NCBI RefSeq assembly: GCF_011492945.1
Contig: NZ_CP045119.1
Location: 2,294,001 to 2,358,000 of the forward strand
Source: Rubrobacter tropicus
Lineage (GTDB): Bacteria; Actinomycetota; Rubrobacteria; Rubrobacterales; Rubrobacteraceae
DNA: 64,000 nt
Direction of reading: 5' to 3'
The notes beneath the pieces were generated by a model that was not told the DNA's origin, did not search any database, and saw only the letters and a list, made by a program, of their open reading frames with translations. Below, piece by piece: positions 1-64,000 of this stretch. The stretch's first letter is position 1. Every line of letters starts with the position of its first letter. A program made the translations under genes and the position numbers.

Positions 1-27
1 GTCGCGACCCGGAGGGCTGACGGGTGA
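1..27 (+). CDS. C-terminal tail of an upstream gene (partial)
   Basis: The first 27 bases read in frame as the last eight codons of a gene (ending R-R-A-D-G) and a TGA at 25-27. That TGA overlaps the GTG start of the next gene by four bases (GTGA), the usual sign of translational coupling in an operon. Nothing can be said about its function because the body of the gene lies outside the window. Confidence 0.4.
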   Translation, partial: VATRRADG

Positions 28-1988
28 TCGGAAACAAGGCGATCAAGCCGCGCGCGGCCCGATCGTGGTCGATCCCGGGCAAGCGCCCGCGGCCGGCGGG
101 CGGCCGGCTCGCGTCCACCGCCGCCCTGGTTATGGTCCTGTTGCTGGGCGTCTGGATGGGCGGCTCTTACGGCGGCTACTTCGTCGAGACGTGGGCGCCG
201 GTCGCCCTTGTGCTCTGCGCGCTGGGGATCGCGCTGGCGTCGGCGGGCGTGCCCGACGCCCGGCCGTCCCGTTGGGGCGTTTTCGCGCTGGCCCTGTTCT
301 CCGGCTATACGGCGTGGACTTTCGCCTCTATCCTCTGGTCCCCCAACAAGGGCGACGCCTGGGCCGGCGCGGGCCAGACATCCTTGTACTTGGTCGCCTT
401 CGCGCTCGCCGTTTGCCTGGACGCTGCGGGGGCGTCGCGCCGCGTGGTGCTGGCGGCCTGGGTGCTCGGCACGTCGTTCGTGGCCGGGCTCACGCTGCTC
501 GACCTCGCCTCGGATCCCGAGGGAATGTTTCGGCGCCAACGCCTGATCGGCACGGTCGGGTATTACAACGCCAAGGCGGCCTTCCTGCTGATGCCTTTCT
601 GGGCGGCGATCTACCTGTCCGCCTCCAGGCGCGCGCACCCCGCCCTGCGCGGGGCGGCGCTGGGTGGCGCGGTGCTCTGCGCGGCGGTCGCCGTCATGGC
701 CCAATCCCGCGGCGCGCTGGCGGCGATGGCCCTGTCGCTGCCGGTCTTCTTCCTGTTCTCCGGCGCCCGGCTCCGAGGCCTTCTGGCCCTTGCCCCGGTC
801 GCAGCCGTCCTGCTTGTCCTGCTTCGGGACCTCAACCACGTCTACGTCGCGCTCTCGGACGGCGCCGCGCCGTCGGAGGCCGTCCGCGGTGTCCCGGCCG
901 CGGTGTGGTCGGCCTCGGGGGCGGCCGCACTCTACGGCGTGGCGTGGGGGATCGTGGATCTCCGGTGGAGGCCCCCGGCGGTCCGGGCCGGCGGCCGGCT
1001 GGCGGTGGCCTGCGCGCTGCTGCTCCTGATCCCCGGCGCGCTCGCGTTTTACGAGCGGGCGGGCGACCCCGTCGCATGGACCGGTAAGAAGTTGGAGGCG
1101 TTCAAGACAGACGACCGGACGGGAGAGGCCGGGAGCCGGTACCTGAGCGCGTCGGGTTCGGGCCGGTACGTGCTTTGGGAGGTGGCCTGGAGGGACTTCA
1201 CCGAACATCCGTTGCTCGGCGTGGGCACCCAGAATTACGAAGCGACCGTCTACCGGCTGCGCCAGGAGGCGACGGTGCGGGCCCGCCAGCCCCACGCGCT
1301 GCCGCTCGAGATCCTCGCCGAGCGCGGCGCGGTCGGGGGGGTCCTCTTCGCCGGCTTTCTGTTCGCCTGCCTGCGGGGCGGCCTGGGCCGCCGGCGGGCC
1401 GACCCCGACGCGACGATGCGGGCGGGCGCCCTGGCCTCCACCGTCTGTTACTGGTTCGTTCATTCCGGCGTGGAGTGGTTCTGGCAAATGCCCGCCGTGA
1501 CCCTGCCGGCGATCGTCGCCCTGGCGATGCTTGTGGCGCCGGAGCGCCCGCGACGCGCCCCGCGGGCGGGCGGGCCTCCGCGCCTCGCGATCGTCGGCAT
1601 CGCCCTGTTCACGATCTGCGCCGTCTCCCCCCTCTACGCCGCCGACGCGTACCTGCGCCAGAGCTACGCCGCTGGCGGCGCGGGCGGAGCACTCACCGCG
1701 GTGGAGAGGTCGGCGGCTCTCAATCCCCTGGATCCGCGAACCCCACGGCGCGAGGCTGAGGTGGCGGCCCGGGCCGGCTACGACCTCCGGGCCGAGGATG
1801 CGTACCGGCGGCTGATCCGGGCAAACCCCAACCACTTCGCGCCCTATGTCCTGTTCGGCGACTACCGCCTCGCCCGCGGTGACAGGGCAGGCGCGCTTGA
1901 CCTTTACGAGAAGGCCCTCGAACGCAACCCGCTGGACAAGGGCCTCATCCGTTCCGCCGACCGGCTCCGAAACGCCGGGCCCCGTTAG
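24..1988 (+). CDS. O-antigen ligase-family polytopic membrane protein with C-terminal TPRs
   Basis: A 654-residue protein with about ten hydrophobic segments between residues 30 and 530. It has a Wzy_C-like loop around residues 400-435 (G-T-Q-N-Y-E, then R-Q-P-H-A-L-P-L-E-I-L-A-E-R-G), the arrangement of O-antigen ligases and polymerases. The last 100 residues form two TPR-like helical repeats (A-L-N-P-L-D-P and A-L-E-R-N-P-L-D-K), a tail common in exopolysaccharide ligases of monoderms. GTG start with GGAGGG seven bases upstream. The family joins or polymerises lipid-linked glycans at the outer face of the membrane. Here the likely product is surface polysaccharide, since an outer membrane is not expected. 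Exact substrate unknown. Confidence 0.75.
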   Translation: MIGNKAIKPRAARSWSIPGKRPRPAGGRLASTAALVMVLLLGVWMGGSYGGYFVETWAPVALVLCALGIALASAGVPDARPSRWGVFALALFSGYTAWTFASILWSPNKGDAWAGAGQTSLYLVAFALAVCLDAAGASRRVVLAAWVLGTSFVAGLTLLDLASDPEGMFRRQRLIGTVGYYNAKAAFLLMPFWAAIYLSASRRAHPALRGAALGGAVLCAAVAVMAQSRGALAAMALSLPVFFLFSGARLRGLLALAPVAAVLLVLLRDLNHVYVALSDGAAPSEAVRGVPAAVWSASGAAALYGVAWGIVDLRWRPPAVRAGGRLAVACALLLLIPGALAFYERAGDPVAWTGKKLEAFKTDDRTGEAGSRYLSASGSGRYVLWEVAWRDFTEHPLLGVGTQNYEATVYRLRQEATVRARQPHALPLEILAERGAVGGVLFAGFLFACLRGGLGRRRADPDATMRAGALASTVCYWFVHSGVEWFWQMPAVTLPAIVALAMLVAPERPRRAPRAGGPPRLAIVGIALFTICAVSPLYAADAYLRQSYAAGGAGGALTAVERSAALNPLDPRTPRREAEVAARAGYDLRAEDAYRRLIRANPNHFAPYVLFGDYRLARGDRAGALDLYEKALERNPLDKGLIRSADRLRNAGPR

Positions 1989-2050
1989 CAGGTACGCTCC
2001 CGTTCGACGGTCCACCCTCCGCGAACGCGCCCGCCCGAGTGCGCGACCTC

Positions 2051-2067
2051 CCTTGGTCCTTTGGACC
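2051..2067. promoter_or_regulatory. Perfect 7-bp inverted repeat (possible operator)
   Basis: TTGGTCC-TTT-GGACCAA lies 62 bases after the ligase stop and about 190 bases before the LPETG gene. It has no T-run after it, so it is a weak terminator candidate and could instead be a protein-binding site for the LPETG gene. Confidence 0.3.
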
Positions 2068-2256
2068 AACCGGCGGTTTGCGCCGTCGCGGCACGTTGGG
2101 ATTCGGTAAGTGTAGTTCAGTGCTTCGCCCCCTTCCCGTAGTCGTATTCAGGATGCTATACGTTACGCGACCGGTGTTACGAACATCACCACGAGGAGGT
2201 ACCTTGTCGCGTCGAACGTCTCTGTACAAGCATGTTTTGGAAAGGAGGTGTGAATT

Positions 2257-2565
2257 ATGAGGGGTGCGACGAGTTCCGGTTTTCGTTTGGCCTGGATCGC
2301 CGTTTTCGTTATCCTGACGGTGCTCATGATCTCGGTCCCTTCGGTGGCGGACGCGCAGACGCCTTTCGACCACCAGTACGGATCCTCGGTCGTGTCGCCC
2401 GAGATCGGCGAAAAGGGCAAGGAGGTGGCCGCCGCGTTTACCGGGGTCTTGCCGGAGACCGGCGGGGTACCGTTCCTCGTCCTGGGGGCACTGCTGATGT
2501 CCGCGGGAACGGGCCTGTTCGCCCTGCGGCGCCTGGGTCGCCGAACGGGCCGCCGGGGCCGGTAG
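2257..2565 (+). CDS. Small LPETG cell-wall-anchored protein
   Basis: A 102-residue protein built almost entirely of sorting signals. Residues 8-32 are a signal peptide ending in A-D-A-Q. A short mature stretch of about 35 residues follows. Near residue 66 comes L-P-E-T-G-G, then a hydrophobic segment (about 70-88) and an Arg-rich tail, which is the full class A sortase substrate signal. The ribosome-binding site is excellent (AAAGGAGG seven bases before ATG). After sortase cleavage only about 35 residues would stay on the wall, so it is either a tiny surface protein or a pilin-like or scaffold peptide. No sortase gene is in the window. A GC-rich hairpin follows the stop. Confidence 0.8.
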   Translation: MRGATSSGFRLAWIAVFVILTVLMISVPSVADAQTPFDHQYGSSVVSPEIGEKGKEVAAAFTGVLPETGGVPFLVLGALLMSAGTGLFALRRLGRRTGRRGR

Positions 2566-2591
2566 CCGGACGAACAAACCGTAACGGACAA

Positions 2592-2624
2592 GAAGGGGGG
2601 CGGACTCTCGGACCCGCCCCCTTC
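2592..2624 (+). terminator. GC-rich hairpin after the LPETG gene
   Basis: GAAGGGGGGCGG and CCCGCCCCCTTC form a stem of about 11 bp around a short loop, 27 bases after the stop codon. There is no strong U-tract, as is usual in very GC-rich actinobacteria. Confidence 0.6.
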
Positions 2625-2652
2625 GTGCGCATGATCCACGCCTCGGAGCCCT

Positions 2653-2823
2653 AGAGCGGTTTGCGGAGGTATCGGGCCTACCGTGAGCAGGCATCCAGGT
2701 TCTCACGTTCATAGGTGTAAAAGGTCGGGGCCCGCCCGCGGCCTCGGGGCGCACCCCTCAAAACCTCGGTGTCTCAAAGCCTCACGGCCGACGAGGGTCG
2801 ATCCTTATGCGAACCGCTGTGAG
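2653..2823. repeat. Dispersed palindromic repeat, family 2, copy 1
   Basis: The block shares several landmarks, in the same order, with 22869-23070: AGCGGTTTGCGGA at the left, a 36-base core (2750-2785, 33 of 36 bases identical), and CTTATGCGAACCGCTGTGAG at the right. No ORF in it has a convincing start or family. It separates the LPETG gene from the RND cluster. A third, more diverged relative with perfect 19-bp inverted ends is at 53995-54145. Confidence 0.7.
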
Positions 2824-2983
2824 GGGAACCACCGGTTGCGGACCCTTGAGGGTTTTCCGGTCGCCCGGTACTTCGGTGCACGGCCCTGCCCGCAAACCGC
2901 GAAGACAACCGATGGTGTTACCCCATTGAGTGCCCCGGAGGCCTACCCGTAAACGACCCGGACAGGCTATATACATCACAAAG

Positions 2984-3012
2984 TTGCATTGTTACATTCG
3001 AGTTTCTATGGA
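2984..3012 (+). promoter_or_regulatory. Possible sigma-A promoter for the RND cluster
   Basis: TTGCAT and TATGGA are 17 bases apart inside an AT-rich island (2965-3020) that stands out in this GC-rich DNA, about 70 bases before the small ORF that leads the RND operon. Matches to consensus are only partial. Nothing else is seen in 2824-3081. Confidence 0.3.
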
Positions 3013-3081
3013 CAGAATGTGCCCAACCGCAGGCTGCGCCTCTCAGATCGGGTCCTGCGACGAGCCGGGAGAGGGTGAGGC

Positions 3082-3204
3082 ATGAACGGATGCGTCGCGG
3101 AACGGTTCGCGGTGTCCGCGGCGGAGGAACGGTCCCGACGGCTCCGGGCTAATCGGATGCGTTACAGGCACCAGGCATCAACGCGGGGAGGTCGTCAGCA
3201 ATGA
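3082..3204 (+). CDS. Possible 40-residue leader ORF of the RND operon
   Basis: An ATG with GAGGGTGAGG just upstream opens a 40-codon frame (starts M-N-G-C-V-A-E-R-F), Arg-rich and without a signal peptide. It ends in a TGA that overlaps the RND permease ATG as ATGA. The overlap and the ribosome site suggest translation coupled to the permease, either as a leader peptide or as a small protein. It resembles no family I know. The alternative is that it is untranslated leader and the permease uses its own GGGGAGG site (about 3184-3190). Confidence 0.35.
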   Translation: MNGCVAERFAVSAAEERSRRLRANRMRYRHQASTRGGRQQ

Positions 3205-6200
3205 TTCGTTCGATCATCCGGTCAAGCCTGCGGTTCCGGCTCCTGATCGTCGGCCTCGCGGTGGGTCTGGTGGCCGTCGGGGTCGTGCAGTTGCGCGCGG
3301 CGTCCGTGGACGTCCTCCCCGAGTTCACGCCGCCGTACGTGGAGGTTCAGACCGAGGCTTTGGGGCTCTCCGCGAACGAGGTCGAGCAGATGATCACCGT
3401 CCCGCTGGAGGCCGACCTGCTCAACGGCGTCGAGGGCGTCGACACGATCCGCTCGGAGTCGGTTTCGGGGCTCTCCGACATCGTGATGGTCTTCGAGCCC
3501 GGCACCGATATCTACCAGGCACGGCAGCTGGTGCAAGAGCGGCTCACGGGGGCCACCGGGGCGGCCGGGATTGCCGCCGCATACTCCAAACCGCCCACGA
3601 TGATCAATCCTCTGTCGTCCGCGAGCCGGGTGATGATGATCGGAATCGACCCGAACGAGCTGTCGCCGATGGAGGCGGGGGTTCTCTCCCACTGGGTGAT
3701 CAGGCCTCGTTTGATGGGCGTTCCCGGCGTGGCGAACGTCGCGATCTGGGGCCTGCGCGACCAGCAGCTTCAGGTGCAGGTCGACCCGGAGAGGCTTCAG
3801 GACCAGGGCGTCACACTGAACCAGGTGGTCGAGACGACGGGCAACGCGCAACTGGTGTCGCCGCTCACCTTCCTCGAGGCCTCGACGCCGGGCACCGGCG
3901 GGTTCATCGAGACTCCCAACCAGAGGCTCCAGGTCCGGCACATCTTCGAGAACCTCGGGACGCCGGAAGCCCTCAGCAAGGTGACGGTAGAGGACACCAA
4001 CGGCCAACTGAGCGTCGGCGACGTGGCCAACGTGGTGGAGGAGCACCAGCCGCTTATCGGTGACGCCGTGGTCAGCGGCAACGACGACCGTCTGATGCTC
4101 GTCGTGGAGAAGTACCCGGGCGCCGACACCGCGGAGGTGACCGGCGGGGTCGAAGAGGCGCTCGAAAACCTGCAGCCCGGCCTCTCGGGCATGAGGTTCG
4201 ACCCGAACGTCTTCCGGCCGGCGACCTACATCTCGGACGCGATCGGCAACCTGACGCTCGCGCTCATGGTCGCGGGCGCCCTCCTCGTCCTCGCGCTGGC
4301 CGCGTTCCTGTTCGAGTGGCGCACCGTGTTGATCGGCGTCGTGACGATCCCGTTGTCCCTGCTGGCGGCGGCGCTCGTGCTCTACTTGCTCGGGGAGACG
4401 TTCAACCCGATCGCGCTCGCGGGGCTCGCCGTGGCGGTCGTGCTCATCATCAACGATGCCGTCGTGGGCGCCCACAACGCCGTCCGGCGCCTGAGGGAGC
4501 AGCGCCGGGCGGGCGTCGGCGGATCGACCGCGGATACGGTCGTCGAGGCCCTGGCCGAGGTGCGGGGGCCCCTCACGTACGCCGCGCTCATAGGGCTGCT
4601 CGCGATCGTGCCGGTCGTCGTCATGGAGGGCAGGCCCGGCGCGTTCTTCGAGCCGCTCGCGCTCGCCTACGGGCTCGCGGTGCTGGCGTCGATGGTCGTC
4701 GCGTTGACGGTCGCGCCGGCGTTGAGCCTGCTGTTGTTCTCCAGGGGCTCGGTGACGCGCCGCGAGTCCCCCATCCTGCGGCGGCTGAGACCAGGCTACG
4801 ACGGCGCCCTCTCGCGGCTCGTCCGCGCGCCGCGCGCGATCCTCATCGCCGCCGGGGTCCTCGTGGTGCTCGGTCTCGCCGCGCTTCCGCTTCTCGGCAC
4901 GTCGCTCATTCCGTCGTTCGAGGACAGGGACGTGCTGATCCGCCTCGAAGGGCAGCCCGGCACCTCGGAGCCGAGGATGAGCGGTCTGACGGCAGATCTC
5001 AGCCGGGATCTCGAGGGTATCCCGGGCGTCACGGGCGTCGGCGCCCACGTCGGGCGCGCCCTGACCGGGGACCAGATCGTCGACGTCAACTCCAGCACCA
5101 TCTCCGTCAAGGTCGGCGCCGACGCGGACTACGACGCTACGGTGGCGTCTATCGGGGACGTCGTAGGTCGCCTCGACGAGAACGTGAGCAGCGAGGTCGC
5201 GACTTACTCGCAGCAGGCGGTCCGCAACGTCGGTACGCTCATCGACGCGGAGGCGCCGAGTTCCGGCGACGGCCTCGACGTCCTGACGGGGGCGGACAAG
5301 CCCCTCGTGGTGCGTCTCTACGGCCAGAACCTCGACACCTTACGCCACGAGGCGGACAAGGTGCGGGGCATCGTGGGCGGGATCGAAGGCGTCGACAGCC
5401 CGAGCGTCGAATCCGTGCCCGAGGAGCAGGTCCTCGCGATCGAGACGGACCTCGCCAGGGCCCAACCCCACGAGGTCAAGCCGGGCGACGTCCGCCGGGC
5501 GGCGGCCATGTTGTTGCAGGGCGTCGTGGTCGGCAACATCTTCGGCGAACAGAAGGTGTTCGAGGTCGTCGTGAAGGGCACGCCGGACGTGCGCCAGAGC
5601 GTGGAGAGCGTCCGCAACCTGCTCATCGACACGCCCGGCGGCGGTCACGTGCGGCTGGAGCAGGTGGCCGACGTGCAGACCCGGCCGTCGCCGTCCGTCA
5701 TCAATCGCGATGCGGCCCAGCGTTACCTCGACGTCGAGGCCGACGTCAGCGGCCGTAGCCTCGGCGCGGTGGCGGCCGACGTCGAGAATCGCCTCGGCGA
5801 CTCCTCGTTCCCGCTCGAATACCACGCCGAGGTGCTCGGGCAGACCACGACGGGCCAGGAGGCCAACCTGGGGCGCGTTCTGGGCTTCACTCTCGCCGTC
5901 GTGGTCGCCGTCTTCCTCCTGATCCAGGCTGCGGTCGGCAGTTGGCGGCTGGCGGTGCTCGCCTTCCTCACCCTGCCGGTGGCCCTCGTCGGCGGCGTCC
6001 TGGCGGCGCTCATCGATGGCGCCACGCTCTCGCTCGGCTCGCTGGTCGCCTTCCTCGCGCTGCTGGGCCTCGCCGCCAGCAACGCCATCATGCTGATCCA
6101 GCACTCTCAGCGACTCCAGGTCGAGGAGAGCCGGACCTTCGGTGACGAACTCGTCCGGCGCGGGGCGGGGGATATGCTCGCGCCGGTGTTGAGCGTCATG

Positions 6201-6548
6201 GTGGCGACGGCCGTGGTGGTGCTGCCGTTCGTGATCATGGGCGACGTCGCCGGCCTCGAGATCCTCAACCCGATGGGGATAGTCATCCTGGGCGGTCTGA
6301 TCACCACGGCCCTGCTCAGCCTCTTCGTGCTGCCGGTCCTCTACCTGCGTTTCGGCGCCGACGCGCGGCCCGAACCGGTAGTTGAAGCGACCGCGCCGCC
6401 CGCTGTCGGGGTCGAGCCGGCGGATCGCGGCAGGGAGGTGACCACCGAGCGCTCCCGCCGGTTCGGAAGGGTGCCCGGGCGACGGAGCGGGGTGTCCCAT
6501 CAGGACGACGGAGATGGCAACTCCCCGGAAAGGCGCGGCGAACGATGA
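3201..6548 (+). CDS. RND-family efflux permease (CzcA/CusA-like), copy 1
   Basis: 1115 residues in the normal RND plan: TM1 at about 12-32, a large extracytoplasmic domain to about 345, TM2-TM6, a second large domain from about 570 to 885, the last TM block, and an extra 70-residue hydrophilic C-terminal tail. The opening V-D-V-L-P-E-F-T-P-P and E-V-E-Q-M-I-T-V-P-L-E are typical of the heavy-metal/CusA branch. In TM4 the usual D-D pair of the proton relay is N418-D419. The family drives proton-coupled export, normally with an adaptor and an outer-membrane channel. Its TGA overlaps the next gene as ATGA. Substrate not deducible. Paralogue at 7041. Confidence 0.88.
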   Translation: MIRSIIRSSLRFRLLIVGLAVGLVAVGVVQLRAASVDVLPEFTPPYVEVQTEALGLSANEVEQMITVPLEADLLNGVEGVDTIRSESVSGLSDIVMVFEPGTDIYQARQLVQERLTGATGAAGIAAAYSKPPTMINPLSSASRVMMIGIDPNELSPMEAGVLSHWVIRPRLMGVPGVANVAIWGLRDQQLQVQVDPERLQDQGVTLNQVVETTGNAQLVSPLTFLEASTPGTGGFIETPNQRLQVRHIFENLGTPEALSKVTVEDTNGQLSVGDVANVVEEHQPLIGDAVVSGNDDRLMLVVEKYPGADTAEVTGGVEEALENLQPGLSGMRFDPNVFRPATYISDAIGNLTLALMVAGALLVLALAAFLFEWRTVLIGVVTIPLSLLAAALVLYLLGETFNPIALAGLAVAVVLIINDAVVGAHNAVRRLREQRRAGVGGSTADTVVEALAEVRGPLTYAALIGLLAIVPVVVMEGRPGAFFEPLALAYGLAVLASMVVALTVAPALSLLLFSRGSVTRRESPILRRLRPGYDGALSRLVRAPRAILIAAGVLVVLGLAALPLLGTSLIPSFEDRDVLIRLEGQPGTSEPRMSGLTADLSRDLEGIPGVTGVGAHVGRALTGDQIVDVNSSTISVKVGADADYDATVASIGDVVGRLDENVSSEVATYSQQAVRNVGTLIDAEAPSSGDGLDVLTGADKPLVVRLYGQNLDTLRHEADKVRGIVGGIEGVDSPSVESVPEEQVLAIETDLARAQPHEVKPGDVRRAAAMLLQGVVVGNIFGEQKVFEVVVKGTPDVRQSVESVRNLLIDTPGGGHVRLEQVADVQTRPSPSVINRDAAQRYLDVEADVSGRSLGAVAADVENRLGDSSFPLEYHAEVLGQTTTGQEANLGRVLGFTLAVVVAVFLLIQAAVGSWRLAVLAFLTLPVALVGGVLAALIDGATLSLGSLVAFLALLGLAASNAIMLIQHSQRLQVEESRTFGDELVRRGAGDMLAPVLSVMVATAVVVLPFVIMGDVAGLEILNPMGIVILGGLITTALLSLFVLPVLYLRFGADARPEPVVEATAPPAVGVEPADRGREVTTERSRRFGRVPGRRSGVSHQDDGDGNSPERRGER

Positions 6549-7024
6549 TCCTGTCGCGCATCGACCTCAGGTGCGGGCGGCTGCGTACCGCCCGCACCGG
6601 GCTCTTGCTGATCACCGCCGGCGTAGTATCGCTTTCCGGATGTGGTGGCTCGTCGAGTTCGAGCTATTCGTCGGAAACGGCGAGCCATCACGAACCCGCC
6701 AGGATCGAGCCCATCAAGGGAACGGACGTCATGCGCGTGATCTTCTCCGCCGAAGGGGCGGAGCGGGTCGGCCTCGAGACGGACGCGGTTCGCCAGGAAG
6801 GTCAGGAACTGGTCGTGCCCGATGGCGCCGTTATCTACGACGCGGAAGGCAACGCGTACGCCTACACGGCCCCCAAGCCGCTCACCTTCGTGCGCCAGGA
6901 GATCGAGATAGATCGCTCCGAAGGCAACAGCGTCATGCTCTCCGACGGTCCGCCCGCCGGTACCGAGGTCGTGACGGTCGGGACCGCCGAGGTGTACGGC
7001 ACCGAGTTCGAGGTGGCACATTGA
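6545..7024 (+). CDS. Lipoprotein resembling the C-terminal part of an RND periplasmic adaptor
   Basis: 159 residues. A signal peptide (about 16-32) ends in a lipobox (L-S-G-C), followed by a Ser-rich linker. The remaining 110 residues resemble the beta-barrel and membrane-proximal end of HlyD/CusB-type adaptors: V-P-D-G-A-V-I-Y, A-Y-A-Y-T, then P-P-A-G-T-E-V-V-T-V-G. The alpha-hairpin and lipoyl domains that reach an outer-membrane channel are absent. This suits a monoderm, where the adaptor would contact only the permeases. It lies between two RND permease genes and overlaps the first by four bases, so it probably serves one or both. The adaptor assignment rests on motifs only. Confidence 0.65.
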   Translation: MILSRIDLRCGRLRTARTGLLLITAGVVSLSGCGGSSSSSYSSETASHHEPARIEPIKGTDVMRVIFSAEGAERVGLETDAVRQEGQELVVPDGAVIYDAEGNAYAYTAPKPLTFVRQEIEIDRSEGNSVMLSDGPPAGTEVVTVGTAEVYGTEFEVAH

Positions 7025-7040
7025 AAGGTGGGGATAACTG

Positions 7041-10000
7041 ATGCGTTGGATCGTCGGATCCAGCCTGCGGTTCCGGTGGCTGGTTATCTTTGCCGCGGCG
7101 GTGCTGATGATCTTCGGCATCGGCGAGACCCGCAACGCGGACGTGGACGTCTTCCCCGAGTTCGCCCCGCCGCAGGTCGAGATCCAGACCATCGCGGTCG
7201 GCAACTCCTCGCAGCAGGTCGAGGAGCTGATCACGATCCCGCTGGAAGACCAGCTCAACGGTATTCCCGGCCTCGAGGAGATGCGCTCGAAATCGGTTAT
7301 CGACCTCTCGCAGATCCAGCTGATCTTCAGCAGGGACACCGACCTATACGAGGCCCGGCAGCTGGTGCAGGAGCGCCTGACGGCGGCGTCGCCCGACCTG
7401 CCGACCTGGGCCAGCCCACCCTTCATGATGCCTCCCCTGTCGTCGACGAGCCGGGTGATGAAGATCGGGATCTCCTCGGACGAGCTGAACATGAGAGAGA
7501 TGTCCGTGGTCGCCTACTGGAAGATCCGGCAAGAGCTCCTGCGCGTGGACGGCGTGGCGAACGTGATGATCTACGGCGAGCAACTCCAGCAGCAGCACGT
7601 GTACGTCGACCCGAAGAAGCTCGCCGACAACGGCGTCTCGGTGGAGCAGGTGATGAAGAGCACGGGAGATGCCCTGGACGCGGGACTGCTGCGCTACTCC
7701 GAGGGCGCGGTGATCGGAACCGGCGGTTTCGTCGAGTCGAACGGCCAGAGGCTCGACGTGCGCAACGTGCTGCCGATCGTCCGGCCGGACGACCTCGCCA
7801 GGGTGCCGCTCGAGGGGAGCGACGGCACGAGCTTGCGCCTCGAGGACGTGGCGACCGTGGACTGGGGTCACCAGCCGCTGAGCGGCGACGCCGTCATCAA
7901 CGACGGCCACGGCCTCATGCTGATCGTCCAGAAGTTCCCGAACGCCAACACGGTGGAGGTGACGCGGGGTATCGAAGAGGCGATCGACGACATGCGCCCC
8001 GGCCTCCCCGCCATGCAGATCGACACTACGATCTTCCGGCCGGCCACCTTTATCGAGCTGGCGATCAACAACCTCACGAGGGCGTTGCTGCTCGGCGTCG
8101 TGCTGGTGATCCTGATCCTGGCCGCGTTCCTTTTCGAGTGGCGCACCGCGTTGATCAGCCTGATCGCGATTCCGCTGTCGCTACTGGCGGCCGTGCTCGT
8201 GCTCCAGGAGCTCGGCGCCATCATAAACGTGATGATCCTCGCGGGGCTCGTCGTCTCCATCGGCGTCGTCGTCGACGACGCGATCATCGACGTCGAGAAC
8301 ATCGTGCGAAGATTGCGCCAGAACCGGAGCGAGGGCACGGGAAGGACGTTGATCTCCATCGTGCTCGACGCGTCGGTGGAGGTGCGCACGGCGATTACCT
8401 ACGCGACCCTGATCAACGTCGTCGCGGTGATCCCGGTCTTCTTCCTACCAGGCCTCTCGGGCGCGTTCTTCAAGCCGCTCGTCCTCTCCTACGGGCTGGC
8501 GGTGCTCGTGTCGATGGTCGTGGCGCTGACCGTCACGCCGGCGCTGTGCCTGATCCTCCTCTCGAGGGGGCACAGGCACCATGAGTCCCCCCTGCTGCGG
8601 GTGCTGAAGCGCGGCTACGGCGCGTTTCTTGCCCGCATCATCCGCACGCCGCGGCCGGCCATGGGCGTCGCCACCACCTGCCTGCTTGCGGGCGTCCTGG
8701 TGGTGCCGACGCTCGGGACGATCCTGCTCCCGGACTTCAAGGAGAGGGACTTCCTCATGCACTGGTTGACGAAGCCGGGCACTTCGCAACAGGAAGAGTA
8801 CCGGATCTCGGTGCGGGGCTGTCAGGACCTTCGGGAGATCCCCGGCGTGCGCAACTGCGGATCGCACATAGGTCAGGCCTACCTCTCCGACGAGCCCTAC
8901 GGCGTGGACTTCGGCGAGAACTGGATCAGCGTCAGCCCCAGGGTCGACTACGACAAGACCCTGGCGGCCGTCCAGGAGACGGTAGACAGCTACCCGGGGA
9001 TCTACAGGGACGTGCAGACGTACTTGAGGGAGAGGGTCAAGGAGGTGCTGACGGGCACGAGCGAGGCCATCGTCGTGCGCATTTACGGCCCCGACCTCGA
9101 CGTGCTTCGCGCCAAGGCGGACGAGATAACGGAGCAGATCGCACCCATCGACGGCGTCATCGACGCGCACCCCGACTTCGCGGAGGATCTGCCCCACGCG
9201 GAGATCGAGGTGGACCTCGCCGCGGCGGAAGAACACGGGCTCAAGCCCGGCGACGTGCGCCGGCAGGCGGCCACGTTGGTGGCGAGCGAAGAGGTCGGCG
9301 ACATCTTCCGCGGCGGCAAGGCCTACGACGTGCACGTGTGGAGCACGCCCGAGACCCGCCACGACTTCACCAGCCTGCGCGAGCTCCCGATCGACACCCC
9401 GGGGGGCGAACAGATACGCCTGGAGCAGGTGGCGGACGTCCGCCTCGGGCCGATCCCGAACGCCATCGAGCGCACGCAGCAGTCGCGCCGGATCGACGTC
9501 GGCGCCAACGTGGAGGGGCGAGACCTCGGCGCCGTCGTGGCCGACGTCGAGGAACAACTCGCGGGTGTCGGGCTGCCGCGCGAGTACCACCTGGAGGTCC
9601 TTGGAGAGTCAAACGAGCTGGCCGAAGCGCAGAAGAACCTGCTGATCTACGGCGTGGCAGCGGCGCTCGCGATCTTCTTCCTATTGCAGGCATCCTTCGG
9701 GAGCGTGCGCCTGGCAGTCTTGCTCTTCCTCACCCTGCCGATGGCGCTGGTGGGAGGGGTGCTCGCGGTGTGGATGGGCGACGGCATACTCTCGCTCGGC
9801 TCGCTGATAGGGTTCCTGACGGTCTTCGGCATCGCGGCGCGGAACGGGATCCTGATGATCAGCCACTTCCAGCACCTCGAGCGCGAAGAGGGCGAGGCGT
9901 TCGGGCCCGCGCTCGTCCTGCGCGGTGCCAAGGAGCGCCTCGCGCCGATCCTGATGACCGCCTCTGCGACGGGTCTTGCGCTCGTGCCGCTGGCGGTCGC

Positions 10001-10151
10001 TGGCAGCATCGCCGGCCACGAGATCGAGCACCCGATGGCGATAGTCATCCTCGGCGGCCTCATCACCTCGACGTTGCTGAACCTGTTCGTCCTGCCGTCC
10101 CTCTACTTGCGTTTCGGGAAGAGCAGGAGAGAGCTTGCGCGCATGAGTTAG
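7041..10151 (+). CDS. RND-family efflux permease (CzcA/CusA-like), copy 2
   Basis: 1036 residues, clearly paralogous to the permease at 3201 over its whole length: same opening (W-I-V-G-S-S-L-R-F-R), same V-D-V-F-P-E-F-A-P-P and Q-Q-V-E-E-L-I-T-I-P-L-E. This copy keeps the canonical D412-D413 pair in TM4 (G-V-V-V-D-D-A-I-I) and lacks the long C-terminal tail. ATG start with AAAGGTGG eight bases upstream, 16 bases after the adaptor-like gene. Two different permeases with one small adaptor suggests a heteromeric pump, as in MdtBC-type systems, or two pumps sharing one adaptor. A strong hairpin terminator follows. Confidence 0.88.
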   Translation: MRWIVGSSLRFRWLVIFAAAVLMIFGIGETRNADVDVFPEFAPPQVEIQTIAVGNSSQQVEELITIPLEDQLNGIPGLEEMRSKSVIDLSQIQLIFSRDTDLYEARQLVQERLTAASPDLPTWASPPFMMPPLSSTSRVMKIGISSDELNMREMSVVAYWKIRQELLRVDGVANVMIYGEQLQQQHVYVDPKKLADNGVSVEQVMKSTGDALDAGLLRYSEGAVIGTGGFVESNGQRLDVRNVLPIVRPDDLARVPLEGSDGTSLRLEDVATVDWGHQPLSGDAVINDGHGLMLIVQKFPNANTVEVTRGIEEAIDDMRPGLPAMQIDTTIFRPATFIELAINNLTRALLLGVVLVILILAAFLFEWRTALISLIAIPLSLLAAVLVLQELGAIINVMILAGLVVSIGVVVDDAIIDVENIVRRLRQNRSEGTGRTLISIVLDASVEVRTAITYATLINVVAVIPVFFLPGLSGAFFKPLVLSYGLAVLVSMVVALTVTPALCLILLSRGHRHHESPLLRVLKRGYGAFLARIIRTPRPAMGVATTCLLAGVLVVPTLGTILLPDFKERDFLMHWLTKPGTSQQEEYRISVRGCQDLREIPGVRNCGSHIGQAYLSDEPYGVDFGENWISVSPRVDYDKTLAAVQETVDSYPGIYRDVQTYLRERVKEVLTGTSEAIVVRIYGPDLDVLRAKADEITEQIAPIDGVIDAHPDFAEDLPHAEIEVDLAAAEEHGLKPGDVRRQAATLVASEEVGDIFRGGKAYDVHVWSTPETRHDFTSLRELPIDTPGGEQIRLEQVADVRLGPIPNAIERTQQSRRIDVGANVEGRDLGAVVADVEEQLAGVGLPREYHLEVLGESNELAEAQKNLLIYGVAAALAIFFLLQASFGSVRLAVLLFLTLPMALVGGVLAVWMGDGILSLGSLIGFLTVFGIAARNGILMISHFQHLEREEGEAFGPALVLRGAKERLAPILMTASATGLALVPLAVAGSIAGHEIEHPMAIVILGGLITSTLLNLFVLPSLYLRFGKSRRELARMS

Positions 10152-10176
10152 CGGACGCTGGCGACCAGCCGTCCTT

Positions 10177-10203
10177 GCGGCGAGGAGTCTTTCTCCTCGC
10201 CGC
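10177..10203 (+). terminator. Hairpin after the RND operon
   Basis: GCGGCGAGGAG-TCTTT-CTCCTCGCCGC is a perfect 11-bp stem with a 5-base loop, 25 bases after the second permease stop and 20 bases before the next start. It probably ends or attenuates the RND transcript before the lipoprotein gene. Confidence 0.65.
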
Positions 10204-10223
10204 CGACGTAAAGGAGACAAGGG

Positions 10224-11186
10224 ATGAAAATCCTTATCGCCATTGTTTTTGTCCCCCTGACGGCGCTTCTGGCCGCCTGCGGCGCGCAACAGGGCGCCAA
10301 TCAGGAGAGCGCCAACCGGGACGCCCAGACGAGCGCCGAGAGCACGCAGGCGGAGCACCTGACGGGAACCGCCGAGGAGTTCGACCGAGCGCAGTTCGAC
10401 AACCCCACGCAGATCGACAACGAGTACCAGCCCTTCGAGCCGGGGACGCAGTGGGTGTACGAGGGGGCCATCACCAACGAGGAGACCGGCGTTCGGGAGA
10501 AGCATCGCCTCGTCGTCACCGCCACCGACCTGACCAAGGTCGTCGACGGCGTGCGGACCCTGGTGGTCCACGACAAGGAGACCACCCAGGCGGGCCAGAT
10601 GCTCGAGCCTGAGGTCCGCTTCCACGCGCAGGACAACGAGGGGAACGTCTGGTACTTCGGCGAGTACCGCGAGGAGTTCGAAGACGGCAAGCTGGTCGAG
10701 CCCCGCGCCTGGGTCCCCGGCCAGAAGGGGGCCAGGGAGGGGATCTCCATGCAGGCAGATCCCCGGCCCGGCACGCCAAGCTACGCGCAGGGGTACGCGC
10801 CGAAGCCCGTAGTCTGGGTCGATCGGGGCAAGGTCTACGACGTGAACCGGAAGACCTGCGTCCCCGTCGGTTGCTACGACGACGTAGTGGTGATCGACGA
10901 GTTCGAGCGGACCAAGCCGGGCGCCTTCCAGCAGAAGTACTTCGCGCCGGGCGTCGGGGAGGTCAGGGTCGGCTGGAGGGGCGAGAAGGAGAAAGAGCGG
11001 GAGACGATGGTCCTGGTGGAGCGGCGGCACCTCGACCCCGAGGCCCTGGCGAAGGTAAGGCAGGACGCGATCGAGCTGGACCGCCGCGGCTACGAGCAGC
11101 CGAACAAGGTCGGACCCTTCTGGAAGTACACCAAGGAGGTCTACCGTCACACCCAACCGGTAGAGCGTACCTTCCAGGCGGAATGA
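10224..11186 (+). CDS. Lipoprotein of unknown function, paralogue of the one at 18242
   Basis: 320 residues. Signal peptide with lipobox (L-L-A-A-C at about 15-19), a Gln/Ser/Glu-rich linker, then a globular domain. Motifs shared in order with the 18242 protein: I-D-N-E-Y-x-P-x-E-P-G-T-x-x-V-Y-E, V-W-Y-F-G-E, G-I-x-M-Q-A-D-P-x-P-G and a C-terminal K-Y-x-A-P-G-V-G-x-V. It is longer, with a pair of Cys (K-T-C-V-P-V-G-C) and a charged tail. ATG with AAAGGAG upstream. I recognise no enzymatic motif. It could be a substrate-binding or sensor lipoprotein on the outer face of the membrane. The position after the RND genes may be incidental because a terminator intervenes. Confidence 0.7.
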   Translation: MKILIAIVFVPLTALLAACGAQQGANQESANRDAQTSAESTQAEHLTGTAEEFDRAQFDNPTQIDNEYQPFEPGTQWVYEGAITNEETGVREKHRLVVTATDLTKVVDGVRTLVVHDKETTQAGQMLEPEVRFHAQDNEGNVWYFGEYREEFEDGKLVEPRAWVPGQKGAREGISMQADPRPGTPSYAQGYAPKPVVWVDRGKVYDVNRKTCVPVGCYDDVVVIDEFERTKPGAFQQKYFAPGVGEVRVGWRGEKEKERETMVLVERRHLDPEALAKVRQDAIELDRRGYEQPNKVGPFWKYTKEVYRHTQPVERTFQAE

Positions 11187-11271
11187 TGCCGGGGCGCAGC
11201 TTGTGCCGGGGCAAGGGAGCGTAGGCGAAGAAAGGGAGAGCGTCAGCAGCGGCGTCGGCCGCAATTGACCA

Positions 11272-11300
11272 CGGCGTCGCCGACGAGCCGGGCGACGCCG
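11272..11300. repeat. 10-bp inverted repeat before the ABC gene
   Basis: CGGCGTCGCC and GGCGACGCCG flank a 9-base loop, between the lipoprotein stop and the ABC ATPase. It may be the terminator of the lipoprotein gene. A TTGACC sits directly to its left without a matching -10 box. Confidence 0.45.
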
Positions 11301-11364
11301 ACAAACCGGACGGTACCGAAGACCGGGCCCGGAAGTTGTTCTCGTATCGTATGGAGCGCGAACT

Positions 11365-12390
11365 GTGGCAAGAAGCAGCGATCATCTAGCGGTTTCGGAC
11401 AGAACTTCAGAGGAGGAATCGCATCTGCTGGTAGCCGAGGATCTACGGAAGTCCTACGGCGACAACCCGGCCCTGAAGGGCCTCTCTTTCTCGCTAAGGC
11501 CAGGCAGAATCCTGGGCTTTCTGGGCCCCAACGGCGCCGGCAAGACGACCGCCATCCGGATCCTGACCACCGTCTTAAAGCCCTCCGCGGGAGGTTTCTC
11601 CGTCAACGGCATCGGCCACGACGACCCGACCAGGATCCGCAAGATCATCGGCGTCTTGCCCGAAAGCCAGGGCCTCATCGAGGGCATGACGGGCGCCGAA
11701 ACCCTGACGTATTTCGGCAGGCTCTACGGCCAGAGGGCATCCGAGGCCAGGAGGCGCGCCGCGGGCCTACTGAGGGAGGTCGGCCTGGAGAACAGGGCAA
11801 ACTCCCTGGTGTCTACTTACAGCCGTGGGATGAGGCAGAGGTTGGGTATCGCCCGGGCGCTCATAAACGAGCCTGCGCTCCTGTTCCTGGACGAGCCCAC
11901 CCTGGGGTTGGACCCGAAGGGCCAGCGGGGGCTGCTCCTGCTGCTGAAGGACATCGCCCGCCGTCATGGCACGGGCATAATCCTGTGCAGCCACCTCCTT
12001 TCAGAGATCGAGGAGGTTTGCGACGACGTGGTCATACTGAGGTCTGGCGGGATCGTCGCCTCGGGCACGGTCTCCGAGGTGCTGCAAAACGCCCGCCACA
12101 ACAACGTGCAACTGCGCATCCCGGCGGACTTTGTAGAGCGGGCCACGGAGACGCTCGGGGCCTTGCCCGGCGTCCGGCAAATCTCCCGGAGGGGAACAGG
12201 CGAATCGCTCTACCGGCTTGACGTCGAGCTCGAGGACGTGGCGGGGCGGCAGGCAAAGGCGGACCTGAGAAACGGGATGTTGTCGGCCTTGATAGAGGCC
12301 CGGATACCGATACTCAACTACGATGCCGCGGGCGTCAGCCTCCAGGACGTCTTCCTTCAGCTTACCGACGAGGAGCAGGTAGAAACATGA
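11365..12390 (+). CDS. ABC transporter ATP-binding protein
   Basis: 341 residues with Walker A (G-P-N-G-A-G-K-T-T), signature Y-S-R-G-M-R-Q-R, Walker B (L-L-F-L-D-E-P-T-L-G-L-D) and a switch His (C-S-H-L-L-S-E-I-E-E), plus a 100-residue C-terminal domain typical of DrrA/NatA-like exporters. The first possible start is GTG at 11365 with no good ribosome site. A perfect AGGAGG at 11411-11416 lies eight bases before an in-frame CTG at 11425, just before the conserved domain, so the true start may be there. The stop overlaps the permease ATG (12387), so the two form an exporter operon. Export substrate unknown. Confidence 0.88.
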   Translation: MARSSDHLAVSDRTSEEESHLLVAEDLRKSYGDNPALKGLSFSLRPGRILGFLGPNGAGKTTAIRILTTVLKPSAGGFSVNGIGHDDPTRIRKIIGVLPESQGLIEGMTGAETLTYFGRLYGQRASEARRRAAGLLREVGLENRANSLVSTYSRGMRQRLGIARALINEPALLFLDEPTLGLDPKGQRGLLLLLKDIARRHGTGIILCSHLLSEIEEVCDDVVILRSGGIVASGTVSEVLQNARHNNVQLRIPADFVERATETLGALPGVRQISRRGTGESLYRLDVELEDVAGRQAKADLRNGMLSALIEARIPILNYDAAGVSLQDVFLQLTDEEQVET

Positions 12391-13830
12391 CGACTACAGC
12401 GGAACGCGTCGAGCGCAGGTCTTCGGGTCCGGCGGCGCCGGGGTGGGTCGTGATCGCGTTGCGGGAGCTCTCGGCCCTGTGGCGGGGAGGAAGGATTCTG
12501 GTCCTGATCATCCCGTTCAGCATGGTGCTGAGCGCCATATCCTACCTTCTGGCGACCAACAACGAGCTGAACCTGATCCCCCCGAAAGAGATGGTCCTCC
12601 TGGTCCTGCAGGTCAGCCTGGCGGTCAGCATCCTTATCACCCTGATCCTCGGCGCCAACGCGATCAGCGGCATGCGGGAGAACGGGACGCTTGAGAGCCT
12701 GCTGGTAACGCCTGTAAGTCGCCAACAGATCGTTCTGGGCAAGTTCCTGGCGGCCCTCTCCCCTGGCCCGTCATGCTTGCCGTCGCCGCCCCTACGCGGC
12801 GATACTCTCCCCCGACGCCCGCTTCTTCTGGCTCTCGTTGTCGGTGTTCGCCCTCGTGGGCAGCCTGCTCGTGATCCTCTCCGCGGGCTTCGGCCTGCTC
12901 GTCAGCATCTACTCGAACTCCAACAAGTCGAGCCTGTCGGTGAGCCTGGTAGTCCTTCTCCTGTCCATGTCGTTCACCCAGTTGCCGGGCACCACGCAGA
13001 CGGGCAACATCGCGCGGTTGTTCAAGCGCATCAACCCGATGGAGTCGACGTGGCACTTCACCGAGAAGGTGCTCGTCAACAACAGGACGATCTCCGAGAT
13101 GACCAGCATTACGGGGCCGGAAGGCAACTGGCTCTTGTCGCCGCTCTTGCTGACGGGGCTGGTACTGGGCCTGCTCTTCGTCTACAGGCCAAAGCTAAAC
13201 CTCGAAGGAAAGCTGGACCTCGACGAGATCCTGGGCCTGTTTCGCAGAAGGCAGTCGGCAGCCCCGGTGGTCTTCTTGCTGGTCCTGGCAGGCTCCCTCT
13301 TGTTCACGCCGGGCGCCCTCGCCCAGAACGTGGTGAAGCAGGACGTCGGGATCTCGATCGACAGGTCCTACGAGACGCGAAGGACCGGAGACATATTCAA
13401 CTTCACCACCAGGGTAAAGAACAACGAACCCAGCCAGCAATCCGCGCCACTGGTGGTTGCCATGAACATAGTAAACCTCGGAAGCGGAGAGCCGGTCGAC
13501 CCGGAGGATTGGTCCCCGGAGCGACTGCAGGCCCTGGACCCGCTCGCGCCCGGGCAGGCTTCCGAGTTGCACTGGGAGGTGGACCCGATCCTTGAGGGCG
13601 ACTACCTCGTCTACATGGTGCTTGCTCCCAAACCGGGCGGCAAGACGTCGACCAGCCAACCGGTAACGACACCGGCCATCCACCTGACTGTCACGCGATA
13701 CACCTGGCTAAACCCGGGGAACGTCGTGCCGCTGGCGATCGGCATGCCCCTCGCTTTGACGGCGATGTGGATAGGCCTGAGAGCCCTGCGGCGCAGGGAG
13801 ATCGGACGCGTCTCCCCCACCCCGGGGTAG
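12387..13830 (+). pseudogene. ABC-2 permease with extracytoplasmic C-terminal domain, two frameshifts
   Basis: Frame 1 encodes the N-terminal part (membrane segments about 40-58 and 68-90, N-G-T-L-E-S-L-L-V-T-P, K-F-L-A-A-L-S). At about 12760 the sense continues one frame over (W-P-V-M-L-A-V-A-A-P), and at about 12797 it moves again (Y-A-A-I-L-S-P-D-A-R-F-F-W) and runs to 13830. Adding one C to each of two CCCC runs restores about 481 codons. The C-terminal half has a signal-like segment, a beta-rich outer domain and a last membrane helix. Two one-base losses 37 bases apart in the same kind of run suggest sequencing error, but a real double mutation is possible. Partner of the ATPase at 11365. 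Confidence 0.7.
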
Positions 13831-13888
13831 ACACAGATCCAGGACCTCGAAGCGGTTTTGCAAAGTGGGTGGACCCGCTTGCAAAGCT

Positions 13889-13935
13889 TCAGCGGTCAAC
13901 TTTCAGCTGAGGACAAGAAGCTGATAGCTGACCGC
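13889..13935. repeat. Family 1 element A: heptad units
   Basis: Units of the form NGCTGAN in both orientations: GTCAACT and TTCAGCT (13895-13908, reverse complement AGCTGAA), then AGCTGAT and AGCTGAC (13919-13932). They lie between the convergent ABC and kinase genes and run into the terminator hairpin that follows. Confidence 0.65.
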
Positions 13936-13970
13936 GCGGGCTGCGGAGGCATTGAGCCTCCGCAGCCCGC
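13936..13970 (-). terminator. Perfect 15-bp hairpin ending the two-component operon
   Basis: GCGGGCTGCGGAGGC-ATTGA-GCCTCCGCAGCCCGC is perfect over 15 bp, one base beyond the kinase stop. Read on the minus strand the apex is GGC-TCAAT-GCC, the same apex as the hairpin at 28039-28073. It can serve the convergent ABC transcript too. Confidence 0.75.
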
Positions 13971-13971
13971 A

Positions 13972-15387
13972 TCAGAGACCCGGTTCCCGCGGGCCGGGGG
14001 ACTTCTTCGGTAGGCGTAGCGTGAAAGTGGAGCCCTCGCCTGGCTTGCTGCTCACCTCGACGGTACCGCCGTGGGCCTCGGCGATCTGGCGCGCGATGGA
14101 GAGTCCCAACCCCGCGCCGCCCTTCGTACGGGACGGGTCGGCCCGGTAGAAGCGCTCGAAGACGAAGGGCATCTGGGAATCGGGGATGCCGATTCCCGTA
14201 TCGGAGACCTCGAGCTCCGCCCGGCCGTCCCTCTCGCGCACCCGCACCGTCGCCTTGCCCCCCTCGGGCGTGTACTTCACGGCGTTGTCCAGGAGTATGC
14301 CCGCCAGCCGCAGGATGCTGTCGCGGTCGAAGGTTGCCATGACCGCGCGCGCGGGACGGGCGTACTCGACGGACGTTCTCCCGTCGGCCGTGGCCCTGGC
14401 CGTTTGGACCGCCTCTTCGGCGACGGCGGCGAGGTCGTGGCGCCCGAACTCCAGGCCGCCTCCTTCGTCGCCGCGGGTGAGGGCCAGGAGGGATTCGACG
14501 AGGTCGCCCATCCTCGCGGCCTCCCGCCGGATGGCGCCGACGCTCCGTCTTGCCCTCTGCGGGTCCTCTTCGAGCGCCCACTCGTCCAGCATCCTGGCGT
14601 GACCGCTGATGGAGGTGAGCGGCGTGCGCAACTCGTGGCTGGCATCGGCGGCGAAGCGGCGCTGGCGCTCCAGGGCCTCCTCCCTGCGAGCGAGGGCGGC
14701 TTCGAGGCGCGAGAGAAGACCGTTTATGGTGATGGTGAGACGCCCGACCTCGTCTTTGGGGTTCGCCACGGGCAGCCGTTTGGAGAGGTCGCCCTCGCCC
14801 ATCTCCCGGGCCGCGCTCGTCACCGCCCCGACGGGCCTCAAGGCCGCCCGCGCCAGGAAGTACGCGCCGCCGATGGACAAAAACAGGGCCGCGCCGATGC
14901 CGGTCGCCAGCACGGTCGCGAAGACCTCGAGCGTCTCCTGGGCGGGCTCGTAGGACTTGCCGGCTTCAAGCACCCGCGCGGGACCGTCCTCCGGGTCTAC
15001 CGGCACGGCGTAGACGTAGTCGGGCTCCTCGGAGGAGAGCTCCGCCGTGCCGCCCTCGGGTTCCCCGGAGCCGAGCGCCCGTTTCCAGACGGAGTCCCTG
15101 GCCTCTTCGTTCTCCGAAAGGTTCGGTGTCTGGTTGAGGATCCTGCCCTCCCCATCCCTGACGATGAGGAAGACGCCGTCCGCCGTGAGCTGCCCCGCGT
15201 CGTCGTCCAGGGGATCTTCGCCGTCCTCGAGTGCCCTGGCGGCCGCGACGGCGCGGACGCGGGCGGTGTCCTCGACACCCGAGACCAGGGCCTCACGCAA
15301 CAGCAGGTAGAGCGAGAGGCCGAGCGCCAGGAGGATGGCGCCGATGATAAGCGCGTTGAAGAGCGTCAGGCGCCGCCGGATCGACAA
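13972..15387 (-). CDS. Sensor histidine kinase (HAMP, HisKA, HATPase_c)
   Basis: 471 residues. TM1 at about 9-30, an extracytoplasmic loop of about 120 residues, TM2 at about 155-178, HAMP (about 180-235), phospho-acceptor H251 in the H-box (D-A-S-H-E-L-R-T-P), N-box (L-D-N-A-V-K-Y-T-P), and G boxes (D-T-G-I-G-I and G-A-G-L-G-L-S-I). It is a classical membrane-bound kinase that senses an envelope or external signal and phosphorylates the regulator encoded seven bases upstream. Its gene follows PAP2 and the regulator in one operon and ends at a perfect hairpin. The signal is unknown. The neighbouring phosphatase hints at cell-envelope stress, which is inference. Confidence 0.92.
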   Translation of the reverse strand: MSIRRRLTLFNALIIGAILLALGLSLYLLLREALVSGVEDTARVRAVAAARALEDGEDPLDDDAGQLTADGVFLIVRDGEGRILNQTPNLSENEEARDSVWKRALGSGEPEGGTAELSSEEPDYVYAVPVDPEDGPARVLEAGKSYEPAQETLEVFATVLATGIGAALFLSIGGAYFLARAALRPVGAVTSAAREMGEGDLSKRLPVANPKDEVGRLTITINGLLSRLEAALARREEALERQRRFAADASHELRTPLTSISGHARMLDEWALEEDPQRARRSVGAIRREAARMGDLVESLLALTRGDEGGGLEFGRHDLAAVAEEAVQTARATADGRTSVEYARPARAVMATFDRDSILRLAGILLDNAVKYTPEGGKATVRVRERDGRAELEVSDTGIGIPDSQMPFVFERFYRADPSRTKGGAGLGLSIARQIAEAHGGTVEVSSKPGEGSTFTLRLPKKSPGPREPGL

Positions 15388-15394
15388 GGACCCT

Positions 15395-16072
15395 CTACGC
15401 CCCTTTCAGGGCGTACCCCGCGCCCCTGACGGTGTGGATCAGCTTCTGCTCCCCGGCCACGTCCACCTTCTTCCTGAGGTACGCGACGTAGACCTCCACG
15501 GCGTTGGTGGTGACCCCGAAGTTCTGGTCCCACACCTGGCTGAGAAGGAGCTCCCGCGAGAGAACCCGCCTGGGGTTGCGGGCCATGAACTGCAGCAGGT
15601 CGTACTCGCGGGCGGTAAGCTCGATCTCGCGCTCGCCGCGCCTGACCTCGCGCGTGGCCGTGTTCACCTCCAGGTCTGCGACCACGAGCACCTCCTCCCC
15701 CTCCGCGCGCCTCAGCAGGGCCCGGATGCGGGCGAGAAGCTCGTCCATGTCGAACGGCTTGGTGACGTAGTCGTCGGCGCCGAGGTCGAGGCTGTGGACC
15801 TTGTCTAGCGTGGCGTCGCGGGCGGTGAGCATGATGACCGGCACCCGGTTGCCCTCGTGCCTGAGCTCCTTCAAGACCCCCACCCCGTCCAGTTTCGGCA
15901 GCATGATGTCCAGAAGCACGAGCTCGGGCCTGAACCGCCGGGCCTCCTCGAGGCCGGAGGGACCGTCGTAGGCGCAGCGTACGCGGAAGCCGAGGCGCCC
16001 TAGCTCGGGCTCGACGAAGTCGGCGATCGAGCGGTCGTCTTCCACCAGGAGTATGCGAGTGCCTGACCTCAT
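15395..16072 (-). CDS. OmpR/PhoB-type response regulator
   Basis: 225 residues from the ATG at 16072, preceded by GAGGAG. The receiver domain (about 5-118) has the acidic pocket V-E-D-D, phospho-acceptor D55 (L-L-D-I-M-L-P), and K-P-F near 107. The C-terminal winged helix (about 130-222) has the usual E-Y-D-L-L-Q-F-M and V-x-V-Y-V-A-Y-L-R-K-K recognition region. A longer reading frame to 16195 exists but the extra part is not family-like. It acts as a DNA-binding activator or repressor under the kinase encoded next to it. Confidence 0.93.
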   Translation of the reverse strand: MRSGTRILLVEDDRSIADFVEPELGRLGFRVRCAYDGPSGLEEARRFRPELVLLDIMLPKLDGVGVLKELRHEGNRVPVIMLTARDATLDKVHSLDLGADDYVTKPFDMDELLARIRALLRRAEGEEVLVVADLEVNTATREVRRGEREIELTAREYDLLQFMARNPRRVLSRELLLSQVWDQNFGVTTNAVEVYVAYLRKKVDVAGEQKLIHTVRGAGYALKGA

Positions 16073-16082
16073 CTGCTCCTCG

Positions 16083-16706
16083 TCACCTTCCCAACCGGTA
16101 TTGTACTTCCTGGTCCTCCTCGTGATGACCGCCCGTCTTGCCCGGAGGTCCAGGTCTCCCCGTCCGGCTCGCGAGGCCCGCCACGCACCGGGCACCTATC
16201 CAGCCGCAGGCGATCCCGAGGCCCGCCCCCGCCAGCACGTCCGTCGGGTAGTGGACGCCGACGTAGACGCGCGAGTAGGAGATGGCGGCGGCGAGGGCGA
16301 GCATGCCCCATCCCCAAAACGGCACCCGCTTCAGGGACCACCTGGCAACCAGCACGACGCCGGTGGCGGCGGAGAAGGCGCTGGCGGCGTGCCCGGACGG
16401 GAACGCGTAGGAGCTCGGCCTGGGGACGAGCAGCCGCGCATCCAGCGCGGAGGCCAACGGTCTCGGCCGCACGGTGAGCTCCTTGAGGACATCCGAGGCC
16501 CCGTGACCCAGGATGAGCGCGAACAGACCGGCCAGGGCCACGACGCGTCCCGTCCGCCCGCCGAAGACGGCGATGGCCCCGAGCAACGCCAGCCAGACCG
16601 CGCCGGAGTTCCCGGCCCGGCTCAGGGTCGTCATCAGCCAGTCGAGCGCCGGGGCCGTCCACGACCCGTTGATCGAGTGGAAGAGGGCCTGATCCCAACC
16701 GGCCAT
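16083..16706 (-). CDS. PAP2-family membrane phosphatase
   Basis: About 207 residues from ATG 16706 (a longer frame reaches 16820). All three PAP2 motifs are present: K-E-L-T-V-R-P-R-P, P-S-G-H-A-A-S-A-F, and S-R-V-Y-V-G-V-H-Y-P-T-D, with five to six hydrophobic segments around them. Such enzymes remove phosphate from lipid phosphates such as undecaprenyl pyrophosphate or phosphatidic acid at the outer face of the membrane. Undecaprenyl pyrophosphate recycling would fit the cell-wall genes elsewhere in the window but is not proven. The stop is ten bases before the response-regulator start, so they are likely co-transcribed. Confidence 0.85.
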   Translation of the reverse strand: MAGWDQALFHSINGSWTAPALDWLMTTLSRAGNSGAVWLALLGAIAVFGGRTGRVVALAGLFALILGHGASDVLKELTVRPRPLASALDARLLVPRPSSYAFPSGHAASAFSAATGVVLVARWSLKRVPFWGWGMLALAAAISYSRVYVGVHYPTDVLAGAGLGIACGWIGARCVAGLASRTGRPGPPGKTGGHHEEDQEVQYRLGR

Positions 16707-16728
16707 ATAGGGATCCGGGTCCCTACTC

Positions 16729-17625
16729 TTACCTCTGGCCCCGCGGGGCGCGGGCCGGTTCGTTTGTCCGAGACCGCGTTCCCAGCGGTTCCCGGGGGTC
16801 GAAACCTTCGCGCCCGGCAAGCCACCCGCCCCCTTCCGGCGAGACGCCGCGGGCGGCGAGAGCGGCGAATACCCCCGCGATTACCGTGAACGCCGCCAGC
16901 CCCCCGACGTGCGGAAGCTGTAGCAAAAAAGCCTCCTTGCCCACGATAACGTTCTCGAGCGCGAGCCTCGCTTGCGCGACGGGACTCAAGGCGTTGTAGG
17001 CGCTGGCGAGCCAGCTCTTCTGCAGCGCGGCGCCGAGCAGGGCCGGGGTCACCATCACGAGCAGCACGGCCATGGAGGCGAGCATCACCCCACGCCCGGA
17101 GCGCGAGAGGGCGCTTATGCCCACGGTCAGGGTCGCGAAGCCCGCCACGCAGAAGGTGCCCAGGACGAAGGTGTAGATCAACACCGCCCACGGGACGCTT
17201 GCGCCGATGCCGGCCACAAGGACGTAGGGGACGGAGATGGCGAAGACGAGAAACCACGTCGCCAAGGCTCCCCAGACCTTGCCCAGGAGCGGCGCCCCAC
17301 GCTTCGCAGGGGTGAGCAGCCCGCCCTCCAGCGTCGCCCGCTCCTTCTTGCCGGACACGGGGTCCGCCGCAAAGACGCCGGCCACGAGGAGGCCCAGACC
17401 TATAGCGAGGCTCGCCACCGTGTAGAGGACTTCGTCCTGCCCCGAGGACGAAAGCTCTTTGTCCGTGAGCAGGAGATCCGAGCTCACCAGGTTCAGGACG
17501 ACCGCGGTGAGCACGGCCCACATCGACCCTCTGACGCCGTAGAGGTTCCGTCGCGCCTCCCCGGCACCGATACGGGCGGAGTCCTTCAGGAAGGAACCTC
17601 CCACAACAGCGGCCGACGCGTCCAT
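16729..17625 (-). CDS. ABC-2-type permease without an adjacent ATPase
   Basis: About 298 residues from ATG 17625, which has a strong AGGAGGTG. An open frame continues upstream but belongs to another, broken gene. Six hydrophobic segments are visible. Between TM2 and TM3 comes D-P-V-S-G-K-K-E-R-A-T-L-E-G-G-L-L-T-P, the coupling-helix region typical of ABC-2 and NatB-like permeases. No ATP-binding gene adjoins it. The ATPase at 11365 is the only exporter-type ATPase nearby apart from ftsE, so sharing is possible but unproven. The C-terminal 40 residues are hydrophilic. Confidence 0.75.
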   Translation of the reverse strand: MDASAAVVGGSFLKDSARIGAGEARRNLYGVRGSMWAVLTAVVLNLVSSDLLLTDKELSSSGQDEVLYTVASLAIGLGLLVAGVFAADPVSGKKERATLEGGLLTPAKRGAPLLGKVWGALATWFLVFAISVPYVLVAGIGASVPWAVLIYTFVLGTFCVAGFATLTVGISALSRSGRGVMLASMAVLLVMVTPALLGAALQKSWLASAYNALSPVAQARLALENVIVGKEAFLLQLPHVGGLAAFTVIAGVFAALAARGVSPEGGGWLAGREGFDPREPLGTRSRTNEPARAPRGQR

Positions 17626-17696
17626 CGCGACACCTCCTCTCCCCCCTCCAGCCCCGTGCGGCCGGTGGAGACCTCCTCCGCTAAAGGGGCGAGCCG

Positions 17697-18084
17697 TTAC
17701 GCGCCGCGAACCCCGATGGCTTCTGTAACCGGCGACACGGGCAGGCCCAACACGGACCGATTCGGCCAGGCATCTCTGGTAGGAGCGCTCTCGCAGAGGG
17801 CCGTTGAGGGCCAGGCCCGCCCACAAGAGGCCCGCCACGACAAGTTGCTGGGCCAACGCCGGGGTCCGGACTGTCGCGAAGGCCGAATCCCAGGAGAATA
17901 GAAACGCCCCCGTCAGGACCAGGAGAAGTGCCCCCGCGTAGTTCATCCAGCTGCGCACCACGTGCTCCTTCCCCTCTGAGGCCAGGCACCTCACCAACTC
18001 ACTTTTCACGACCATCCGGTCACGCACGGACAGTCTAATCATCGTTTCTGAGAGGGAGATGAGAACTTCCCGGGTCAGGCGCAT
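17697..18084 (-). pseudogene. Probable remnant of a CcmB-like heme-exporter permease
   Basis: The frame from 18084 gives K-S-E-L-V-R-C-L, two hydrophobic segments (A-G-A-L-L-L-V-L-T-G-A-F-L-F and V-A-G-L-L-W-A-G-L-A-L) and an R-E-R stretch, the order seen at the start of CcmB. After about 17750 the family-like sequence (G-L-P-V-S-P-V-T-E-A-I) is in another frame and stops at 17697. The rest of a CcmB protein (about 120 residues) is missing. I therefore read this as a truncated, frameshifted remnant. The identification is by eye from a short region. Confidence 0.45.
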
Positions 18085-18241
18085 ACGGTCCGCCGACGGT
18101 GGATGTTCACCCCCGTTCCCCGGGAAGGGCCCACGTTTCTCAGCGGATTCTTAGGATCGGGTCGCATACTCGGCAGAGAAGCTGTTTCGGGCTCGGGCGC
18201 TGGTTGCGCTGAACGCGCGGGCCGAGCCCAGGGAGAAGGCG

Positions 18242-18970
18242 GTGAACAGCATGGCACGGGGAACGGTATTGGGAGTAATCATCGGGGTGGCGGTCTTGCT
18301 CGCGGCAGGGTGCGGCGGCTCCTCCGGGGAGACCGGCGACGCCACCGGGAGTACCCGGAAAGCCTACGCGCCCCGAGTCGATCCCGCCGATTTCACCACC
18401 ACCATCGACAACGAGTACTTCCCGCTAGAGCCCGGCACCACCTTCGTCTACGAGAAGCGCGGGGAGAAGGCGGAGCGCGATGAGGTGGCCGTCACCCACG
18501 ACACCCGGCGGGTCATGGGCGTGGAATGCGTCGTCGTCAGGGACACGGCCACGGAGGGCGGCGAGCTGATCGAACGGACCTTCGACTGGTACGCCCAGGA
18601 CGAGAAGGGCACCGTCTGGTACTTCGGGGAGGACACCAAGGAGTACAGGAACGGGAAGGTGGTCAGCACCGGCGGTTCGTGGGAGGCAGGGGTGGACGGG
18701 GCCAGGCCCGGCATCATCATGCAGGCCGACCCGAAGCCTGGCCTCTCCTACCGCCAGGAGTACTACGAGGGCGAGGCCGAGGACAAGGCCGAGGTCGTCA
18801 GCGTAAACGAATCGGCCACGGTGCCATACGGTTCGTTCGACCACGTGCTGATCACAAAGGAATGGACGCCACTTGAGCCCGGCCTCGTGGAGCACAAGTA
18901 CTACGCCCCCGGGGTGGGCCAGGTGGGCGCCTCAGAGGGCCTGAACCTGGTCGACGTCAAGACCGGGTGA
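18242..18970 (+). CDS. Lipoprotein of unknown function, paralogue of the one at 10224
   Basis: 242 residues with a signal peptide and lipobox (L-L-A-A-G-C at about 19-24), a Gly/Ser/Thr linker, and one domain with the same ordered motifs as the 10224 product (I-D-N-E-Y-F-P-L-E-P-G-T, V-W-Y-F-G-E, G-I-I-M-Q-A-D-P-K-P-G, K-Y-Y-A-P-G-V-G-Q-V). It lacks that protein's Cys pair and charged tail. GTG at 18242 or ATG at 18251 may start it; GGAGAAGG precedes both. It stands alone between divergent genes. Function unknown. The Trp/Tyr-rich pattern suggests a beta-sheet domain. Confidence 0.7.
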   Translation: MNSMARGTVLGVIIGVAVLLAAGCGGSSGETGDATGSTRKAYAPRVDPADFTTTIDNEYFPLEPGTTFVYEKRGEKAERDEVAVTHDTRRVMGVECVVVRDTATEGGELIERTFDWYAQDEKGTVWYFGEDTKEYRNGKVVSTGGSWEAGVDGARPGIIMQADPKPGLSYRQEYYEGEAEDKAEVVSVNESATVPYGSFDHVLITKEWTPLEPGLVEHKYYAPGVGQVGASEGLNLVDVKTG

Positions 18971-19278
18971 GGGCCTCCGGCGCGGGAGGCGCGGACGAGA
19001 CCCCGGCGGCGGCGGGTACGGTTTCGCGGCCGTTTGCGGTGCCCGGTGCTTGCCCCGTCCGGCTTGCACTTTGGTACGAGCCCACGGTCGGCGCCGGGTT
19101 GCACCTTGGGTTGTATTAGGGTCCCTTCCGGCCCGCATCGACGCCCGAACCCTTGTCGCCCCCTTCCCGTTCGGCTATCTGTGGGTCCACGGAGTTAAAT
19201 CCGCGTTACACGGCGGGTAAGGAAATCGGCGTCGGTCCTCACGGGAAATCGGCGCCCCGGGATACAGGGGAGTGTCGC
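18971..19278. other. Intergenic region, nothing recognised
   Basis: 308 bases with no convincing gene. The open frame here is the upstream extension of the sugar-transferase frame and has neither a ribosome site nor family-like sequence. I see no clear -35/-10 pair and no strong hairpin. Confidence 0.4.
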
Positions 19279-20751
19279 TTGGCACGGTCGGCAACGACGC
19301 CGGTCCTCGATAAGCAAATGGGTTTGCCTATCCTGCAGGGCCCGAAGACGCTGCGTAAGCAGCGGCTCGTAGTCCTGGTGCTGGTGCTCTCGGATATCCT
19401 GCTCGCCCTTTTCGTCTGGGAGGCCGCGCGCCTGGTTCAGGTAATTTGGGGGCGCGGGCCTCTCTCGGAGATCACGCAGGCAGCCGTGGTGCCGAACGTC
19501 GGGATCTGGGTAGGGCTGCGGGCCCTGTTCGGGCTCTACCCCGGCTACGGCCTCGACGCCGCCGAGGAGTTGCGCCGGCAGACGTACGCGACGTTCGCCA
19601 CGCTGGCGATAACCCTGCTCTTCGCCGTCACGCTCCAGGCGGAGGACATACTCTCCCGCCTCCTGGTGTTCTCGGGCTTTCTGGGGCTCCTCGCGCTCGC
19701 GCCGCTGGCGCGTCATTTCGTCAAGCTCGCCCTGATAAGGGTCGGGTCGTGGGGCAAGCCGGTCATGATCATGGGCTCCGGGGAGACCGGCGCCACGATC
19801 GTGAGGCTCCTCAAGCGGGAGCGCGAGATGGGCCTCACCCCCGTCGCCGTCTTCGACAACCGGCTGGTCCCGGCGGGTCGAACCCTCGAGGGCGTGCCCT
19901 ACGGGGGGACGCTGCCGGACGCGATGTCGCTGGCGCGGGAGCACGGGGTGGACACGGCCATCTTCGCCATGCCGCACATCCGCCGCGAGCACCTGGCGAG
20001 GTTCGTGGGCCAGGCGAGCCGCTGCTTCTCCCGGGTCGTCGTCATCCCGAACCTCGGCGGGGTGACCAACTCCGCCGCGACGGCAAGGAACCTGGGGGGA
20101 ACCTTCGGCGTGGAGATCACTCACAACCTCCTCAACCCGTGGGCGCTGCGCTCCAAGCGCGTGCTCGACCTCGTCGCAACCATCTGCGGGGGGGGCCTGA
20201 TCCTGCCGCTCATCCTGGTCCTCTCGGCGTTCGTGTGGCTCGAGTCCGGCGGACCCGTCTTCTACAGGGACCAGCGCCTGGGCCAGGACGAGCGGCTCTT
20301 CGCGTGCCTGAAGTTCAGGACCATGCTGCCCGACGCCGAGGCCATGCTGCAGCGGCTGCTGGAGGAGGACGCCGAGATGCGGGAGCAGTACCTGATCTAC
20401 CACAAGCTCCACGACGACCCCCGCGTCACCCGGGTGGGGCGCTTCCTGCGCCGGACCAGCCTGGACGAGCTGCCGCAGCTCTGGAACGTGCTGCGCGGCG
20501 AGATGAGCCTGGTCGGCCCGAGGCCCTACCTGCCCCGCGAGTCCGCGGACATAGGCAAGACGCAGGCCGAGATCCTGCGCGTCCCCCCCGGAATGACCGG
20601 CCCGTGGCAGGTCTCCGGGCGCAACCGCACCTCCTTCGAGGGGCGGGTGCGGATGGACGCCTACTACGTGCGTGACTGGTCGGTGTGGCTCGACCTCGTC
20701 CTGCTGGCCCGCACCGTCAAGGTCGTTCTGTCCAAGGGAGGAGCCTACTAG
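19279..20751 (+). CDS. WbaP-like undecaprenyl-phosphate sugar-1-phosphate transferase
   Basis: About 490 residues. Four N-terminal hydrophobic segments, a nucleotide-binding-like middle domain ([13 protein letters not shown]), one more membrane helix, then the C-terminal sugar-transferase domain: [16 protein letters not shown]-like (L-K-F-R-T-M), [23 protein letters not shown]. The family moves a hexose-1-phosphate onto undecaprenyl phosphate to start exopolysaccharide synthesis. I chose TTG 19279 (GGGGAG seven bases upstream); ATG 19318 and an upstream TTG 19153 are alternatives. The next gene starts two bases after its stop. Confidence 0.85.
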
Positions 20752-20752
20752 C

Positions 20753-22777
20753 ATGCAGCGACAGCCCAAACCCCGCAGGCAGGCCGCGGCCTGGATCTTC
20801 TCCGTCCTGCTCGCCCTCGCGATGCTGGGCGGCTTCGGTCGCCTGGGCGACATTTCGGCGTTCGCTGTCCCGACGGACGTGGGCTTCAGGGACTTCTCCT
20901 TCGGCACCGCCGTGGGCTCACCCACGGGCAACAAGGCGCAGAGCAAGCTCTGGTTCAACGACGGCACCTGGTGGGGAAGCCTCTTCGACCCGTCCGCCAA
21001 CGACTACCACATCTACCGTTTCGACAAGGCGAACCACAGCTGGACGGGAACGGGCACCCTCATCGACCGCCGGAACAACTCGAAGGCCGACACCCTGTGG
21101 GACGGCAACAAACTGTACGTCGCCTCCGCCGTCGTGAGCGCCACCGGCACGGACCAGTCCGCCAAGGTCCTGCGCTACAGCTACGACGAGTCGGCACAGA
21201 CCTACACCCTCGACACAGGCTTCCCCGTCACCGTCGGCAGCGGCCCGATGGAGGCGATCACGCTGGACAAGGACACCACGGGCAAGCTCTGGGTGACCTT
21301 CACCCAGGGCGGCCGCGTCCTCGTGAACCGCTCCCAGGGGAGCGACACGAGCTGGGGCCAGCCCTTCGTCCCGCCCGTCGCGGGCACCAACGTCGACCCC
21401 GACGACATCTCGGCCGTGGCCGCCTACGACCTGCGCACGGCGGCGCCCAAGATGGGCCTGATGTGGAGCAACCAGCTCGACGACAAGGTCTACTTCACGG
21501 CCCACACGGACGGGGCCGCGGACGACGCGTGGCAGCCGACCCGGACGGTCATAGAGGGTCCCAAGAGCGCCGACGACCACATCAGCCTAAAGTCGCTGCA
21601 GACGGATCCCGAGGGCAGGATCTTCACCGTTCACAAGACCTCCTTCGGCGACACGGGCACCCCGGATCCCAACGCGCCCCTGATCCTGCTGACCGTCCTG
21701 CGCCAGGACGGCAGCTTCACCCGCCACGTCTTCGGCCGGGTCGCCGACGACCACACAAGGCCCGCGCTTATAACCGACGAGGAGAACCACAACCTCTACG
21801 TCTTCGCCACCGCCCCGGTCTCCCCCGGCGGCACGATCTACTACAAGAAGACGTCCCTCGACGCCCCGAACTTCCCGGAGGGCCGCGGCACGCCGTTTAT
21901 CAAGAGCAGCACAGACACCTCCATCAACAACGTGACCTCCACCAAGCAGAACGCCACGAGCGCCAGCGGGATACTGATGCTGGCCTCGGACGACGCCAGC
22001 AACTTCTACCTCCACAACACCATAGACATCGAGGCCGACACCGCCCCGCCGACCATAAACCTGCAGACGCCCCCCGAGGGCGCGACCTACGCCCTCAACC
22101 AGACAGTGAACACGGCCTACACCTGCGCCGACGCCGGTTCCGGCGTGCAATCCTGCACCGGCACCGCGCCGAACGGGGCCGCCATCGACACGGCCTCGCC
22201 CGGGCAGAAGAACTTCACGGTGACGGCGACGGACAACGCCGGCAACACGTCCTCGACCAGCCACGCCTACACCGTCGAGGACGCTCCCCCCGCCGCCCAG
22301 TGCTCCGACGGTATCGACAACGACGGAGACGGCAAGATCGACTTCGGAACCGGGCCCAGCAACGACCCTGGCTGCCAGTCGGCGACCGACAACGACGAGG
22401 CCGACGCGCCGACGCCGAAGTGCACGATCAACGGCACGGCGGCCAACAACACGATCAACGGCACCTCGCGCAACGACGTGATCTGCGGCTTCGGCGGCGA
22501 CGACACCCTGAAGGGTCTGGGCGGCAACGACACGCTTCTCGGCCATGGCGGCAACGACACCCTCCAGGGCGGCTCGGGCAACGACACCAACCGCGGCTCC
22601 ATCGGCGCCGACACCGTCGCGGGCGGCGCGGGGGCCGACAGGCTCTTCGGGGACGAGGACAACGACAAGCTCAACTCGAAGGACACCGTGAGCGGCAACG
22701 ACGAAGTCAACGGCGGGACCGGCACGGATCGCTGCACCACGGACGCCACGGAGGCTTCCATAACCGGTTGCCCGTAG
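20753..22777 (+). CDS. Secreted protein with propeller-like region, Ig-like domain and RTX calcium repeats
   Basis: 674 residues from the ATG preceded by GGAGGAG. A signal peptide (about 10-36) is followed by a 400-residue region rich in Trp/Asp/Gly blades that looks like a beta-propeller, then an Ig-like or HYR-like domain (about 430-515) with a Cys pair. Next is D-G-I-D-N-D-G-D-G-K-I-D, an EF-like calcium motif, and about five RTX nonapeptides (G-G-N-D-T-L pattern, about 570-640), ending in a Cys-containing cap. It is exported, probably calcium-stabilised, and translationally linked to the sugar transferase. A role at the cell surface or in the matrix is likely; enzymatic activity is not evident. 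Confidence 0.75.
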   Translation: MQRQPKPRRQAAAWIFSVLLALAMLGGFGRLGDISAFAVPTDVGFRDFSFGTAVGSPTGNKAQSKLWFNDGTWWGSLFDPSANDYHIYRFDKANHSWTGTGTLIDRRNNSKADTLWDGNKLYVASAVVSATGTDQSAKVLRYSYDESAQTYTLDTGFPVTVGSGPMEAITLDKDTTGKLWVTFTQGGRVLVNRSQGSDTSWGQPFVPPVAGTNVDPDDISAVAAYDLRTAAPKMGLMWSNQLDDKVYFTAHTDGAADDAWQPTRTVIEGPKSADDHISLKSLQTDPEGRIFTVHKTSFGDTGTPDPNAPLILLTVLRQDGSFTRHVFGRVADDHTRPALITDEENHNLYVFATAPVSPGGTIYYKKTSLDAPNFPEGRGTPFIKSSTDTSINNVTSTKQNATSASGILMLASDDASNFYLHNTIDIEADTAPPTINLQTPPEGATYALNQTVNTAYTCADAGSGVQSCTGTAPNGAAIDTASPGQKNFTVTATDNAGNTSSTSHAYTVEDAPPAAQCSDGIDNDGDGKIDFGTGPSNDPGCQSATDNDEADAPTPKCTINGTAANNTINGTSRNDVICGFGGDDTLKGLGGNDTLLGHGGNDTLQGGSGNDTNRGSIGADTVAGGAGADRLFGDEDNDKLNSKDTVSGNDEVNGGTGTDRCTTDATEASITGCP

Positions 22778-22868
22778 CATCCCAAACCCCAGGCAAGCGC
22801 GAAGCCGCGAGCGGCACTCCCCGCCCACCCCCGGGGAGTGCCGCAATTCCGCCACCGCGGTCTCCTGA

Positions 22869-23070
22869 CAGCGGTTTGCGGAAGGATGGGGCCCATGACG
22901 AACGGGCCACGAGTCATGGAGGTTTTGGGGCTTTCAGGTTCTTGGGCTATTAGGCTTTTAGGGGTGTAGGGTCGGAGCTTGCCCGGGGTTTCGAGACGCA
23001 CCCCTCAAGACCTCGGTGCCTCAAAACCTCACCAACACCAGAGTTCAGTACTTATGCAACCCGCTATGAG
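22869..23070. repeat. Dispersed palindromic repeat, family 2, copy 2
   Basis: Matches 2653-2823 in the same order: AGCGGTTTGCGGA, a variable G/T-rich arm, the 36-base core (22997-23032), then ACTTATGCAACCCGCTATGAG. Here the palindrome is easier to see: GAGGTTTTG near 22918 can pair with the CAAAACCTC at the core's right end, and AGGGGTG with CACCCCT. No gene inside. Confidence 0.7.
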
Positions 23071-23685
23071 ATCCTGACGGCCAGATCGCTTCGCCTCCCC
23101 CAAACGGATAGGGTATAGCCCTCATCGAAGAAGTGGGCAAAACTCCCGCTGGAACCGGACCTCCTTTCGTCTCCTGATGCGAACTTCGGAAACTACCGCG
23201 CACCCGGGTGGGCAAGGGCATGAAGAGGGGCCGCGCGTATGGCGCCCGGCCCTTTGCCGCTACGGGTCCGACCGCCGCGCAGAACGTCCCAACAGAATTT
23301 GAAGCCATCGCCCCATGTTCAGCATCCCCTTCTTTGCGACCATGGCCTCGTGGCGTTTGGCGGAAGAAACACGGGGGGCACCTCGGGCCATAAAAACCGT
23401 AGTTCGGAGGCGCGATCCTGGCGTTTCTGCTCGCGGTGGGGTTCGCGGCTTTGGTGCCCATCGGCGAGGACGCGCACCTCGCCAGGCCCTGCGGGCGCCA
23501 CGCCGCACCTCGTGGTTGCGGCCAGGAACGGAGCGCATCGGGTGGGGCGGTCGGGCCCCTCCGAAGCGTCGTGGGTACGCGAAGCGAAAGAGGGGTGGTT
23601 GGCAGGAACGGACGCGGGTGTAGAAAGGATAAGAGTCCAGCAAGAGTCTATTGCGCTTTATGCGTGAACGGAGGGACGCAAGAAG
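23071..23685. other. Intergenic region, no gene recognised
   Basis: About 600 bases between the two RTX genes, to the right of the repeat. Several short open frames occur in all phases, as expected for GC-rich DNA, but none has a ribosome site with family-like sequence. A decayed gene cannot be excluded. Confidence 0.4.
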
Positions 23686-24162
23686 GTGGGCGTAGAGACG
23701 AGGAGAGCGGTGGCGGTCCTTCTGGTGTCGATGCTGCTGGTGGCGCTGGCCGCGGGGGCGGCGCTGGCGGCCAACATCAACGGCACGGCAAACGCCGACT
23801 TGATAGGACCAGGGCCATACAACGGGGTTTCTCTGACGGCCAACGACGTGATCCGGGCGCTAGGTGGTGACGACAGGGTCGACCCCTACCTCGGCAACGA
23901 CACGGTATTTGGTGGCGAGGGCAACGACACGTTGCTAGGAGCGGAGGGCAACGACAACGTCAAGGGCGAGAACGGCGACGACACCATCGACCTCGCGGCG
24001 TTTGACACCCAGGGCTCGGTGGACAGAGGCTTCGGAGGAGGAGGCGACGAAGTCTTCCTTGCCGAGGACGGCAACAAGGACTTCATCAACTGCGGACCCG
24101 GCGACGACATCGTCGAAAGCTTCGACAACGGTCTCGACGTAGTCCACGCAACCTGCGAGTAG
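23686..24162 (+). CDS. Small secreted RTX calcium-repeat protein
   Basis: 158 residues from GTG, with GGAGGG upstream. Signal peptide (about 8-28, ending A-L-A-A). Then N-I-N-G-T-A-N-A-D, the usual entry to an RTX block, and four or five nonapeptides of the G-G-E-G-N-D-T-L type (about 70-105). A short C-terminal cap carries two Cys (I-N-C-G-P-G-D-D and A-T-C-E). The protein should fold on binding calcium outside the cell. It lacks the propeller and Ig parts of the RTX protein at 20753 but shares the same kind of repeat domain. A terminator follows, so it is probably monocistronic. Biological role unknown. Confidence 0.75.
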   Translation: MGVETRRAVAVLLVSMLLVALAAGAALAANINGTANADLIGPGPYNGVSLTANDVIRALGGDDRVDPYLGNDTVFGGEGNDTLLGAEGNDNVKGENGDDTIDLAAFDTQGSVDRGFGGGGDEVFLAEDGNKDFINCGPGDDIVESFDNGLDVVHATCE

Positions 24163-24196
24163 TCGCAGAATCTCTGGCCGACCTCAGAGACCAAAC

Positions 24197-24224
24197 GGGC
24201 CGGGGCCCTACGAGACCCCGGCCC
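24197..24224 (+). terminator. Hairpin after the small RTX gene
   Basis: GGGCCGGGG and CCCCGGCCC form a perfect 9-bp stem around a 10-base loop, 35 bases after the stop, followed by CCTTCGTACTT. Nothing else is recognised between this and the tRNA at 24577. Confidence 0.7.
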
Positions 24225-24576
24225 CCTTCGTACTTGAATTCGGCACGATGCACCGCACGGAACAACGCAAGTGAGCTTCGAGCTTTCGGCGCGAGTGCGC
24301 TGCCCGCCGCGGTTCTTGCGCGCCAGGGACTACCCGAGGCCTGAATACTGCGCGTTGTATCGACCAGGCAAAGCGGCACCATGTCCAGTGTGGCGTAGCT
24401 CCTCAGGGCAGATGATCCAAATTGCGGCCTTCGGGTCTCCCGAGATGTTCGCCCAGACCACCTCGCCCGGCGGAACGTCGCCGCGCCCCACCAATTCTGT
24501 GGTCAAGGCGGCGAATCGGGCCGCGCAGGCTGTCGCGGCCGGCGGGTTGTTGGCTTACCTATCGGAACCTGAGGGG

Positions 24577-24650
24577 CGCGCCCGGCAGGACTCGAACCTG
24601 CAACCTGCGGATTAGAAGTCCGCTGCTCTGTCCAGTTGAGCTACGGGCGC
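24577..24650 (-). tRNA. tRNA-Arg (TCT)
   Basis: Read on the minus strand the sequence starts GCGCCCG and ends CGGGCGC, giving a perfect 7-bp acceptor. D arm with TAGCTCAACTGG, anticodon loop CTTCTAA (anticodon TCT), T loop GGTTCGAGTCC. Discriminator G; CCA is not encoded. Confidence 0.93.
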
Positions 24651-24672
24651 ATCTGGCTTGCGCGCGGGGAGC

Positions 24673-24700
24673 ATTATAGCCGAAGCGTGCCTGATGTTGA
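24673..24700 (-). promoter_or_regulatory. Promoter of the tRNA-Arg gene
   Basis: On the minus strand TCAACA (24700-24695) and a perfect TATAAT (24678-24673) are 16 bases apart, ending 22 bases before the mature tRNA 5' end. The match in GC-rich DNA is unlikely by chance. Confidence 0.6.
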
Positions 24701-24761
24701 GTGTAACGGGGCTAGTGGTTATGCCACAATACGGGCTACTGATCCTCGAGGTCGGGGAGGG

Positions 24762-27599
24762 ATGTCGGTGAGATCCGAAAACGGTGAGGCTTCTGGGCGT
24801 AGCGGTGAGCTGCTGCGCGAGAGCGAGGAGCGATTCCGGCTCCTGGTCGAGGGCGTAAAGGACTACGCGATCTTCATGCTCGACCCCGAGGGACGCATCG
24901 TCACCTGGAACCGGGGCGCCGAACGCATCAAGGGCTACAAGTCCGGGGAGATCCTGGGCCGGCACTTCTCGGTCTTCTACACCGAGGAGGACGTCGAGCG
25001 CGGGCACCCCGCCTGGGAGTTGCGCCTCGCGGCGGCGGAGGGCAGCTACGAGGAGACGGGCCTGAGGGTGCGCAAGGACGGCTCACGGTTCTGGGCCAGC
25101 GTCGTCATCACCGCCCTGAGGAGCGAGGAGGGGGACATCCGCGGCTTCGCCAAGGTCACGCGGGACATAACCGAACGCGTGGAGGCGGAAGAACGCGAGC
25201 GTTTGCTGCTCCGAGAACAGGTGGCGCGGGAGCAATTTTCGCGCATCCTGGAGAGCATAACCGACGCCTTCTTCGCGGTCGACGACGGGTGGCGGTTCAC
25301 CTACCTCAACCACAGGGCGGAGGAGCTCTGGGGCCGCTCCCGCGAGGAGCTGCTCGGGTCGACCATCTGGGAGGAGTTTCCGAGGCTGGCGGACTCCGAG
25401 CTCTACCGGCGGATGATGCTCGCGGCGGAGCGCCGCGTTACGACCGAGTTCGAGACGGTAGTCCCCGTCCTCGGCTTTTGGGCGGCCGGGCAGATCTACC
25501 CCTCCGAAGACGGCCTCTCGGTCTACTTCAGGGACGTGACCGGGCGCAAGCGGACCGAGGAGGAGCTGAGGCGGAGCACGGAGCGCTACCGGGGCTTCGT
25601 CGAGCACTCAACCGAGGGCATCTGGCGCTTCGAACTCGAGGAGCCCGTGCCGACGGACCTGCCCGTAGAGGAGCAGATCGAGAGGTTCTACAGCCACGGT
25701 TACCTTGCCGAGTGCAACGACGCGATGGCGGCCATGTACGGGTTTTCGCGGGCAGAGGAGATCCTGGGCGCGCGACTCGGCGATCTCTTGCCCCGCCCGG
25801 TACCGGAGAACCTGCAATACCTCGAGGCTTTCGTGAGGTCCGGCTACCGGATCGCCGACGCCGAGTCGGTCGAGGTGGACCGGGATGGCAGGCCCAAGCA
25901 CTTCCTGAACAACCTCGCCGGCATAGTGGAAGAAGGCCGCCTGGTAAGGGCCTGGGGGACGCAGCGGGACGTAACCGAACGCCACCTGGCCGAAGAGGCG
26001 CAACGCCTTTTGGCCGAGGCGAGCGACGTGCTCGCCTCCTCGCTCGACTACCGGGCGACGCTCTCCAACGTCGCCCGCCTGGCGGTGCCCGCCCTGGCCG
26101 ACTGGTGCGCCGTGGACGTCTTTGGGGAAGACGGCGCGCTTGAGCGGCTCGCCGTCGAGCACCCGGACCCCGAGAAGGTGGCGCTCGCCTACGAGTTGCA
26201 GGAACGCTACCCTCCCGACCCGGATGCCCCGAGGGGCGTGCACCGGGTCCTGAGGACCGGTGAGCCGGAGATGATGCCCGAGATACCCCCCGAGGTGATC
26301 GAAGGTGTCGCCCGCGACGAGGAGCACCGCGAGATCCTCAGGAAACTGGGTCTGAGGTCGTACATGGTGGTCCCGCTCCTCGCGCGGGGCCGGACGCTCG
26401 GCGCGATCTCCCTGGTCGCGGCGGAGTCGGGCCGGCGCTACGGGGAGCCCGACCTGGAGTTCGCCAGGGAGCTGGCCCGGCGCGCGGCCCTCGCCGTGGA
26501 CAACGCCAAGCTCTTCGAGGAGGCCCGGCGGGAGCTCTCCGAGCGCAGGCGGGCGCAGGAAGAGTTGCGGGCGTCCAGGGACCAGCTGGAGGTAGTTTTG
26601 CGCGGGGTGGCGGACGGCATTACCGCCCAGGACCCGACGGGACGCATCATCTACGCCAACGAGACGGCGGCTAGGTTGGTTGGGTACCCCTCGGCCCGCG
26701 AGTTCATCGGGGCCCCCGTGCGGGAGGTGATGGCGAGGTTCGAAGTCTTCGACGAAGAGGGGCTGCCGTTCCCCGTCGAGGAGTTGCCGGGACGCAGGGC
26801 GCTCGCCGGCGAGGAGGGGGGCGAGAAGGTCCTGCGCTTCCGCGTCCGGGCGACGGACGAGGACCGGTGGGCGCTCGTCAGATCGGAGCCCGTTTTCGAC
26901 GAGCAGCACGGGGTACGCATGGCGGTAAACATCTTCAGGGATATAACCGAGAGGCGGCGGGCGGGTGAGGCCCTGCGAAAGGTGCGGGAGGCCGAGCGAA
27001 ACCGGATGGCCCGCGACCTGCACGACAGCGTACTGCAGGACCTCTCCTACACCGCCGCGGCGATGGGGGTGGTGATGCTACAAGCCGAAGGAACAGAACT
27101 GGAGAAGCAACTTCAGGGGGCAATCGACGCCATCCGTCGGGCCGCCCAGGGGCTGCGGGACGCGGTTCACGACCTTCGCATCGAAGACGAGCTGAACCGG
27201 CCCTTCCCCGACCTCGTGAACGACCTCGTAGACCGTAACCGGTCTATGGCCGCAGGCTACGAGATCGACCTGGAAATCGAAGATGGATTCCCGTCGTATC
27301 CTTTGGGGGAGACCGGGACGCAACTCTGGCGCGTGCTCCAGGAGGCGCTAACCAACGCCAGGCGTCATTCGCAGGCAAGCAAAGTGACGGTCGTGCTCAA
27401 GACCGAGGGGGAGGACATGATCGCGGAGGTCTCGGACGACGGGCGGGGCTTCGGCCCCGAAACCGTCCCCGGCGTGGGCCAGAACAGCATGCGCGAGCGG
27501 GCGGCGGCCGTCGGCGGCTCACTGCAAGTCGAGAGCGAACCGGGGCGGGGAACCAGGGTGCTCTTGCGGGCCCCCTTGCCGAAGGAGGTAAGGAATTGA
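24762..27599 (+). CDS. Multi-PAS/GAF sensor histidine kinase of the NarL (HisKA_3) type
   Basis: 945 residues, no membrane segment. In order: PAS/PAC 1 (about 20-140, F-A-K-V-T-R-D-I-T-E-R), PAS 2 (about 150-255), PAS 3 (about 270-405), GAF (about 430-590), PAS 4 (about 615-735), then HisKA_3 with R-D-L-H-D-S-V-L-Q (the phospho-acceptor His) and HATPase (E-A-L-T-N-A-R-R-H-S, D-D-G-R-G-F). It is a cytoplasmic sensor, perhaps for redox, light or small molecules. Cofactor ligands were not identified. ATG 24762 is very close to GGGGAGG; GTG 24768 has better spacing. Coupled to the receiver protein downstream. Confidence 0.92.
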   Translation: MSVRSENGEASGRSGELLRESEERFRLLVEGVKDYAIFMLDPEGRIVTWNRGAERIKGYKSGEILGRHFSVFYTEEDVERGHPAWELRLAAAEGSYEETGLRVRKDGSRFWASVVITALRSEEGDIRGFAKVTRDITERVEAEERERLLLREQVAREQFSRILESITDAFFAVDDGWRFTYLNHRAEELWGRSREELLGSTIWEEFPRLADSELYRRMMLAAERRVTTEFETVVPVLGFWAAGQIYPSEDGLSVYFRDVTGRKRTEEELRRSTERYRGFVEHSTEGIWRFELEEPVPTDLPVEEQIERFYSHGYLAECNDAMAAMYGFSRAEEILGARLGDLLPRPVPENLQYLEAFVRSGYRIADAESVEVDRDGRPKHFLNNLAGIVEEGRLVRAWGTQRDVTERHLAEEAQRLLAEASDVLASSLDYRATLSNVARLAVPALADWCAVDVFGEDGALERLAVEHPDPEKVALAYELQERYPPDPDAPRGVHRVLRTGEPEMMPEIPPEVIEGVARDEEHREILRKLGLRSYMVVPLLARGRTLGAISLVAAESGRRYGEPDLEFARELARRAALAVDNAKLFEEARRELSERRRAQEELRASRDQLEVVLRGVADGITAQDPTGRIIYANETAARLVGYPSAREFIGAPVREVMARFEVFDEEGLPFPVEELPGRRALAGEEGGEKVLRFRVRATDEDRWALVRSEPVFDEQHGVRMAVNIFRDITERRRAGEALRKVREAERNRMARDLHDSVLQDLSYTAAAMGVVMLQAEGTELEKQLQGAIDAIRRAAQGLRDAVHDLRIEDELNRPFPDLVNDLVDRNRSMAAGYEIDLEIEDGFPSYPLGETGTQLWRVLQEALTNARRHSQASKVTVVLKTEGEDMIAEVSDDGRGFGPETVPGVGQNSMRERAAAVGGSLQVESEPGRGTRVLLRAPLPKEVRN

Positions 27600-27985
27600 A
27601 GGGGGAAGGGCTCGCAACGCTAACCCGTATCATGCTGGTCGACGATCACCTCGAATTCAGGAACCTCATGGTCGAACTGCTCGAAGGCCAGCCCGACCTC
27701 GAGGTCACGGCCCAGGCCGGCTCCCTCACCGAGGCCCGTAGCCAGGTGGCGACGGCGAAGTTCGACGTGGTAGTCCTCGACCTCGGCCTCCCAGACGGCA
27801 ACGGGGCCGACCTGATCGGCGAGCTGCACGAGGCGAACCCCGAGGGTTCCGTCCTGATAATGAGCGCCAGCCTCCACCCGACCAACATCGAGAGGGCCAT
27901 GCGCGCGGGCGCTGCAGAGGTCCTCGATAAACTCTCCTCCCCCAAAGAGGTAATCTGCACCGTGCGACGGCTCGGAAACGCCTGA
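27596..27985 (+). CDS. Receiver-only response regulator
   Basis: 129 residues from a TTG that overlaps the kinase stop (ATTGA), with AAGGAGG upstream. Receiver fold with acidic pocket V-D-D-H, phospho-acceptor in V-V-L-D-L-G-L-P-D-G (near residue 60), Ser switch (I-M-S-A-S), and a Lys near residue 112 (L-D-K-L). Partners of NarL-type kinases usually carry a LuxR-type DNA-binding helix-turn-helix, but this protein stops at the end of the receiver. It may act by protein contact or phosphotransfer, or the DNA-binding part may have been lost. Its TGA lies inside the repeat element that follows. Confidence 0.85.
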   Translation: MKGEGLATLTRIMLVDDHLEFRNLMVELLEGQPDLEVTAQAGSLTEARSQVATAKFDVVVLDLGLPDGNGADLIGELHEANPEGSVLIMSASLHPTNIERAMRAGAAEVLDKLSSPKEVICTVRRLGNA

Positions 27986-28038
27986 CAGCCGATGGCTGAC
28001 AGCGGAGGCGGGGCCGCAGCGGGCTGACGGCTGACGGC
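27981..28038. repeat. Family 1 element B: heptad units
   Basis: CCTGACA (containing the receiver gene's stop), AGCCGAT, GGCTGAC (27987-28000), then, after a GC-rich spacer, GGCTGAC twice (28022-28035). The element leads directly into the hairpin at 28039. Confidence 0.65.
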
Positions 28039-28073
28039 GCGGATCGCAGTGGCTCAATGCCACTGCGATCCGC
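28039..28073 (+). terminator. Perfect 15-bp hairpin ending the kinase/receiver operon
   Basis: GCGGATCGCAGTGGC-TCAAT-GCCACTGCGATCCGC followed by TTTAGG. Its apex GGC-TCAAT-GCC is identical to that at 13936-13970 although the stems below differ. Confidence 0.8.
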
Positions 28074-28127
28074 TTTAGGCCACCCGGGATCGGCCGGGCT
28101 CCATGCCGCACACCCCACCCATGAGAG

Positions 28128-28198
<71 letters not shown>

Positions 28199-28225
28199 TT
28201 GTGCGTAGGTCTTCCGGGCTCTGCT

Positions 28226-28300
<75 letters not shown>

Positions 28301-28338
28301 CGGAGACCAGGGGTGAGTATAACAAAGGGCGCGCGGCT

Positions 28339-29151
28339 TTAAATGACGGCCGCGGGCGTCACGGCCACTATCTCCTCGTCGAGAAAGCGGCTACCCAGAG
28401 TCGCGAACTCTTCGGGATCTGCGCTGCAGACGTACGTGGCGTTCCCCTCGTCCTCGACGTTTAGGGGGCGTCGCAGGTTACCGCGGCGCGAGAGCATCCG
28501 GCCGACCTCAAGAGCGGTCTGGCCGGCGGAGGAGATCAGGCGCACCTCGGGCCCAAGGATCCGGTTTATGGGCGCGGAGATGAGCGGGTAGTGGGTGCAC
28601 CCGAGCACCACGGCGTCCACCCGCCGCCGCATGAGCGGCTCCAGATATCCCGCCGCCACGGACTCGAGCTCGGGCCCGTCCACGATGCCCTTCTCGATCA
28701 GGGGCACGAACTCGGGGCACGCCTGCTCGTAGACCTCTATACCGGCGTCCAGAGAGTGAACCGCCCGCCTGTAAGCCGCGCTCCTGGCGGTCAGCTGCGT
28801 CGCCAGGACACCGACGCGGCGATTGCGCGTCTCCTCGACGGCTGCCCTGGCTCCGGGCTCCACGACGCCTATGATCGGGACCTCGAAGGAGCGCTGCAGG
28901 GTGCGCAGGGCGGCGGCGGCGGCCGTGTTGCAGGCGATCACGACCATCTTCACGTCCTGCTCGACCAGGTAGCGCACGATCTCGAACGCGAACCATCTGA
29001 CCTCGGCGGGGTCCCGCGGCCCGTAGGGGACCCGCGCCGTGTCCCCGAAGTACAAGGTGTGCTCGTAGGGCAGCCGATCCCGAATCTCCGCCAGAACCGT
29101 CAGCCCCCCGACACCCGAATCGAAAACCCCTATAGGCCGTGGATCGCTCAC
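28339..29151 (-). CDS. murI: Glutamate racemase
   Basis: 270 residues, normal family length. It makes D-glutamate from L-glutamate for peptidoglycan. Both catalytic cysteines are present: C74 (V-I-A-C-N-T-A) and C185 (L-G-C-T-H-Y-P-L). The substrate-binding F-D-S-G-V-G-G at the N-terminus and F-G-D-T-A-R-V-P-Y-G are also seen. Start is GTG at 29151. A perfect TATAAT lies only eight bases upstream, so the transcript may begin at or very near the start codon (leaderless). The two tRNA genes lie downstream on the same strand. Confidence 0.95.
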   Translation of the reverse strand: MSDPRPIGVFDSGVGGLTVLAEIRDRLPYEHTLYFGDTARVPYGPRDPAEVRWFAFEIVRYLVEQDVKMVVIACNTAAAAALRTLQRSFEVPIIGVVEPGARAAVEETRNRRVGVLATQLTARSAAYRRAVHSLDAGIEVYEQACPEFVPLIEKGIVDGPELESVAAGYLEPLMRRRVDAVVLGCTHYPLISAPINRILGPEVRLISSAGQTALEVGRMLSRRGNLRRPLNVEDEGNATYVCSADPEEFATLGSRFLDEEIVAVTPAAVI

Positions 29152-29159
29152 GGGGCTCT

Positions 29160-29165
29160 ATTATA
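29160..29165 (-). promoter_or_regulatory. -10 box of murI, possibly leaderless
   Basis: Perfect TATAAT on the minus strand, eight bases before the murI GTG. The expected transcript start falls between 29154 and 29151, that is, on the start codon. The -35 region (TTGGAA, 15-base spacer) is weak. Confidence 0.5.
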
Positions 29166-29202
29166 TCCGTTCAACAGACTTTCCAATGAACTCACCCGGA
29201 CC

Positions 29203-29694
29203 ATGATCTCCTTCGGCCGTCAGGGCAGACGCTTCGAGCACCGCGTAGCCGGCCTCTGCACCCACAACGGATACGTCCTCCTGACGAGGGCGGATCAAGA
29301 CGATTACCGGCTTCTACCCGGAGGGAGGGTCGAACTTTCGGAAGACACCCGCACCACCCTGAGCCGCGAATTGATCTAGGAGACAGGGTACGAGGCGGAG
29401 ATCAAAGACCTGCTCCGGAAAGTCGAGAACTTCTGCAACCTGGACAAAACCGACTACCACGAACCGGCCTTCATCTACGCCGTCTCTCCCACAGACCCGG
29501 CCATCCTGGATAGGAGCTGGACCCGTCGCACGTTGAACGGAGACATCGAAATCGAGCTCCGGTGGTTCCAGCTAGACCAGATCAAAGCCCTCGACTTCAA
29601 GCCATCTCTCCTTGCCTCCGGCTTAAAAGCCCCGCCCCAAACACCACAGCACGTAACAGCAATAGAGCCACTCCAGAAAGAAGCTGACCGCTGA
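29203..29694 (+). pseudogene. NUDIX hydrolase interrupted by an amber codon in the Nudix box
   Basis: From ATG 29203 the frame gives G-L-C-T-H-N-G-Y-V-L-L-T-R and the start of the Nudix box (G-G-R-V-E-L-S-E and R-E-L-I). It then hits TAG at 29377 and continues in the same frame with E-T-G-Y-E-A-E and 100 more NUDIX-like residues to TGA 29692. In the consensus R-E-U-x-E-E-x-G-U the TAG replaces the first of the two Glu, a metal ligand. A single G-to-T change from GAG explains it. The last codons lie in a family 1 repeat. It is probably dead or depends on amber suppression. No function is expected from the 58-residue N-terminal product. Confidence 0.8.
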
Positions 29695-29768
29695 AAGCCT
29701 CCGAAGGAGGCGTGCTGACAAGGCGCGAAGCGCCGGGCTGAAAGCGTAGGCCGAAGGCCGAAGCGTGC
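29681..29768. repeat. Family 1 element C: heptads and three GAA mini-hairpins
   Basis: AGCTGAC-CGCTGAA carries the NUDIX stop. Then GCCTCC-GAA-GGAGGC (29697-29711), GTGCTGACA, GGCGC-GAA-GCGCC (29722-29734), GGGCTGAA, and GGCC-GAA-GGCC (29749-29759). All loops are GAA on the plus strand. Confidence 0.75.
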
Positions 29769-29800
29769 GGGCCCCGGAGGGGAACCGTCCGGGGCCCTTC
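29769..29800 (-). terminator. Hairpin after ssrA
   Basis: GGGCCCCGGA and the near-complement TCCGGGGCCC form a long GC stem just beyond the tmRNA 3' end, in the right place to terminate ssrA. It also ends the repeat element on the other side. Confidence 0.65.
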
Positions 29801-29802
29801 AG

Positions 29803-30155
29803 TGGAGGCGGCGGGACTCGAACCCGCGTCCGCGAGCGCGCCGTCCGTGAGATTCTACGAGCGTAGCTCCCGGTTTAGTTTCGCCTTCCGCGCCGGACCG
29901 GGGCGCCGCCGCGGGGCTAGCCCTTCAAGTGTCCCCCAGAAGCTCCGGGCCGGAACCCCTGAGGTAGAGCCCACTAAATGACACCGGACCCCGGGCCGTG
30001 GGCCGCCCGGACCGATGGGCTACCTAGTTTAGTTAGGCTGCCATCGCAACATTGTCGTTGGCGAGTATCTTTGTCGCCGGCGTTTTACGAGTCTCCAGCA
30101 AACTCGGCTCGTCTCACTGGACGCTGACCACTCCCGTCGAAGCCAAAACGCCCCC
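29803..30155 (-). ncRNA. ssrA: Transfer-messenger RNA
   Basis: About 353 bases. The minus strand opens GGGGGCG-TTTTGGCTTCGACG and closes GGTTCGAGTCCCGCCGCCTCC, the tRNA-like ends of tmRNA. The resume frame can be read as A-T-K-I-L-A-N-D-N-V-A-M-A-A and then TAA, a good tag (A-N-D-N core, hydrophobic end; M-A-A where many species have L-A-A). Pseudoknot-like GC stems fill the remainder. It rescues stalled ribosomes together with SmpB, whose gene lies 197 bases upstream on the same strand. The discriminator A is followed by CT, so CCA must be added. Confidence 0.93.
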
Positions 30156-30161
30156 TGTGTA

Positions 30162-30197
30162 GGCAGTGATTTTATCACTGCCGCCGTCAGCCGTCAG
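30162..30197 (-). promoter_or_regulatory. ssrA promoter with overlapping palindrome
   Basis: Minus strand: -35 CTGACG (30197-30192), 17 bases, -10 TAAAAT (30174-30169), transcript start expected near 30162, seven bases before the tmRNA 5' end. The -10 lies in the middle of a perfect palindrome GGCAGTGAT-TTT-ATCACTGCC (30162-30182), a possible repressor site. The -35 is built from a family 1 heptad. Confidence 0.6.
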
Positions 30198-30350
30198 CTA
30201 TCAGCTTTCAGCCACCGATAGACCAGGCGAGATGGCCTGCGCCCCACGGGCGGTTTGCAGCACCGTGAACACTTAAAGCCGCTCGCATCGCTGGCTCCCA
30301 TTCGAGACAACAAAGCTGACGGCTGAAAGCTGATAGCTAATAGCTGACCA
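30183..30350. repeat. Family 1 element D: two heptad arrays
   Basis: Four units on the minus strand at 30186-30213 (GGCTGAA, AGCTGAT, AGCTGAC, GGCTGAC). Five exact units on the plus strand at 30314-30348 (AGCTGAC, GGCTGAA, AGCTGAT, AGCTAAT, AGCTGAC), ending four bases from the smpB stop. The two arrays face each other across about 100 bases with no gene. Confidence 0.8.
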
Positions 30351-30352
30351 CT

Positions 30353-30805
30353 CTACCGGCGCAGGCTCTCCTTGACGGCGCGTTGCATCTCGCGTTCCGC
30401 CGTCTTGCGGGCGATGTCGCGGCGCTTGTCGTACTCGCGCTTGCGGCTGGCTACTCCGATCTGGAGCTTGACGTTGCCGTTTTTGGAGTAGAGCTTGAGC
30501 GGGACGAGGGTGTTGCCCTCGGTCAGGGTTTTGCCGATGAGGCGGTCTATCTCCTTGCGGTGCAGGAGCAGCTTCCGGTCGCGGGTCGGGCGCTGGTCGC
30601 GCTGGGTGGCGTTCTCGTAGGGGGAGACGTGCATCCCGATCAGGAACACCTCGCCGTCGCGCACCCGCGCGTAGCTCTCCTTGAGGTTGGCCCGGCCTTC
30701 GCGGATGGACTTGACCTCGGGGCCCGTCAGCGAGATCCCGGCCTCGTAGGTCTCTTCTATGTTGAAGTCGTGCAAAGCTTTCTTGTTGCGCGCAAAGTCG
30801 GTCAT
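30353..30805 (-). CDS. smpB: SsrA-binding protein SmpB
   Basis: 150 residues. Starts M-T-D-F-A-R-N-K-K-A-L-H-D-F, then the OB-fold signature L-T-G-P-E-V-K-S-I-R-E-G, and the basic C-terminal tail (K-R-E-Y-D-K-R-R-D-I-A-R-K-T) that mimics mRNA in the ribosome. It delivers tmRNA to stalled ribosomes. The ATG overlaps the rnr stop by four bases (30802-30805), so the two are co-translated. ssrA follows on the same strand, giving a complete trans-translation block. Confidence 0.96.
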   Translation of the reverse strand: MTDFARNKKALHDFNIEETYEAGISLTGPEVKSIREGRANLKESYARVRDGEVFLIGMHVSPYENATQRDQRPTRDRKLLLHRKEIDRLIGKTLTEGNTLVPLKLYSKNGNVKLQIGVASRKREYDKRRDIARKTAEREMQRAVKESLRR

Positions 30806-32415
30806 AGCCGTTTCACCACTCTTAACTCGGCCCGCCGCATGAGCGGGAGTACGTCGATCAATTCTACCAGCACCCTGTCCCCCACCCTGTAGGAAGCCCC
30901 GATGGTGTTGTTGGACAGCACCACGCCGCTCTCCTCTAGCTCCCACCAGCCAGGGAGCTTGCTGACGTGGACGAGCCCGGTTGCGCCCGTCTCCAGTTGG
31001 ACGAAGAGGCCGAAGGAGGCGGTGCTCACGACCGTCCCTTCCAGGTCCTCACCGACGCGGTCGCGCATCAGCCACATCAGGGTGTAGTCGTCAGCAGTGC
31101 GCTCGCAGATCGCGGAGCGGTACTCCCGCTCGGAGATCTCGGCCGCGACGGTCGGAAGGTCGGCCGGGGCCTCGTCGCCCAGCAGAGCCCGGTGAACGAG
31201 GACGTCGGCGTAGCGCCGGATCGGGGAGGTGAAATGCGTGTAGTGCTCCAGCGCGAGCCCGTAGTGCCCGTCGTCTTGGGGCGAGTAGAGCGCGCGCGGG
31301 ATGGAGCGCAGTATCAGATAGTTTACGGCGTCGGACTTCGCCATCTGGGAGATGGTCCCGAGGTTCTCGGGCGTCGGCTCGACCTGCATCCCGACCGCCG
31401 CTAACCTCTGGCCCAAGGTCTCCAAGGATTCCTCGTCCGGCCTCTCGTGTACCCGGAAAACGCCGCCGTTGCTGCCAGATAGCATCCTCGCCACGGCCTC
31501 GTTGGCGAGGACCATGAGCTCCTCTATAAGCTCCCGCGCCGGCGTCGAGCGCCGCGTCGTAGAGCCCACGGGGACCCCGTCTTCGTCCAGCTCGTACTCG
31601 GGCTCCCTCCCGCCAAGCTCCAGCTTGCCCCGCCTGGCCGCCCCCGTCTTCAGGCGCCGGGATAGGTCGTAGGCGGCCCTTACCAGGTCGGACTGCTCCG
31701 TCTCTCCCCCACCGTCCAGAAATGCGTCTACGCCGGCGTAGGTGAGCCTCGCGTCGCTGACTATAAGGCTCCTGTAGGCCACGGCGCTTTTCGTCTCACC
31801 GCCCCCCGAAACCTCCACCTCTGCCGTCACCGTGGCCCGCTCCACGTTCGGCTTCAGCGAGCAGACGTCGTTCGAGAGCCGCTCGGGCAGCATGGGCGCT
31901 ACGGTGCCGGGCAGGTAGACCGAGTTCCCCCGGAACTCCGCCTGCCTGTCGAGCGCGGAGCCGGGCTCTACGAAGTGGCTAACGTCCGCGATGTGCACCC
32001 ACACCCTGTAGCCGTCGGCCAGGCGCTCGACGGAGATGGCGTCGTCGAAGTCCTTCGCGTCGTCGCCGTCGATCGTGACCGTCGGCAGGTGCCTGAGGTC
32101 CCGGCGCTCACCGATCGGCTTCCCGGCGACGGCCTCCGCCCCCGCCTCGACCTTCGGGGGAAACGTCCGTCCGGTTCCGATAGAGGCAAACAGGGCTTCG
32201 TAGACGTTGCGGGGGTCGTCCGAGGGTCCGATCACGCGCGTGACCTCGCCCCGCAGCGAGCGGTTCATCTCCCTCGCGTTCACCAGCACGATGTCCCCAA
32301 CCTCGGCCCCACGCCGAACCTTGCGTCCGACCAGCACAGGACGACGCTCCTCCACGAACAGAGGATCGGCGACGGAATACTTGCCCCTTCGGACCAGCAC
32401 AGCGGGAATAATCAA
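30802..32415 (-). CDS. rnr: Ribonuclease R / RNB-family 3'-5' exoribonuclease
   Basis: 537 residues, shorter than the usual 700-800: the N-terminal helix-turn-helix and part of the cold-shock region are absent, leaving an OB-like start, the RNB catalytic domain (about 85-430) and a C-terminal S1 domain (about 460-535, G-T-V-V-S-T-A-S-F-G-L-F-V). The catalytic Asp cluster is seen in T-I-D-G-D-D-A-K-D-F-D-D-A-I. It degrades structured RNA and, with tmRNA, the defective message. Start TTG 32415 with a weak ribosome site. Another start upstream is not supported. Confidence 0.88.
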   Translation of the reverse strand: MIIPAVLVRRGKYSVADPLFVEERRPVLVGRKVRRGAEVGDIVLVNAREMNRSLRGEVTRVIGPSDDPRNVYEALFASIGTGRTFPPKVEAGAEAVAGKPIGERRDLRHLPTVTIDGDDAKDFDDAISVERLADGYRVWVHIADVSHFVEPGSALDRQAEFRGNSVYLPGTVAPMLPERLSNDVCSLKPNVERATVTAEVEVSGGGETKSAVAYRSLIVSDARLTYAGVDAFLDGGGETEQSDLVRAAYDLSRRLKTGAARRGKLELGGREPEYELDEDGVPVGSTTRRSTPARELIEELMVLANEAVARMLSGSNGGVFRVHERPDEESLETLGQRLAAVGMQVEPTPENLGTISQMAKSDAVNYLILRSIPRALYSPQDDGHYGLALEHYTHFTSPIRRYADVLVHRALLGDEAPADLPTVAAEISEREYRSAICERTADDYTLMWLMRDRVGEDLEGTVVSTASFGLFVQLETGATGLVHVSKLPGWWELEESGVVLSNNTIGASYRVGDRVLVELIDVLPLMRRAELRVVKRL

Positions 32416-32462
32416 AGCCTGACCCCGGTCTGGAAAGTCGAGAAAAACACCGAGGAGATTCT

Positions 32463-32677
32463 AGCACGCCGCCTGCGGCGGCTTTCAGCCCGCTACGCCC
32501 TAAGGGCTCCGCTATCAGCACGCATCGGCCTGCTCCGCAGTCCTCGCTCTCAGCTGTCAGCTTTCAGCCGCGTGGGGCGCGACCGGGCGGCGCCATACCC
32601 GACGGTTCCGTTGCCGAAGAGCGCAACGCTTACAGACGACTCGCTAACGTGCTGAAAGCCCGCGAAGCGGGCGTGCT
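32463..32677. repeat. Family 1 element E: heptads, mini-hairpin and conserved core
   Basis: Minus-strand units AGCTGAG, AGCTGAC, GGCTGAA at 32549-32569; AGGGCT-type hairpin near 32500; GCCCGC-GAA-GCGGGC at 32658-32672 between GCTGAAA and GTGCTGAA. The stretch 32582-32650 resembles 55429-55495 (shared landmarks GACCGGGC, TACAGACGACT and GCTGAAAG). Nothing coding is seen in the 285 bases between rnr and ftsX. Confidence 0.75.
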
Positions 32678-32710
32678 GAAGATCTAGGCGCCTTTGGCGC
32701 CTAGATCTTC
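32678..32710 (-). terminator. Perfect 15-bp palindrome overlapping the ftsX stop
   Basis: GAAGATCTAGGCGCC-TTT-GGCGCCTAGATCTTC. The right arm contains the last ftsX codons and its stop (32701-32703); the left arm repeats them inverted. It probably terminates the ftsEX transcript and abuts repeat element E. Confidence 0.7.
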
Positions 32711-33585
32711 CTGAGGAACCTTGTTACGGAGAGGAAGCTGCCGCCCACTCCGATCGCGACGCCCACGAAGACTAGGATCACGAGTATGGAGGCCGTGTTT
32801 ACGGCGTCGGAGACTATCGGGACGAAGGTCAGTTCCTGGCGGGTCCAGTCGACGAAGAGGTAGTTGAGCCAGACCACCGTCAGGGCGGCCAGGCCGGCTC
32901 CGAGGAGGCCCTGCATCAGGCCCTCCAGCACGAAAGGCGTTCGGACGAAGCCGTCCGAGGCGCCGACCAGCTTCATGACCTCTATCTCCTTGCGGCGGGC
33001 GAAGATCGAGAGCCGGATGGCGTTCGAGATCAAGAGCACGCTCGCGACAAGGAACAGGATCGTCGCCGCGTAGAGGCCCCAGATCATGTACGAGGTAACG
33101 GAGTTGAGCCGTTCGATGGTCTGCTGCGGATAGCTCAGGTTCTCCTCGTCGTACCCTTCGGCCTTGAGCTTGTCCGCCACGCTGTTGGCGAAGTCCGGGT
33201 CGGTGAGCTGTATCTGCAACGAGGCGGGCAACACGCCGGGGTCGAGGTTCTCGTAGAGCTCGGGCTGCTCCTCGAAGGTGTCCTTGAACGCCGCGAGCGC
33301 CTCGTCCTCGGAGACCCGGTTTACGCTTGCGACCTCTTCCCAGCCCTGCGCCTTCTCCTCCAGAGCCGCCATCTCCTCCTCGCCGCGTCCCGGCATGAAG
33401 ACCTCGACGCTGACGTCCTCGCGCACGGAGCCTATCACCCCCTCGACGTGCGAGCTCACGAGCAGGCCGACGCCGAGGACCAGGATGCAGATGAACGTGG
33501 TGGTAACGGCGGTTATGCTCATCAGCAGGTTCAGGCGGATGTTCTTGAACGCCTCGCCCAGAAAGAAGCCCAGGTTAAACCTCAT
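32701..33585 (-). CDS. ftsX: Cell-division protein FtsX
   Basis: 294 residues: cytoplasmic start (F-F-L-G-E-A-F-K-N-I-R), TM1 at about 22-45, a large extracytoplasmic loop to about 165, then three more TM segments with R-R-K-E-I-E-V-M-K-L-V-G-A-S in the cytoplasmic loop, the family hallmark. FtsEX couples the divisome to peptidoglycan hydrolases outside the cell. The start lies inside the ftsE 3' end (11-base overlap). The last codons form one arm of a 15-bp palindrome. Confidence 0.94.
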   Translation of the reverse strand: MRFNLGFFLGEAFKNIRLNLLMSITAVTTTFICILVLGVGLLVSSHVEGVIGSVREDVSVEVFMPGRGEEEMAALEEKAQGWEEVASVNRVSEDEALAAFKDTFEEQPELYENLDPGVLPASLQIQLTDPDFANSVADKLKAEGYDEENLSYPQQTIERLNSVTSYMIWGLYAATILFLVASVLLISNAIRLSIFARRKEIEVMKLVGASDGFVRTPFVLEGLMQGLLGAGLAALTVVWLNYLFVDWTRQELTFVPIVSDAVNTASILVILVFVGVAIGVGGSFLSVTRFLRKI

Positions 33586-34261
33586 CAGCGTAAGCCCCCT
33601 TGACCTTGTCGCGGACGATGCGGCCCTCTTCGAGGGCCACTACCCGCTTGCGCATCACGTCCACCATCTCCCTGTCGTGCGTGGCGACGACGACGGTGGT
33701 GCCGGTGCGGTTGATCCTGTGCAAGAGCTGCATGATGCCGACGCTGGTGTTCGGGTCCAAATTGCCCGTAGGCTCGTCAGCCACCAGTATCGGCGGCTGG
33801 GAGACGAACGCGCGCGCTATCGAGACGCGCTGCTGTTCGCCGCCCGAGAGCATCTCGGGGAACTTGTCCATCTTGCCCGAGAGGCCCACGAGGTCCAGGA
33901 TCTGGGGCACCTTGGTCCTTATGACCCGCCGCCTCTGCCCCGTTACCTCCATGGCGTAGGCGACGTTCTCGGCGGCAGTCTTGTTCGGCAGCAGCTTGAA
34001 GTCCTGGAAGACGCACCCGATGTCCCGCCTCAGACGCGGGATGCGGCGCCTGGGGACCGACGAGAGCCTCGTGCCGTTGACGAATATGGCACCAGCGGAG
34101 GGCTCCATCTCCTTGAGCATGAGGCGCACCATGGTGGACTTGCCGGAACCGCTGGCCCCGACCAGGAACACGAACTCCCCGGCGTCTATCTCCAGGTTGA
34201 GCCGCTCCAGGGCGACCGTGTCTTTGCCGTAGACCTTCGTGACGTTGCTGAATCGGATCAT
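33575..34261 (-). CDS. ftsE: Cell-division ATP-binding protein FtsE
   Basis: 228 residues from ATG 34261 with GGAGAGG upstream (the open frame extends further without support). Walker A G-A-S-G-S-G-K-S-T, Q-loop Q-D-F-K-L-L, signature L-S-G-G-E-Q-Q-R, Walker B L-V-A-D-E-P-T-G-N-L-D, switch His A-T-H-D. The N-terminal M-I-R-F-S-N-V-T-K-V-Y is family-typical. It forms the ATPase of the FtsEX complex at the septum and overlaps ftsX. Confidence 0.95.
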   Translation of the reverse strand: MIRFSNVTKVYGKDTVALERLNLEIDAGEFVFLVGASGSGKSTMVRLMLKEMEPSAGAIFVNGTRLSSVPRRRIPRLRRDIGCVFQDFKLLPNKTAAENVAYAMEVTGQRRRVIRTKVPQILDLVGLSGKMDKFPEMLSGGEQQRVSIARAFVSQPPILVADEPTGNLDPNTSVGIMQLLHRINRTGTTVVVATHDREMVDVMRKRVVALEEGRIVRDKVKGAYADEV

Positions 34262-34375
34262 GGACCTCTCCGGATGTGGCTTACACCCCGCCGCGCGAGG
34301 CGGGGCCCGGCCCGAGGTTCCCCCTCCAGGAACTTTTTCGGCCACGGGAGACCTTAGCAACAAAAAGTGGCATTA

Positions 34376-35092
34376 TCAACCGCCGCCCCCGATCTCGACC
34401 CCGGACACCCTCCCCGTCAGCACGACGGCCCCCTCCCTCGTCCTGGCGTCGGTAATGGTCGCCCCGTAGGGCAAACCCTTCACCGGATACCGGAACGCCG
34501 TGCCGGCCAGCAGCGAGTCTGCCAGGTACCCTGGCACCGTCATGCCCGCGGCCCGCACGGTGCCGGGACGAAATACGAGCGCGTTCCCCTCGACGCCGAC
34601 GTCTCCCTCCACCGCCACCGGGAAGGTCGTCCCGAGCACCGAAGCCTCGGAGTCGATGGTGGCGCCTTCTTCCCGCAACCCCACGCCGTTGACGGGCACA
34701 CCGGCGTTCTCCCGCGCCAGCCGCGAGACTTCTCGTTCCGAGATCGTGAGCCGGACCCGGCCGGAGAGCGGCTCCTCCACGACGGCCGTCCTGCCGCTGA
34801 CGCTCTCCCCCACACTCACGCTGAACGGCTCGAGGTCCATCGCCACGCCCTCGGCCCGCACGCCCCCGAGGTCCGTCCCCCCGACGGAGATCCTGCCACC
34901 GGAGAACTCGCCGAGGAGCATCTCCCACTGGGGATCGCTCTCCAACTCCACACCGGGACGTTCGGCCAAACCGAGCCGGTCCTGCACGTCGCGGGCGACG
35001 AGACCCTCCAGTACCGCCGGCAGGACGAAGTACGGGACGACCACAAAGACGAGGGCGCCGAGCATGACTACGAACAGGAGGAATCTTCGCAC
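34376..35092 (-). CDS. DUF2993 (LmeA-like) membrane-anchored protein
   Basis: 238 residues. One N-terminal hydrophobic helix (about 4-26), which is a signal anchor or signal peptide. The rest is beta-rich and amphipathic with no catalytic motif: L-E-G-L-V-A-R-D-V, S-D-P-Q-W-E-M-L-L-G and a tail that ends in G-G-G-G. This fits DUF2993, whose studied member LmeA binds phospholipids and helps lipomannan maturation in mycobacteria. Here it lies between prfB (six bases away) and ftsE, probably in the same transcript. Assignment to the family is by pattern. Confidence 0.65.
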   Translation of the reverse strand: MRRFLLFVVMLGALVFVVVPYFVLPAVLEGLVARDVQDRLGLAERPGVELESDPQWEMLLGEFSGGRISVGGTDLGGVRAEGVAMDLEPFSVSVGESVSGRTAVVEEPLSGRVRLTISEREVSRLARENAGVPVNGVGLREEGATIDSEASVLGTTFPVAVEGDVGVEGNALVFRPGTVRAAGMTVPGYLADSLLAGTAFRYPVKGLPYGATITDARTREGAVVLTGRVSGVEIGGGG

Positions 35093-35098
35093 TGAAGA

Positions 35099-36190
35099 CT
35101 AGGCGGCCGTCCGGGACTTCAGGAAAGCGTAGACGAGGTCGTCGAGCTCGCCGTCGAGGACCCGGTCGACGTTCGCCGTCTCCTCGTTCGTGCGGTGGTC
35201 TTTCACGAGCTTATAGGGATGAAGGACGTAGGAGCGGATCTGGCTCCCCCACTCGTTCTCGGCCTTCTCGCCGCTCTGGGCCGCGATCTCCTGCTCCCGC
35301 TTCTCCCGCTCCAGCTCGAAGAGCCTCGCCCGGAGGACCCGCATGGCGACCTCGCGGTTCTGGTGCTGGCTCCGCTCGTTCTGGCACTGGGCCACGATCC
35401 CCGTCGGCAGGTGGGTTATGCGAACGGCGGAGTCGGTCTTGTTCACGTGCTGGCCGCCCGCGCCCGAGGCCCTGTAGGTGTCTACCTTGAGGTCCTTCTC
35501 CTCGACCTCGACCTCGACCGCCTCCCCCACGACGGGCGCGACCGCGACGGAGGCGAAGCTCGTGTGCCGGCGGCCTCCGGCGTCGAAGGGGCTGATCCTG
35601 ACGAGCCTGTGAATCCCCCTCTCCGCCGAGAGAAGCCCGAAGGCGTACTCGCCCTTGACGGTAAAGGTGGCGCTCTTGATGCCGGCCTCCTCGCCCTCGG
35701 TGTACTCGATGACCTCGAGCGCGAAGCCGCGCCTCTCGGCCCACCTCCTGTACATCCTGGCGAGCATCTCCGCCCAGTCCTGCGAGTCGACGCCGCCCGC
35801 GCCAGGGTTGATGGTCAGTATGGCGTCGCCCTCGTCGTACTCGCCCGAGAAGAGCCGCGCAATCTCCTGCTCCTCCAGCGACCCCTCGACCCGGCGCAGC
35901 TCTTCTTCGACCTCCCGCAGCAGGCCCGCGTCTTCCCCGGATAGCTCCAACAGCTCGCCGGAGTCCGAGAGGCGTTCGCGCAAATCGTGGAGGAGGCGCA
36001 TCCTGCCCTGCACCCGCGAGAAGCGGCCCGAGACCTCCCGCGCGGTCTCCGGGTCGTCCCAGAAGCCGGGCCGGCTCATCTCCTCCCCGAGCTCCTCCGC
36101 CTCGGCCTCGAGGCTCGCCACGTCGAAGAACGCCTCGAGCTCCGCGAGGCGCCCTTCGAGCTCGGCCGTCTTCTCCCTGAGCTCGGTCAA
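35099..36190 (-). CDS. prfB: Peptide chain release factor 2
   Basis: 363 residues. The coiled-coil N-terminal domain, codon-recognition motif S-P-F (I-S-P-F-D-A-G-G-R-R) and catalytic G-G-Q (G-A-G-G-Q-H-V-N-K, near residue 243) mark it as RF2, which ends translation at UGA and UAA. The frame is open throughout, so the programmed +1 frameshift at an internal UGA found in many prfB genes is absent. The TTG start follows directly on the secA stop (TAATTG), implying coupled translation. Confidence 0.95.
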   Translation of the reverse strand: MTELREKTAELEGRLAELEAFFDVASLEAEAEELGEEMSRPGFWDDPETAREVSGRFSRVQGRMRLLHDLRERLSDSGELLELSGEDAGLLREVEEELRRVEGSLEEQEIARLFSGEYDEGDAILTINPGAGGVDSQDWAEMLARMYRRWAERRGFALEVIEYTEGEEAGIKSATFTVKGEYAFGLLSAERGIHRLVRISPFDAGGRRHTSFASVAVAPVVGEAVEVEVEEKDLKVDTYRASGAGGQHVNKTDSAVRITHLPTGIVAQCQNERSQHQNREVAMRVLRARLFELEREKREQEIAAQSGEKAENEWGSQIRSYVLHPYKLVKDHRTNEETANVDRVLDGELDDLVYAFLKSRTAA

Positions 36191-38803
<2,613 letters not shown>

Positions 38804-38840
38804 TCGCGAACACCAGCCTAGATCAGAAACAGTATGCGGC

Positions 38841-38860
38841 GGCCCGCCGCCGGGCGGGCC
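38841..38860 (-). terminator. Hairpin between hpf and secA
   Basis: GGCCCGCC-GCCG-GGCGGGCC, a perfect 8-bp stem with a 4-base loop, 38 bases before the secA start. A smaller stem, GAGCCC...GGGCTC (38886-38905), encloses the hpf stop codon. Either may end or weaken hpf transcription. Confidence 0.45.
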
Positions 38861-38890
38861 TCTCCGCACGATAGTTTAAGGCATCGAGCC

Positions 38891-39451
38891 CTATTTTGCG
38901 GGCTCTATCAGCCCGTAGTTGCCGTCTCGCCGACGGTATACCACGTTGATGTCCCCGCTCTCGGCGCTCGTGAACACGAAGAAGTCGTGGTCGAGAAGGT
39001 CCATCTGGAGCACGGCCTCCTCGGCCCCCATCGGCTTCATCTGGAACTGCTTGGTGCGCACGATCCGGGCCCCGATCTCTTCCTCGTCCGGGATCTCGGG
39101 CTCCTCGGGCGGTGGCGGGGCGTTCTTCGCCTGGCCCTGCCAGCGGTCGATCTGGCGCCCCCTGTACCGACGAACCTGCCGCTCCAACTTGTCGGCCATC
39201 TTGTCTATCGAGGCGTACATGTCCTCCGAGGCTTCCCTGGCCTTGAGAACGGTCCCGTTTATGAACAGGGTGGTCTCGGCGACCTCCGCGTCAGTCACGG
39301 AAGGGTTGCGCTCGTGGATCAACTCGACCTCCGCCCGCGAGTGGCTCTTCTCGTCGTCGAAGAACTTGCTGACCCGCTCCACCTTCTCCAGCGCGTACTC
39401 CTCCAAAGCCGGCGTCACGAAGATGTTTCGTCCCTTGACCAGTACGTCCAT
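38891..39451 (-). CDS. hpf: Ribosome hibernation-promoting factor, long form
   Basis: 186 residues: N-terminal ribosome-binding domain (about 1-100, with A-L-E-E-Y-A-L-E-K-V and A-S-I-D-K-M-A-D-K-L-E-R-Q), an acidic Pro-rich linker (P-P-P-P-E-E-P-E) and the C-terminal dimerisation domain (about 130-182, V-R-T-K-Q-F-x-x-K-P-M and F-F-V-F-T-S-A). The long form dimerises ribosomes into 100S particles in slow growth. ATG with AAAGGAGG seven bases upstream. secA follows on the same strand. Confidence 0.95.
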   Translation of the reverse strand: MDVLVKGRNIFVTPALEEYALEKVERVSKFFDDEKSHSRAEVELIHERNPSVTDAEVAETTLFINGTVLKAREASEDMYASIDKMADKLERQVRRYRGRQIDRWQGQAKNAPPPPEEPEIPDEEEIGARIVRTKQFQMKPMGAEEAVLQMDLLDHDFFVFTSAESGDINVVYRRRDGNYGLIEPAK

Positions 39452-39465
39452 TGGCCTCCTTTCGG

Positions 39466-39636
39466 TCGGCGCTATCAGCCGTCAGCTATCAGCAAAAGCG
39501 TGCAACTCGGTACTCCAGAGCGGACCCGACTAGCTGTTGAGATCGTCCCTCCGACCGGAACCGTCCTATCGCGCAGCCGAGGCGCGCAGCGAACGGCAAA
39601 AAGCTGAAAGCTGACGGCTGACCGCTGATAGCTAAC
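39466..39636. repeat. Family 1 element F: heptad arrays
   Basis: Minus-strand units near 39473-39494, and five perfect plus-strand 7-mers at 39602-39636: AGCTGAA, AGCTGAC, GGCTGAC, CGCTGAT, AGCTAAC. The comF stop codon (39632-39634) lies in the last unit. No gene is seen in the 110 bases between. Confidence 0.8.
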
Positions 39637-40315
39637 ACGTTCTGCACAGCGTTAGGGAGTGGACTTCTGCGGCCCCGGCTTCTATGAGCGTGTCGGCGCA
39701 GGCGCTCAGGGTGGCGCCGGTGGTGAGGACGTCGTCCACCAGGAGTAGCCTGCCCCGCAGGGGGGCCTTCGCCGCAAAGGCGCCGGCGACGTTCGCGCGC
39801 CTCTCGGCGGCCGAGAGCTCGACCTGATCCCGGGTGCTCCGCACGACTTGTAGTGTATCCGAAACGGGCGTGTTCATCCGGCCCGCGACGCCCCGGGCCA
39901 GCAAGGCAGCCTGGTTGAAGCCGCGCTTCCTCTTCCGCGCCCGGTGAAGCGGTACGGGAACTACCGCGTCGAACGGACCGGGCACGCCGAGCGCTTCGGC
40001 CATTAGCGGGGCGGCCAGCTTCTCTACTACGCGGGTGTAGCCGCGGTATTTGAGGGCATGGACGATCTCCTTCCCTACCCCCTCGTAACGCAGCGGCGCA
40101 CGCGCGCTCTCGAAGCCGAAGTCCACGGTCTTGCACGCCTCGCAAACCCGCATCTCGAAGGCGGCGGGGATGCCGCATCGGCCGCAGGAGGGACGCCCGA
40201 TCCGCGGCAGGGCCTCGAAGCAGACGCGGCACACGACGTCGCTCGCCCGTCGATCGCAAGAAAGGCACCACTGGGGATAGAAAAGGTCCGCCAGCGCTTC
40301 GACGTAGGCCTGCAA
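39632..40315 (-). CDS. ComF-family phosphoribosyltransferase-like protein
   Basis: 227 residues. An N-terminal zinc-finger-like set of four Cys pairs (C-L-S-C, C-R-V-C, C-G-R-C, C-E-A-C) precedes a type I phosphoribosyltransferase fold with V-P-V-P-L-H-R-A-R-K-R-K-R-G-F-N-Q and the PRPP loop V-D-D-V-L-T-T-G-A-T. ComF proteins take part in DNA uptake in competent bacteria, but relatives are widespread and the activity is not established. TTG start. It lies next to the broken Uma2 gene. The stop is embedded in a repeat unit. Confidence 0.88.
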   Translation of the reverse strand: MQAYVEALADLFYPQWCLSCDRRASDVVCRVCFEALPRIGRPSCGRCGIPAAFEMRVCEACKTVDFGFESARAPLRYEGVGKEIVHALKYRGYTRVVEKLAAPLMAEALGVPGPFDAVVPVPLHRARKRKRGFNQAALLARGVAGRMNTPVSDTLQVVRSTRDQVELSAAERRANVAGAFAAKAPLRGRLLLVDDVLTTGATLSACADTLIEAGAAEVHSLTLCRTC

Positions 40316-40318
40316 GCG

Positions 40319-40869
40319 TTACCGGAACACGCCGGCCACGGGAAGCGTCCAGCCGGAGACCAGGTCGCCGCCGTCGAGGACCTCCTCTTCCGAGAAGGTT
40401 CGGGCTACTTTCTCCGAGGTTCGGACCGTCACGGTCGTGGCGCACGGGTTCACTACCAGGACCATGCGGGTACCGGCGGCGAGCCAGTCGGCAACCTTCT
40501 CTTCCACTTCTGCGAAACGGTCGTTCGGGAAACTACCTCGACAGCGAGGTTCGGGGCCCCGGGCCAGTACCCCTCGATTTCGCCGGCAGCCTCCACGCGT
40601 TCGCGCCGCACGAAAGCTACGTCGGTAGCGCGCACGGTGTCCGGGTTGCCACCCATTTTGAAGCCGGTTTTGGCCGCGAAGACCACGCCAAGATCGTGTG
40701 CCCTGACGAACCGATCCAGCGGCGTGCTGACGTTCATAGTCATCCGTCCAGGCACGTTCCCCACCGGGGCCATCGTGCGCACCTCCCCGCGTACCAACTC
40801 GCGCCGAAGACCATCATCGGGCGGGCTGAGCAACTCCTCCGCGGTAACCGGCTTGCGCGTGACGGCCAT
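40319..40869 (-). pseudogene. Uma2-family endonuclease-fold gene with a frameshift
   Basis: The N-terminal part (40869 to about 40530) has T-A-E-E-L-L, R-R-E-L-V-R-G-E-V, V-F-A-A-K-T-G-F and P-D-T-V-R-A-T-D-V-A-F-V, all usual in Uma2 proteins. The expected next part (N-D-R-F-A-E-V-E-E-K-V-A-D-W-L) is one frame over and ends at 40319. Restoring one C in the run at 40527-40529 (GGG on the plus strand) joins them into about 184 codons. Uma2 proteins have a PD-(D/E)XK nuclease fold of uncertain role and are often linked to mobile or decaying DNA. Confidence 0.75.
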
Positions 40870-40964
40870 AACACCTCACCCTGGATCGCGTACCGCAATT
40901 CTAGCCTCCCGGACTGCCCGGGGCAGAGTATCGGCAGCCCGAACCGAACCCTTGAATCGGAAGC

Positions 40965-41034
40965 CTGAAATGCTGACAGGCTGAAAGCGGAGGCGAAAGC
41001 CGGAGCGGGTTGCGAGCCGCGAAGCGGCCCGCTA
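40965..41034. repeat. Family 1 element G
   Basis: TGCTGAC-AGGCTGAAAGCGG, a GGC-GAAA-GCC loop, and GCCGC-GAA-GCGGC at 41016-41028. The stop codon of the nucleotidyltransferase gene (41032-41034) is within GCTAA, a variant unit. The 160 bases from 40870 hold nothing else recognisable. Confidence 0.7.
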
Positions 41035-42138
41035 AAACCTCAAGCTGCGGGGGGGCAGTACGACGCCCGGGTTCACGCGGATTCCCTGATCGAGCACGTT
41101 GCCCTCGCCGACCACGCACCCGGCGCCGAGGACGGAGAGGCCGCGTACGATGGCGCCCCGGCCGACCCTGGCGTCGCGGCCGATGATGGAGCCCCGGATC
41201 ACGGCACCCGCGTCTACCCGCGCGCCGTCGAGCAGGATGCTCCCCTCGACCACGGCGCCCCGTCCGATGCGGCAGTTTCTTCCGAGGGCCGAGCGACCCC
41301 CGATGGTGGCGAGGTCGGAGATCTCGCACCCTTCGGCCACGGAGAGCGGCGGGAGAAGCTTGACGTTCTTGCCGCAGCTGGCGTCTTCTTTCACGTCCAT
41401 GTACTCGAAGTTCGTCCGGTCCGTGCCGACGGCGCCCGAGAGCACGTCGTGGGAGGCGGCCAGGTAGCTGCGCGGAGTTCCTATATCCCGCCAGTACGAG
41501 CTGGAGACGTGGGCCATGAGGCGGCCCCGGGCCTGAAGCTCGGGGAAGATCTCACGCTCTATGGAGACCTCGCGGCCGGCGGGTATCATGCCGAGCACCT
41601 CCGGTTCCAGAACGTAGACGCCGGCGTTCACCAGGTTCGTCGTCACCTCGTCCGCCGCGGGCTTCTCTATGAAACGCTGGACCACCATGTCGTGGTCGAC
41701 CTCGACCAGGCCGTAGGCCGTCGGGTCCTCGACGCTCGTCAGGGTGATGGTCGCCAGAGCGTCCGAGGCTTTGTGGATCCTGATGGCTTCTGCGAGGTCC
41801 ATCCCCGTGAGCACGTCGCCGTTGACGACCACGAACGGGTCGCCGTCCAGGTACTCCTCCGCGTTCTTGATACCGCCGGCCGTGCCGAGCGCGTGCTCCT
41901 CCACGGCGTAATCGACGTCGAAGCCGCGCAGGTCGTGCCAGTTCGCGAGGTAGTCCTGGATCGGGTCGGGCAAATACCCCAAGGAGAGAACGGCCCCGTC
42001 CAGCCCGCCGCCCCGCAGGAAGTCGAGCATGTACCCCATAAAAGGCCGGTTGCGCAGCGGCACGAGCGCCTTCGGGGTGTCGAAGGTGATCGGCCTGAGG
42101 CGGGTCCCCTGCCCGCCCACCAGAACCACGGCTTTCAT
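41032..42138 (-). CDS. Sugar-phosphate nucleotidyltransferase with left-handed beta-helix
   Basis: 368 residues. N-terminal nucleotidyltransferase domain with G-G-Q-G-T-R-L-R-P-I-T and T-P-K-A-L-V-P at about 9-28, and V-V-N-G-D-V-L-T (metal and nucleotide site). The C-terminal 120 residues are hexapeptide repeats (I-G-R-D-A-R-V-G-R-G-A type). Mannose-1-phosphate guanylyltransferases and related enzymes have this layout. It would make a nucleotide sugar for glycan synthesis. It starts 39 bases after nuoN in the same direction, so it may ride on the nuo transcript. The sugar is not determined. Confidence 0.88.
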   Translation of the reverse strand: MKAVVLVGGQGTRLRPITFDTPKALVPLRNRPFMGYMLDFLRGGGLDGAVLSLGYLPDPIQDYLANWHDLRGFDVDYAVEEHALGTAGGIKNAEEYLDGDPFVVVNGDVLTGMDLAEAIRIHKASDALATITLTSVEDPTAYGLVEVDHDMVVQRFIEKPAADEVTTNLVNAGVYVLEPEVLGMIPAGREVSIEREIFPELQARGRLMAHVSSSYWRDIGTPRSYLAASHDVLSGAVGTDRTNFEYMDVKEDASCGKNVKLLPPLSVAEGCEISDLATIGGRSALGRNCRIGRGAVVEGSILLDGARVDAGAVIRGSIIGRDARVGRGAIVRGLSVLGAGCVVGEGNVLDQGIRVNPGVVLPPRSLRF

Positions 42139-42177
42139 CGACTTCCCGCCCTGCTAGTCTCCGCCCGCAGTTGCGGC

Positions 42178-43611
42178 CTAGCCCAGGCCCGATCCGCCGG
42201 CAAGGGCGGAGATCGGGACGATGAGGAGGAAGAACAGCGCCGTCAGCAGCGCCAGCGCGTACACGGAGAACTTTACCGCGCCGCCCCCGGGCGGCTCGGC
42301 GGCGTCGAGCGTCGGCTTCTCGAAGAACATGTTGCGGATAATGCCGAAGTAGTAAGGAACCGAGATGACGCTGTTCACGACCAGCGCGCCAACCACGACG
42401 TAGACCAGCACCGATCCGGACTGGGCGCCGGAGAAGATGATCCAGGCCTTCCCCCAGAACCCGCTGAAGGGCGGGATTCCGACGAGCGAGGCCATAAAGA
42501 CGCCCATGCTGGCCGCCAGCGCGGGCCTGGTGCGGAACAGCCCGTTGAAGCTCTTCGCTTCCTCTCCGACGAGATCTATTACGAGGAACGCGCCGATGTT
42601 CATGAACGCGTAGGCGGCGGAGTAGATCAAGACGGCCTCGACCGCCCGCCCCGTTCCCTGCCCCTGCAACGCCGCGAACGCGGCCAGGATGTACCCCGAA
42701 TGCGCCACCGAGCTGTAAGCAAGCATCCGGCGCACGTTGCGCTGCCTGAGCGCCGCCAGGTTGCCGACGAACATCGTAAGTATCGCGAGGAACGCCATCA
42801 CCGCCGTCCACGTCGGCGCGGCCTCGGGCATTCCTTCCAAAAGGATCCTGAGCAGTATCGCGAAGGTCGCCGCCTTGGGCGCGACCGAGAGGAACGCGGC
42901 GGCGCTCGTAGGTGCGCCCTGGTAGGCGTCCGGGGTCCAGAAGTGGAAGGGCGCGGCCGAGACCTTGAAGGCGAAGCCGGAGAGGAGGAGCACGAGGCCG
43001 AGGAGGGCGACGGGCGTAAGGCCGCCGGAGAAGGTCCGGGCCACGTCGTCGAGTTGGGCGGAGCCGGAGACGCCGTAGATAAGTACTATGCCGTAGAGCA
43101 GCACCGACGAGGCGACGACGCCGGTTATCAGGTACTTCATCCCGCCCTCGGCGCTCTCCCGGCGCCTCCGGTCGAAGGCGACCATCGCGTAAGAAGGTAT
43201 CGTCGCGAGCTCTATCGCGAGGAAGACGCCGAAAAGGTCGCGCATGGAGACGAGCAGGATGGAGCCGAGGACTACGGCGAGGATGAGCGTCAGGTATTCC
43301 GGGGCGTCGCCCGTGTTGCCGGACCAGCGGGCGGCGGCGAGCACGGCGAAGAAGGCGCTGCCGGCCACGATCAGCTTGAAGTACAACGCGAAGTTGTCCA
43401 CCACGAAACCGCCGCCGAAGTACTCTCCCTCGAACCCGGCCGCGAGCAGACCGGCCGCGCTGCCGAAGACGGCGAGCGTACCGAGGGCCGCGAGGCCGGC
43501 GACGAGCCCGATGCTGTTCTGGAAGAAGACCCCTACCATGAGGACCCCTATCAGGAACCCTATTGCCACCAGCTCCGGCAGGAGCGCGACGAAAGTCTGC
43601 CCGGTAACCAC
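42178..43611 (-). CDS. nuoN: NADH-quinone oxidoreductase subunit N
   Basis: 477 residues, about 14 membrane helices. One of the three antiporter-like proton-pumping subunits of complex I. The conserved family segments include G-M-K-Y-L-I-T-G-V-V-A-S-S-V (with the key Lys), F-K-V-S-A-A-P-F-H-F-W-T-P-D-A-Y, and R-M-L-A-Y-S-S-V-A-H-S-G-Y. The GTG start overlaps the nuoM stop by one base. It is the last nuo gene. Confidence 0.95.
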   Translation of the reverse strand: MVTGQTFVALLPELVAIGFLIGVLMVGVFFQNSIGLVAGLAALGTLAVFGSAAGLLAAGFEGEYFGGGFVVDNFALYFKLIVAGSAFFAVLAAARWSGNTGDAPEYLTLILAVVLGSILLVSMRDLFGVFLAIELATIPSYAMVAFDRRRRESAEGGMKYLITGVVASSVLLYGIVLIYGVSGSAQLDDVARTFSGGLTPVALLGLVLLLSGFAFKVSAAPFHFWTPDAYQGAPTSAAAFLSVAPKAATFAILLRILLEGMPEAAPTWTAVMAFLAILTMFVGNLAALRQRNVRRMLAYSSVAHSGYILAAFAALQGQGTGRAVEAVLIYSAAYAFMNIGAFLVIDLVGEEAKSFNGLFRTRPALAASMGVFMASLVGIPPFSGFWGKAWIIFSGAQSGSVLVYVVVGALVVNSVISVPYYFGIIRNMFFEKPTLDAAEPPGGGAVKFSVYALALLTALFFLLIVPISALAGGSGLG

Positions 43612-45065
43612 TAGCCACCCCCTATCGCGCTAAGAACGGCCTCGACACCCGGACGCTGCACGCTCACCAGGAGCGCCGGGAAGACCCCGAACAGGACGAG
43701 CAACACCGCGAGCGGCACCGCCGCAGCCATCTCCATCGGACCTGCGTCCTCGATAGCCTCGTAGGCGGGCCTCTCTATCGGCCCGAAGACGACGCGGGCC
43801 AGCATGTAGAGCAGGTACATCGCCGAGAGCACGATGCCGAGGGCGGCAAGTACTCCCTGCACCGGGAAGGCCTCGTACCCGCCCATTATGCTCATGAACT
43901 CCGAGACGAAGACGGCGAGCCCCGGCAACCCCATCGCCGCCATGGCCCCGAGCGCCAGCAGGCCGCCGGCCCACGGCATCCTGGCCGCAAGGCCGCCGAG
44001 CTCCCGAATCCGCCGCGTCCCGGTCCTCGCCGCGATCACGCCGACGAGCACGAACAGCAGCGCCGAGTACAACCCGTGCGTTACCTGCTGCAAGACCGCC
44101 CCGTTCAGGCCGACCGCGTTACCGGACGCCGCCCCGAGCAGGATGAAGCCAAGGGTCCCGATGGACGAGTACGCGACGAGCGCCTTCAGGTCGGGCTGCA
44201 AGAAGGCCACGAACGCGCCGTAGACGATGTTTATGACCCCGAACGCCGCCAGGTATGGCAGAAAGGGCTCGACACCCTCTGGCAGGAGCGGTATGGCAAC
44301 CTTGATCAGGCCGTAAGTTCCGAGCTTGGGCAGGATGCCGGAGAGAACTACGTTCGTGGAGATCGGGCTCGAGACGTAGACGTCGAGCAGCCAGCCGTGC
44401 AGCGGGACCGCCGGGACCTTTATAAGCAGGCCGAAGAGAATCGGCGCGGCTATCGCGATCTGGGCCGTCCGTCCCAGGCCTCCGCCCGCCGTCAGCGAAT
44501 CCATGGCGTAGGTGCCGGCGAGGATGCCGAAGGCGAGGAAGCCCGCGAGCATCACGGTGCTCCCGAGGAACGTGTAGACGAAGAACTTTATGGCAGCCTG
44601 GCGGCGGTTCTGGTCGCCCCAGATGCCGACGAGGAGGTACATGGGTATTAGCGTGATCTCGAAGAAGATGTAGAAGAGGATCAGGTCTTCGGACGCGAAC
44701 ACGCCTAACATCCCGACCTCGGCGATGAACAGGATCGCGAAGTACTGCTTGAGGTTCTCCCGCACGTCGTAAGACGCGACGACGGCGATGAGCGTCAGGA
44801 GCGCCGTCAGGAAGAACATCCCGAACCCGAGGCCGTCGAGCCCGACCCTGTAGCCCATGTTGAGCGACGGGATCCAGTCGAAGTCCTGGGTGAGCGACGG
44901 TACGCCAAGACCGCTCCCGTAGGCGAAGTAGATGTAGAGCGTTAGCAGCAGCGGTACGGCCGCCACCGCGAGCGCCGCGTAGCGCAAGGGTCGCTCTTGC
45001 TCGGGGAGCAGGAGCATCAGGATGGCGCCGATCAGCGGGATAAAGATGGTTATCGTGGTGATCAC
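43611..45065 (-). CDS. nuoM: NADH-quinone oxidoreductase subunit M
   Basis: 484 residues from GTG 45065, whose GTGA overlaps the nuoL stop. Antiporter-like subunit with the family segments S-E-D-L-I-L-F-Y-I-F-F-E-I-T-L-I-P (membrane Glu), F-L-L-I-K-like L-L-I-K-V-P-A-V-P-L-H-G-W-L-L-D and K-A-L-V-A-Y-S-S-I-G-T-L-G. Thirteen to fourteen helices. Forms part of the proton-pumping arm. Confidence 0.95.
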   Translation of the reverse strand: MITTITIFIPLIGAILMLLLPEQERPLRYAALAVAAVPLLLTLYIYFAYGSGLGVPSLTQDFDWIPSLNMGYRVGLDGLGFGMFFLTALLTLIAVVASYDVRENLKQYFAILFIAEVGMLGVFASEDLILFYIFFEITLIPMYLLVGIWGDQNRRQAAIKFFVYTFLGSTVMLAGFLAFGILAGTYAMDSLTAGGGLGRTAQIAIAAPILFGLLIKVPAVPLHGWLLDVYVSSPISTNVVLSGILPKLGTYGLIKVAIPLLPEGVEPFLPYLAAFGVINIVYGAFVAFLQPDLKALVAYSSIGTLGFILLGAASGNAVGLNGAVLQQVTHGLYSALLFVLVGVIAARTGTRRIRELGGLAARMPWAGGLLALGAMAAMGLPGLAVFVSEFMSIMGGYEAFPVQGVLAALGIVLSAMYLLYMLARVVFGPIERPAYEAIEDAGPMEMAAAVPLAVLLVLFGVFPALLVSVQRPGVEAVLSAIGGG

Positions 45066-47053
45066 AGCTTCACCCCCACCGCGAAGGCGGCTATCGTTAT
45101 CACCGCGATCAACGCAACCACCATGAACGCGTACTGCGCCCCGACGATCACACCTATAACGAGCACGGCGAGCAGGATGAACAGCGCGTAGTTCTGAACG
45201 CCGCCGGTCTGAAAACGCTGAAGCAGACCGCCGACGCCCATCGCCGCCCTCCCGATCCCACCGACGAGACCGCCGACGGCGACCCTCCGGTCGAAACCGT
45301 TGGTCGCCCGCCCGAGCCACCTGGCCGCACGGACGAAGGTCGCCCCATAGAGCGCGTCAAAGTACCAACCCTTATCGAGAAACGTGTGTACCGGCGCGAA
45401 CCTGCGCGCCAGCGCCCCTGATCGCTCGGGTTTCTGGACGTAGAGCGCGTAGGCGAGGCCTATGCCCAGCAACGCCACGAGGACCGACACCCCGCCGAGG
45501 GCGAAGCTGAAGGAGTGCTCTTCGAGGTCGAGGGTCCGCGTCGCGAACTCGCTCGGCGTGACGAAGGCGGAGAAGTAGTCCCGGATCGGGAGCCCGAAGC
45601 CCTCCGGAATACCGACCCAGCCGCTCACTACGGAGAGGAAGGCCAGGATCAGCATCGGGCCCGTCATGATGCCGGGCGACTCGGTGGCGTTTCGCGCGGC
45701 CTCCGTCCGGGGTTCCCCGGTGAAGGCCACGAAGATCGCGCGGAAGATGTAGAACGCCGTAAGGAAGACGGTCAACAATGCCATGGCGAAGAGGACGTAG
45801 AGGTGCTCCTCATAAGCTGAAGCGACTATGGCGTCCTTGGACCAGAAGCCCGCGAACGGGAAGATCCCCGAGAGCGAGAGCCCTGCCAGGATCATCGCCC
45901 AGAACGTGATCGGCATCCTGCGCCTCAACCCGCCCATCTCGAACATGTTGTACGAGTCCATCGCGTAGATGATGCTGCCCGCGCACAGGAAGAGCAGCGC
46001 CTTGAAGAAGGCGTGGTTGTAGAGGTGGAAGACGCCCGCCGTGTACGAGCCGATCCCGAGCCCGAGCATCATGTACCCGAGCTGGGAGACGGTCGAGTAG
46101 GCGATGACCCGCTTGATGTCCTTCTTGACCAGCGCCATCGTCCCGGCCATCAAGGCCGTGAACCCACCGATGTACGCCACGACGAGCATCGCCGCCGGGC
46201 TCTGCACGAAGATGTCGAAGGTCCGGGCCACCAGGTAGACCCCGGCCGCGACCATCGTCGCCGCGTGGATGAGCGCGGAGACCGGCGTCGGGCCCTCCAT
46301 GGCGTCGGGCAACCAGACGTGAAGCGGGAACTGGGCGCTCTTGCCGATGGCCCCCACAAAGACCATCACCACGGCCGCCGTGAACAGCGAGCCTCCGATA
46401 AAGCCCGCCTGGGCCGCCTGCGAGATGTCCTCGAAGCCGACCGACCCGGTCGTTGCCCAGAAGATGATTATGCCAACGAAAAGCGCAGCATCCCCGACCC
46501 TCGTCACAATGAAAGCCTTCTGCGCCGCGTCGCGGGCCGAGGGCTTCTCGTACCAGTGGCCGACCAAAAGGTACGAGCAGACGCCGACAAGCTCCCAGAA
46601 GATGTAGAGCTGGATAAAGTTGGGCGCCAAGACCAGGCCGAGCATCGAGGCCGTGAAAAGGTTGAGGACGGCGTAGAACCAGGCGAAGCGCTTGTCGCCC
46701 TCCATAAAGGCGCCTGAGTAGAGCTGGATCATGAGGCTGACCAGGCACACCACCACGAGCATCACGGCCGCCAGGCCGTCGATGTAGACACCCATCGAGA
46801 ACGAGCCGCCCGCGCCCAGGTCTATCCAGGGCTTGGAGAACGCGATGGGGTCGCCGTCGGCGCCACCGGGGAGCCACCCGGCCACCCACGCGAGCGCGAA
46901 GGCCGAGAAGACGAGCGAGATCGTCACCCCGAGGATCGCGACGTACTGGGCGTTCTCCTTCAGGACGCGCCCGAAGAGCACGAGCACCAGAAAGACCAGC
47001 GCCGGAAGCGCGGGAATCGCGGTGATTATCAGTTGTTGGCCTACCGTCTCCAC
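45062..47053 (-). CDS. nuoL: NADH-quinone oxidoreductase subunit L
   Basis: 663 residues: fourteen-helix antiporter-like core, then the long lateral helix and final TM (last 100 residues). Motifs F-W-E-L-V-G-V-C-S-Y-L-L-V-G, F-P-L-H-V-W-L-P-D-A-M-E-G-P-T-P-V-S-A and V-I-A-Y-S-T-V-S-Q-L-G-Y are those of NuoL. It sits at the far end of the membrane arm. 15 bases separate it from nuoK. Confidence 0.96.
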   Translation of the reverse strand: METVGQQLIITAIPALPALVFLVLVLFGRVLKENAQYVAILGVTISLVFSAFALAWVAGWLPGGADGDPIAFSKPWIDLGAGGSFSMGVYIDGLAAVMLVVVCLVSLMIQLYSGAFMEGDKRFAWFYAVLNLFTASMLGLVLAPNFIQLYIFWELVGVCSYLLVGHWYEKPSARDAAQKAFIVTRVGDAALFVGIIIFWATTGSVGFEDISQAAQAGFIGGSLFTAAVVMVFVGAIGKSAQFPLHVWLPDAMEGPTPVSALIHAATMVAAGVYLVARTFDIFVQSPAAMLVVAYIGGFTALMAGTMALVKKDIKRVIAYSTVSQLGYMMLGLGIGSYTAGVFHLYNHAFFKALLFLCAGSIIYAMDSYNMFEMGGLRRRMPITFWAMILAGLSLSGIFPFAGFWSKDAIVASAYEEHLYVLFAMALLTVFLTAFYIFRAIFVAFTGEPRTEAARNATESPGIMTGPMLILAFLSVVSGWVGIPEGFGLPIRDYFSAFVTPSEFATRTLDLEEHSFSFALGGVSVLVALLGIGLAYALYVQKPERSGALARRFAPVHTFLDKGWYFDALYGATFVRAARWLGRATNGFDRRVAVGGLVGGIGRAAMGVGGLLQRFQTGGVQNYALFILLAVLVIGVIVGAQYAFMVVALIAVITIAAFAVGVKL

Positions 47054-47068
47054 TAACCTGTCACCTTT

Positions 47069-47428
47069 CTAACCCCTCATCGAGGTGACTTCGTCCACGT
47101 TCACGGTCCTTCTGGACCGAAACACGGCCAGCACTATAGCAAGCCCCACCGCTATTTCCGCCGCGGCGATGGCTATGACGAGAACCGCGTAGCTGACCCC
47201 GAGACCTCCGGCGTTCGGCAGAAAATCCGCGAAGGCGACGAGCGTGAGGTTGACGCCGTTTATCATCAACTCGACGCACATGAAGATGACCACGGCGTTC
47301 CTGCGCACCAGCGCCCCCCACGCCCCGATGGCGAACATGATCGCCCCGACGATGAGGTAGGCCTCGAGCGCGGGGGAAGCCAGAAGCGCGTCGAGCACGG
47401 CCTGGACCTGCGGCGGCACCTGCGGCAT
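47069..47428 (-). CDS. nuoK: NADH-quinone oxidoreductase subunit K
   Basis: 119 residues, three helices. The two membrane glutamates of the family are seen in M-C-V-E-L-M-I-N-G-V-N-L and in A-A-A-E-I-A-V-G-L-A. Slightly longer than the usual 100 at the N-terminus. The ATG shares one base with the nuoJ stop. Confidence 0.94.
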   Translation of the reverse strand: MPQVPPQVQAVLDALLASPALEAYLIVGAIMFAIGAWGALVRRNAVVIFMCVELMINGVNLTLVAFADFLPNAGGLGVSYAVLVIAIAAAEIAVGLAIVLAVFRSRRTVNVDEVTSMRG

Positions 47429-47964
47429 TACTCCTCCACCCCCCGGTCAACACCCGTGCCGACCTTCCTGCGGCTCACCACGATGGCGGCGACGATGGCG
47501 ACCAGCAGCAGCACCGAGACTACCTGGAAGAGCAGCGTGAAGATCTCCGACCCCGGCGCGACCCCGAGAAGCTGACGCCCGAGCTGGCCCACCTGCCGCG
47601 GCCCGTTCCCCGGCGCCACTGAACCCCAGTCCTCGATAAACAGCACGTAAGACAGGAACGCCCCGACACCGGCGGCCACGCACAAACCGGCCCAGAACTG
47701 GCGGTTGATGATCGTGCGGTAGCGCTTCACCTGCGGCCTCTGGGTGAACATGATGCCGAACAGGATCACCACGGTAACCGCGCCGACGTAGATCAAGACC
47801 TGAAACGCCGCGAGCGCCGGCGCGTTCAACATGACGAAGAACCCCGAAACCCCGAGGAAAGACCCCGACATGAACAGCGCCGAGTGGACCACGTTCCGGC
47901 TGACGACGACCCCGAAGGCGGAGACGAGCACCATCCCCGCCAAAAACCCGAACGCGATGGTCAA
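47428..47964 (-). CDS. nuoJ: NADH-quinone oxidoreductase subunit J
   Basis: 178 residues from TTG 47964, which overlaps the nuoI stop as TTGA; the longer upstream frame is not family-like. Five helices, with V-V-S-R-N-V-V-H-S-A-L-F and I-Y-V-G-A-V-T-V-V-I-L-F-G-I-M, the pi-bulge helix region of NuoJ/ND6. Confidence 0.93.
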   Translation of the reverse strand: MTIAFGFLAGMVLVSAFGVVVSRNVVHSALFMSGSFLGVSGFFVMLNAPALAAFQVLIYVGAVTVVILFGIMFTQRPQVKRYRTIINRQFWAGLCVAAGVGAFLSYVLFIEDWGSVAPGNGPRQVGQLGRQLLGVAPGSEIFTLLFQVVSVLLLVAIVAAIVVSRRKVGTGVDRGVEE

Positions 47965-48446
47965 GCCGCCGCCTCTTTCTTCGGCGCCTTCTTCGCGACC
48001 TTGGGCTTCTTTTTGACCGCGGGCTTGGGGTCTATCGTCGGGTCCACGGGGCGCTCGCCGAACTGGCGGGCGAGTTCCAGGCGGTTGTAAGCCTGCGCCT
48101 CGAACTCCTCTGTGTGGTAGATGCAGTTGACCGGGCAGACCTCGACGCACAGGGAGCAGTACATGCAGCGGGAGTCGTCAATGACGAAGCCGACCGCGTA
48201 GGGTTTCGCCTTGCCTGAGCCGTCGGCGTCGCGTTTCTCCTGTTCGATGGAGATGCAGTGGTCCGGGCAGATGCGCATGCACTGGAGGCAGGCTATGCAG
48301 CGGTCCATGTCCACCGTGAGCATCCCGCGGCTCCGCTCCGGGAGGTCGCGCTTGTACTCGGGGTACTGGCGGGTGATCTTGTTCTGAAAGAGGTGGCGGA
48401 TGGTTACCCCCATCCCCTTCAGGATTCCCTGTCCTACCTGCGGCAT
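47961..48446 (-). CDS. nuoI: NADH-quinone oxidoreductase subunit I
   Basis: 161 residues. Two [4Fe-4S] motifs, C-I-A-C-L-Q-C-M-R-I-C-P (about 51-62) and C-M-Y-C-S-L-C-V-E-V-C-P (about 93-104), carry electrons to the quinone site. The C-terminal 25 residues are a Lys/Ala/Pro-rich basic tail not found in standard NuoI. It begins ten bases after nuoH. Confidence 0.95.
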   Translation of the reverse strand: MPQVGQGILKGMGVTIRHLFQNKITRQYPEYKRDLPERSRGMLTVDMDRCIACLQCMRICPDHCISIEQEKRDADGSGKAKPYAVGFVIDDSRCMYCSLCVEVCPVNCIYHTEEFEAQAYNRLELARQFGERPVDPTIDPKPAVKKKPKVAKKAPKKEAAA

Positions 48447-48456
48447 ACCATCACTC

Positions 48457-49467
48457 CTAGTTGCCCGGGATCACGAGCATCGCGCCGGCCGTGACGAACA
48501 GCCAGACGAGGGTTATAGGGACGAGCACCTTCCAGCCGAGGTCCATGAGCTGGTCCATCCTGAGGCGCGGCAGGCTCCAACGGATCCACTGGAACGTGAA
48601 CATTATGAGCGCCGTCTTGAGCCCGAACCACAACCAGTTGAAGGCCCCGAGGTCGAGGAACGGCAGCGGCGGCTGCCAGCCGCCGAGGAAGAGCGTCACG
48701 TTGATGGCGGACATCAGGCCCATCGAGGCGAACTCGGCGGCCTGGATCAGCGCCCACGTCATCCCCGAGTACTCGACCATGAAGCCGCCGACGATCTCGC
48801 TCTCGCCCTCCGGCAAGTCGAACGGCACGCGCTTCACCTCGGCGAGCCCTGCGATGTAGAAGGTGAGGAACATCGGCAACTGCGGCAGGAAGTACCACGT
48901 CCAGAACGTGCTCCCCTGGGAGTTCACGACGTCCACGAACGAGAGGCTCCCGGTGAGCATGATGACCCCGAGGAGGCTCAGGATCAGGGGCACCTCGTAA
49001 GAGATCATCTGCGCGGCACCCCTCAACGCCCCGAGCAACGAGAACGTCGAGCGGCTCCCGTACCCGGCCATAACGACGCCCAAAGCTCCTATCGAGGTGA
49101 CCGCCACGAAGAAGAGTATCCCTACGTTCAGGTTCGCCACAACCGCGTCGGGCGCGAACGGTACGACCATCCACACGAGCGCTGCGGGCAGGAACATCGC
49201 GATCGGCGCCCCGAGAAAGACCCACAAATCGGACCGTCCCGGATGGACGTTTTCCTTCGTGAACAGCTTGAACACGTCCGCCGCCGGCTGCAAGAGCCCG
49301 CGCGGCCCAACCCTGTTCGGCCCGTACCTCAGATGAATGTAAGCGGACGCCTTCCGCTCTGCCATCGTCAGGATCGCAGCCAGGTTCAACACCAGGAAGA
49401 GCACCGCCCCGAAGGAGACGAAGAGCCGGATCGGCTCCGTTTCGAGCAGGTTCAGAACGGTCTGCAT
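48457..49467 (-). CDS. nuoH: NADH-quinone oxidoreductase subunit H
   Basis: 336 residues, eight helices. E-R-K-A-S-A-Y-I-H-L-R-Y-G-P-N-R-V-G-P near 55-72 and P-F-D-L-P-E-G-E-S-E-I-V-G-G-F are the quinone-channel signatures. The ATG lies directly next to the nuoD stop. It links the peripheral arm to the membrane arm. Confidence 0.96.
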   Translation of the reverse strand: MQTVLNLLETEPIRLFVSFGAVLFLVLNLAAILTMAERKASAYIHLRYGPNRVGPRGLLQPAADVFKLFTKENVHPGRSDLWVFLGAPIAMFLPAALVWMVVPFAPDAVVANLNVGILFFVAVTSIGALGVVMAGYGSRSTFSLLGALRGAAQMISYEVPLILSLLGVIMLTGSLSFVDVVNSQGSTFWTWYFLPQLPMFLTFYIAGLAEVKRVPFDLPEGESEIVGGFMVEYSGMTWALIQAAEFASMGLMSAINVTLFLGGWQPPLPFLDLGAFNWLWFGLKTALIMFTFQWIRWSLPRLRMDQLMDLGWKVLVPITLVWLFVTAGAMLVIPGN

Positions 49468-50655
49468 CTACTTGTCCCAGCCGCCGGAGACCGGGTCGAC
49501 GAGGCCCATGATCGGCATGATGTCGGGCAAATAATGCCCCGGGATGACCTCCTGCAACAACTGCATGTTGCAGAAGCTCGGGTCCCTGTAATGGACCCTG
49601 TAAGGGGTGTCCGACCCGTCGGAGACGATGTGGACGGCGAACTCCCCGCGCGGGCTCTCCACCCGCCCGAACCCGTCGCCCTCCTTCGGCCGCAGCCTGC
49701 GCCCAAGATCCCCCATCACGGCGCCCTCTGGCATCTTCTCCAGGCACTGCTTTATGAGCCTGATGCTCTGCAGGCACTCCGCGATGCGCACCCGGTACGA
49801 GGCCTCGACGTCGCCCGCGGTGTCGGTGATGACGTCGAACTCGAGTTCGGGGTAGATGCTGTACGGGTAGTCGCGGCGGAGGTCGAAGTCGACGCCGGTG
49901 CAGCGGAGGGGCGGGCCCGTCAGGCCCATCTCGACGGCCTTCTCCGGGGTCATCTTGCCGACCCCGCGGGTGCGGGAGATAAAGATCTCGTTGCCCTGAA
50001 TCAGGTCGACGAAGTCGTTCTTAAACCTCGACTCCAGGCCCTCGATGTAGTCCCAGATCTTCTGAGGGATGTCCGGCGGAAGGTCGGCCTTCACACCGCC
50101 TATCCTGATGTAGTGGAACATCATCCTGGCCCCGGTTACGGCCTCGAAGATGGTCTGTATCCGCTCCCGCTCCCTGAAGGCGTACAGTATCGGGGTGAAA
50201 GCCCCGAGCTCCAGCATCAAAAAACCGATGGAAGGGATGTGGCTCGCCAGGCGCATCAGCTCGCACATCAAAACCCGGATGTACTCGGCCCGGGGTGGGA
50301 TCTCCACGTCCAGCAAGTCTTCCACCGCCAGGACGTAGCCGTGCTCGTTGTGCATGTTGGCGAAGTAGTCGAGGCGATCCGTCAGTGGAATGACAGCCGG
50401 GTACATGCGGTTCTCGGCGATCTTCTCCTGACAGCGGTGCAAATATCCCATCACGGGGTCGCACCTGACGACGGTCTCGCCGTCGAGCTCCAGGATGAGC
50501 CGCAGAAGGCCGTGCATGGCCGGGTGCTGCGGGCCCATGTTCATGTCTATGGTTTCGAGGCCGAACTCGTCGCGGACGTCGGGGGTCGCCAGACGGCCGG
50601 TTGGCGGCTCTGAGAGCGCGCTCTGCTGCTCGGCGCGGCGTTCTTCGCTAATCAT
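49468..50655 (-). CDS. nuoD: NADH-quinone oxidoreductase subunit D
   Basis: 395 residues. Separate from nuoC, not fused. [11 protein letters not shown] quinone-site loop near 40-50 and the C-terminal [11 protein letters not shown]. It forms the quinone-binding pocket with NuoB and NuoH. Three bases after nuoC. Confidence 0.96.
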
Positions 50656-50658
50656 CCT

Positions 50659-51150
50659 CTACCTCAGTCCCTCGAAGGTGCGCCTGGTCGAGATCTCGAA
50701 GCTCTTCAGGAGCGGGTGGTGGTCGAAGTGGTCCTGCCACATGTAAAGCCGCCTCAGGTCCGGATGCCCGGCGAACGCGACCCCGAACATGTCGTAGGCC
50801 TCCCGCTCGTGCCAGTTGGCCGTCGGGTAGATCGCCGTGGCCGTCCCTATGACCGGCTCGTCCCCCTCGACGGTGGTCTTCAGGTTCACCCGCGCCCCGC
50901 GAAAGTCTATCAGCGCGTAGGTGATCTCGAACGACCCGACCCTGTCCACCACCGTGATGAACGAAAGGTGAGGTATCCCGAGCACCTCCTTCGCGGTGGC
51001 GAGCACAGCCGGAACGTCCCCGGGCGCGGCGACGACCCTGACGGCATCCCCAACGATCTCGGACTCCAGCAACCCGTGCCGGCTCCCGAAGCCGTCCAGA
51101 TAACGCTTGAGCCGGTCTTCCAGCGTCCCCTCCGGCATCGTGAAAGCCAT
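50659..51150 (-). CDS. nuoC: NADH-quinone oxidoreductase subunit C
   Basis: 163 residues from ATG 51150, two bases after the nuoB stop; the frame continues upstream through nuoB in another phase. W-H-E-R-E-A-Y-D-M-F-G-V-A-F-A-G-H-P-D-L-R-R is the family signature, followed by an aromatic- and His-rich end. Structural subunit of the connecting module. Confidence 0.94.
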   Translation of the reverse strand: MAFTMPEGTLEDRLKRYLDGFGSRHGLLESEIVGDAVRVVAAPGDVPAVLATAKEVLGIPHLSFITVVDRVGSFEITYALIDFRGARVNLKTTVEGDEPVIGTATAIYPTANWHEREAYDMFGVAFAGHPDLRRLYMWQDHFDHHPLLKSFEISTRRTFEGLR

Positions 51151-51152
51151 CC

Positions 51153-51950
51153 TCAGGCCTTCCCGCCGCCGGTCTCGCCGTCGGCCGAGCCCGCCTTTTC
51201 CGCCTCGGCCTTCGCGGCGGCCTCCTTCTCGGCGGCCTTGCGGGCCCGCTCTTCTTCCTTCAGTTTCTTCTTGACCTCGTCCGGGACCCAGCCGACGTCC
51301 GTCTGGGAGGCGGGCGGCATCCCCTCGCGCTCGAAGACGTAGGTGCGCTTGAGCGGCCTTATGCCCTCCAGGCGCGGGGCCTTGCCCTCGCTGATGCCGG
51401 AGTACTCGCGCTCGGGGAGGTACTCGTTGATCGAACCGTCCTCGTTCACCAGCGCCGGACGGACCTTCTCGATACCGACCTGCTGGTCGCGCTCTATCTT
51501 CTTCTGGAGCGTCATGATGCCGAAGATAAGGGCTTCGGGTCTTGGCGGACAACCCGGGACGTAGACGTCGACCGGGATAACCCTGTCCGCCCCCATCAGG
51601 ACGGAGTAGCCGTCCAGAAACGGGCCGCCGGAGATGGCGCAGGCGCCCATCGCTATCACCCACTTGGGCTCGGGCATCTGCTCGTAGAGGCGGGTCATGC
51701 GCTCGGCCATCTTGGTCGAGACGGTGCCCGAGACGATCATGACGTCGGCCTGGCGCGGGGAGGCCGTGAAGAACCCCGCCCCGAAGCGGTCGAGGTCGTT
51801 GTGGGCCATACCCGTGCTCATCATCTCGATGGCGCAACAGGCGAGGCCGAACTGGAGCGGCCACAGCGAGTTCTTGCGCGCCCAGTTGAAGAGTTTGTCC
51901 GTGCTCGTCGTGACGATGTTCGGCTCTTTGAACTGCTGCATTACACCCAT
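51153..51950 (-). CDS. nuoB: NADH-quinone oxidoreductase subunit B with long charged tail
   Basis: 265 residues. The core (about 1-160) has the N2 cluster ligands: the Cys pair in [18 protein letters not shown], and [10 protein letters not shown]. The remaining 100 residues are unusual: a segment with [10 protein letters not shown] and then an Ala/Glu/Lys-rich helix ending in Gly. Standard NuoB is 160-220. It overlaps nuoA by ten bases. Confidence 0.95.
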
Positions 51951-52330
51951 TTAAGGGCCCCCTTCTTCCAGGCGTAGGCGAGGCCGACGGTCAGGATGGA
52001 GACGAAGATCACCATCTCCACGAAACCGTAGAGCCCGAGGTCCTGGTAGACCACGGCCCACGGATACAAAAACGCCGCCTCCACATCGAAGATGAGGAAG
52101 AGCAGCGCGAAGACGTAGTAGCGAACCGGGAAAGGGCGCCAGGGGTCCGTGACGGTGGACTCCCCCGTCTCGTAAGTCTGGGCCTTCGTCCAGGACTTGC
52201 GGCTTGGGGAGATCAGGCGCGCCAGGACCAGGACCGTGGCTATAAAACCGGAGATCAAGAGCATAAAGATCCCCACGTACAGGTAGAGCATCCCGTAAGA
52301 AGTTCCCTCCTGCAACAGACCTAGACTCAA
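51941..52330 (-). CDS. nuoA: NADH-quinone oxidoreductase subunit A
   Basis: 129 residues, three helices. [12 protein letters not shown] and [13 protein letters not shown] are the NuoA hallmarks. TTG start (52330) with GAAAGGG upstream; ATG at about residue 14 is an alternative but would cut into the first helix region. First gene of the operon, 30 bases from the promoter -10 box. Confidence 0.94.
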
Positions 52331-52360
52331 ACCGACCCTTTCTACCCGAGAACTGCCCGC

Positions 52361-52389
52361 AATATACTCGTGTCGGAAAAAACTTTCAA
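52361..52389 (-). promoter_or_regulatory. Promoter of the nuo operon
   Basis: On the minus strand TTGAAA (52389-52384), 17 bases, TATATT (52366-52361). A good sigma-A promoter. It is back to back with the ferredoxin promoter about 105 bases away. Confidence 0.7.
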
Positions 52390-52492
52390 GGAGGCACTAA
52401 CGGTAGCAAGCGGATGTTAAAGACCCGGGGCCGCCGCCCGCGCGAACCGGACGAGGATCGCCGTCGCCCTTCTCCGGCGGCGCCCTCTTCTA

Positions 52493-52520
52493 TTGACAGG
52501 GTTTCCGCATTGGTTAGACT
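52493..52520 (+). promoter_or_regulatory. Promoter of the ferredoxin gene
   Basis: TTGACA (52493-52498), 16 bases, TAGACT (52515-52520). The perfect -35 lies where a naive start (its TTG) would put the coding region, so translation must begin later, at TTG 52559. Confidence 0.7.
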
Positions 52521-52558
52521 GCCTGTCGGGGAAGCTGGAGTCAAAAAGGGGAGCCGCC

Positions 52559-52822
52559 TTGGCCTACGTCATAACCGAAGCGTGTATCGGCACGAAGAAC
52601 ACGGCTTGCGTGGGGGCATGCCCGGTCGACTGCATCTACGATGCCGATGACCACTTCGTGATCAACCCGGCCGAGTGCATCGACTGCTCCATGTGCATGC
52701 CGGAATGCCCGGTCGAGGCGATCTACCCCGGCGACGAGGTCCCCGAAGACATGCAGCGTTACGTCACGAGGGCGGCCGAGTTCGACTACTCGACGACCGC
52801 GCCGGGCGTCGAGGTCAACTAG
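52559..52822 (+). CDS. Ferredoxin with 3Fe-4S and 4Fe-4S motifs
   Basis: 87 residues from TTG 52559, with AAAGGGGA seven bases upstream. M-A-Y-V-I-T-E-A-C-I-G-T-K is the standard opening of the 7Fe ferredoxin family. First motif C-x7-C-x3-C-P, second C-I-D-C-S-M-C-M-P-E-C-P. It is a low-potential electron carrier in the cytoplasm. It is divergent from the nuo operon and six bases upstream of an RnfC/NuoF-like gene, so it may carry electrons to or from complex I. Confidence 0.93.
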   Translation: MAYVITEACIGTKNTACVGACPVDCIYDADDHFVINPAECIDCSMCMPECPVEAIYPGDEVPEDMQRYVTRAAEFDYSTTAPGVEVN

Positions 52823-52828
52823 CCGATC

Positions 52829-53989
52829 ATGGCCGAGATAAAGCAGCGCAGCCTCGAAGAAGTAAAAGCATTGAGCGTCGAGGAGGCCGTGGAGATCATG
52901 CGCCAGGCCGGCATCGTCGGCGCGGGCGGCGGCGGTTTTCCGACCTACTTCAAGTACAAATCCCCGCTGCCGCACCTGATCGTGAACGCCACGGAGAGCG
53001 AGCCGGGCTACTGGGGCGACAAGCTCCTACACAAGCAGTACCTCGAGGAGTTCCTCTCGCTCTTCGAGGCGATGAAGGCGATCTTCGGGTTCGAGCAGAT
53101 CTCGATGGGCGTCCACGAGAAGGACCGGGAATGGTTCGCCGACTACGCCGAGCACGCGGACGACGGCGTCTTCGATATCCGCTACGTGCCGAACACCTAC
53201 GCCCTGGGCGAGGAGAAGACCCTCGTCAAGCACGCCACCGAAGCGAGGGTGCCCCGGTTCGTGGACACCCCGGACGGCATGAGGCGCCCGGGGATGCCGC
53301 CAGACGTCGGCAAGGTCATCAACAACACGGAGACCCTTCTCAACGTCTACAACGCGCTCTTCCTCGGCAGACCCCTGACCACCAAGTTCTTCACGCTCTA
53401 CGGCGAGGAGATCGAGACGAAGGTTTACGAGACGCCGATAGGCGCGTCGGTGGGCGAGGTGCTCGGGATTGCGGGTCTCGACGTCGAGAACTCGGGCCAC
53501 CTCTCGGTCCTGGACGGCGGGCCTTACCTGCACGACGTGAGCATCGAGGAGGTGGGAAACGGCGACGCCTACGTGCGCCGGATGACCAACGCGCTCTTCG
53601 TTATCCGTCGTGGCAGGAAGGGCAAGGAGTACGCCGGGATAGCGACGGAGGTTCCCGAGGAGGGAACCGTCTCCCTGGTCGGCAAGATCTCGGGCGTCAA
53701 CCTGCCCCTCGGCGGCGGCCTGTTGAAGCCGGCGACGCCGCTCGTCTCGGAGGGCGAGGAGGTCGAGTACGGGCAGAAGATAGGAGAACCCGTCGACGAG
53801 GGCTTCTCCATCGGCGTCTGGGCGAGCGTTGGCGGTGAGATCTCCTCCATAGAGAACGACGTAGTCGCCATCTCCGGCGGCGCGATCCCGCAGGAGGAGG
53901 CCGAAGCCGAGGCCGAGCCAACCATGGCCGGCGGCGACTCGCCGAGGGGCGAGGCCGAGCCCTTCTCGGAGGCCGATTCGAGCAGGTAG
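52829..53989 (+). CDS. RnfC/NuoF-like flavin-domain protein without iron-sulphur motifs
   Basis: 386 residues. Residues about 25-170 resemble the FMN/NADH-binding domain of RnfC and the 51-kDa subunit (G-I-V-G-A-G-G-G-G-F-P-T-Y, then N-A-T-E-S-E-P-G-Y). About 200-240 is SLBB-like (P-I-G-A-S-V-G-E-V-L). About 290-350 is a barrel-sandwich (biotinyl-like) domain (P-A-T-P-L-V-S-E-G-E-E-V, G-Q-K-I-G-E-P), followed by an acidic tail. RnfC has the barrel-sandwich domain first and a Cys cluster last. Here the order is reversed and no cluster motif exists. An oxidoreductase module for NAD(H) and the neighbouring ferredoxin is likely, not proven. Confidence 0.7.
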   Translation: MAEIKQRSLEEVKALSVEEAVEIMRQAGIVGAGGGGFPTYFKYKSPLPHLIVNATESEPGYWGDKLLHKQYLEEFLSLFEAMKAIFGFEQISMGVHEKDREWFADYAEHADDGVFDIRYVPNTYALGEEKTLVKHATEARVPRFVDTPDGMRRPGMPPDVGKVINNTETLLNVYNALFLGRPLTTKFFTLYGEEIETKVYETPIGASVGEVLGIAGLDVENSGHLSVLDGGPYLHDVSIEEVGNGDAYVRRMTNALFVIRRGRKGKEYAGIATEVPEEGTVSLVGKISGVNLPLGGGLLKPATPLVSEGEEVEYGQKIGEPVDEGFSIGVWASVGGEISSIENDVVAISGGAIPQEEAEAEAEPTMAGGDSPRGEAEPFSEADSSR

Positions 53990-53994
53990 GAGTA

Positions 53995-54145
53995 AGGCAT
54001 CAGGTTTCAGGCTTCAGGGGTGCGGTACACAGCTTAGAGCCCGACATCGCCACCATGATTGGCTTCGGAGAAGGCAGCTTGTGCGCGGCGGCCTCGCCCT
54101 ACGACCCTTCAAAACCTGATGCCTGTAGCCTGAAACCTGATGCCT
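53995..54145. repeat. Palindromic element, family 2, copy 3
   Basis: AGGCATCAGGTTTCAGGCT (53995-54013) and its exact reverse complement (54127-54145) flank 113 bases. GGGGTGCG near the left and CGACCCTTCAAAACC near the right recall the arms of the copies at 2653 and 22869. The right end also contains ACCTGATGCCT twice. No coding sequence. It lies between convergent genes and may also terminate both. Confidence 0.75.
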
Positions 54146-55245
54146 CACTCTTGGCGGCTCTTGCCGTTGCGGCCGATTATCTGGACGAACTGCACGATCA
54201 TCTGCCTGTAGGCTTCTAGGGTCTCGGTGACTACGTACTCGTTCGGGCCGTGATGTCCGCCTCCGACCGGCCCGAACTCGACCCCAGCCACGCCGGCGCG
54301 CTGGAAGTAAACGATATCGCTGGCCCCGTGGCGGCCGACGCCGACGGGGTTTCCCCGGAAATGGCGGGCGGCGACCTCGCGGAGGGTCTTGACGTAAGGA
54401 TTCCTGCGGGAGACGTAGGTCGGTTCGCGGCCGAAGAGGATCTCGACCTCGGCCGGCATGTCTACTGACCGGATCTGACGCGCTATCTCCTTCGGGTCCT
54501 GGCCCGGCAGGTAGCGGATGTCCAGGTCGTAGGTGCAGCGGTCGGGGACGCGGTTGAGCACGTCGCCGCCGATGATCCTGGCGAGGTTCACGCTCGGGTA
54601 CGGGAAGAGGTCCGACCTCTCGGTGGCGAACGGCAGTTCCAAAACCCGCCGGTAGTGCTCGTAGGCCAGGAGCGCCGCGTTCTTGCCGAGCCAGGGCTGG
54701 GAGCCGTGGGCGCTCTTGCCCTTGAGCGTGATCCGAAGGTCGAGCACGCCCTTCGCCTGCGTGCCGATGTGGAAGTCCGTGGGCTCGCCCGTGATCAGAA
54801 AGTCCCCGACGTGTCCGTGGCCGATCAGGACCTCCGCCCCGTTCGGCCCCCCGTGCTCCTGCTCCTCGTCAGGAACTATTAGGAGCTCGACGGTGGCCTC
54901 GCATCCGAGCGACCTCAAATCCTCGACGGCGTACATCATCGCGGCGAGGGCGCCCTTCATGTCGTAGACGCCGCGGCCGTAGAGCTCCTCCTGCTCCTCC
55001 CTGGCCTCGAACTGCCCCTCTTCCCCCGGGACGACGTCGACGTGGCCGTGCAGCAGGATCTTCGGCTCCCCCGACCCGACGCGCACGACGAGCGACGTCA
55101 GCTCACCCTGGGCACCCGCCCCGCCGTAGCGCATCGTCTCCAGCCCCCGCGCCCCGAACCACCCGTTTATGAAGTCCATGGCGGACTGGGCGACCCCAGG
55201 CGTATACGACCTGTAGCGAACGAGCTGCCGCGTCAGCGCGAGCAC
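54145..55245 (-). CDS. M20-family metallopeptidase/deacylase
   Basis: 366 residues of the ArgE/DapE/CPG2 type. Metal and catalytic residues visible: L-H-G-H-V-D-V-V, G-R-G-V-Y-D-M-K-G, V-P-D-E-E-Q-E-H-G-G, and a late His in G-G-G-H-H-G-P-N-E. The dimerisation domain lies at about 165-280 (K-S-A-H-G-S-Q-P). It hydrolyses an amide in an N-acyl amino acid or peptide; the substrate is not clear. The first listed start is GTG 55245. A GGAGG at 55283-55279 is ideally placed for CTG 55271, adding nine residues, so the true start may be there. Confidence 0.85.
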   Translation of the reverse strand: MLALTRQLVRYRSYTPGVAQSAMDFINGWFGARGLETMRYGGAGAQGELTSLVVRVGSGEPKILLHGHVDVVPGEEGQFEAREEQEELYGRGVYDMKGALAAMMYAVEDLRSLGCEATVELLIVPDEEQEHGGPNGAEVLIGHGHVGDFLITGEPTDFHIGTQAKGVLDLRITLKGKSAHGSQPWLGKNAALLAYEHYRRVLELPFATERSDLFPYPSVNLARIIGGDVLNRVPDRCTYDLDIRYLPGQDPKEIARQIRSVDMPAEVEILFGREPTYVSRRNPYVKTLREVAARHFRGNPVGVGRHGASDIVYFQRAGVAGVEFGPVGGGHHGPNEYVVTETLEAYRQMIVQFVQIIGRNGKSRQE

Positions 55246-55329
55246 CTCCGTCTTGTTCTCGACTAGCGCCAGATCCCGCCTCCAAAGTGCCCAGGCCGTT
55301 GACAGCGAGAGTCTACACGCTCCGGCTCC

Positions 55330-55590
55330 TCCCTGCGGTCGTCGCGCACGCTCGCTTCGCGAGCTTGTCAGCCCGCTCCGCGGGCTTCGCTCTCAGCTTG
55401 TCAGCTTCTTGCCACGCAATGCCTGACCGGGCAGCGCTTTACGAAGCGGTTCGAGTACCTGGAAGCGTAACTTGTACAGACGACTAGCTGACGGGCTGAA
55501 AGTCCCCGAAGGGGACGTGCTGACGAGGCGCGGAGCGCCGGGCTGACAAGCGGAGCCCGTTAGGGCGTGGCGTGCTGCGAGGAGCGAAGC
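55330..55590. repeat. Family 1 element H: double copy in both orientations
   Basis: Left copy, minus orientation: GCTCGC-TTC-GCGAGC (55350-55364), GCCCGC-TCC-GCGGGC (55371-55385), then CTCAGCTTGTCAGC. Right copy, plus orientation: TACAGACGACT, AGCTGAC (55486-55492), GGCTGAA, GTCCCC-GAA-GGGGAC (55502-55516), GGCGC-GGA-GCGCC (55527-55539), GGGCTGACAAGCGG, GAGCCCGTTAGGGC. The right copy runs into murA, covering its stop (55560) and last dozen codons. Confidence 0.8.
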
Positions 55591-56867
55591 GACGAGCCGG
55601 CTTCGAAGGCCACGGTCGCGCCGAGGTGCGTGAGCTTCTCTTCGAAGAGTTCGTAGCCACGCAGGATGTGGTTCGCCCCGTCTACTACGGTGGTGCCGTC
55701 GGCGGTGAGGCCCGCCATCACGAGGGCGGCGCCTCCGCGGAGGTCGGGCGCCTGGACGATGGTGCCGGAGAGGCGCCGCGGGCCACGAACCAGCGCCCGG
55801 TGGCCGCCGAAGAGGTCTATACCGGCGTCCATCCGGTTGAGCTCTTCGGCGACCTGGAGGCGGTTCTCGTAGACGTTTTCGGTGAGGATTGAGGTCCCTG
55901 AGACCTGGGTCAGGAGCACGAGCATCTGGGCCTGGAGGTCCGTGGCGAAGCCGGGGAACGGCAGCGTGGAGAGGTCGACGCCGGAGAGCATCGTCGTATC
56001 GCCGACCCGCGCCCGGATGCCGGGTGTGCCGGGAGAGGCCTCTATCTCCACCCCCATCGCGCGGAGCTTGTCGAGCTCCATCTTGAGGTGCTCGGGCATC
56101 GCGTTCCTGACGAGCACGTCGCCGCCGGTCGCCGCGGCGGCCATCAGGAAGGTGCCCGCCTCGATCCGGTCGGGCATGACGGTCCATTCGGTCGGGGCCA
56201 GCTCGTCGACGCCCTCGACGACGACGCGGCCCGTGCCGGCGCCCATCACGTTCGCGCCCATCGAGTTGAGCATGTCCGCTATGGCCACGATCTCGGGCTC
56301 CCTGGCGGCGTTCTCGATGATCGTGATGCCGTCGGCGAGCACGGAGGCCATCATGACGTTCTCCGTCGCCCCCACGCTCGGGTACTCGAAGATGATCTCG
56401 GTTCCCCTCAGGCCCCCGTGCGCGGTCGCCTTGATGAAGCCGTGATCCAGCTCCACCTCGGCCCCGAGCTTCCTCAGCCCGTCCACGTGGAAGTTGAACT
56501 TCCTGAAGCCCAGGTTGCAGCCGCCCGGCGCCGAGACCTCGGCCTCCCCGAACCTCGCCACGAGCGGCCCGAGCACGACCAGGCTCGCCCGCATCTGGCG
56601 CACGAGCTCGTAGGGGGCCGTGTAAGAGTCGAGGCTGGTCGCGTCTATCTCCAGCGTGTGCCCGGAGAACGAGGTCTTGACCCCGAGCTCGTCGAGCAGC
56701 GAGATCATGGTCCAGATGTCCTTGATGCGCGGCACGCCGTGGAGCACCGTCTTGCCCGGCGCAAGAAGCGCCGCCGCAACGAACTTCAGGGCCGCGTTCT
56801 TGGCCCCCGAGACCTCGACCTCGCCCTCGAGCCGCGCCCCGCCCTCGACGTAAAACCTCTCGGACAC
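55560..56867 (-). CDS. murA: UDP-N-acetylglucosamine 1-carboxyvinyltransferase
   Basis: 435 residues from GTG 56867 (GGGGGG upstream). Transfers enolpyruvate from PEP to UDP-GlcNAc, the first step of peptidoglycan synthesis. S-G-A-K-N-A-A-L, M-R-A-S-L-V-V-L-G-P-L, P-G-G-C (PEP-binding Cys retained), F-A-T-D-L-Q-A-Q (catalytic Asp) and L-R-G-G-A-A-L-V are present. The loop after the Cys reads N-L-G-F-R-K-F-N-F-H rather than the common A-I-G-A-R-P-V-D-L-H. The final residues (S-S-L-R-S-S-Q-H-A-T-P) are encoded by a repeat element. It lies downstream of atpC on the same strand. Confidence 0.92.
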   Translation of the reverse strand: MSERFYVEGGARLEGEVEVSGAKNAALKFVAAALLAPGKTVLHGVPRIKDIWTMISLLDELGVKTSFSGHTLEIDATSLDSYTAPYELVRQMRASLVVLGPLVARFGEAEVSAPGGCNLGFRKFNFHVDGLRKLGAEVELDHGFIKATAHGGLRGTEIIFEYPSVGATENVMMASVLADGITIIENAAREPEIVAIADMLNSMGANVMGAGTGRVVVEGVDELAPTEWTVMPDRIEAGTFLMAAAATGGDVLVRNAMPEHLKMELDKLRAMGVEIEASPGTPGIRARVGDTTMLSGVDLSTLPFPGFATDLQAQMLVLLTQVSGTSILTENVYENRLQVAEELNRMDAGIDLFGGHRALVRGPRRLSGTIVQAPDLRGGAALVMAGLTADGTTVVDGANHILRGYELFEEKLTHLGATVAFEAGSSLRSSQHATP

Positions 56868-56987
56868 TGGTCCCCCCTTGGTGTCTCCCAAACTCGCGGC
56901 CCGCAAGGGGCCCTCATCTCGTCACACTATGCCCGCGGAATGTCACAAAACGGCTACAACCGCGTTAAGTCTCTTTAGATGGGCGTT

Positions 56988-57443
56988 CTAGCCCTGGCCG
57001 TACCTGCCGGACACGCGCAGGAGGTTCTCCCCCATCTTGCGTTTGCGGTCGATCTCGGCGCGGACCCTGTCGGCGTCCTCCTCGTCTTCCGGCACTTCGG
57101 AGTACTCGCGTTCGGCCTCCTCGACCTGGTTGCCGGCCGCGTCGGTGTCGATCTCCTCCGCCGCCACCGCCTCCTCGACCAGAACCTGGACCAGGTTCTC
57201 TGAGACCTTGAAGAAGCCGTCGGAGGTGGCGAAGACGTGCAGCTCCTCGCCCTCCCTGATGCGGACGTCCCCGATCTCGGCCGTCGAGACGAGCGGGGCG
57301 TGGTCGACCATCACCCCGACGTCGCCGTCCGCTATGCGAGCGACTACCAGGTCGGCCTCGCCGTCGTAGACCATCTTCTCGGGCGTGATGATCCGGCAAA
57401 AAAGCTGCCGGCCCCCGTCCCCCTGCTGGCGCTCTTCCGACAC
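56988..57443 (-). CDS. atpC: ATP synthase epsilon subunit
   Basis: 151 residues: N-terminal beta-sandwich (T-P-E-K-M-V-Y-D-G-E-A-D and D-G-D-V-G-V-M-V-D-H-A-P-L) and a C-terminal helical hairpin that is long and acidic. Central-stalk subunit. The ATG directly follows the atpD stop. Last gene of the atp operon. Confidence 0.93.
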   Translation of the reverse strand: MSEERQQGDGGRQLFCRIITPEKMVYDGEADLVVARIADGDVGVMVDHAPLVSTAEIGDVRIREGEELHVFATSDGFFKVSENLVQVLVEEAVAAEEIDTDAAGNQVEEAEREYSEVPEDEEDADRVRAEIDRKRKMGENLLRVSGRYGQG

Positions 57444-59081
<1,638 letters not shown>

Positions 59082-59960
59082 CTAGCCTGCGGCGAGGGCG
59101 TCCGCGCCCGCCGCGATCTCGATGATCTCGCCCGTGATCTGGGCCTGCCGCGCCTTGTTCATCTGGAGCGTCAAACTCTTGGCGAGGTCGTTGGCGTTGT
59201 CGGTTGCGTTCTTCATGGCCGTCATGCGCGCCCCGTGCTCGCCCGCCGCCCCTTCGAGCAGCGCCTGCCACACCATCGTCTCCACGTAGCGCGGCACGAG
59301 CTTCTTGAGCACCGTCTCGGGGTCGGGCACGTACTCCATGTAGGCGAGGTTGTCGTCGCGCTCCTCGTCCTCGCCGTTCTCCTCTTCCTCGGCGACCGGG
59401 ATCAGGCGCTTGAGCACCGGACGCTGGGAGAGGGCGCTCTCGAAGCGGTTGTAGATCAGGTAGATCTCGTCGGCCTTCTCGTCCTCGAAGAGCCCGGTCA
59501 GGGCCCGCCCGATCTCGCGCGCCTGCTCGTAGGTAGGGCTGTCGGTGTAGCCGGTGTACACGTGGTCGAGCTCGACGTTGCGGAACCGGAAGAAGGCGAC
59601 GGACTTGCGCCCGCTTGCGACCTGCCCGAGCTCCGCCTCCCGCCCCTTTTCGGCCCGAAACTGTGCCGTGCGTCGTAGAACTTGCGCGTTGAAGCCGCCG
59701 GCGAGCCCCCGGTCGGCGGTAAGGGTGGCGACGACGATGCGGCGGACCTCCCTGCCGGCGAGCAGCGGGCTGTCCCCGCTCGCGCTGCGGGCGACGTCGC
59801 GCATCATCTGCTCGACATTGTCCGCGTAGGGACGGGCCTTCTTCACACGCGCCTCGGCCTTGCGGAACTTCACCGCGGAGACCGTCTGAAGAGCCTCCGT
59901 GACCTTGGCTATGTTCTTGACCGAGCCAATCTGCCGTTTGAGATCCCGGAGGCTAGCCAA
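59082..59960 (-). CDS. atpG: ATP synthase gamma subunit
   Basis: 292 residues. N-terminal D-L-K-R-Q-I-G-S-V-K-N-I-A-K-V-T-E-A-L and C-terminal M-K-N-A-T-D-N-A-N-D-L form the rotor coiled coil. D-R-G-L-A-G-G-F-N is the family centre. A Glu/Asp-rich insertion lies at about 188-202. Three bases from atpA. Confidence 0.95.
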   Translation of the reverse strand: MASLRDLKRQIGSVKNIAKVTEALQTVSAVKFRKAEARVKKARPYADNVEQMMRDVARSASGDSPLLAGREVRRIVVATLTADRGLAGGFNAQVLRRTAQFRAEKGREAELGQVASGRKSVAFFRFRNVELDHVYTGYTDSPTYEQAREIGRALTGLFEDEKADEIYLIYNRFESALSQRPVLKRLIPVAEEEENGEDEERDDNLAYMEYVPDPETVLKKLVPRYVETMVWQALLEGAAGEHGARMTAMKNATDNANDLAKSLTLQMNKARQAQITGEIIEIAAGADALAAG

Positions 59961-59963
59961 ACC

Positions 59964-61565
59964 CTAGCTCCCCTCGTCCTCGGAGTCGTCCGACCCGTCG
60001 CCCGAAGAGCCGTTCGCGCTCGCGTCGACGATGCTGCTCGTCTGGGGCTCATAGTTCTCGTTGAAACGCTTGGTCGCCTCTTCGAGACCCTCGCGCGTCT
60101 CGTCGGTGACCTGCTGCTCGTCGCGGATGGACTGCAGGATCTCGGCGTGGCTGTCGCGCAGGTAGTCGCGGTACTGGCCCTCCCAGTCCGGGACGTCGTT
60201 CGAGTCCACGTCGTCGAGGTAGCCGTTGGCGGCGGCGAAGATCACGGCGACCTGCTCCTCCACCGGTATCGGCTCGCGCTCGTCCTGCTTGAGCATGGCC
60301 GTGAGGCGCTCGCCGCGGTTGAGGGTCTGCTGGGTCGCCCGGTCGAGGTCGCTCCCGAACTGGGCAAAGCTCGCCAGCTCCTGGTACTGATTCAGGTCGA
60401 GGCGCAGGGTCCCGGCGACGCTCTTCATTGCCTTGATCTGGGCCGAAGAACCAACCCGGCTCACCGAGTTGCCCGTGTCGATGGCGGGCCGCTGGCCCGC
60501 GTTGAACAGGTCGGAGTCCAGGAAGATCTGGCCGTCCGTGATCGAGATGACGTTGGTCGGGATGTACGCCGAGATGTCCCCCGCTTTGGTCTCGATGACC
60601 GGCAGCGCCGTAAGCGAACCTCCACCCGCGTCGTCCGAGAGCTTGGCCGCCCGCTCCAGGAGGCGCGAGTGCAGGTAGAACACGTCCCCCGGGTACGCCT
60701 CGCGGCCCGGCGGGCGCCTCAAGAGCAACATCATCTGCCGGTAGGCGACGGCGTGCTTGGAGAGGTCGTCGTAGATCACCAGCGCGTCCTCGCCCCGGTT
60801 CATGAAGTACTCGCCGATGGCGCATCCCGCGTACGGGGCCAAATACTGCAGCGTCGCCGACTGGGAAGCGGAGGCGTTGACGACCGTGGTGTAGTCCATG
60901 GCGCCCGCCTCTTCGAGCGAGGCGACGATGCCGGCGACCGTCGAGTCCTTCTGGCCGACGGCGACGTAGATGCACTTCACGTCCTGGTCGGCCTGGTTGA
61001 TGATGGTGTCGACCAGAATCGAGGTCTTGCCCGTCTTGCGGTCCCCGATCACCAGCTCCCGCTGCCCGCGGCCTATCGGGATCATCGAGTCTATCGCCTT
61101 CACGCCGGTCTGTAGCGGCTGCTTGACCGGCTGGCGCTTGATGATGCCGGGCGCCACGACCTCGACCGGGACCTGCTCCTCGGCCTCGATCTCGCCCTTC
61201 CCGTCCATCGGACGGCCGAGCGCGTCTATGACCCGTCCCAAGACACCCTGGCCGACGGGCACGCTCGCCAGGCGCTCCGTGCGCCGGACCGTGTTGCCCT
61301 CCTGGATGTGGGTGTCGTCGCCGGCGATGATGACGCCGACGTTGTCCTCTTCCAGGTTGAGGGCGAGGCCCGTGATCTTGTTCCCGCGGGCATCCTCGAA
61401 CTCGAGCATCTCCTGGTACATGACGTTGGTCAGGCCGTGGACGCGCGCGATGCCGTCCCCCACCTCCAGGACCTGCCCTACCTCCTCGGTGCGGACCCGG
61501 TTCTCGTAATCGGTAATAGCGCCTTTGAGTATGGAGGAGATCTCCTCCGGCCTGAGCCTACCCAC
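59964..61565 (-). CDS. atpA: ATP synthase alpha subunit
   Basis: 533 residues. P-loop G-D-R-K-T-G-K-T near 170, and [11 protein letters not shown] and R-V-G-S-S-A-Q are typical. The C-terminal 20 residues are Ser/Asp/Gly/Glu-rich and extra. Non-catalytic nucleotide-binding subunit of F1. Its GTG start shares its first base with the atpH stop. Confidence 0.96.
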
Positions 61566-62104
61566 TAAACAACACTCCTCTCGAGCATGCCCTCCCGGAG
61601 GCTCTCTAGCCGCCCCCGTATGCTTCCATCCATCATCTGTCCGCCGAACCGGAAGACCGCGCCGCCCAACAGATGCGGGTCGACCCGCGTCTCCAGGATG
61701 ACCTCCCGGCCCTCCAACACCTTGCCCAGCCTCTCCCTCAGGTTGTTCATCGCGTCGTCCGAAAGCTCGACGGCGGTGGTTACCTCCACCTCGACGCGGC
61801 CCATGTGCTCCTTGACGAGGTCCTCGTAGCGCCGCGTGACGTCCTCGAAGATCCCCTCCCGCCCGTTGTCCACGAGCACCTTGAGGAAGTTGCGGGTGGA
61901 GAGCTGCATACCCTCCGTGAGCGCGTCTATGGCCCGGCGCTTCTCGCGTTCTGGGACCTGCCCGCCGTAGAAGAAGAGCCTGAGCTCCTCGCTACCTTCC
62001 AGCGCCTCGGAGAACTCGTTCATGTTCTCGAGGACCTGCTCCAGCTCTTCGCGTTCGCGGGCGGCCTCGAAGAGGGCTTCGGCGTAGGTGGAGGCGGCGC
62101 TCAA
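61565..62104 (-). CDS. atpH: ATP synthase delta subunit
   Basis: 179 residues: helical N-terminal domain ([12 protein letters not shown]) that binds alpha, and C-terminal domain with [14 protein letters not shown]. Connects F1 to the peripheral stalk. Overlaps atpF by four bases. Confidence 0.94.
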
Positions 62105-62646
62105 GCGGTGCTTCTCCCGTTGCCCGTCGAAGAAGCGGCGACCTCGGCTTCGAGGTCGTCGAGGGCCTGGGCGACGAGGCGCTCGTGCTCGTCGTGGTCG
62201 ACCGTTCGGCCGAGGACCTGCTCAGAGGCCTGGATCACCATCCCGGCGACCTCGCTGCGGACCTCGCGTATGGCGCTCTCGCGCTCGCGGCCGATCTCGT
62301 CGCGGGCCCTTTGTATGATCTTGTCGCCCTCCTCGCGGGCCTCCCTCTTCGTCCGCTCGCGCTGGGCGTCGGCCTGCTTGCGGGCGTCTTCCAGGATGCG
62401 GCGGCCCTCGCCGCGGGCCTCCTCGATCTGGCGCCGGTACTCGGCCAGGAGTTCCCTGGCCTCCTCGCGCGTCTTCTGGGCCTCGTCGATGGCGCCCTCG
62501 ATCTCCTTCTGGCGCCTGTCGATCTGCTCCCGGATCGGCGGGTAGACGTAGCGTATGACCAGCACCAGCAAGATCGCGAAAGTGACGATCTCCCAGAAGA
62601 GCAGGCTCGTCTTGATCAGGTCAAAGATGCCCGTTGGGTCAAGCAT
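62101..62646 (-). CDS. atpF: ATP synthase b subunit
   Basis: 181 residues. One N-terminal membrane helix (about 10-30, L-L-F-W-E-I-V-T-F-A-I-L), then a long, highly charged coiled coil (35-150). Peripheral stalk. Only one b-type gene is present, so the stalk is probably a homodimer. Confidence 0.94.
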   Translation of the reverse strand: MLDPTGIFDLIKTSLLFWEIVTFAILLVLVIRYVYPPIREQIDRRQKEIEGAIDEAQKTREEARELLAEYRRQIEEARGEGRRILEDARKQADAQRERTKREAREEGDKIIQRARDEIGRERESAIREVRSEVAGMVIQASEQVLGRTVDHDEHERLVAQALDDLEAEVAASSTGNGRSTA

Positions 62647-62681
62647 GTGTTCTCCTTACCTAGCCTCGGGCGCCCCGGCCA

Positions 62682-62906
62682 TTAAGCCGGAAGGATCCCG
62701 AGCCCGATGAGCAGGGCGAAGGCGAGGCCGAAGAGCGCCTGCGCCTCGACCAGGCCGATGCCGACGAACAGCCACGTCCTCGAAAGCTCGAACGCCTCCG
62801 GCTGGCGGTGGATCGACGCGATGGTCTGCCCGAACAGGTAGCCCATCCCGATTCCCGAACCGATCACCGCGGTTCCAGCGGCCACTCCGAACCCTATTGC
62901 TTCCAT
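62682..62906 (-). CDS. atpE: ATP synthase c subunit
   Basis: 74 residues, two helices joined by R-Q-P-E. The ion-binding carboxylate is E54 in G-L-V-E-A-Q-A-L-F. The residue after it is Ala, not the Ser/Thr of sodium-binding rings, so proton coupling is expected. ATG with AGAGGTAA upstream. Confidence 0.95.
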   Translation of the reverse strand: MEAIGFGVAAGTAVIGSGIGMGYLFGQTIASIHRQPEAFELSRTWLFVGIGLVEAQALFGLAFALLIGLGILPA

Positions 62907-62950
62907 GTTACCTCTCCTCTCTGTTTGTTTTCTTCCTCATCCTGCCGCCG

Positions 62951-63742
62951 CTAGTGTTCCGTGCGGTACAGGGCGATCTCGATATAAACCTGCGTCAGGA
63001 TAGCGAAAATGTAGGCCTGCAACACGGCGACGAAGATTTCGAAAGCATACAGCACTATCGCCATCGGAACGGAGACGGCGGCCATGAAGGTTCCGAAGTA
63101 CAGGATAAAGCTCAGAAAGATGAAGATGAGCAGGTGCCCGGCCAGGATGTTGGCGTAGAGCCGCATGGCGAGCGTCAGCGGCTTGGACAGCTCAGAAATC
63201 CACTCGATCACGAACATGAACGGTACGAAGACGATCTTTAGCGGCAGCCCCGGCGGCACGAACGCCGCGACATACCCGCCGAGCCCGTTGCGCCGGATGC
63301 CGACGTACTGGGTGATGATGAACGTAAGCAGCGCCAACGCCAGCGTGAACGTGATGCTGGCGGTGACGGGGTAACTGTTCGGGACGAGACCTATAAGGTT
63401 GAGCACGAGCAGGAAGACGAAGAGCGTGAGGGTGTATGGGAAGAACTTTCTGCCCTCCTCGCCCATCTGCCCGCCGAGGCTGTTCCGGCCGAAGCCGTAG
63501 ATCTCCTCGACCAGCACCTGATACGCCCCCGGACGGTTCTTGAGCAACCTGCTCCCGACGAACATGATGAGGAACGTGACCGCGGCCCCGATCCACAAGA
63601 ACACCACGGCCTTGGTTATGGAGATGTCGATCCCGAAGAGCGACAGCTCGACGAACACGTGCTGCCCCGCCTCGAAGGTGTGGATGATCTCCTTCCGCAC
63701 CTCTTCCGCGCTTACCTGCGCCAACGTGAGCGTATTGCTCAA
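62951..63742 (-). CDS. atpB: ATP synthase a subunit
   Basis: 263 residues, five to six helices. The essential Arg lies in P-L-T-L-A-M-R-L-Y-A-N-I-L-A-G-H, and the last helix contains Q-A-Y-I-F-A-I-L-T-Q-V-Y-I. Forms the proton half-channels with the c ring. The ATG overlaps the upstream small gene by four bases. Confidence 0.95.
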   Translation of the reverse strand: MSNTLTLAQVSAEEVRKEIIHTFEAGQHVFVELSLFGIDISITKAVVFLWIGAAVTFLIMFVGSRLLKNRPGAYQVLVEEIYGFGRNSLGGQMGEEGRKFFPYTLTLFVFLLVLNLIGLVPNSYPVTASITFTLALALLTFIITQYVGIRRNGLGGYVAAFVPPGLPLKIVFVPFMFVIEWISELSKPLTLAMRLYANILAGHLLIFIFLSFILYFGTFMAAVSVPMAIVLYAFEIFVAVLQAYIFAILTQVYIEIALYRTEH

Positions 63743-64000
63743 ACCTCTGTCCTCCGTTCTACTCCCCCGTGCCCGGATCGGACAGCGGAATTCTCGCCGG
63801 CCATCTTAGCGGGCGCGCCCACCAAAAGCACGACGTTCTCTATCACGTAAACCCCCGCGAACCCGCAAAGCAGCGGCACCGCGGGCAATGAACCGAGGTA
63901 TATCGGGACCCCGAGTGCCACCGCCGCAAACGCGAGCCGCCCGAAGTACACGGCGAGCCCGAGCACTATCCTGTCCCCCGAAAGCCCCCCGCCAAGCAGC
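63739..64000 (-). CDS. Small membrane protein, AtpI-like (partial at window edge)
   Basis: At least 75 residues on the minus strand, continuing past the right edge (an in-frame GTG at 63969 is possible). Two hydrophobic segments and a conserved-looking end, then ATGA overlap with atpB. The position before atpB and the two-helix plan match the poorly conserved subunit I/ATP synthase assembly proteins. Sequence similarity alone is not decisive. Confidence 0.5.
   Translation of the reverse strand, partial: LLGGGLSGDRIVLGLAVYFGRLAFAAVALGVPIYLGSLPAVPLLCGFAGVYVIENVVLLVGAPAKMAGENSAVRSGHGGVERRTEV

Follow-up and report, generated by a model that had tools for sequence, protein, structure and literature searches.

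What delivers electrons to a complex I that is built of 11 subunits? The literature describes the direct donor as not yet settled, and reports that a previous attempt to find one donor shared by such enzymes was unsuccessful (PMC11238625). The window analysed here, a stretch of 64,000 nucleotides of Rubrobacter tropicus DNA, encodes such a complex in an operon of nuoABCD and nuoHIJKLMN by gene content. Divergent from it run a small ferredoxin gene (fdx) and the rnfC-like gene of a protein here called the flavoprotein. The features, in window coordinates, are as follows.

42178–43611, minus strand: nuoN (PF00361)
43611–45074, minus strand: nuoM, start approximate (PF00361)
45062–47053, minus strand: nuoL (PF00361/PF00662)
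47069–47428, minus strand: nuoK (PF00420)
47428–47970, minus strand: nuoJ, start approximate (position between nuoI and nuoK; conservation in relatives)
47961–48446, minus strand: nuoI (Fer4 domains)
48457–49467, minus strand: nuoH (PF00146)
49468–50655, minus strand: nuoD (PF00346)
50659–51150, minus strand: nuoC (PF00329)
51153–51950, minus strand: nuoB (PF01058)
51941–52330, minus strand: nuoA (PF00507)
52331–52558, no strand: intergenic region between the divergent nuoA and fdx, probably their control region (from the sequence)
52559–52822, plus strand: fdx, FdxA-like ferredoxin of 87 aa with a 7Fe [3Fe-4S][4Fe-4S] Cys pattern (Pfam/NCBIfam; TTG start likely)
52829–53989, plus strand: RnfC/PduS/NuoF-related flavoprotein-like gene without Fe-S ligands, 386 aa, clade A (ORF, translation, Pfam, tree and AlphaFold)
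52901–53350, plus strand: Complex1_51K (FMN-binding) domain, residues 25–174 (Pfam E 4e-28; motif alignment)
53351–53614, plus strand: putative SLBB-like middle region, about residues 175–262 (spanned by the structural alignment to RnfC chains)
53699–53869, plus strand: C-terminal barrel-sandwich hybrid (RnfC_N, PF13375), residues 291–347 (Pfam E 3.4e-8, over cut-off)

No nuoE, nuoF or nuoG occurs in the window's nuo operon, and none is inserted between nuoD and nuoH. The NuoF cluster domain PF10589 is absent from the window genome and from all 39 Rubrobacteraceae genomes searched, and the NuoE-type PF01257 gives a single weak match elsewhere in the window genome. Complex1_51K genes number only two in this genome, both being members of the flavoprotein family. 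The neighbours of the flavoprotein gene are fdx, nuoA–N, an M20 peptidase gene, murA and ATP synthase genes, with none of rnfABDEG among them. In genome G109, ABC transporter-like and regulator-like genes (L123:2528–6436) separate the M20 peptidase gene from nuoA, the two being adjacent in other genomes.

The open reading frame of the flavoprotein starts with ATG. It is a real, conserved gene and not a chance one, because the family profile matches 33 of the 39 Rubrobacteraceae genomes with a large score gap to outsiders. The profile search covered 396 genomes of the phylum, these 39 included. Full-length copies score above 600 bits, and the best score outside Rubrobacteraceae is 130 bits.

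The original prediction read the protein as an RnfC relative with permuted domains and without any Fe-S cluster, and much of this holds up. The barrel-sandwich domain is indeed C-terminal, as Pfam locates it, so compared with RnfC, in which this domain is N-terminal, the order is permuted. SLBB has no Pfam match in the 386-aa protein, and its place in the middle is deduced from how the fold aligns with RnfC chains across that region. The window protein contains zero Cys, as had been claimed, while family members contain 0–3 and the family alignment has no invariant Cys column. Pfam finds no NuoF C-terminal 4Fe-4S domain (PF10589) in the protein, and its best NCBIfam model is rnfC, at 128 bits under the cut-off of 246.

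What does not hold is the implication that this domain order is unique. PduS is arranged as 51K, SLBB, Fe-S and barrel-sandwich, both in the loci tested here and in a 2007 paper that set the C-terminal barrel-sandwich of PduS against the N-terminal one of RnfC (PMC1796856). In the PduS loci L139 and L140, which adjoin microcompartment shell-like genes, 51K, SLBB, Fer4_17 and RnfC_N follow in order, and RnfC_N has the same position relative to 51K as in the window protein. The domain order is thus already known from PduS, and what sets the protein apart is its lack of an Fe-S domain and its genomic context.

An AlphaFold model of the flavoprotein, built from 45 homologues, has a mean pLDDT of 83 and a pTM of 0.85. 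Foldseek ranks RnfC first (E 1e-13) and NuoF-type subunits next. By VIA-align the model fits RnfC over 245 residues (Z 22.4, 2.6 Å) and NuoF with Z of about 18. Modelled alone, as the original prediction had suggested, the flavoprotein is predicted to have the NuoF/RnfC FMN-binding fold. The detail of the pocket remains tentative because its glycine loop at residues 33–35 has a pLDDT below 50.

The motifs were compared in an alignment of the family with NuoF and RsxC of E. coli, five PduS proteins and five further RnfC proteins. The family keeps GAGGGGFP, ESEPGYW.DK, Y..GEE and NN.ETL, all invariant or nearly so across 45 sequences. Among the residues, E56-S57-E58-P59-G60, D64, Y124, G127-E128-E129, N166 and E168 are invariant. 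GEE, EPG and ETL agree with NuoF and not with RnfC, which has other letters, while PduS has GDE; this NuoF-type character of the site had been overlooked. The motif conservation supports a working flavin/nicotinamide site, short of proof.

No close relatives were found beyond Rubrobacteraceae, either in the profile search of the 396 genomes or in a contig scan with two specific peptide patterns, which distant relatives in other phyla could escape. The scan picked up 43 loci, each in a record with Rubrobacter, Rubrobacteraceae or unclassified Actinobacteria in its title. Judged by sequence, the family is a distinct clade, known only from Rubrobacteraceae among the genomes searched. A tree built on the 51K-SLBB part puts the family (91/92) and PduS (99/98) in separate groups, with RnfC also apart, and the exact root of the family is unsure because of long branches.

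In the 50-member family tree, a branch with strong support (100/99) separates two clades, A and B, and each is represented once in the window genome. Its clade-B copy (L003:8061–9179, minus strand) is 62% identical to the clade-A copy and has no ferredoxin or nuo gene alongside. Clade B as a whole shows no evident functional neighbour. Three draft genomes (G195, G237 and G270) have two clade-A copies each, all with fdx, and these may come from duplication or mixed strains.

The fdx gene ends 6 bp ahead of the flavoprotein ATG. Its product would carry the 7Fe set of clusters by its Cys pattern, and its matches to the NCBIfam FdxA models are below cut-off. Where the upstream sequence is long enough for a test, every clade-A copy (18 of 18) has fdx directly upstream, versus none of the 31 clade-B copies. 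This supports the neighbouring ferredoxin, which is a real gene, as the partner put forward earlier. The ferredoxin linked to the flavoprotein also forms a paralogue of its own, with 75–99% identity versus about 62–73% for the other copies; additional FdxA-like copies are present in Rubrobacteraceae genomes. Simple gene fission, with fdx as an excised PduS domain, is disfavoured as fdx is FdxA-like.

The strongest evidence is that two different arrangements each tie the fdx–flavoprotein pair to complex I. In the window's relatives, the clade-A pair is divergent from nuoA–N. In L113, L114 and L116, the gene order is nuoI, fdx and the flavoprotein gene. L113 and L114 represent genomes G011 and G041, each complete in one contig, whose nuo operons (L118 and L119) are without nuoI and have H–J gaps of 15 bp and 116 bp. 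The single NuoI match in either genome is the relocated copy beside the pair.

The R. taiwanensis genome has two nuoI, one in the operon (L115:8990–9469) and one beside the pair (L116:9441–9992), which is possibly an intermediate state; its L116 cluster also appears as L077. In L117, fdx, the flavoprotein gene and nuoI share a strand, and an ORF of the opposite strand lies among them. In the clade-B-only genomes, nuoI stays in the operon with no adjacent fdx. Neither the lack of NuoF nor this link of the pair to the 11-subunit complex I was part of the original prediction.

Other genes were seen around these loci. A plant-type 2Fe-2S ferredoxin gene is convergent with the flavoprotein gene and downstream of it in G011 (L113:8302–8646) and G041 (L114:7893–8438). 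A peroxiredoxin-like ORF, named by eye, is near the nuoI, fdx and flavoprotein genes in two lineages, at L077:8197–9036 and L117:1087–1788.

We lean to the view that the flavoprotein and the ferredoxin form an electron-input module that replaces NuoEFG in the 11-subunit complex I. The fold, the motif conservation, the absence of NuoF and the linkage argue for it. The flavoprotein would bind FMN in its NuoF-like pocket and oxidise NADH, or perhaps NADPH. Free of clusters itself, it would give up electrons one at a time to the 7Fe ferredoxin of the adjacent upstream gene, and the ferredoxin would dock on NuoI and hand them to the NuoI clusters, then on to quinone. The electron route is probably from NADH through FMN and ferredoxin to NuoI. 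Rubrobacteraceae would then have a third kind of N-module, a split one in which a flavoprotein without Fe-S clusters and a separate 7Fe ferredoxin, NuoI-bound or shuttling, replace NuoE, NuoF and NuoG; for this wider statement the chances seem evenly balanced.

No PF01558, a domain present in 2-oxoacid:ferredoxin oxidoreductases, was found in the window genome, so a nicotinamide electron source is favoured and ferredoxin reduction by such an enzyme is rejected. It counts against the module that many Rubrobacteraceae with the 11-subunit complex have only an unlinked clade-B copy and no fdx beside nuo, so complex I can do without the dedicated pair. Clade-B proteins might fill this role by using a pool ferredoxin. 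The presence of candidate NDH-2-type dehydrogenases also weakens the case, since the flavoprotein route is then not needed for NADH oxidation, and so does PduS, which has a similar architecture but another function.

The adjacency of fdx, which is the strongest linkage of all, could also mean a soluble enzyme, an NAD(P)H:ferredoxin (or ferredoxin:NAD(P)+) oxidoreductase with the task of balancing pools or of supplying P450s and other proteins that use ferredoxin. In that case complex I would draw reduced ferredoxin, if at all, from a shared pool. FdxA-like ferredoxins are general carriers, the genomes hold other copies of them and clade B is solitary, all of which would suit such an enzyme. 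However, both arrangements join clade-A pairs to complex I genes, the relocation of nuoI included, and the ferredoxin of these pairs is a paralogue set apart from the others, so we regard the soluble enzyme as rather unlikely.

The missing Fe-S ligands and the linkage to nuoI would fit a complex I assembly or regulatory factor that has lost catalysis. This is improbable given the flavin/NAD-site motifs, invariant or nearly so in the 45 aligned sequences, and the dedicated ferredoxin partner. The domain order common to PduS might instead suggest a PduS-type reductase of a corrin or another small molecule that stands near nuo by chance. Yet the Fe-S domain is missing, the family falls outside the PduS clade, no microcompartment genes are alongside and the motif is the NuoF-type GEE, not the GDE of PduS, which together make such a reductase very improbable.

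As part of a proposed input module of complex I, the flavoprotein family is a lineage-specific donor candidate for the 11-subunit enzyme, with genetic linkage. No description of the pair was found in the literature searched on Rubrobacter, complex I and RnfC. With R. taiwanensis and R. marinus among their named strains, Rubrobacteraceae make the donor question testable. If the proposal is true, complex I did not simply lose its NADH module; other parts were recruited in its place.

Membership of the flavoprotein in RnfC, PduS or NuoF is rejected, as at least one tested feature disagrees with each. RnfC/RsxC is the best structural match (Z 22) and shares the 51K, SLBB and barrel-sandwich domains, but RnfC has its barrel-sandwich at the N-terminus and two 4Fe-4S clusters at the C-terminus, and the flavoprotein has neither. 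PduS, the cobalamin reductase, shares the order of 51K, SLBB (by structure only in the flavoprotein) and C-terminal barrel-sandwich. Unlike the flavoprotein, PduS has a di-cluster 4Fe-4S domain between SLBB and barrel-sandwich, resides in microcompartment loci, carries the GDE motif and belongs to a separate clade with a different function.

NuoF/Nqo1, the 51-kDa subunit of complex I, resembles the flavoprotein in the FMN-binding 51K fold (Z about 18), the GEE, EPG and NN.ETL motifs and the genomic link to complex I. The flavoprotein differs from it in lacking PF10589 and adjacent NuoE or NuoG genes and in having the barrel-sandwich domain. The 11-subunit complex I-like enzymes of Desulfitobacterium and the cyanobacterial NDH-1 likewise have a core without NuoEFG and a ferredoxin donor suspected or described (PMC11238625), whereas in Rubrobacteraceae the complex is genetically linked to a pair made up of a flavoprotein and a ferredoxin. 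The flavoprotein family is a new branch of the NuoF/RnfC/PduS superfamily with a probable input role in complex I.
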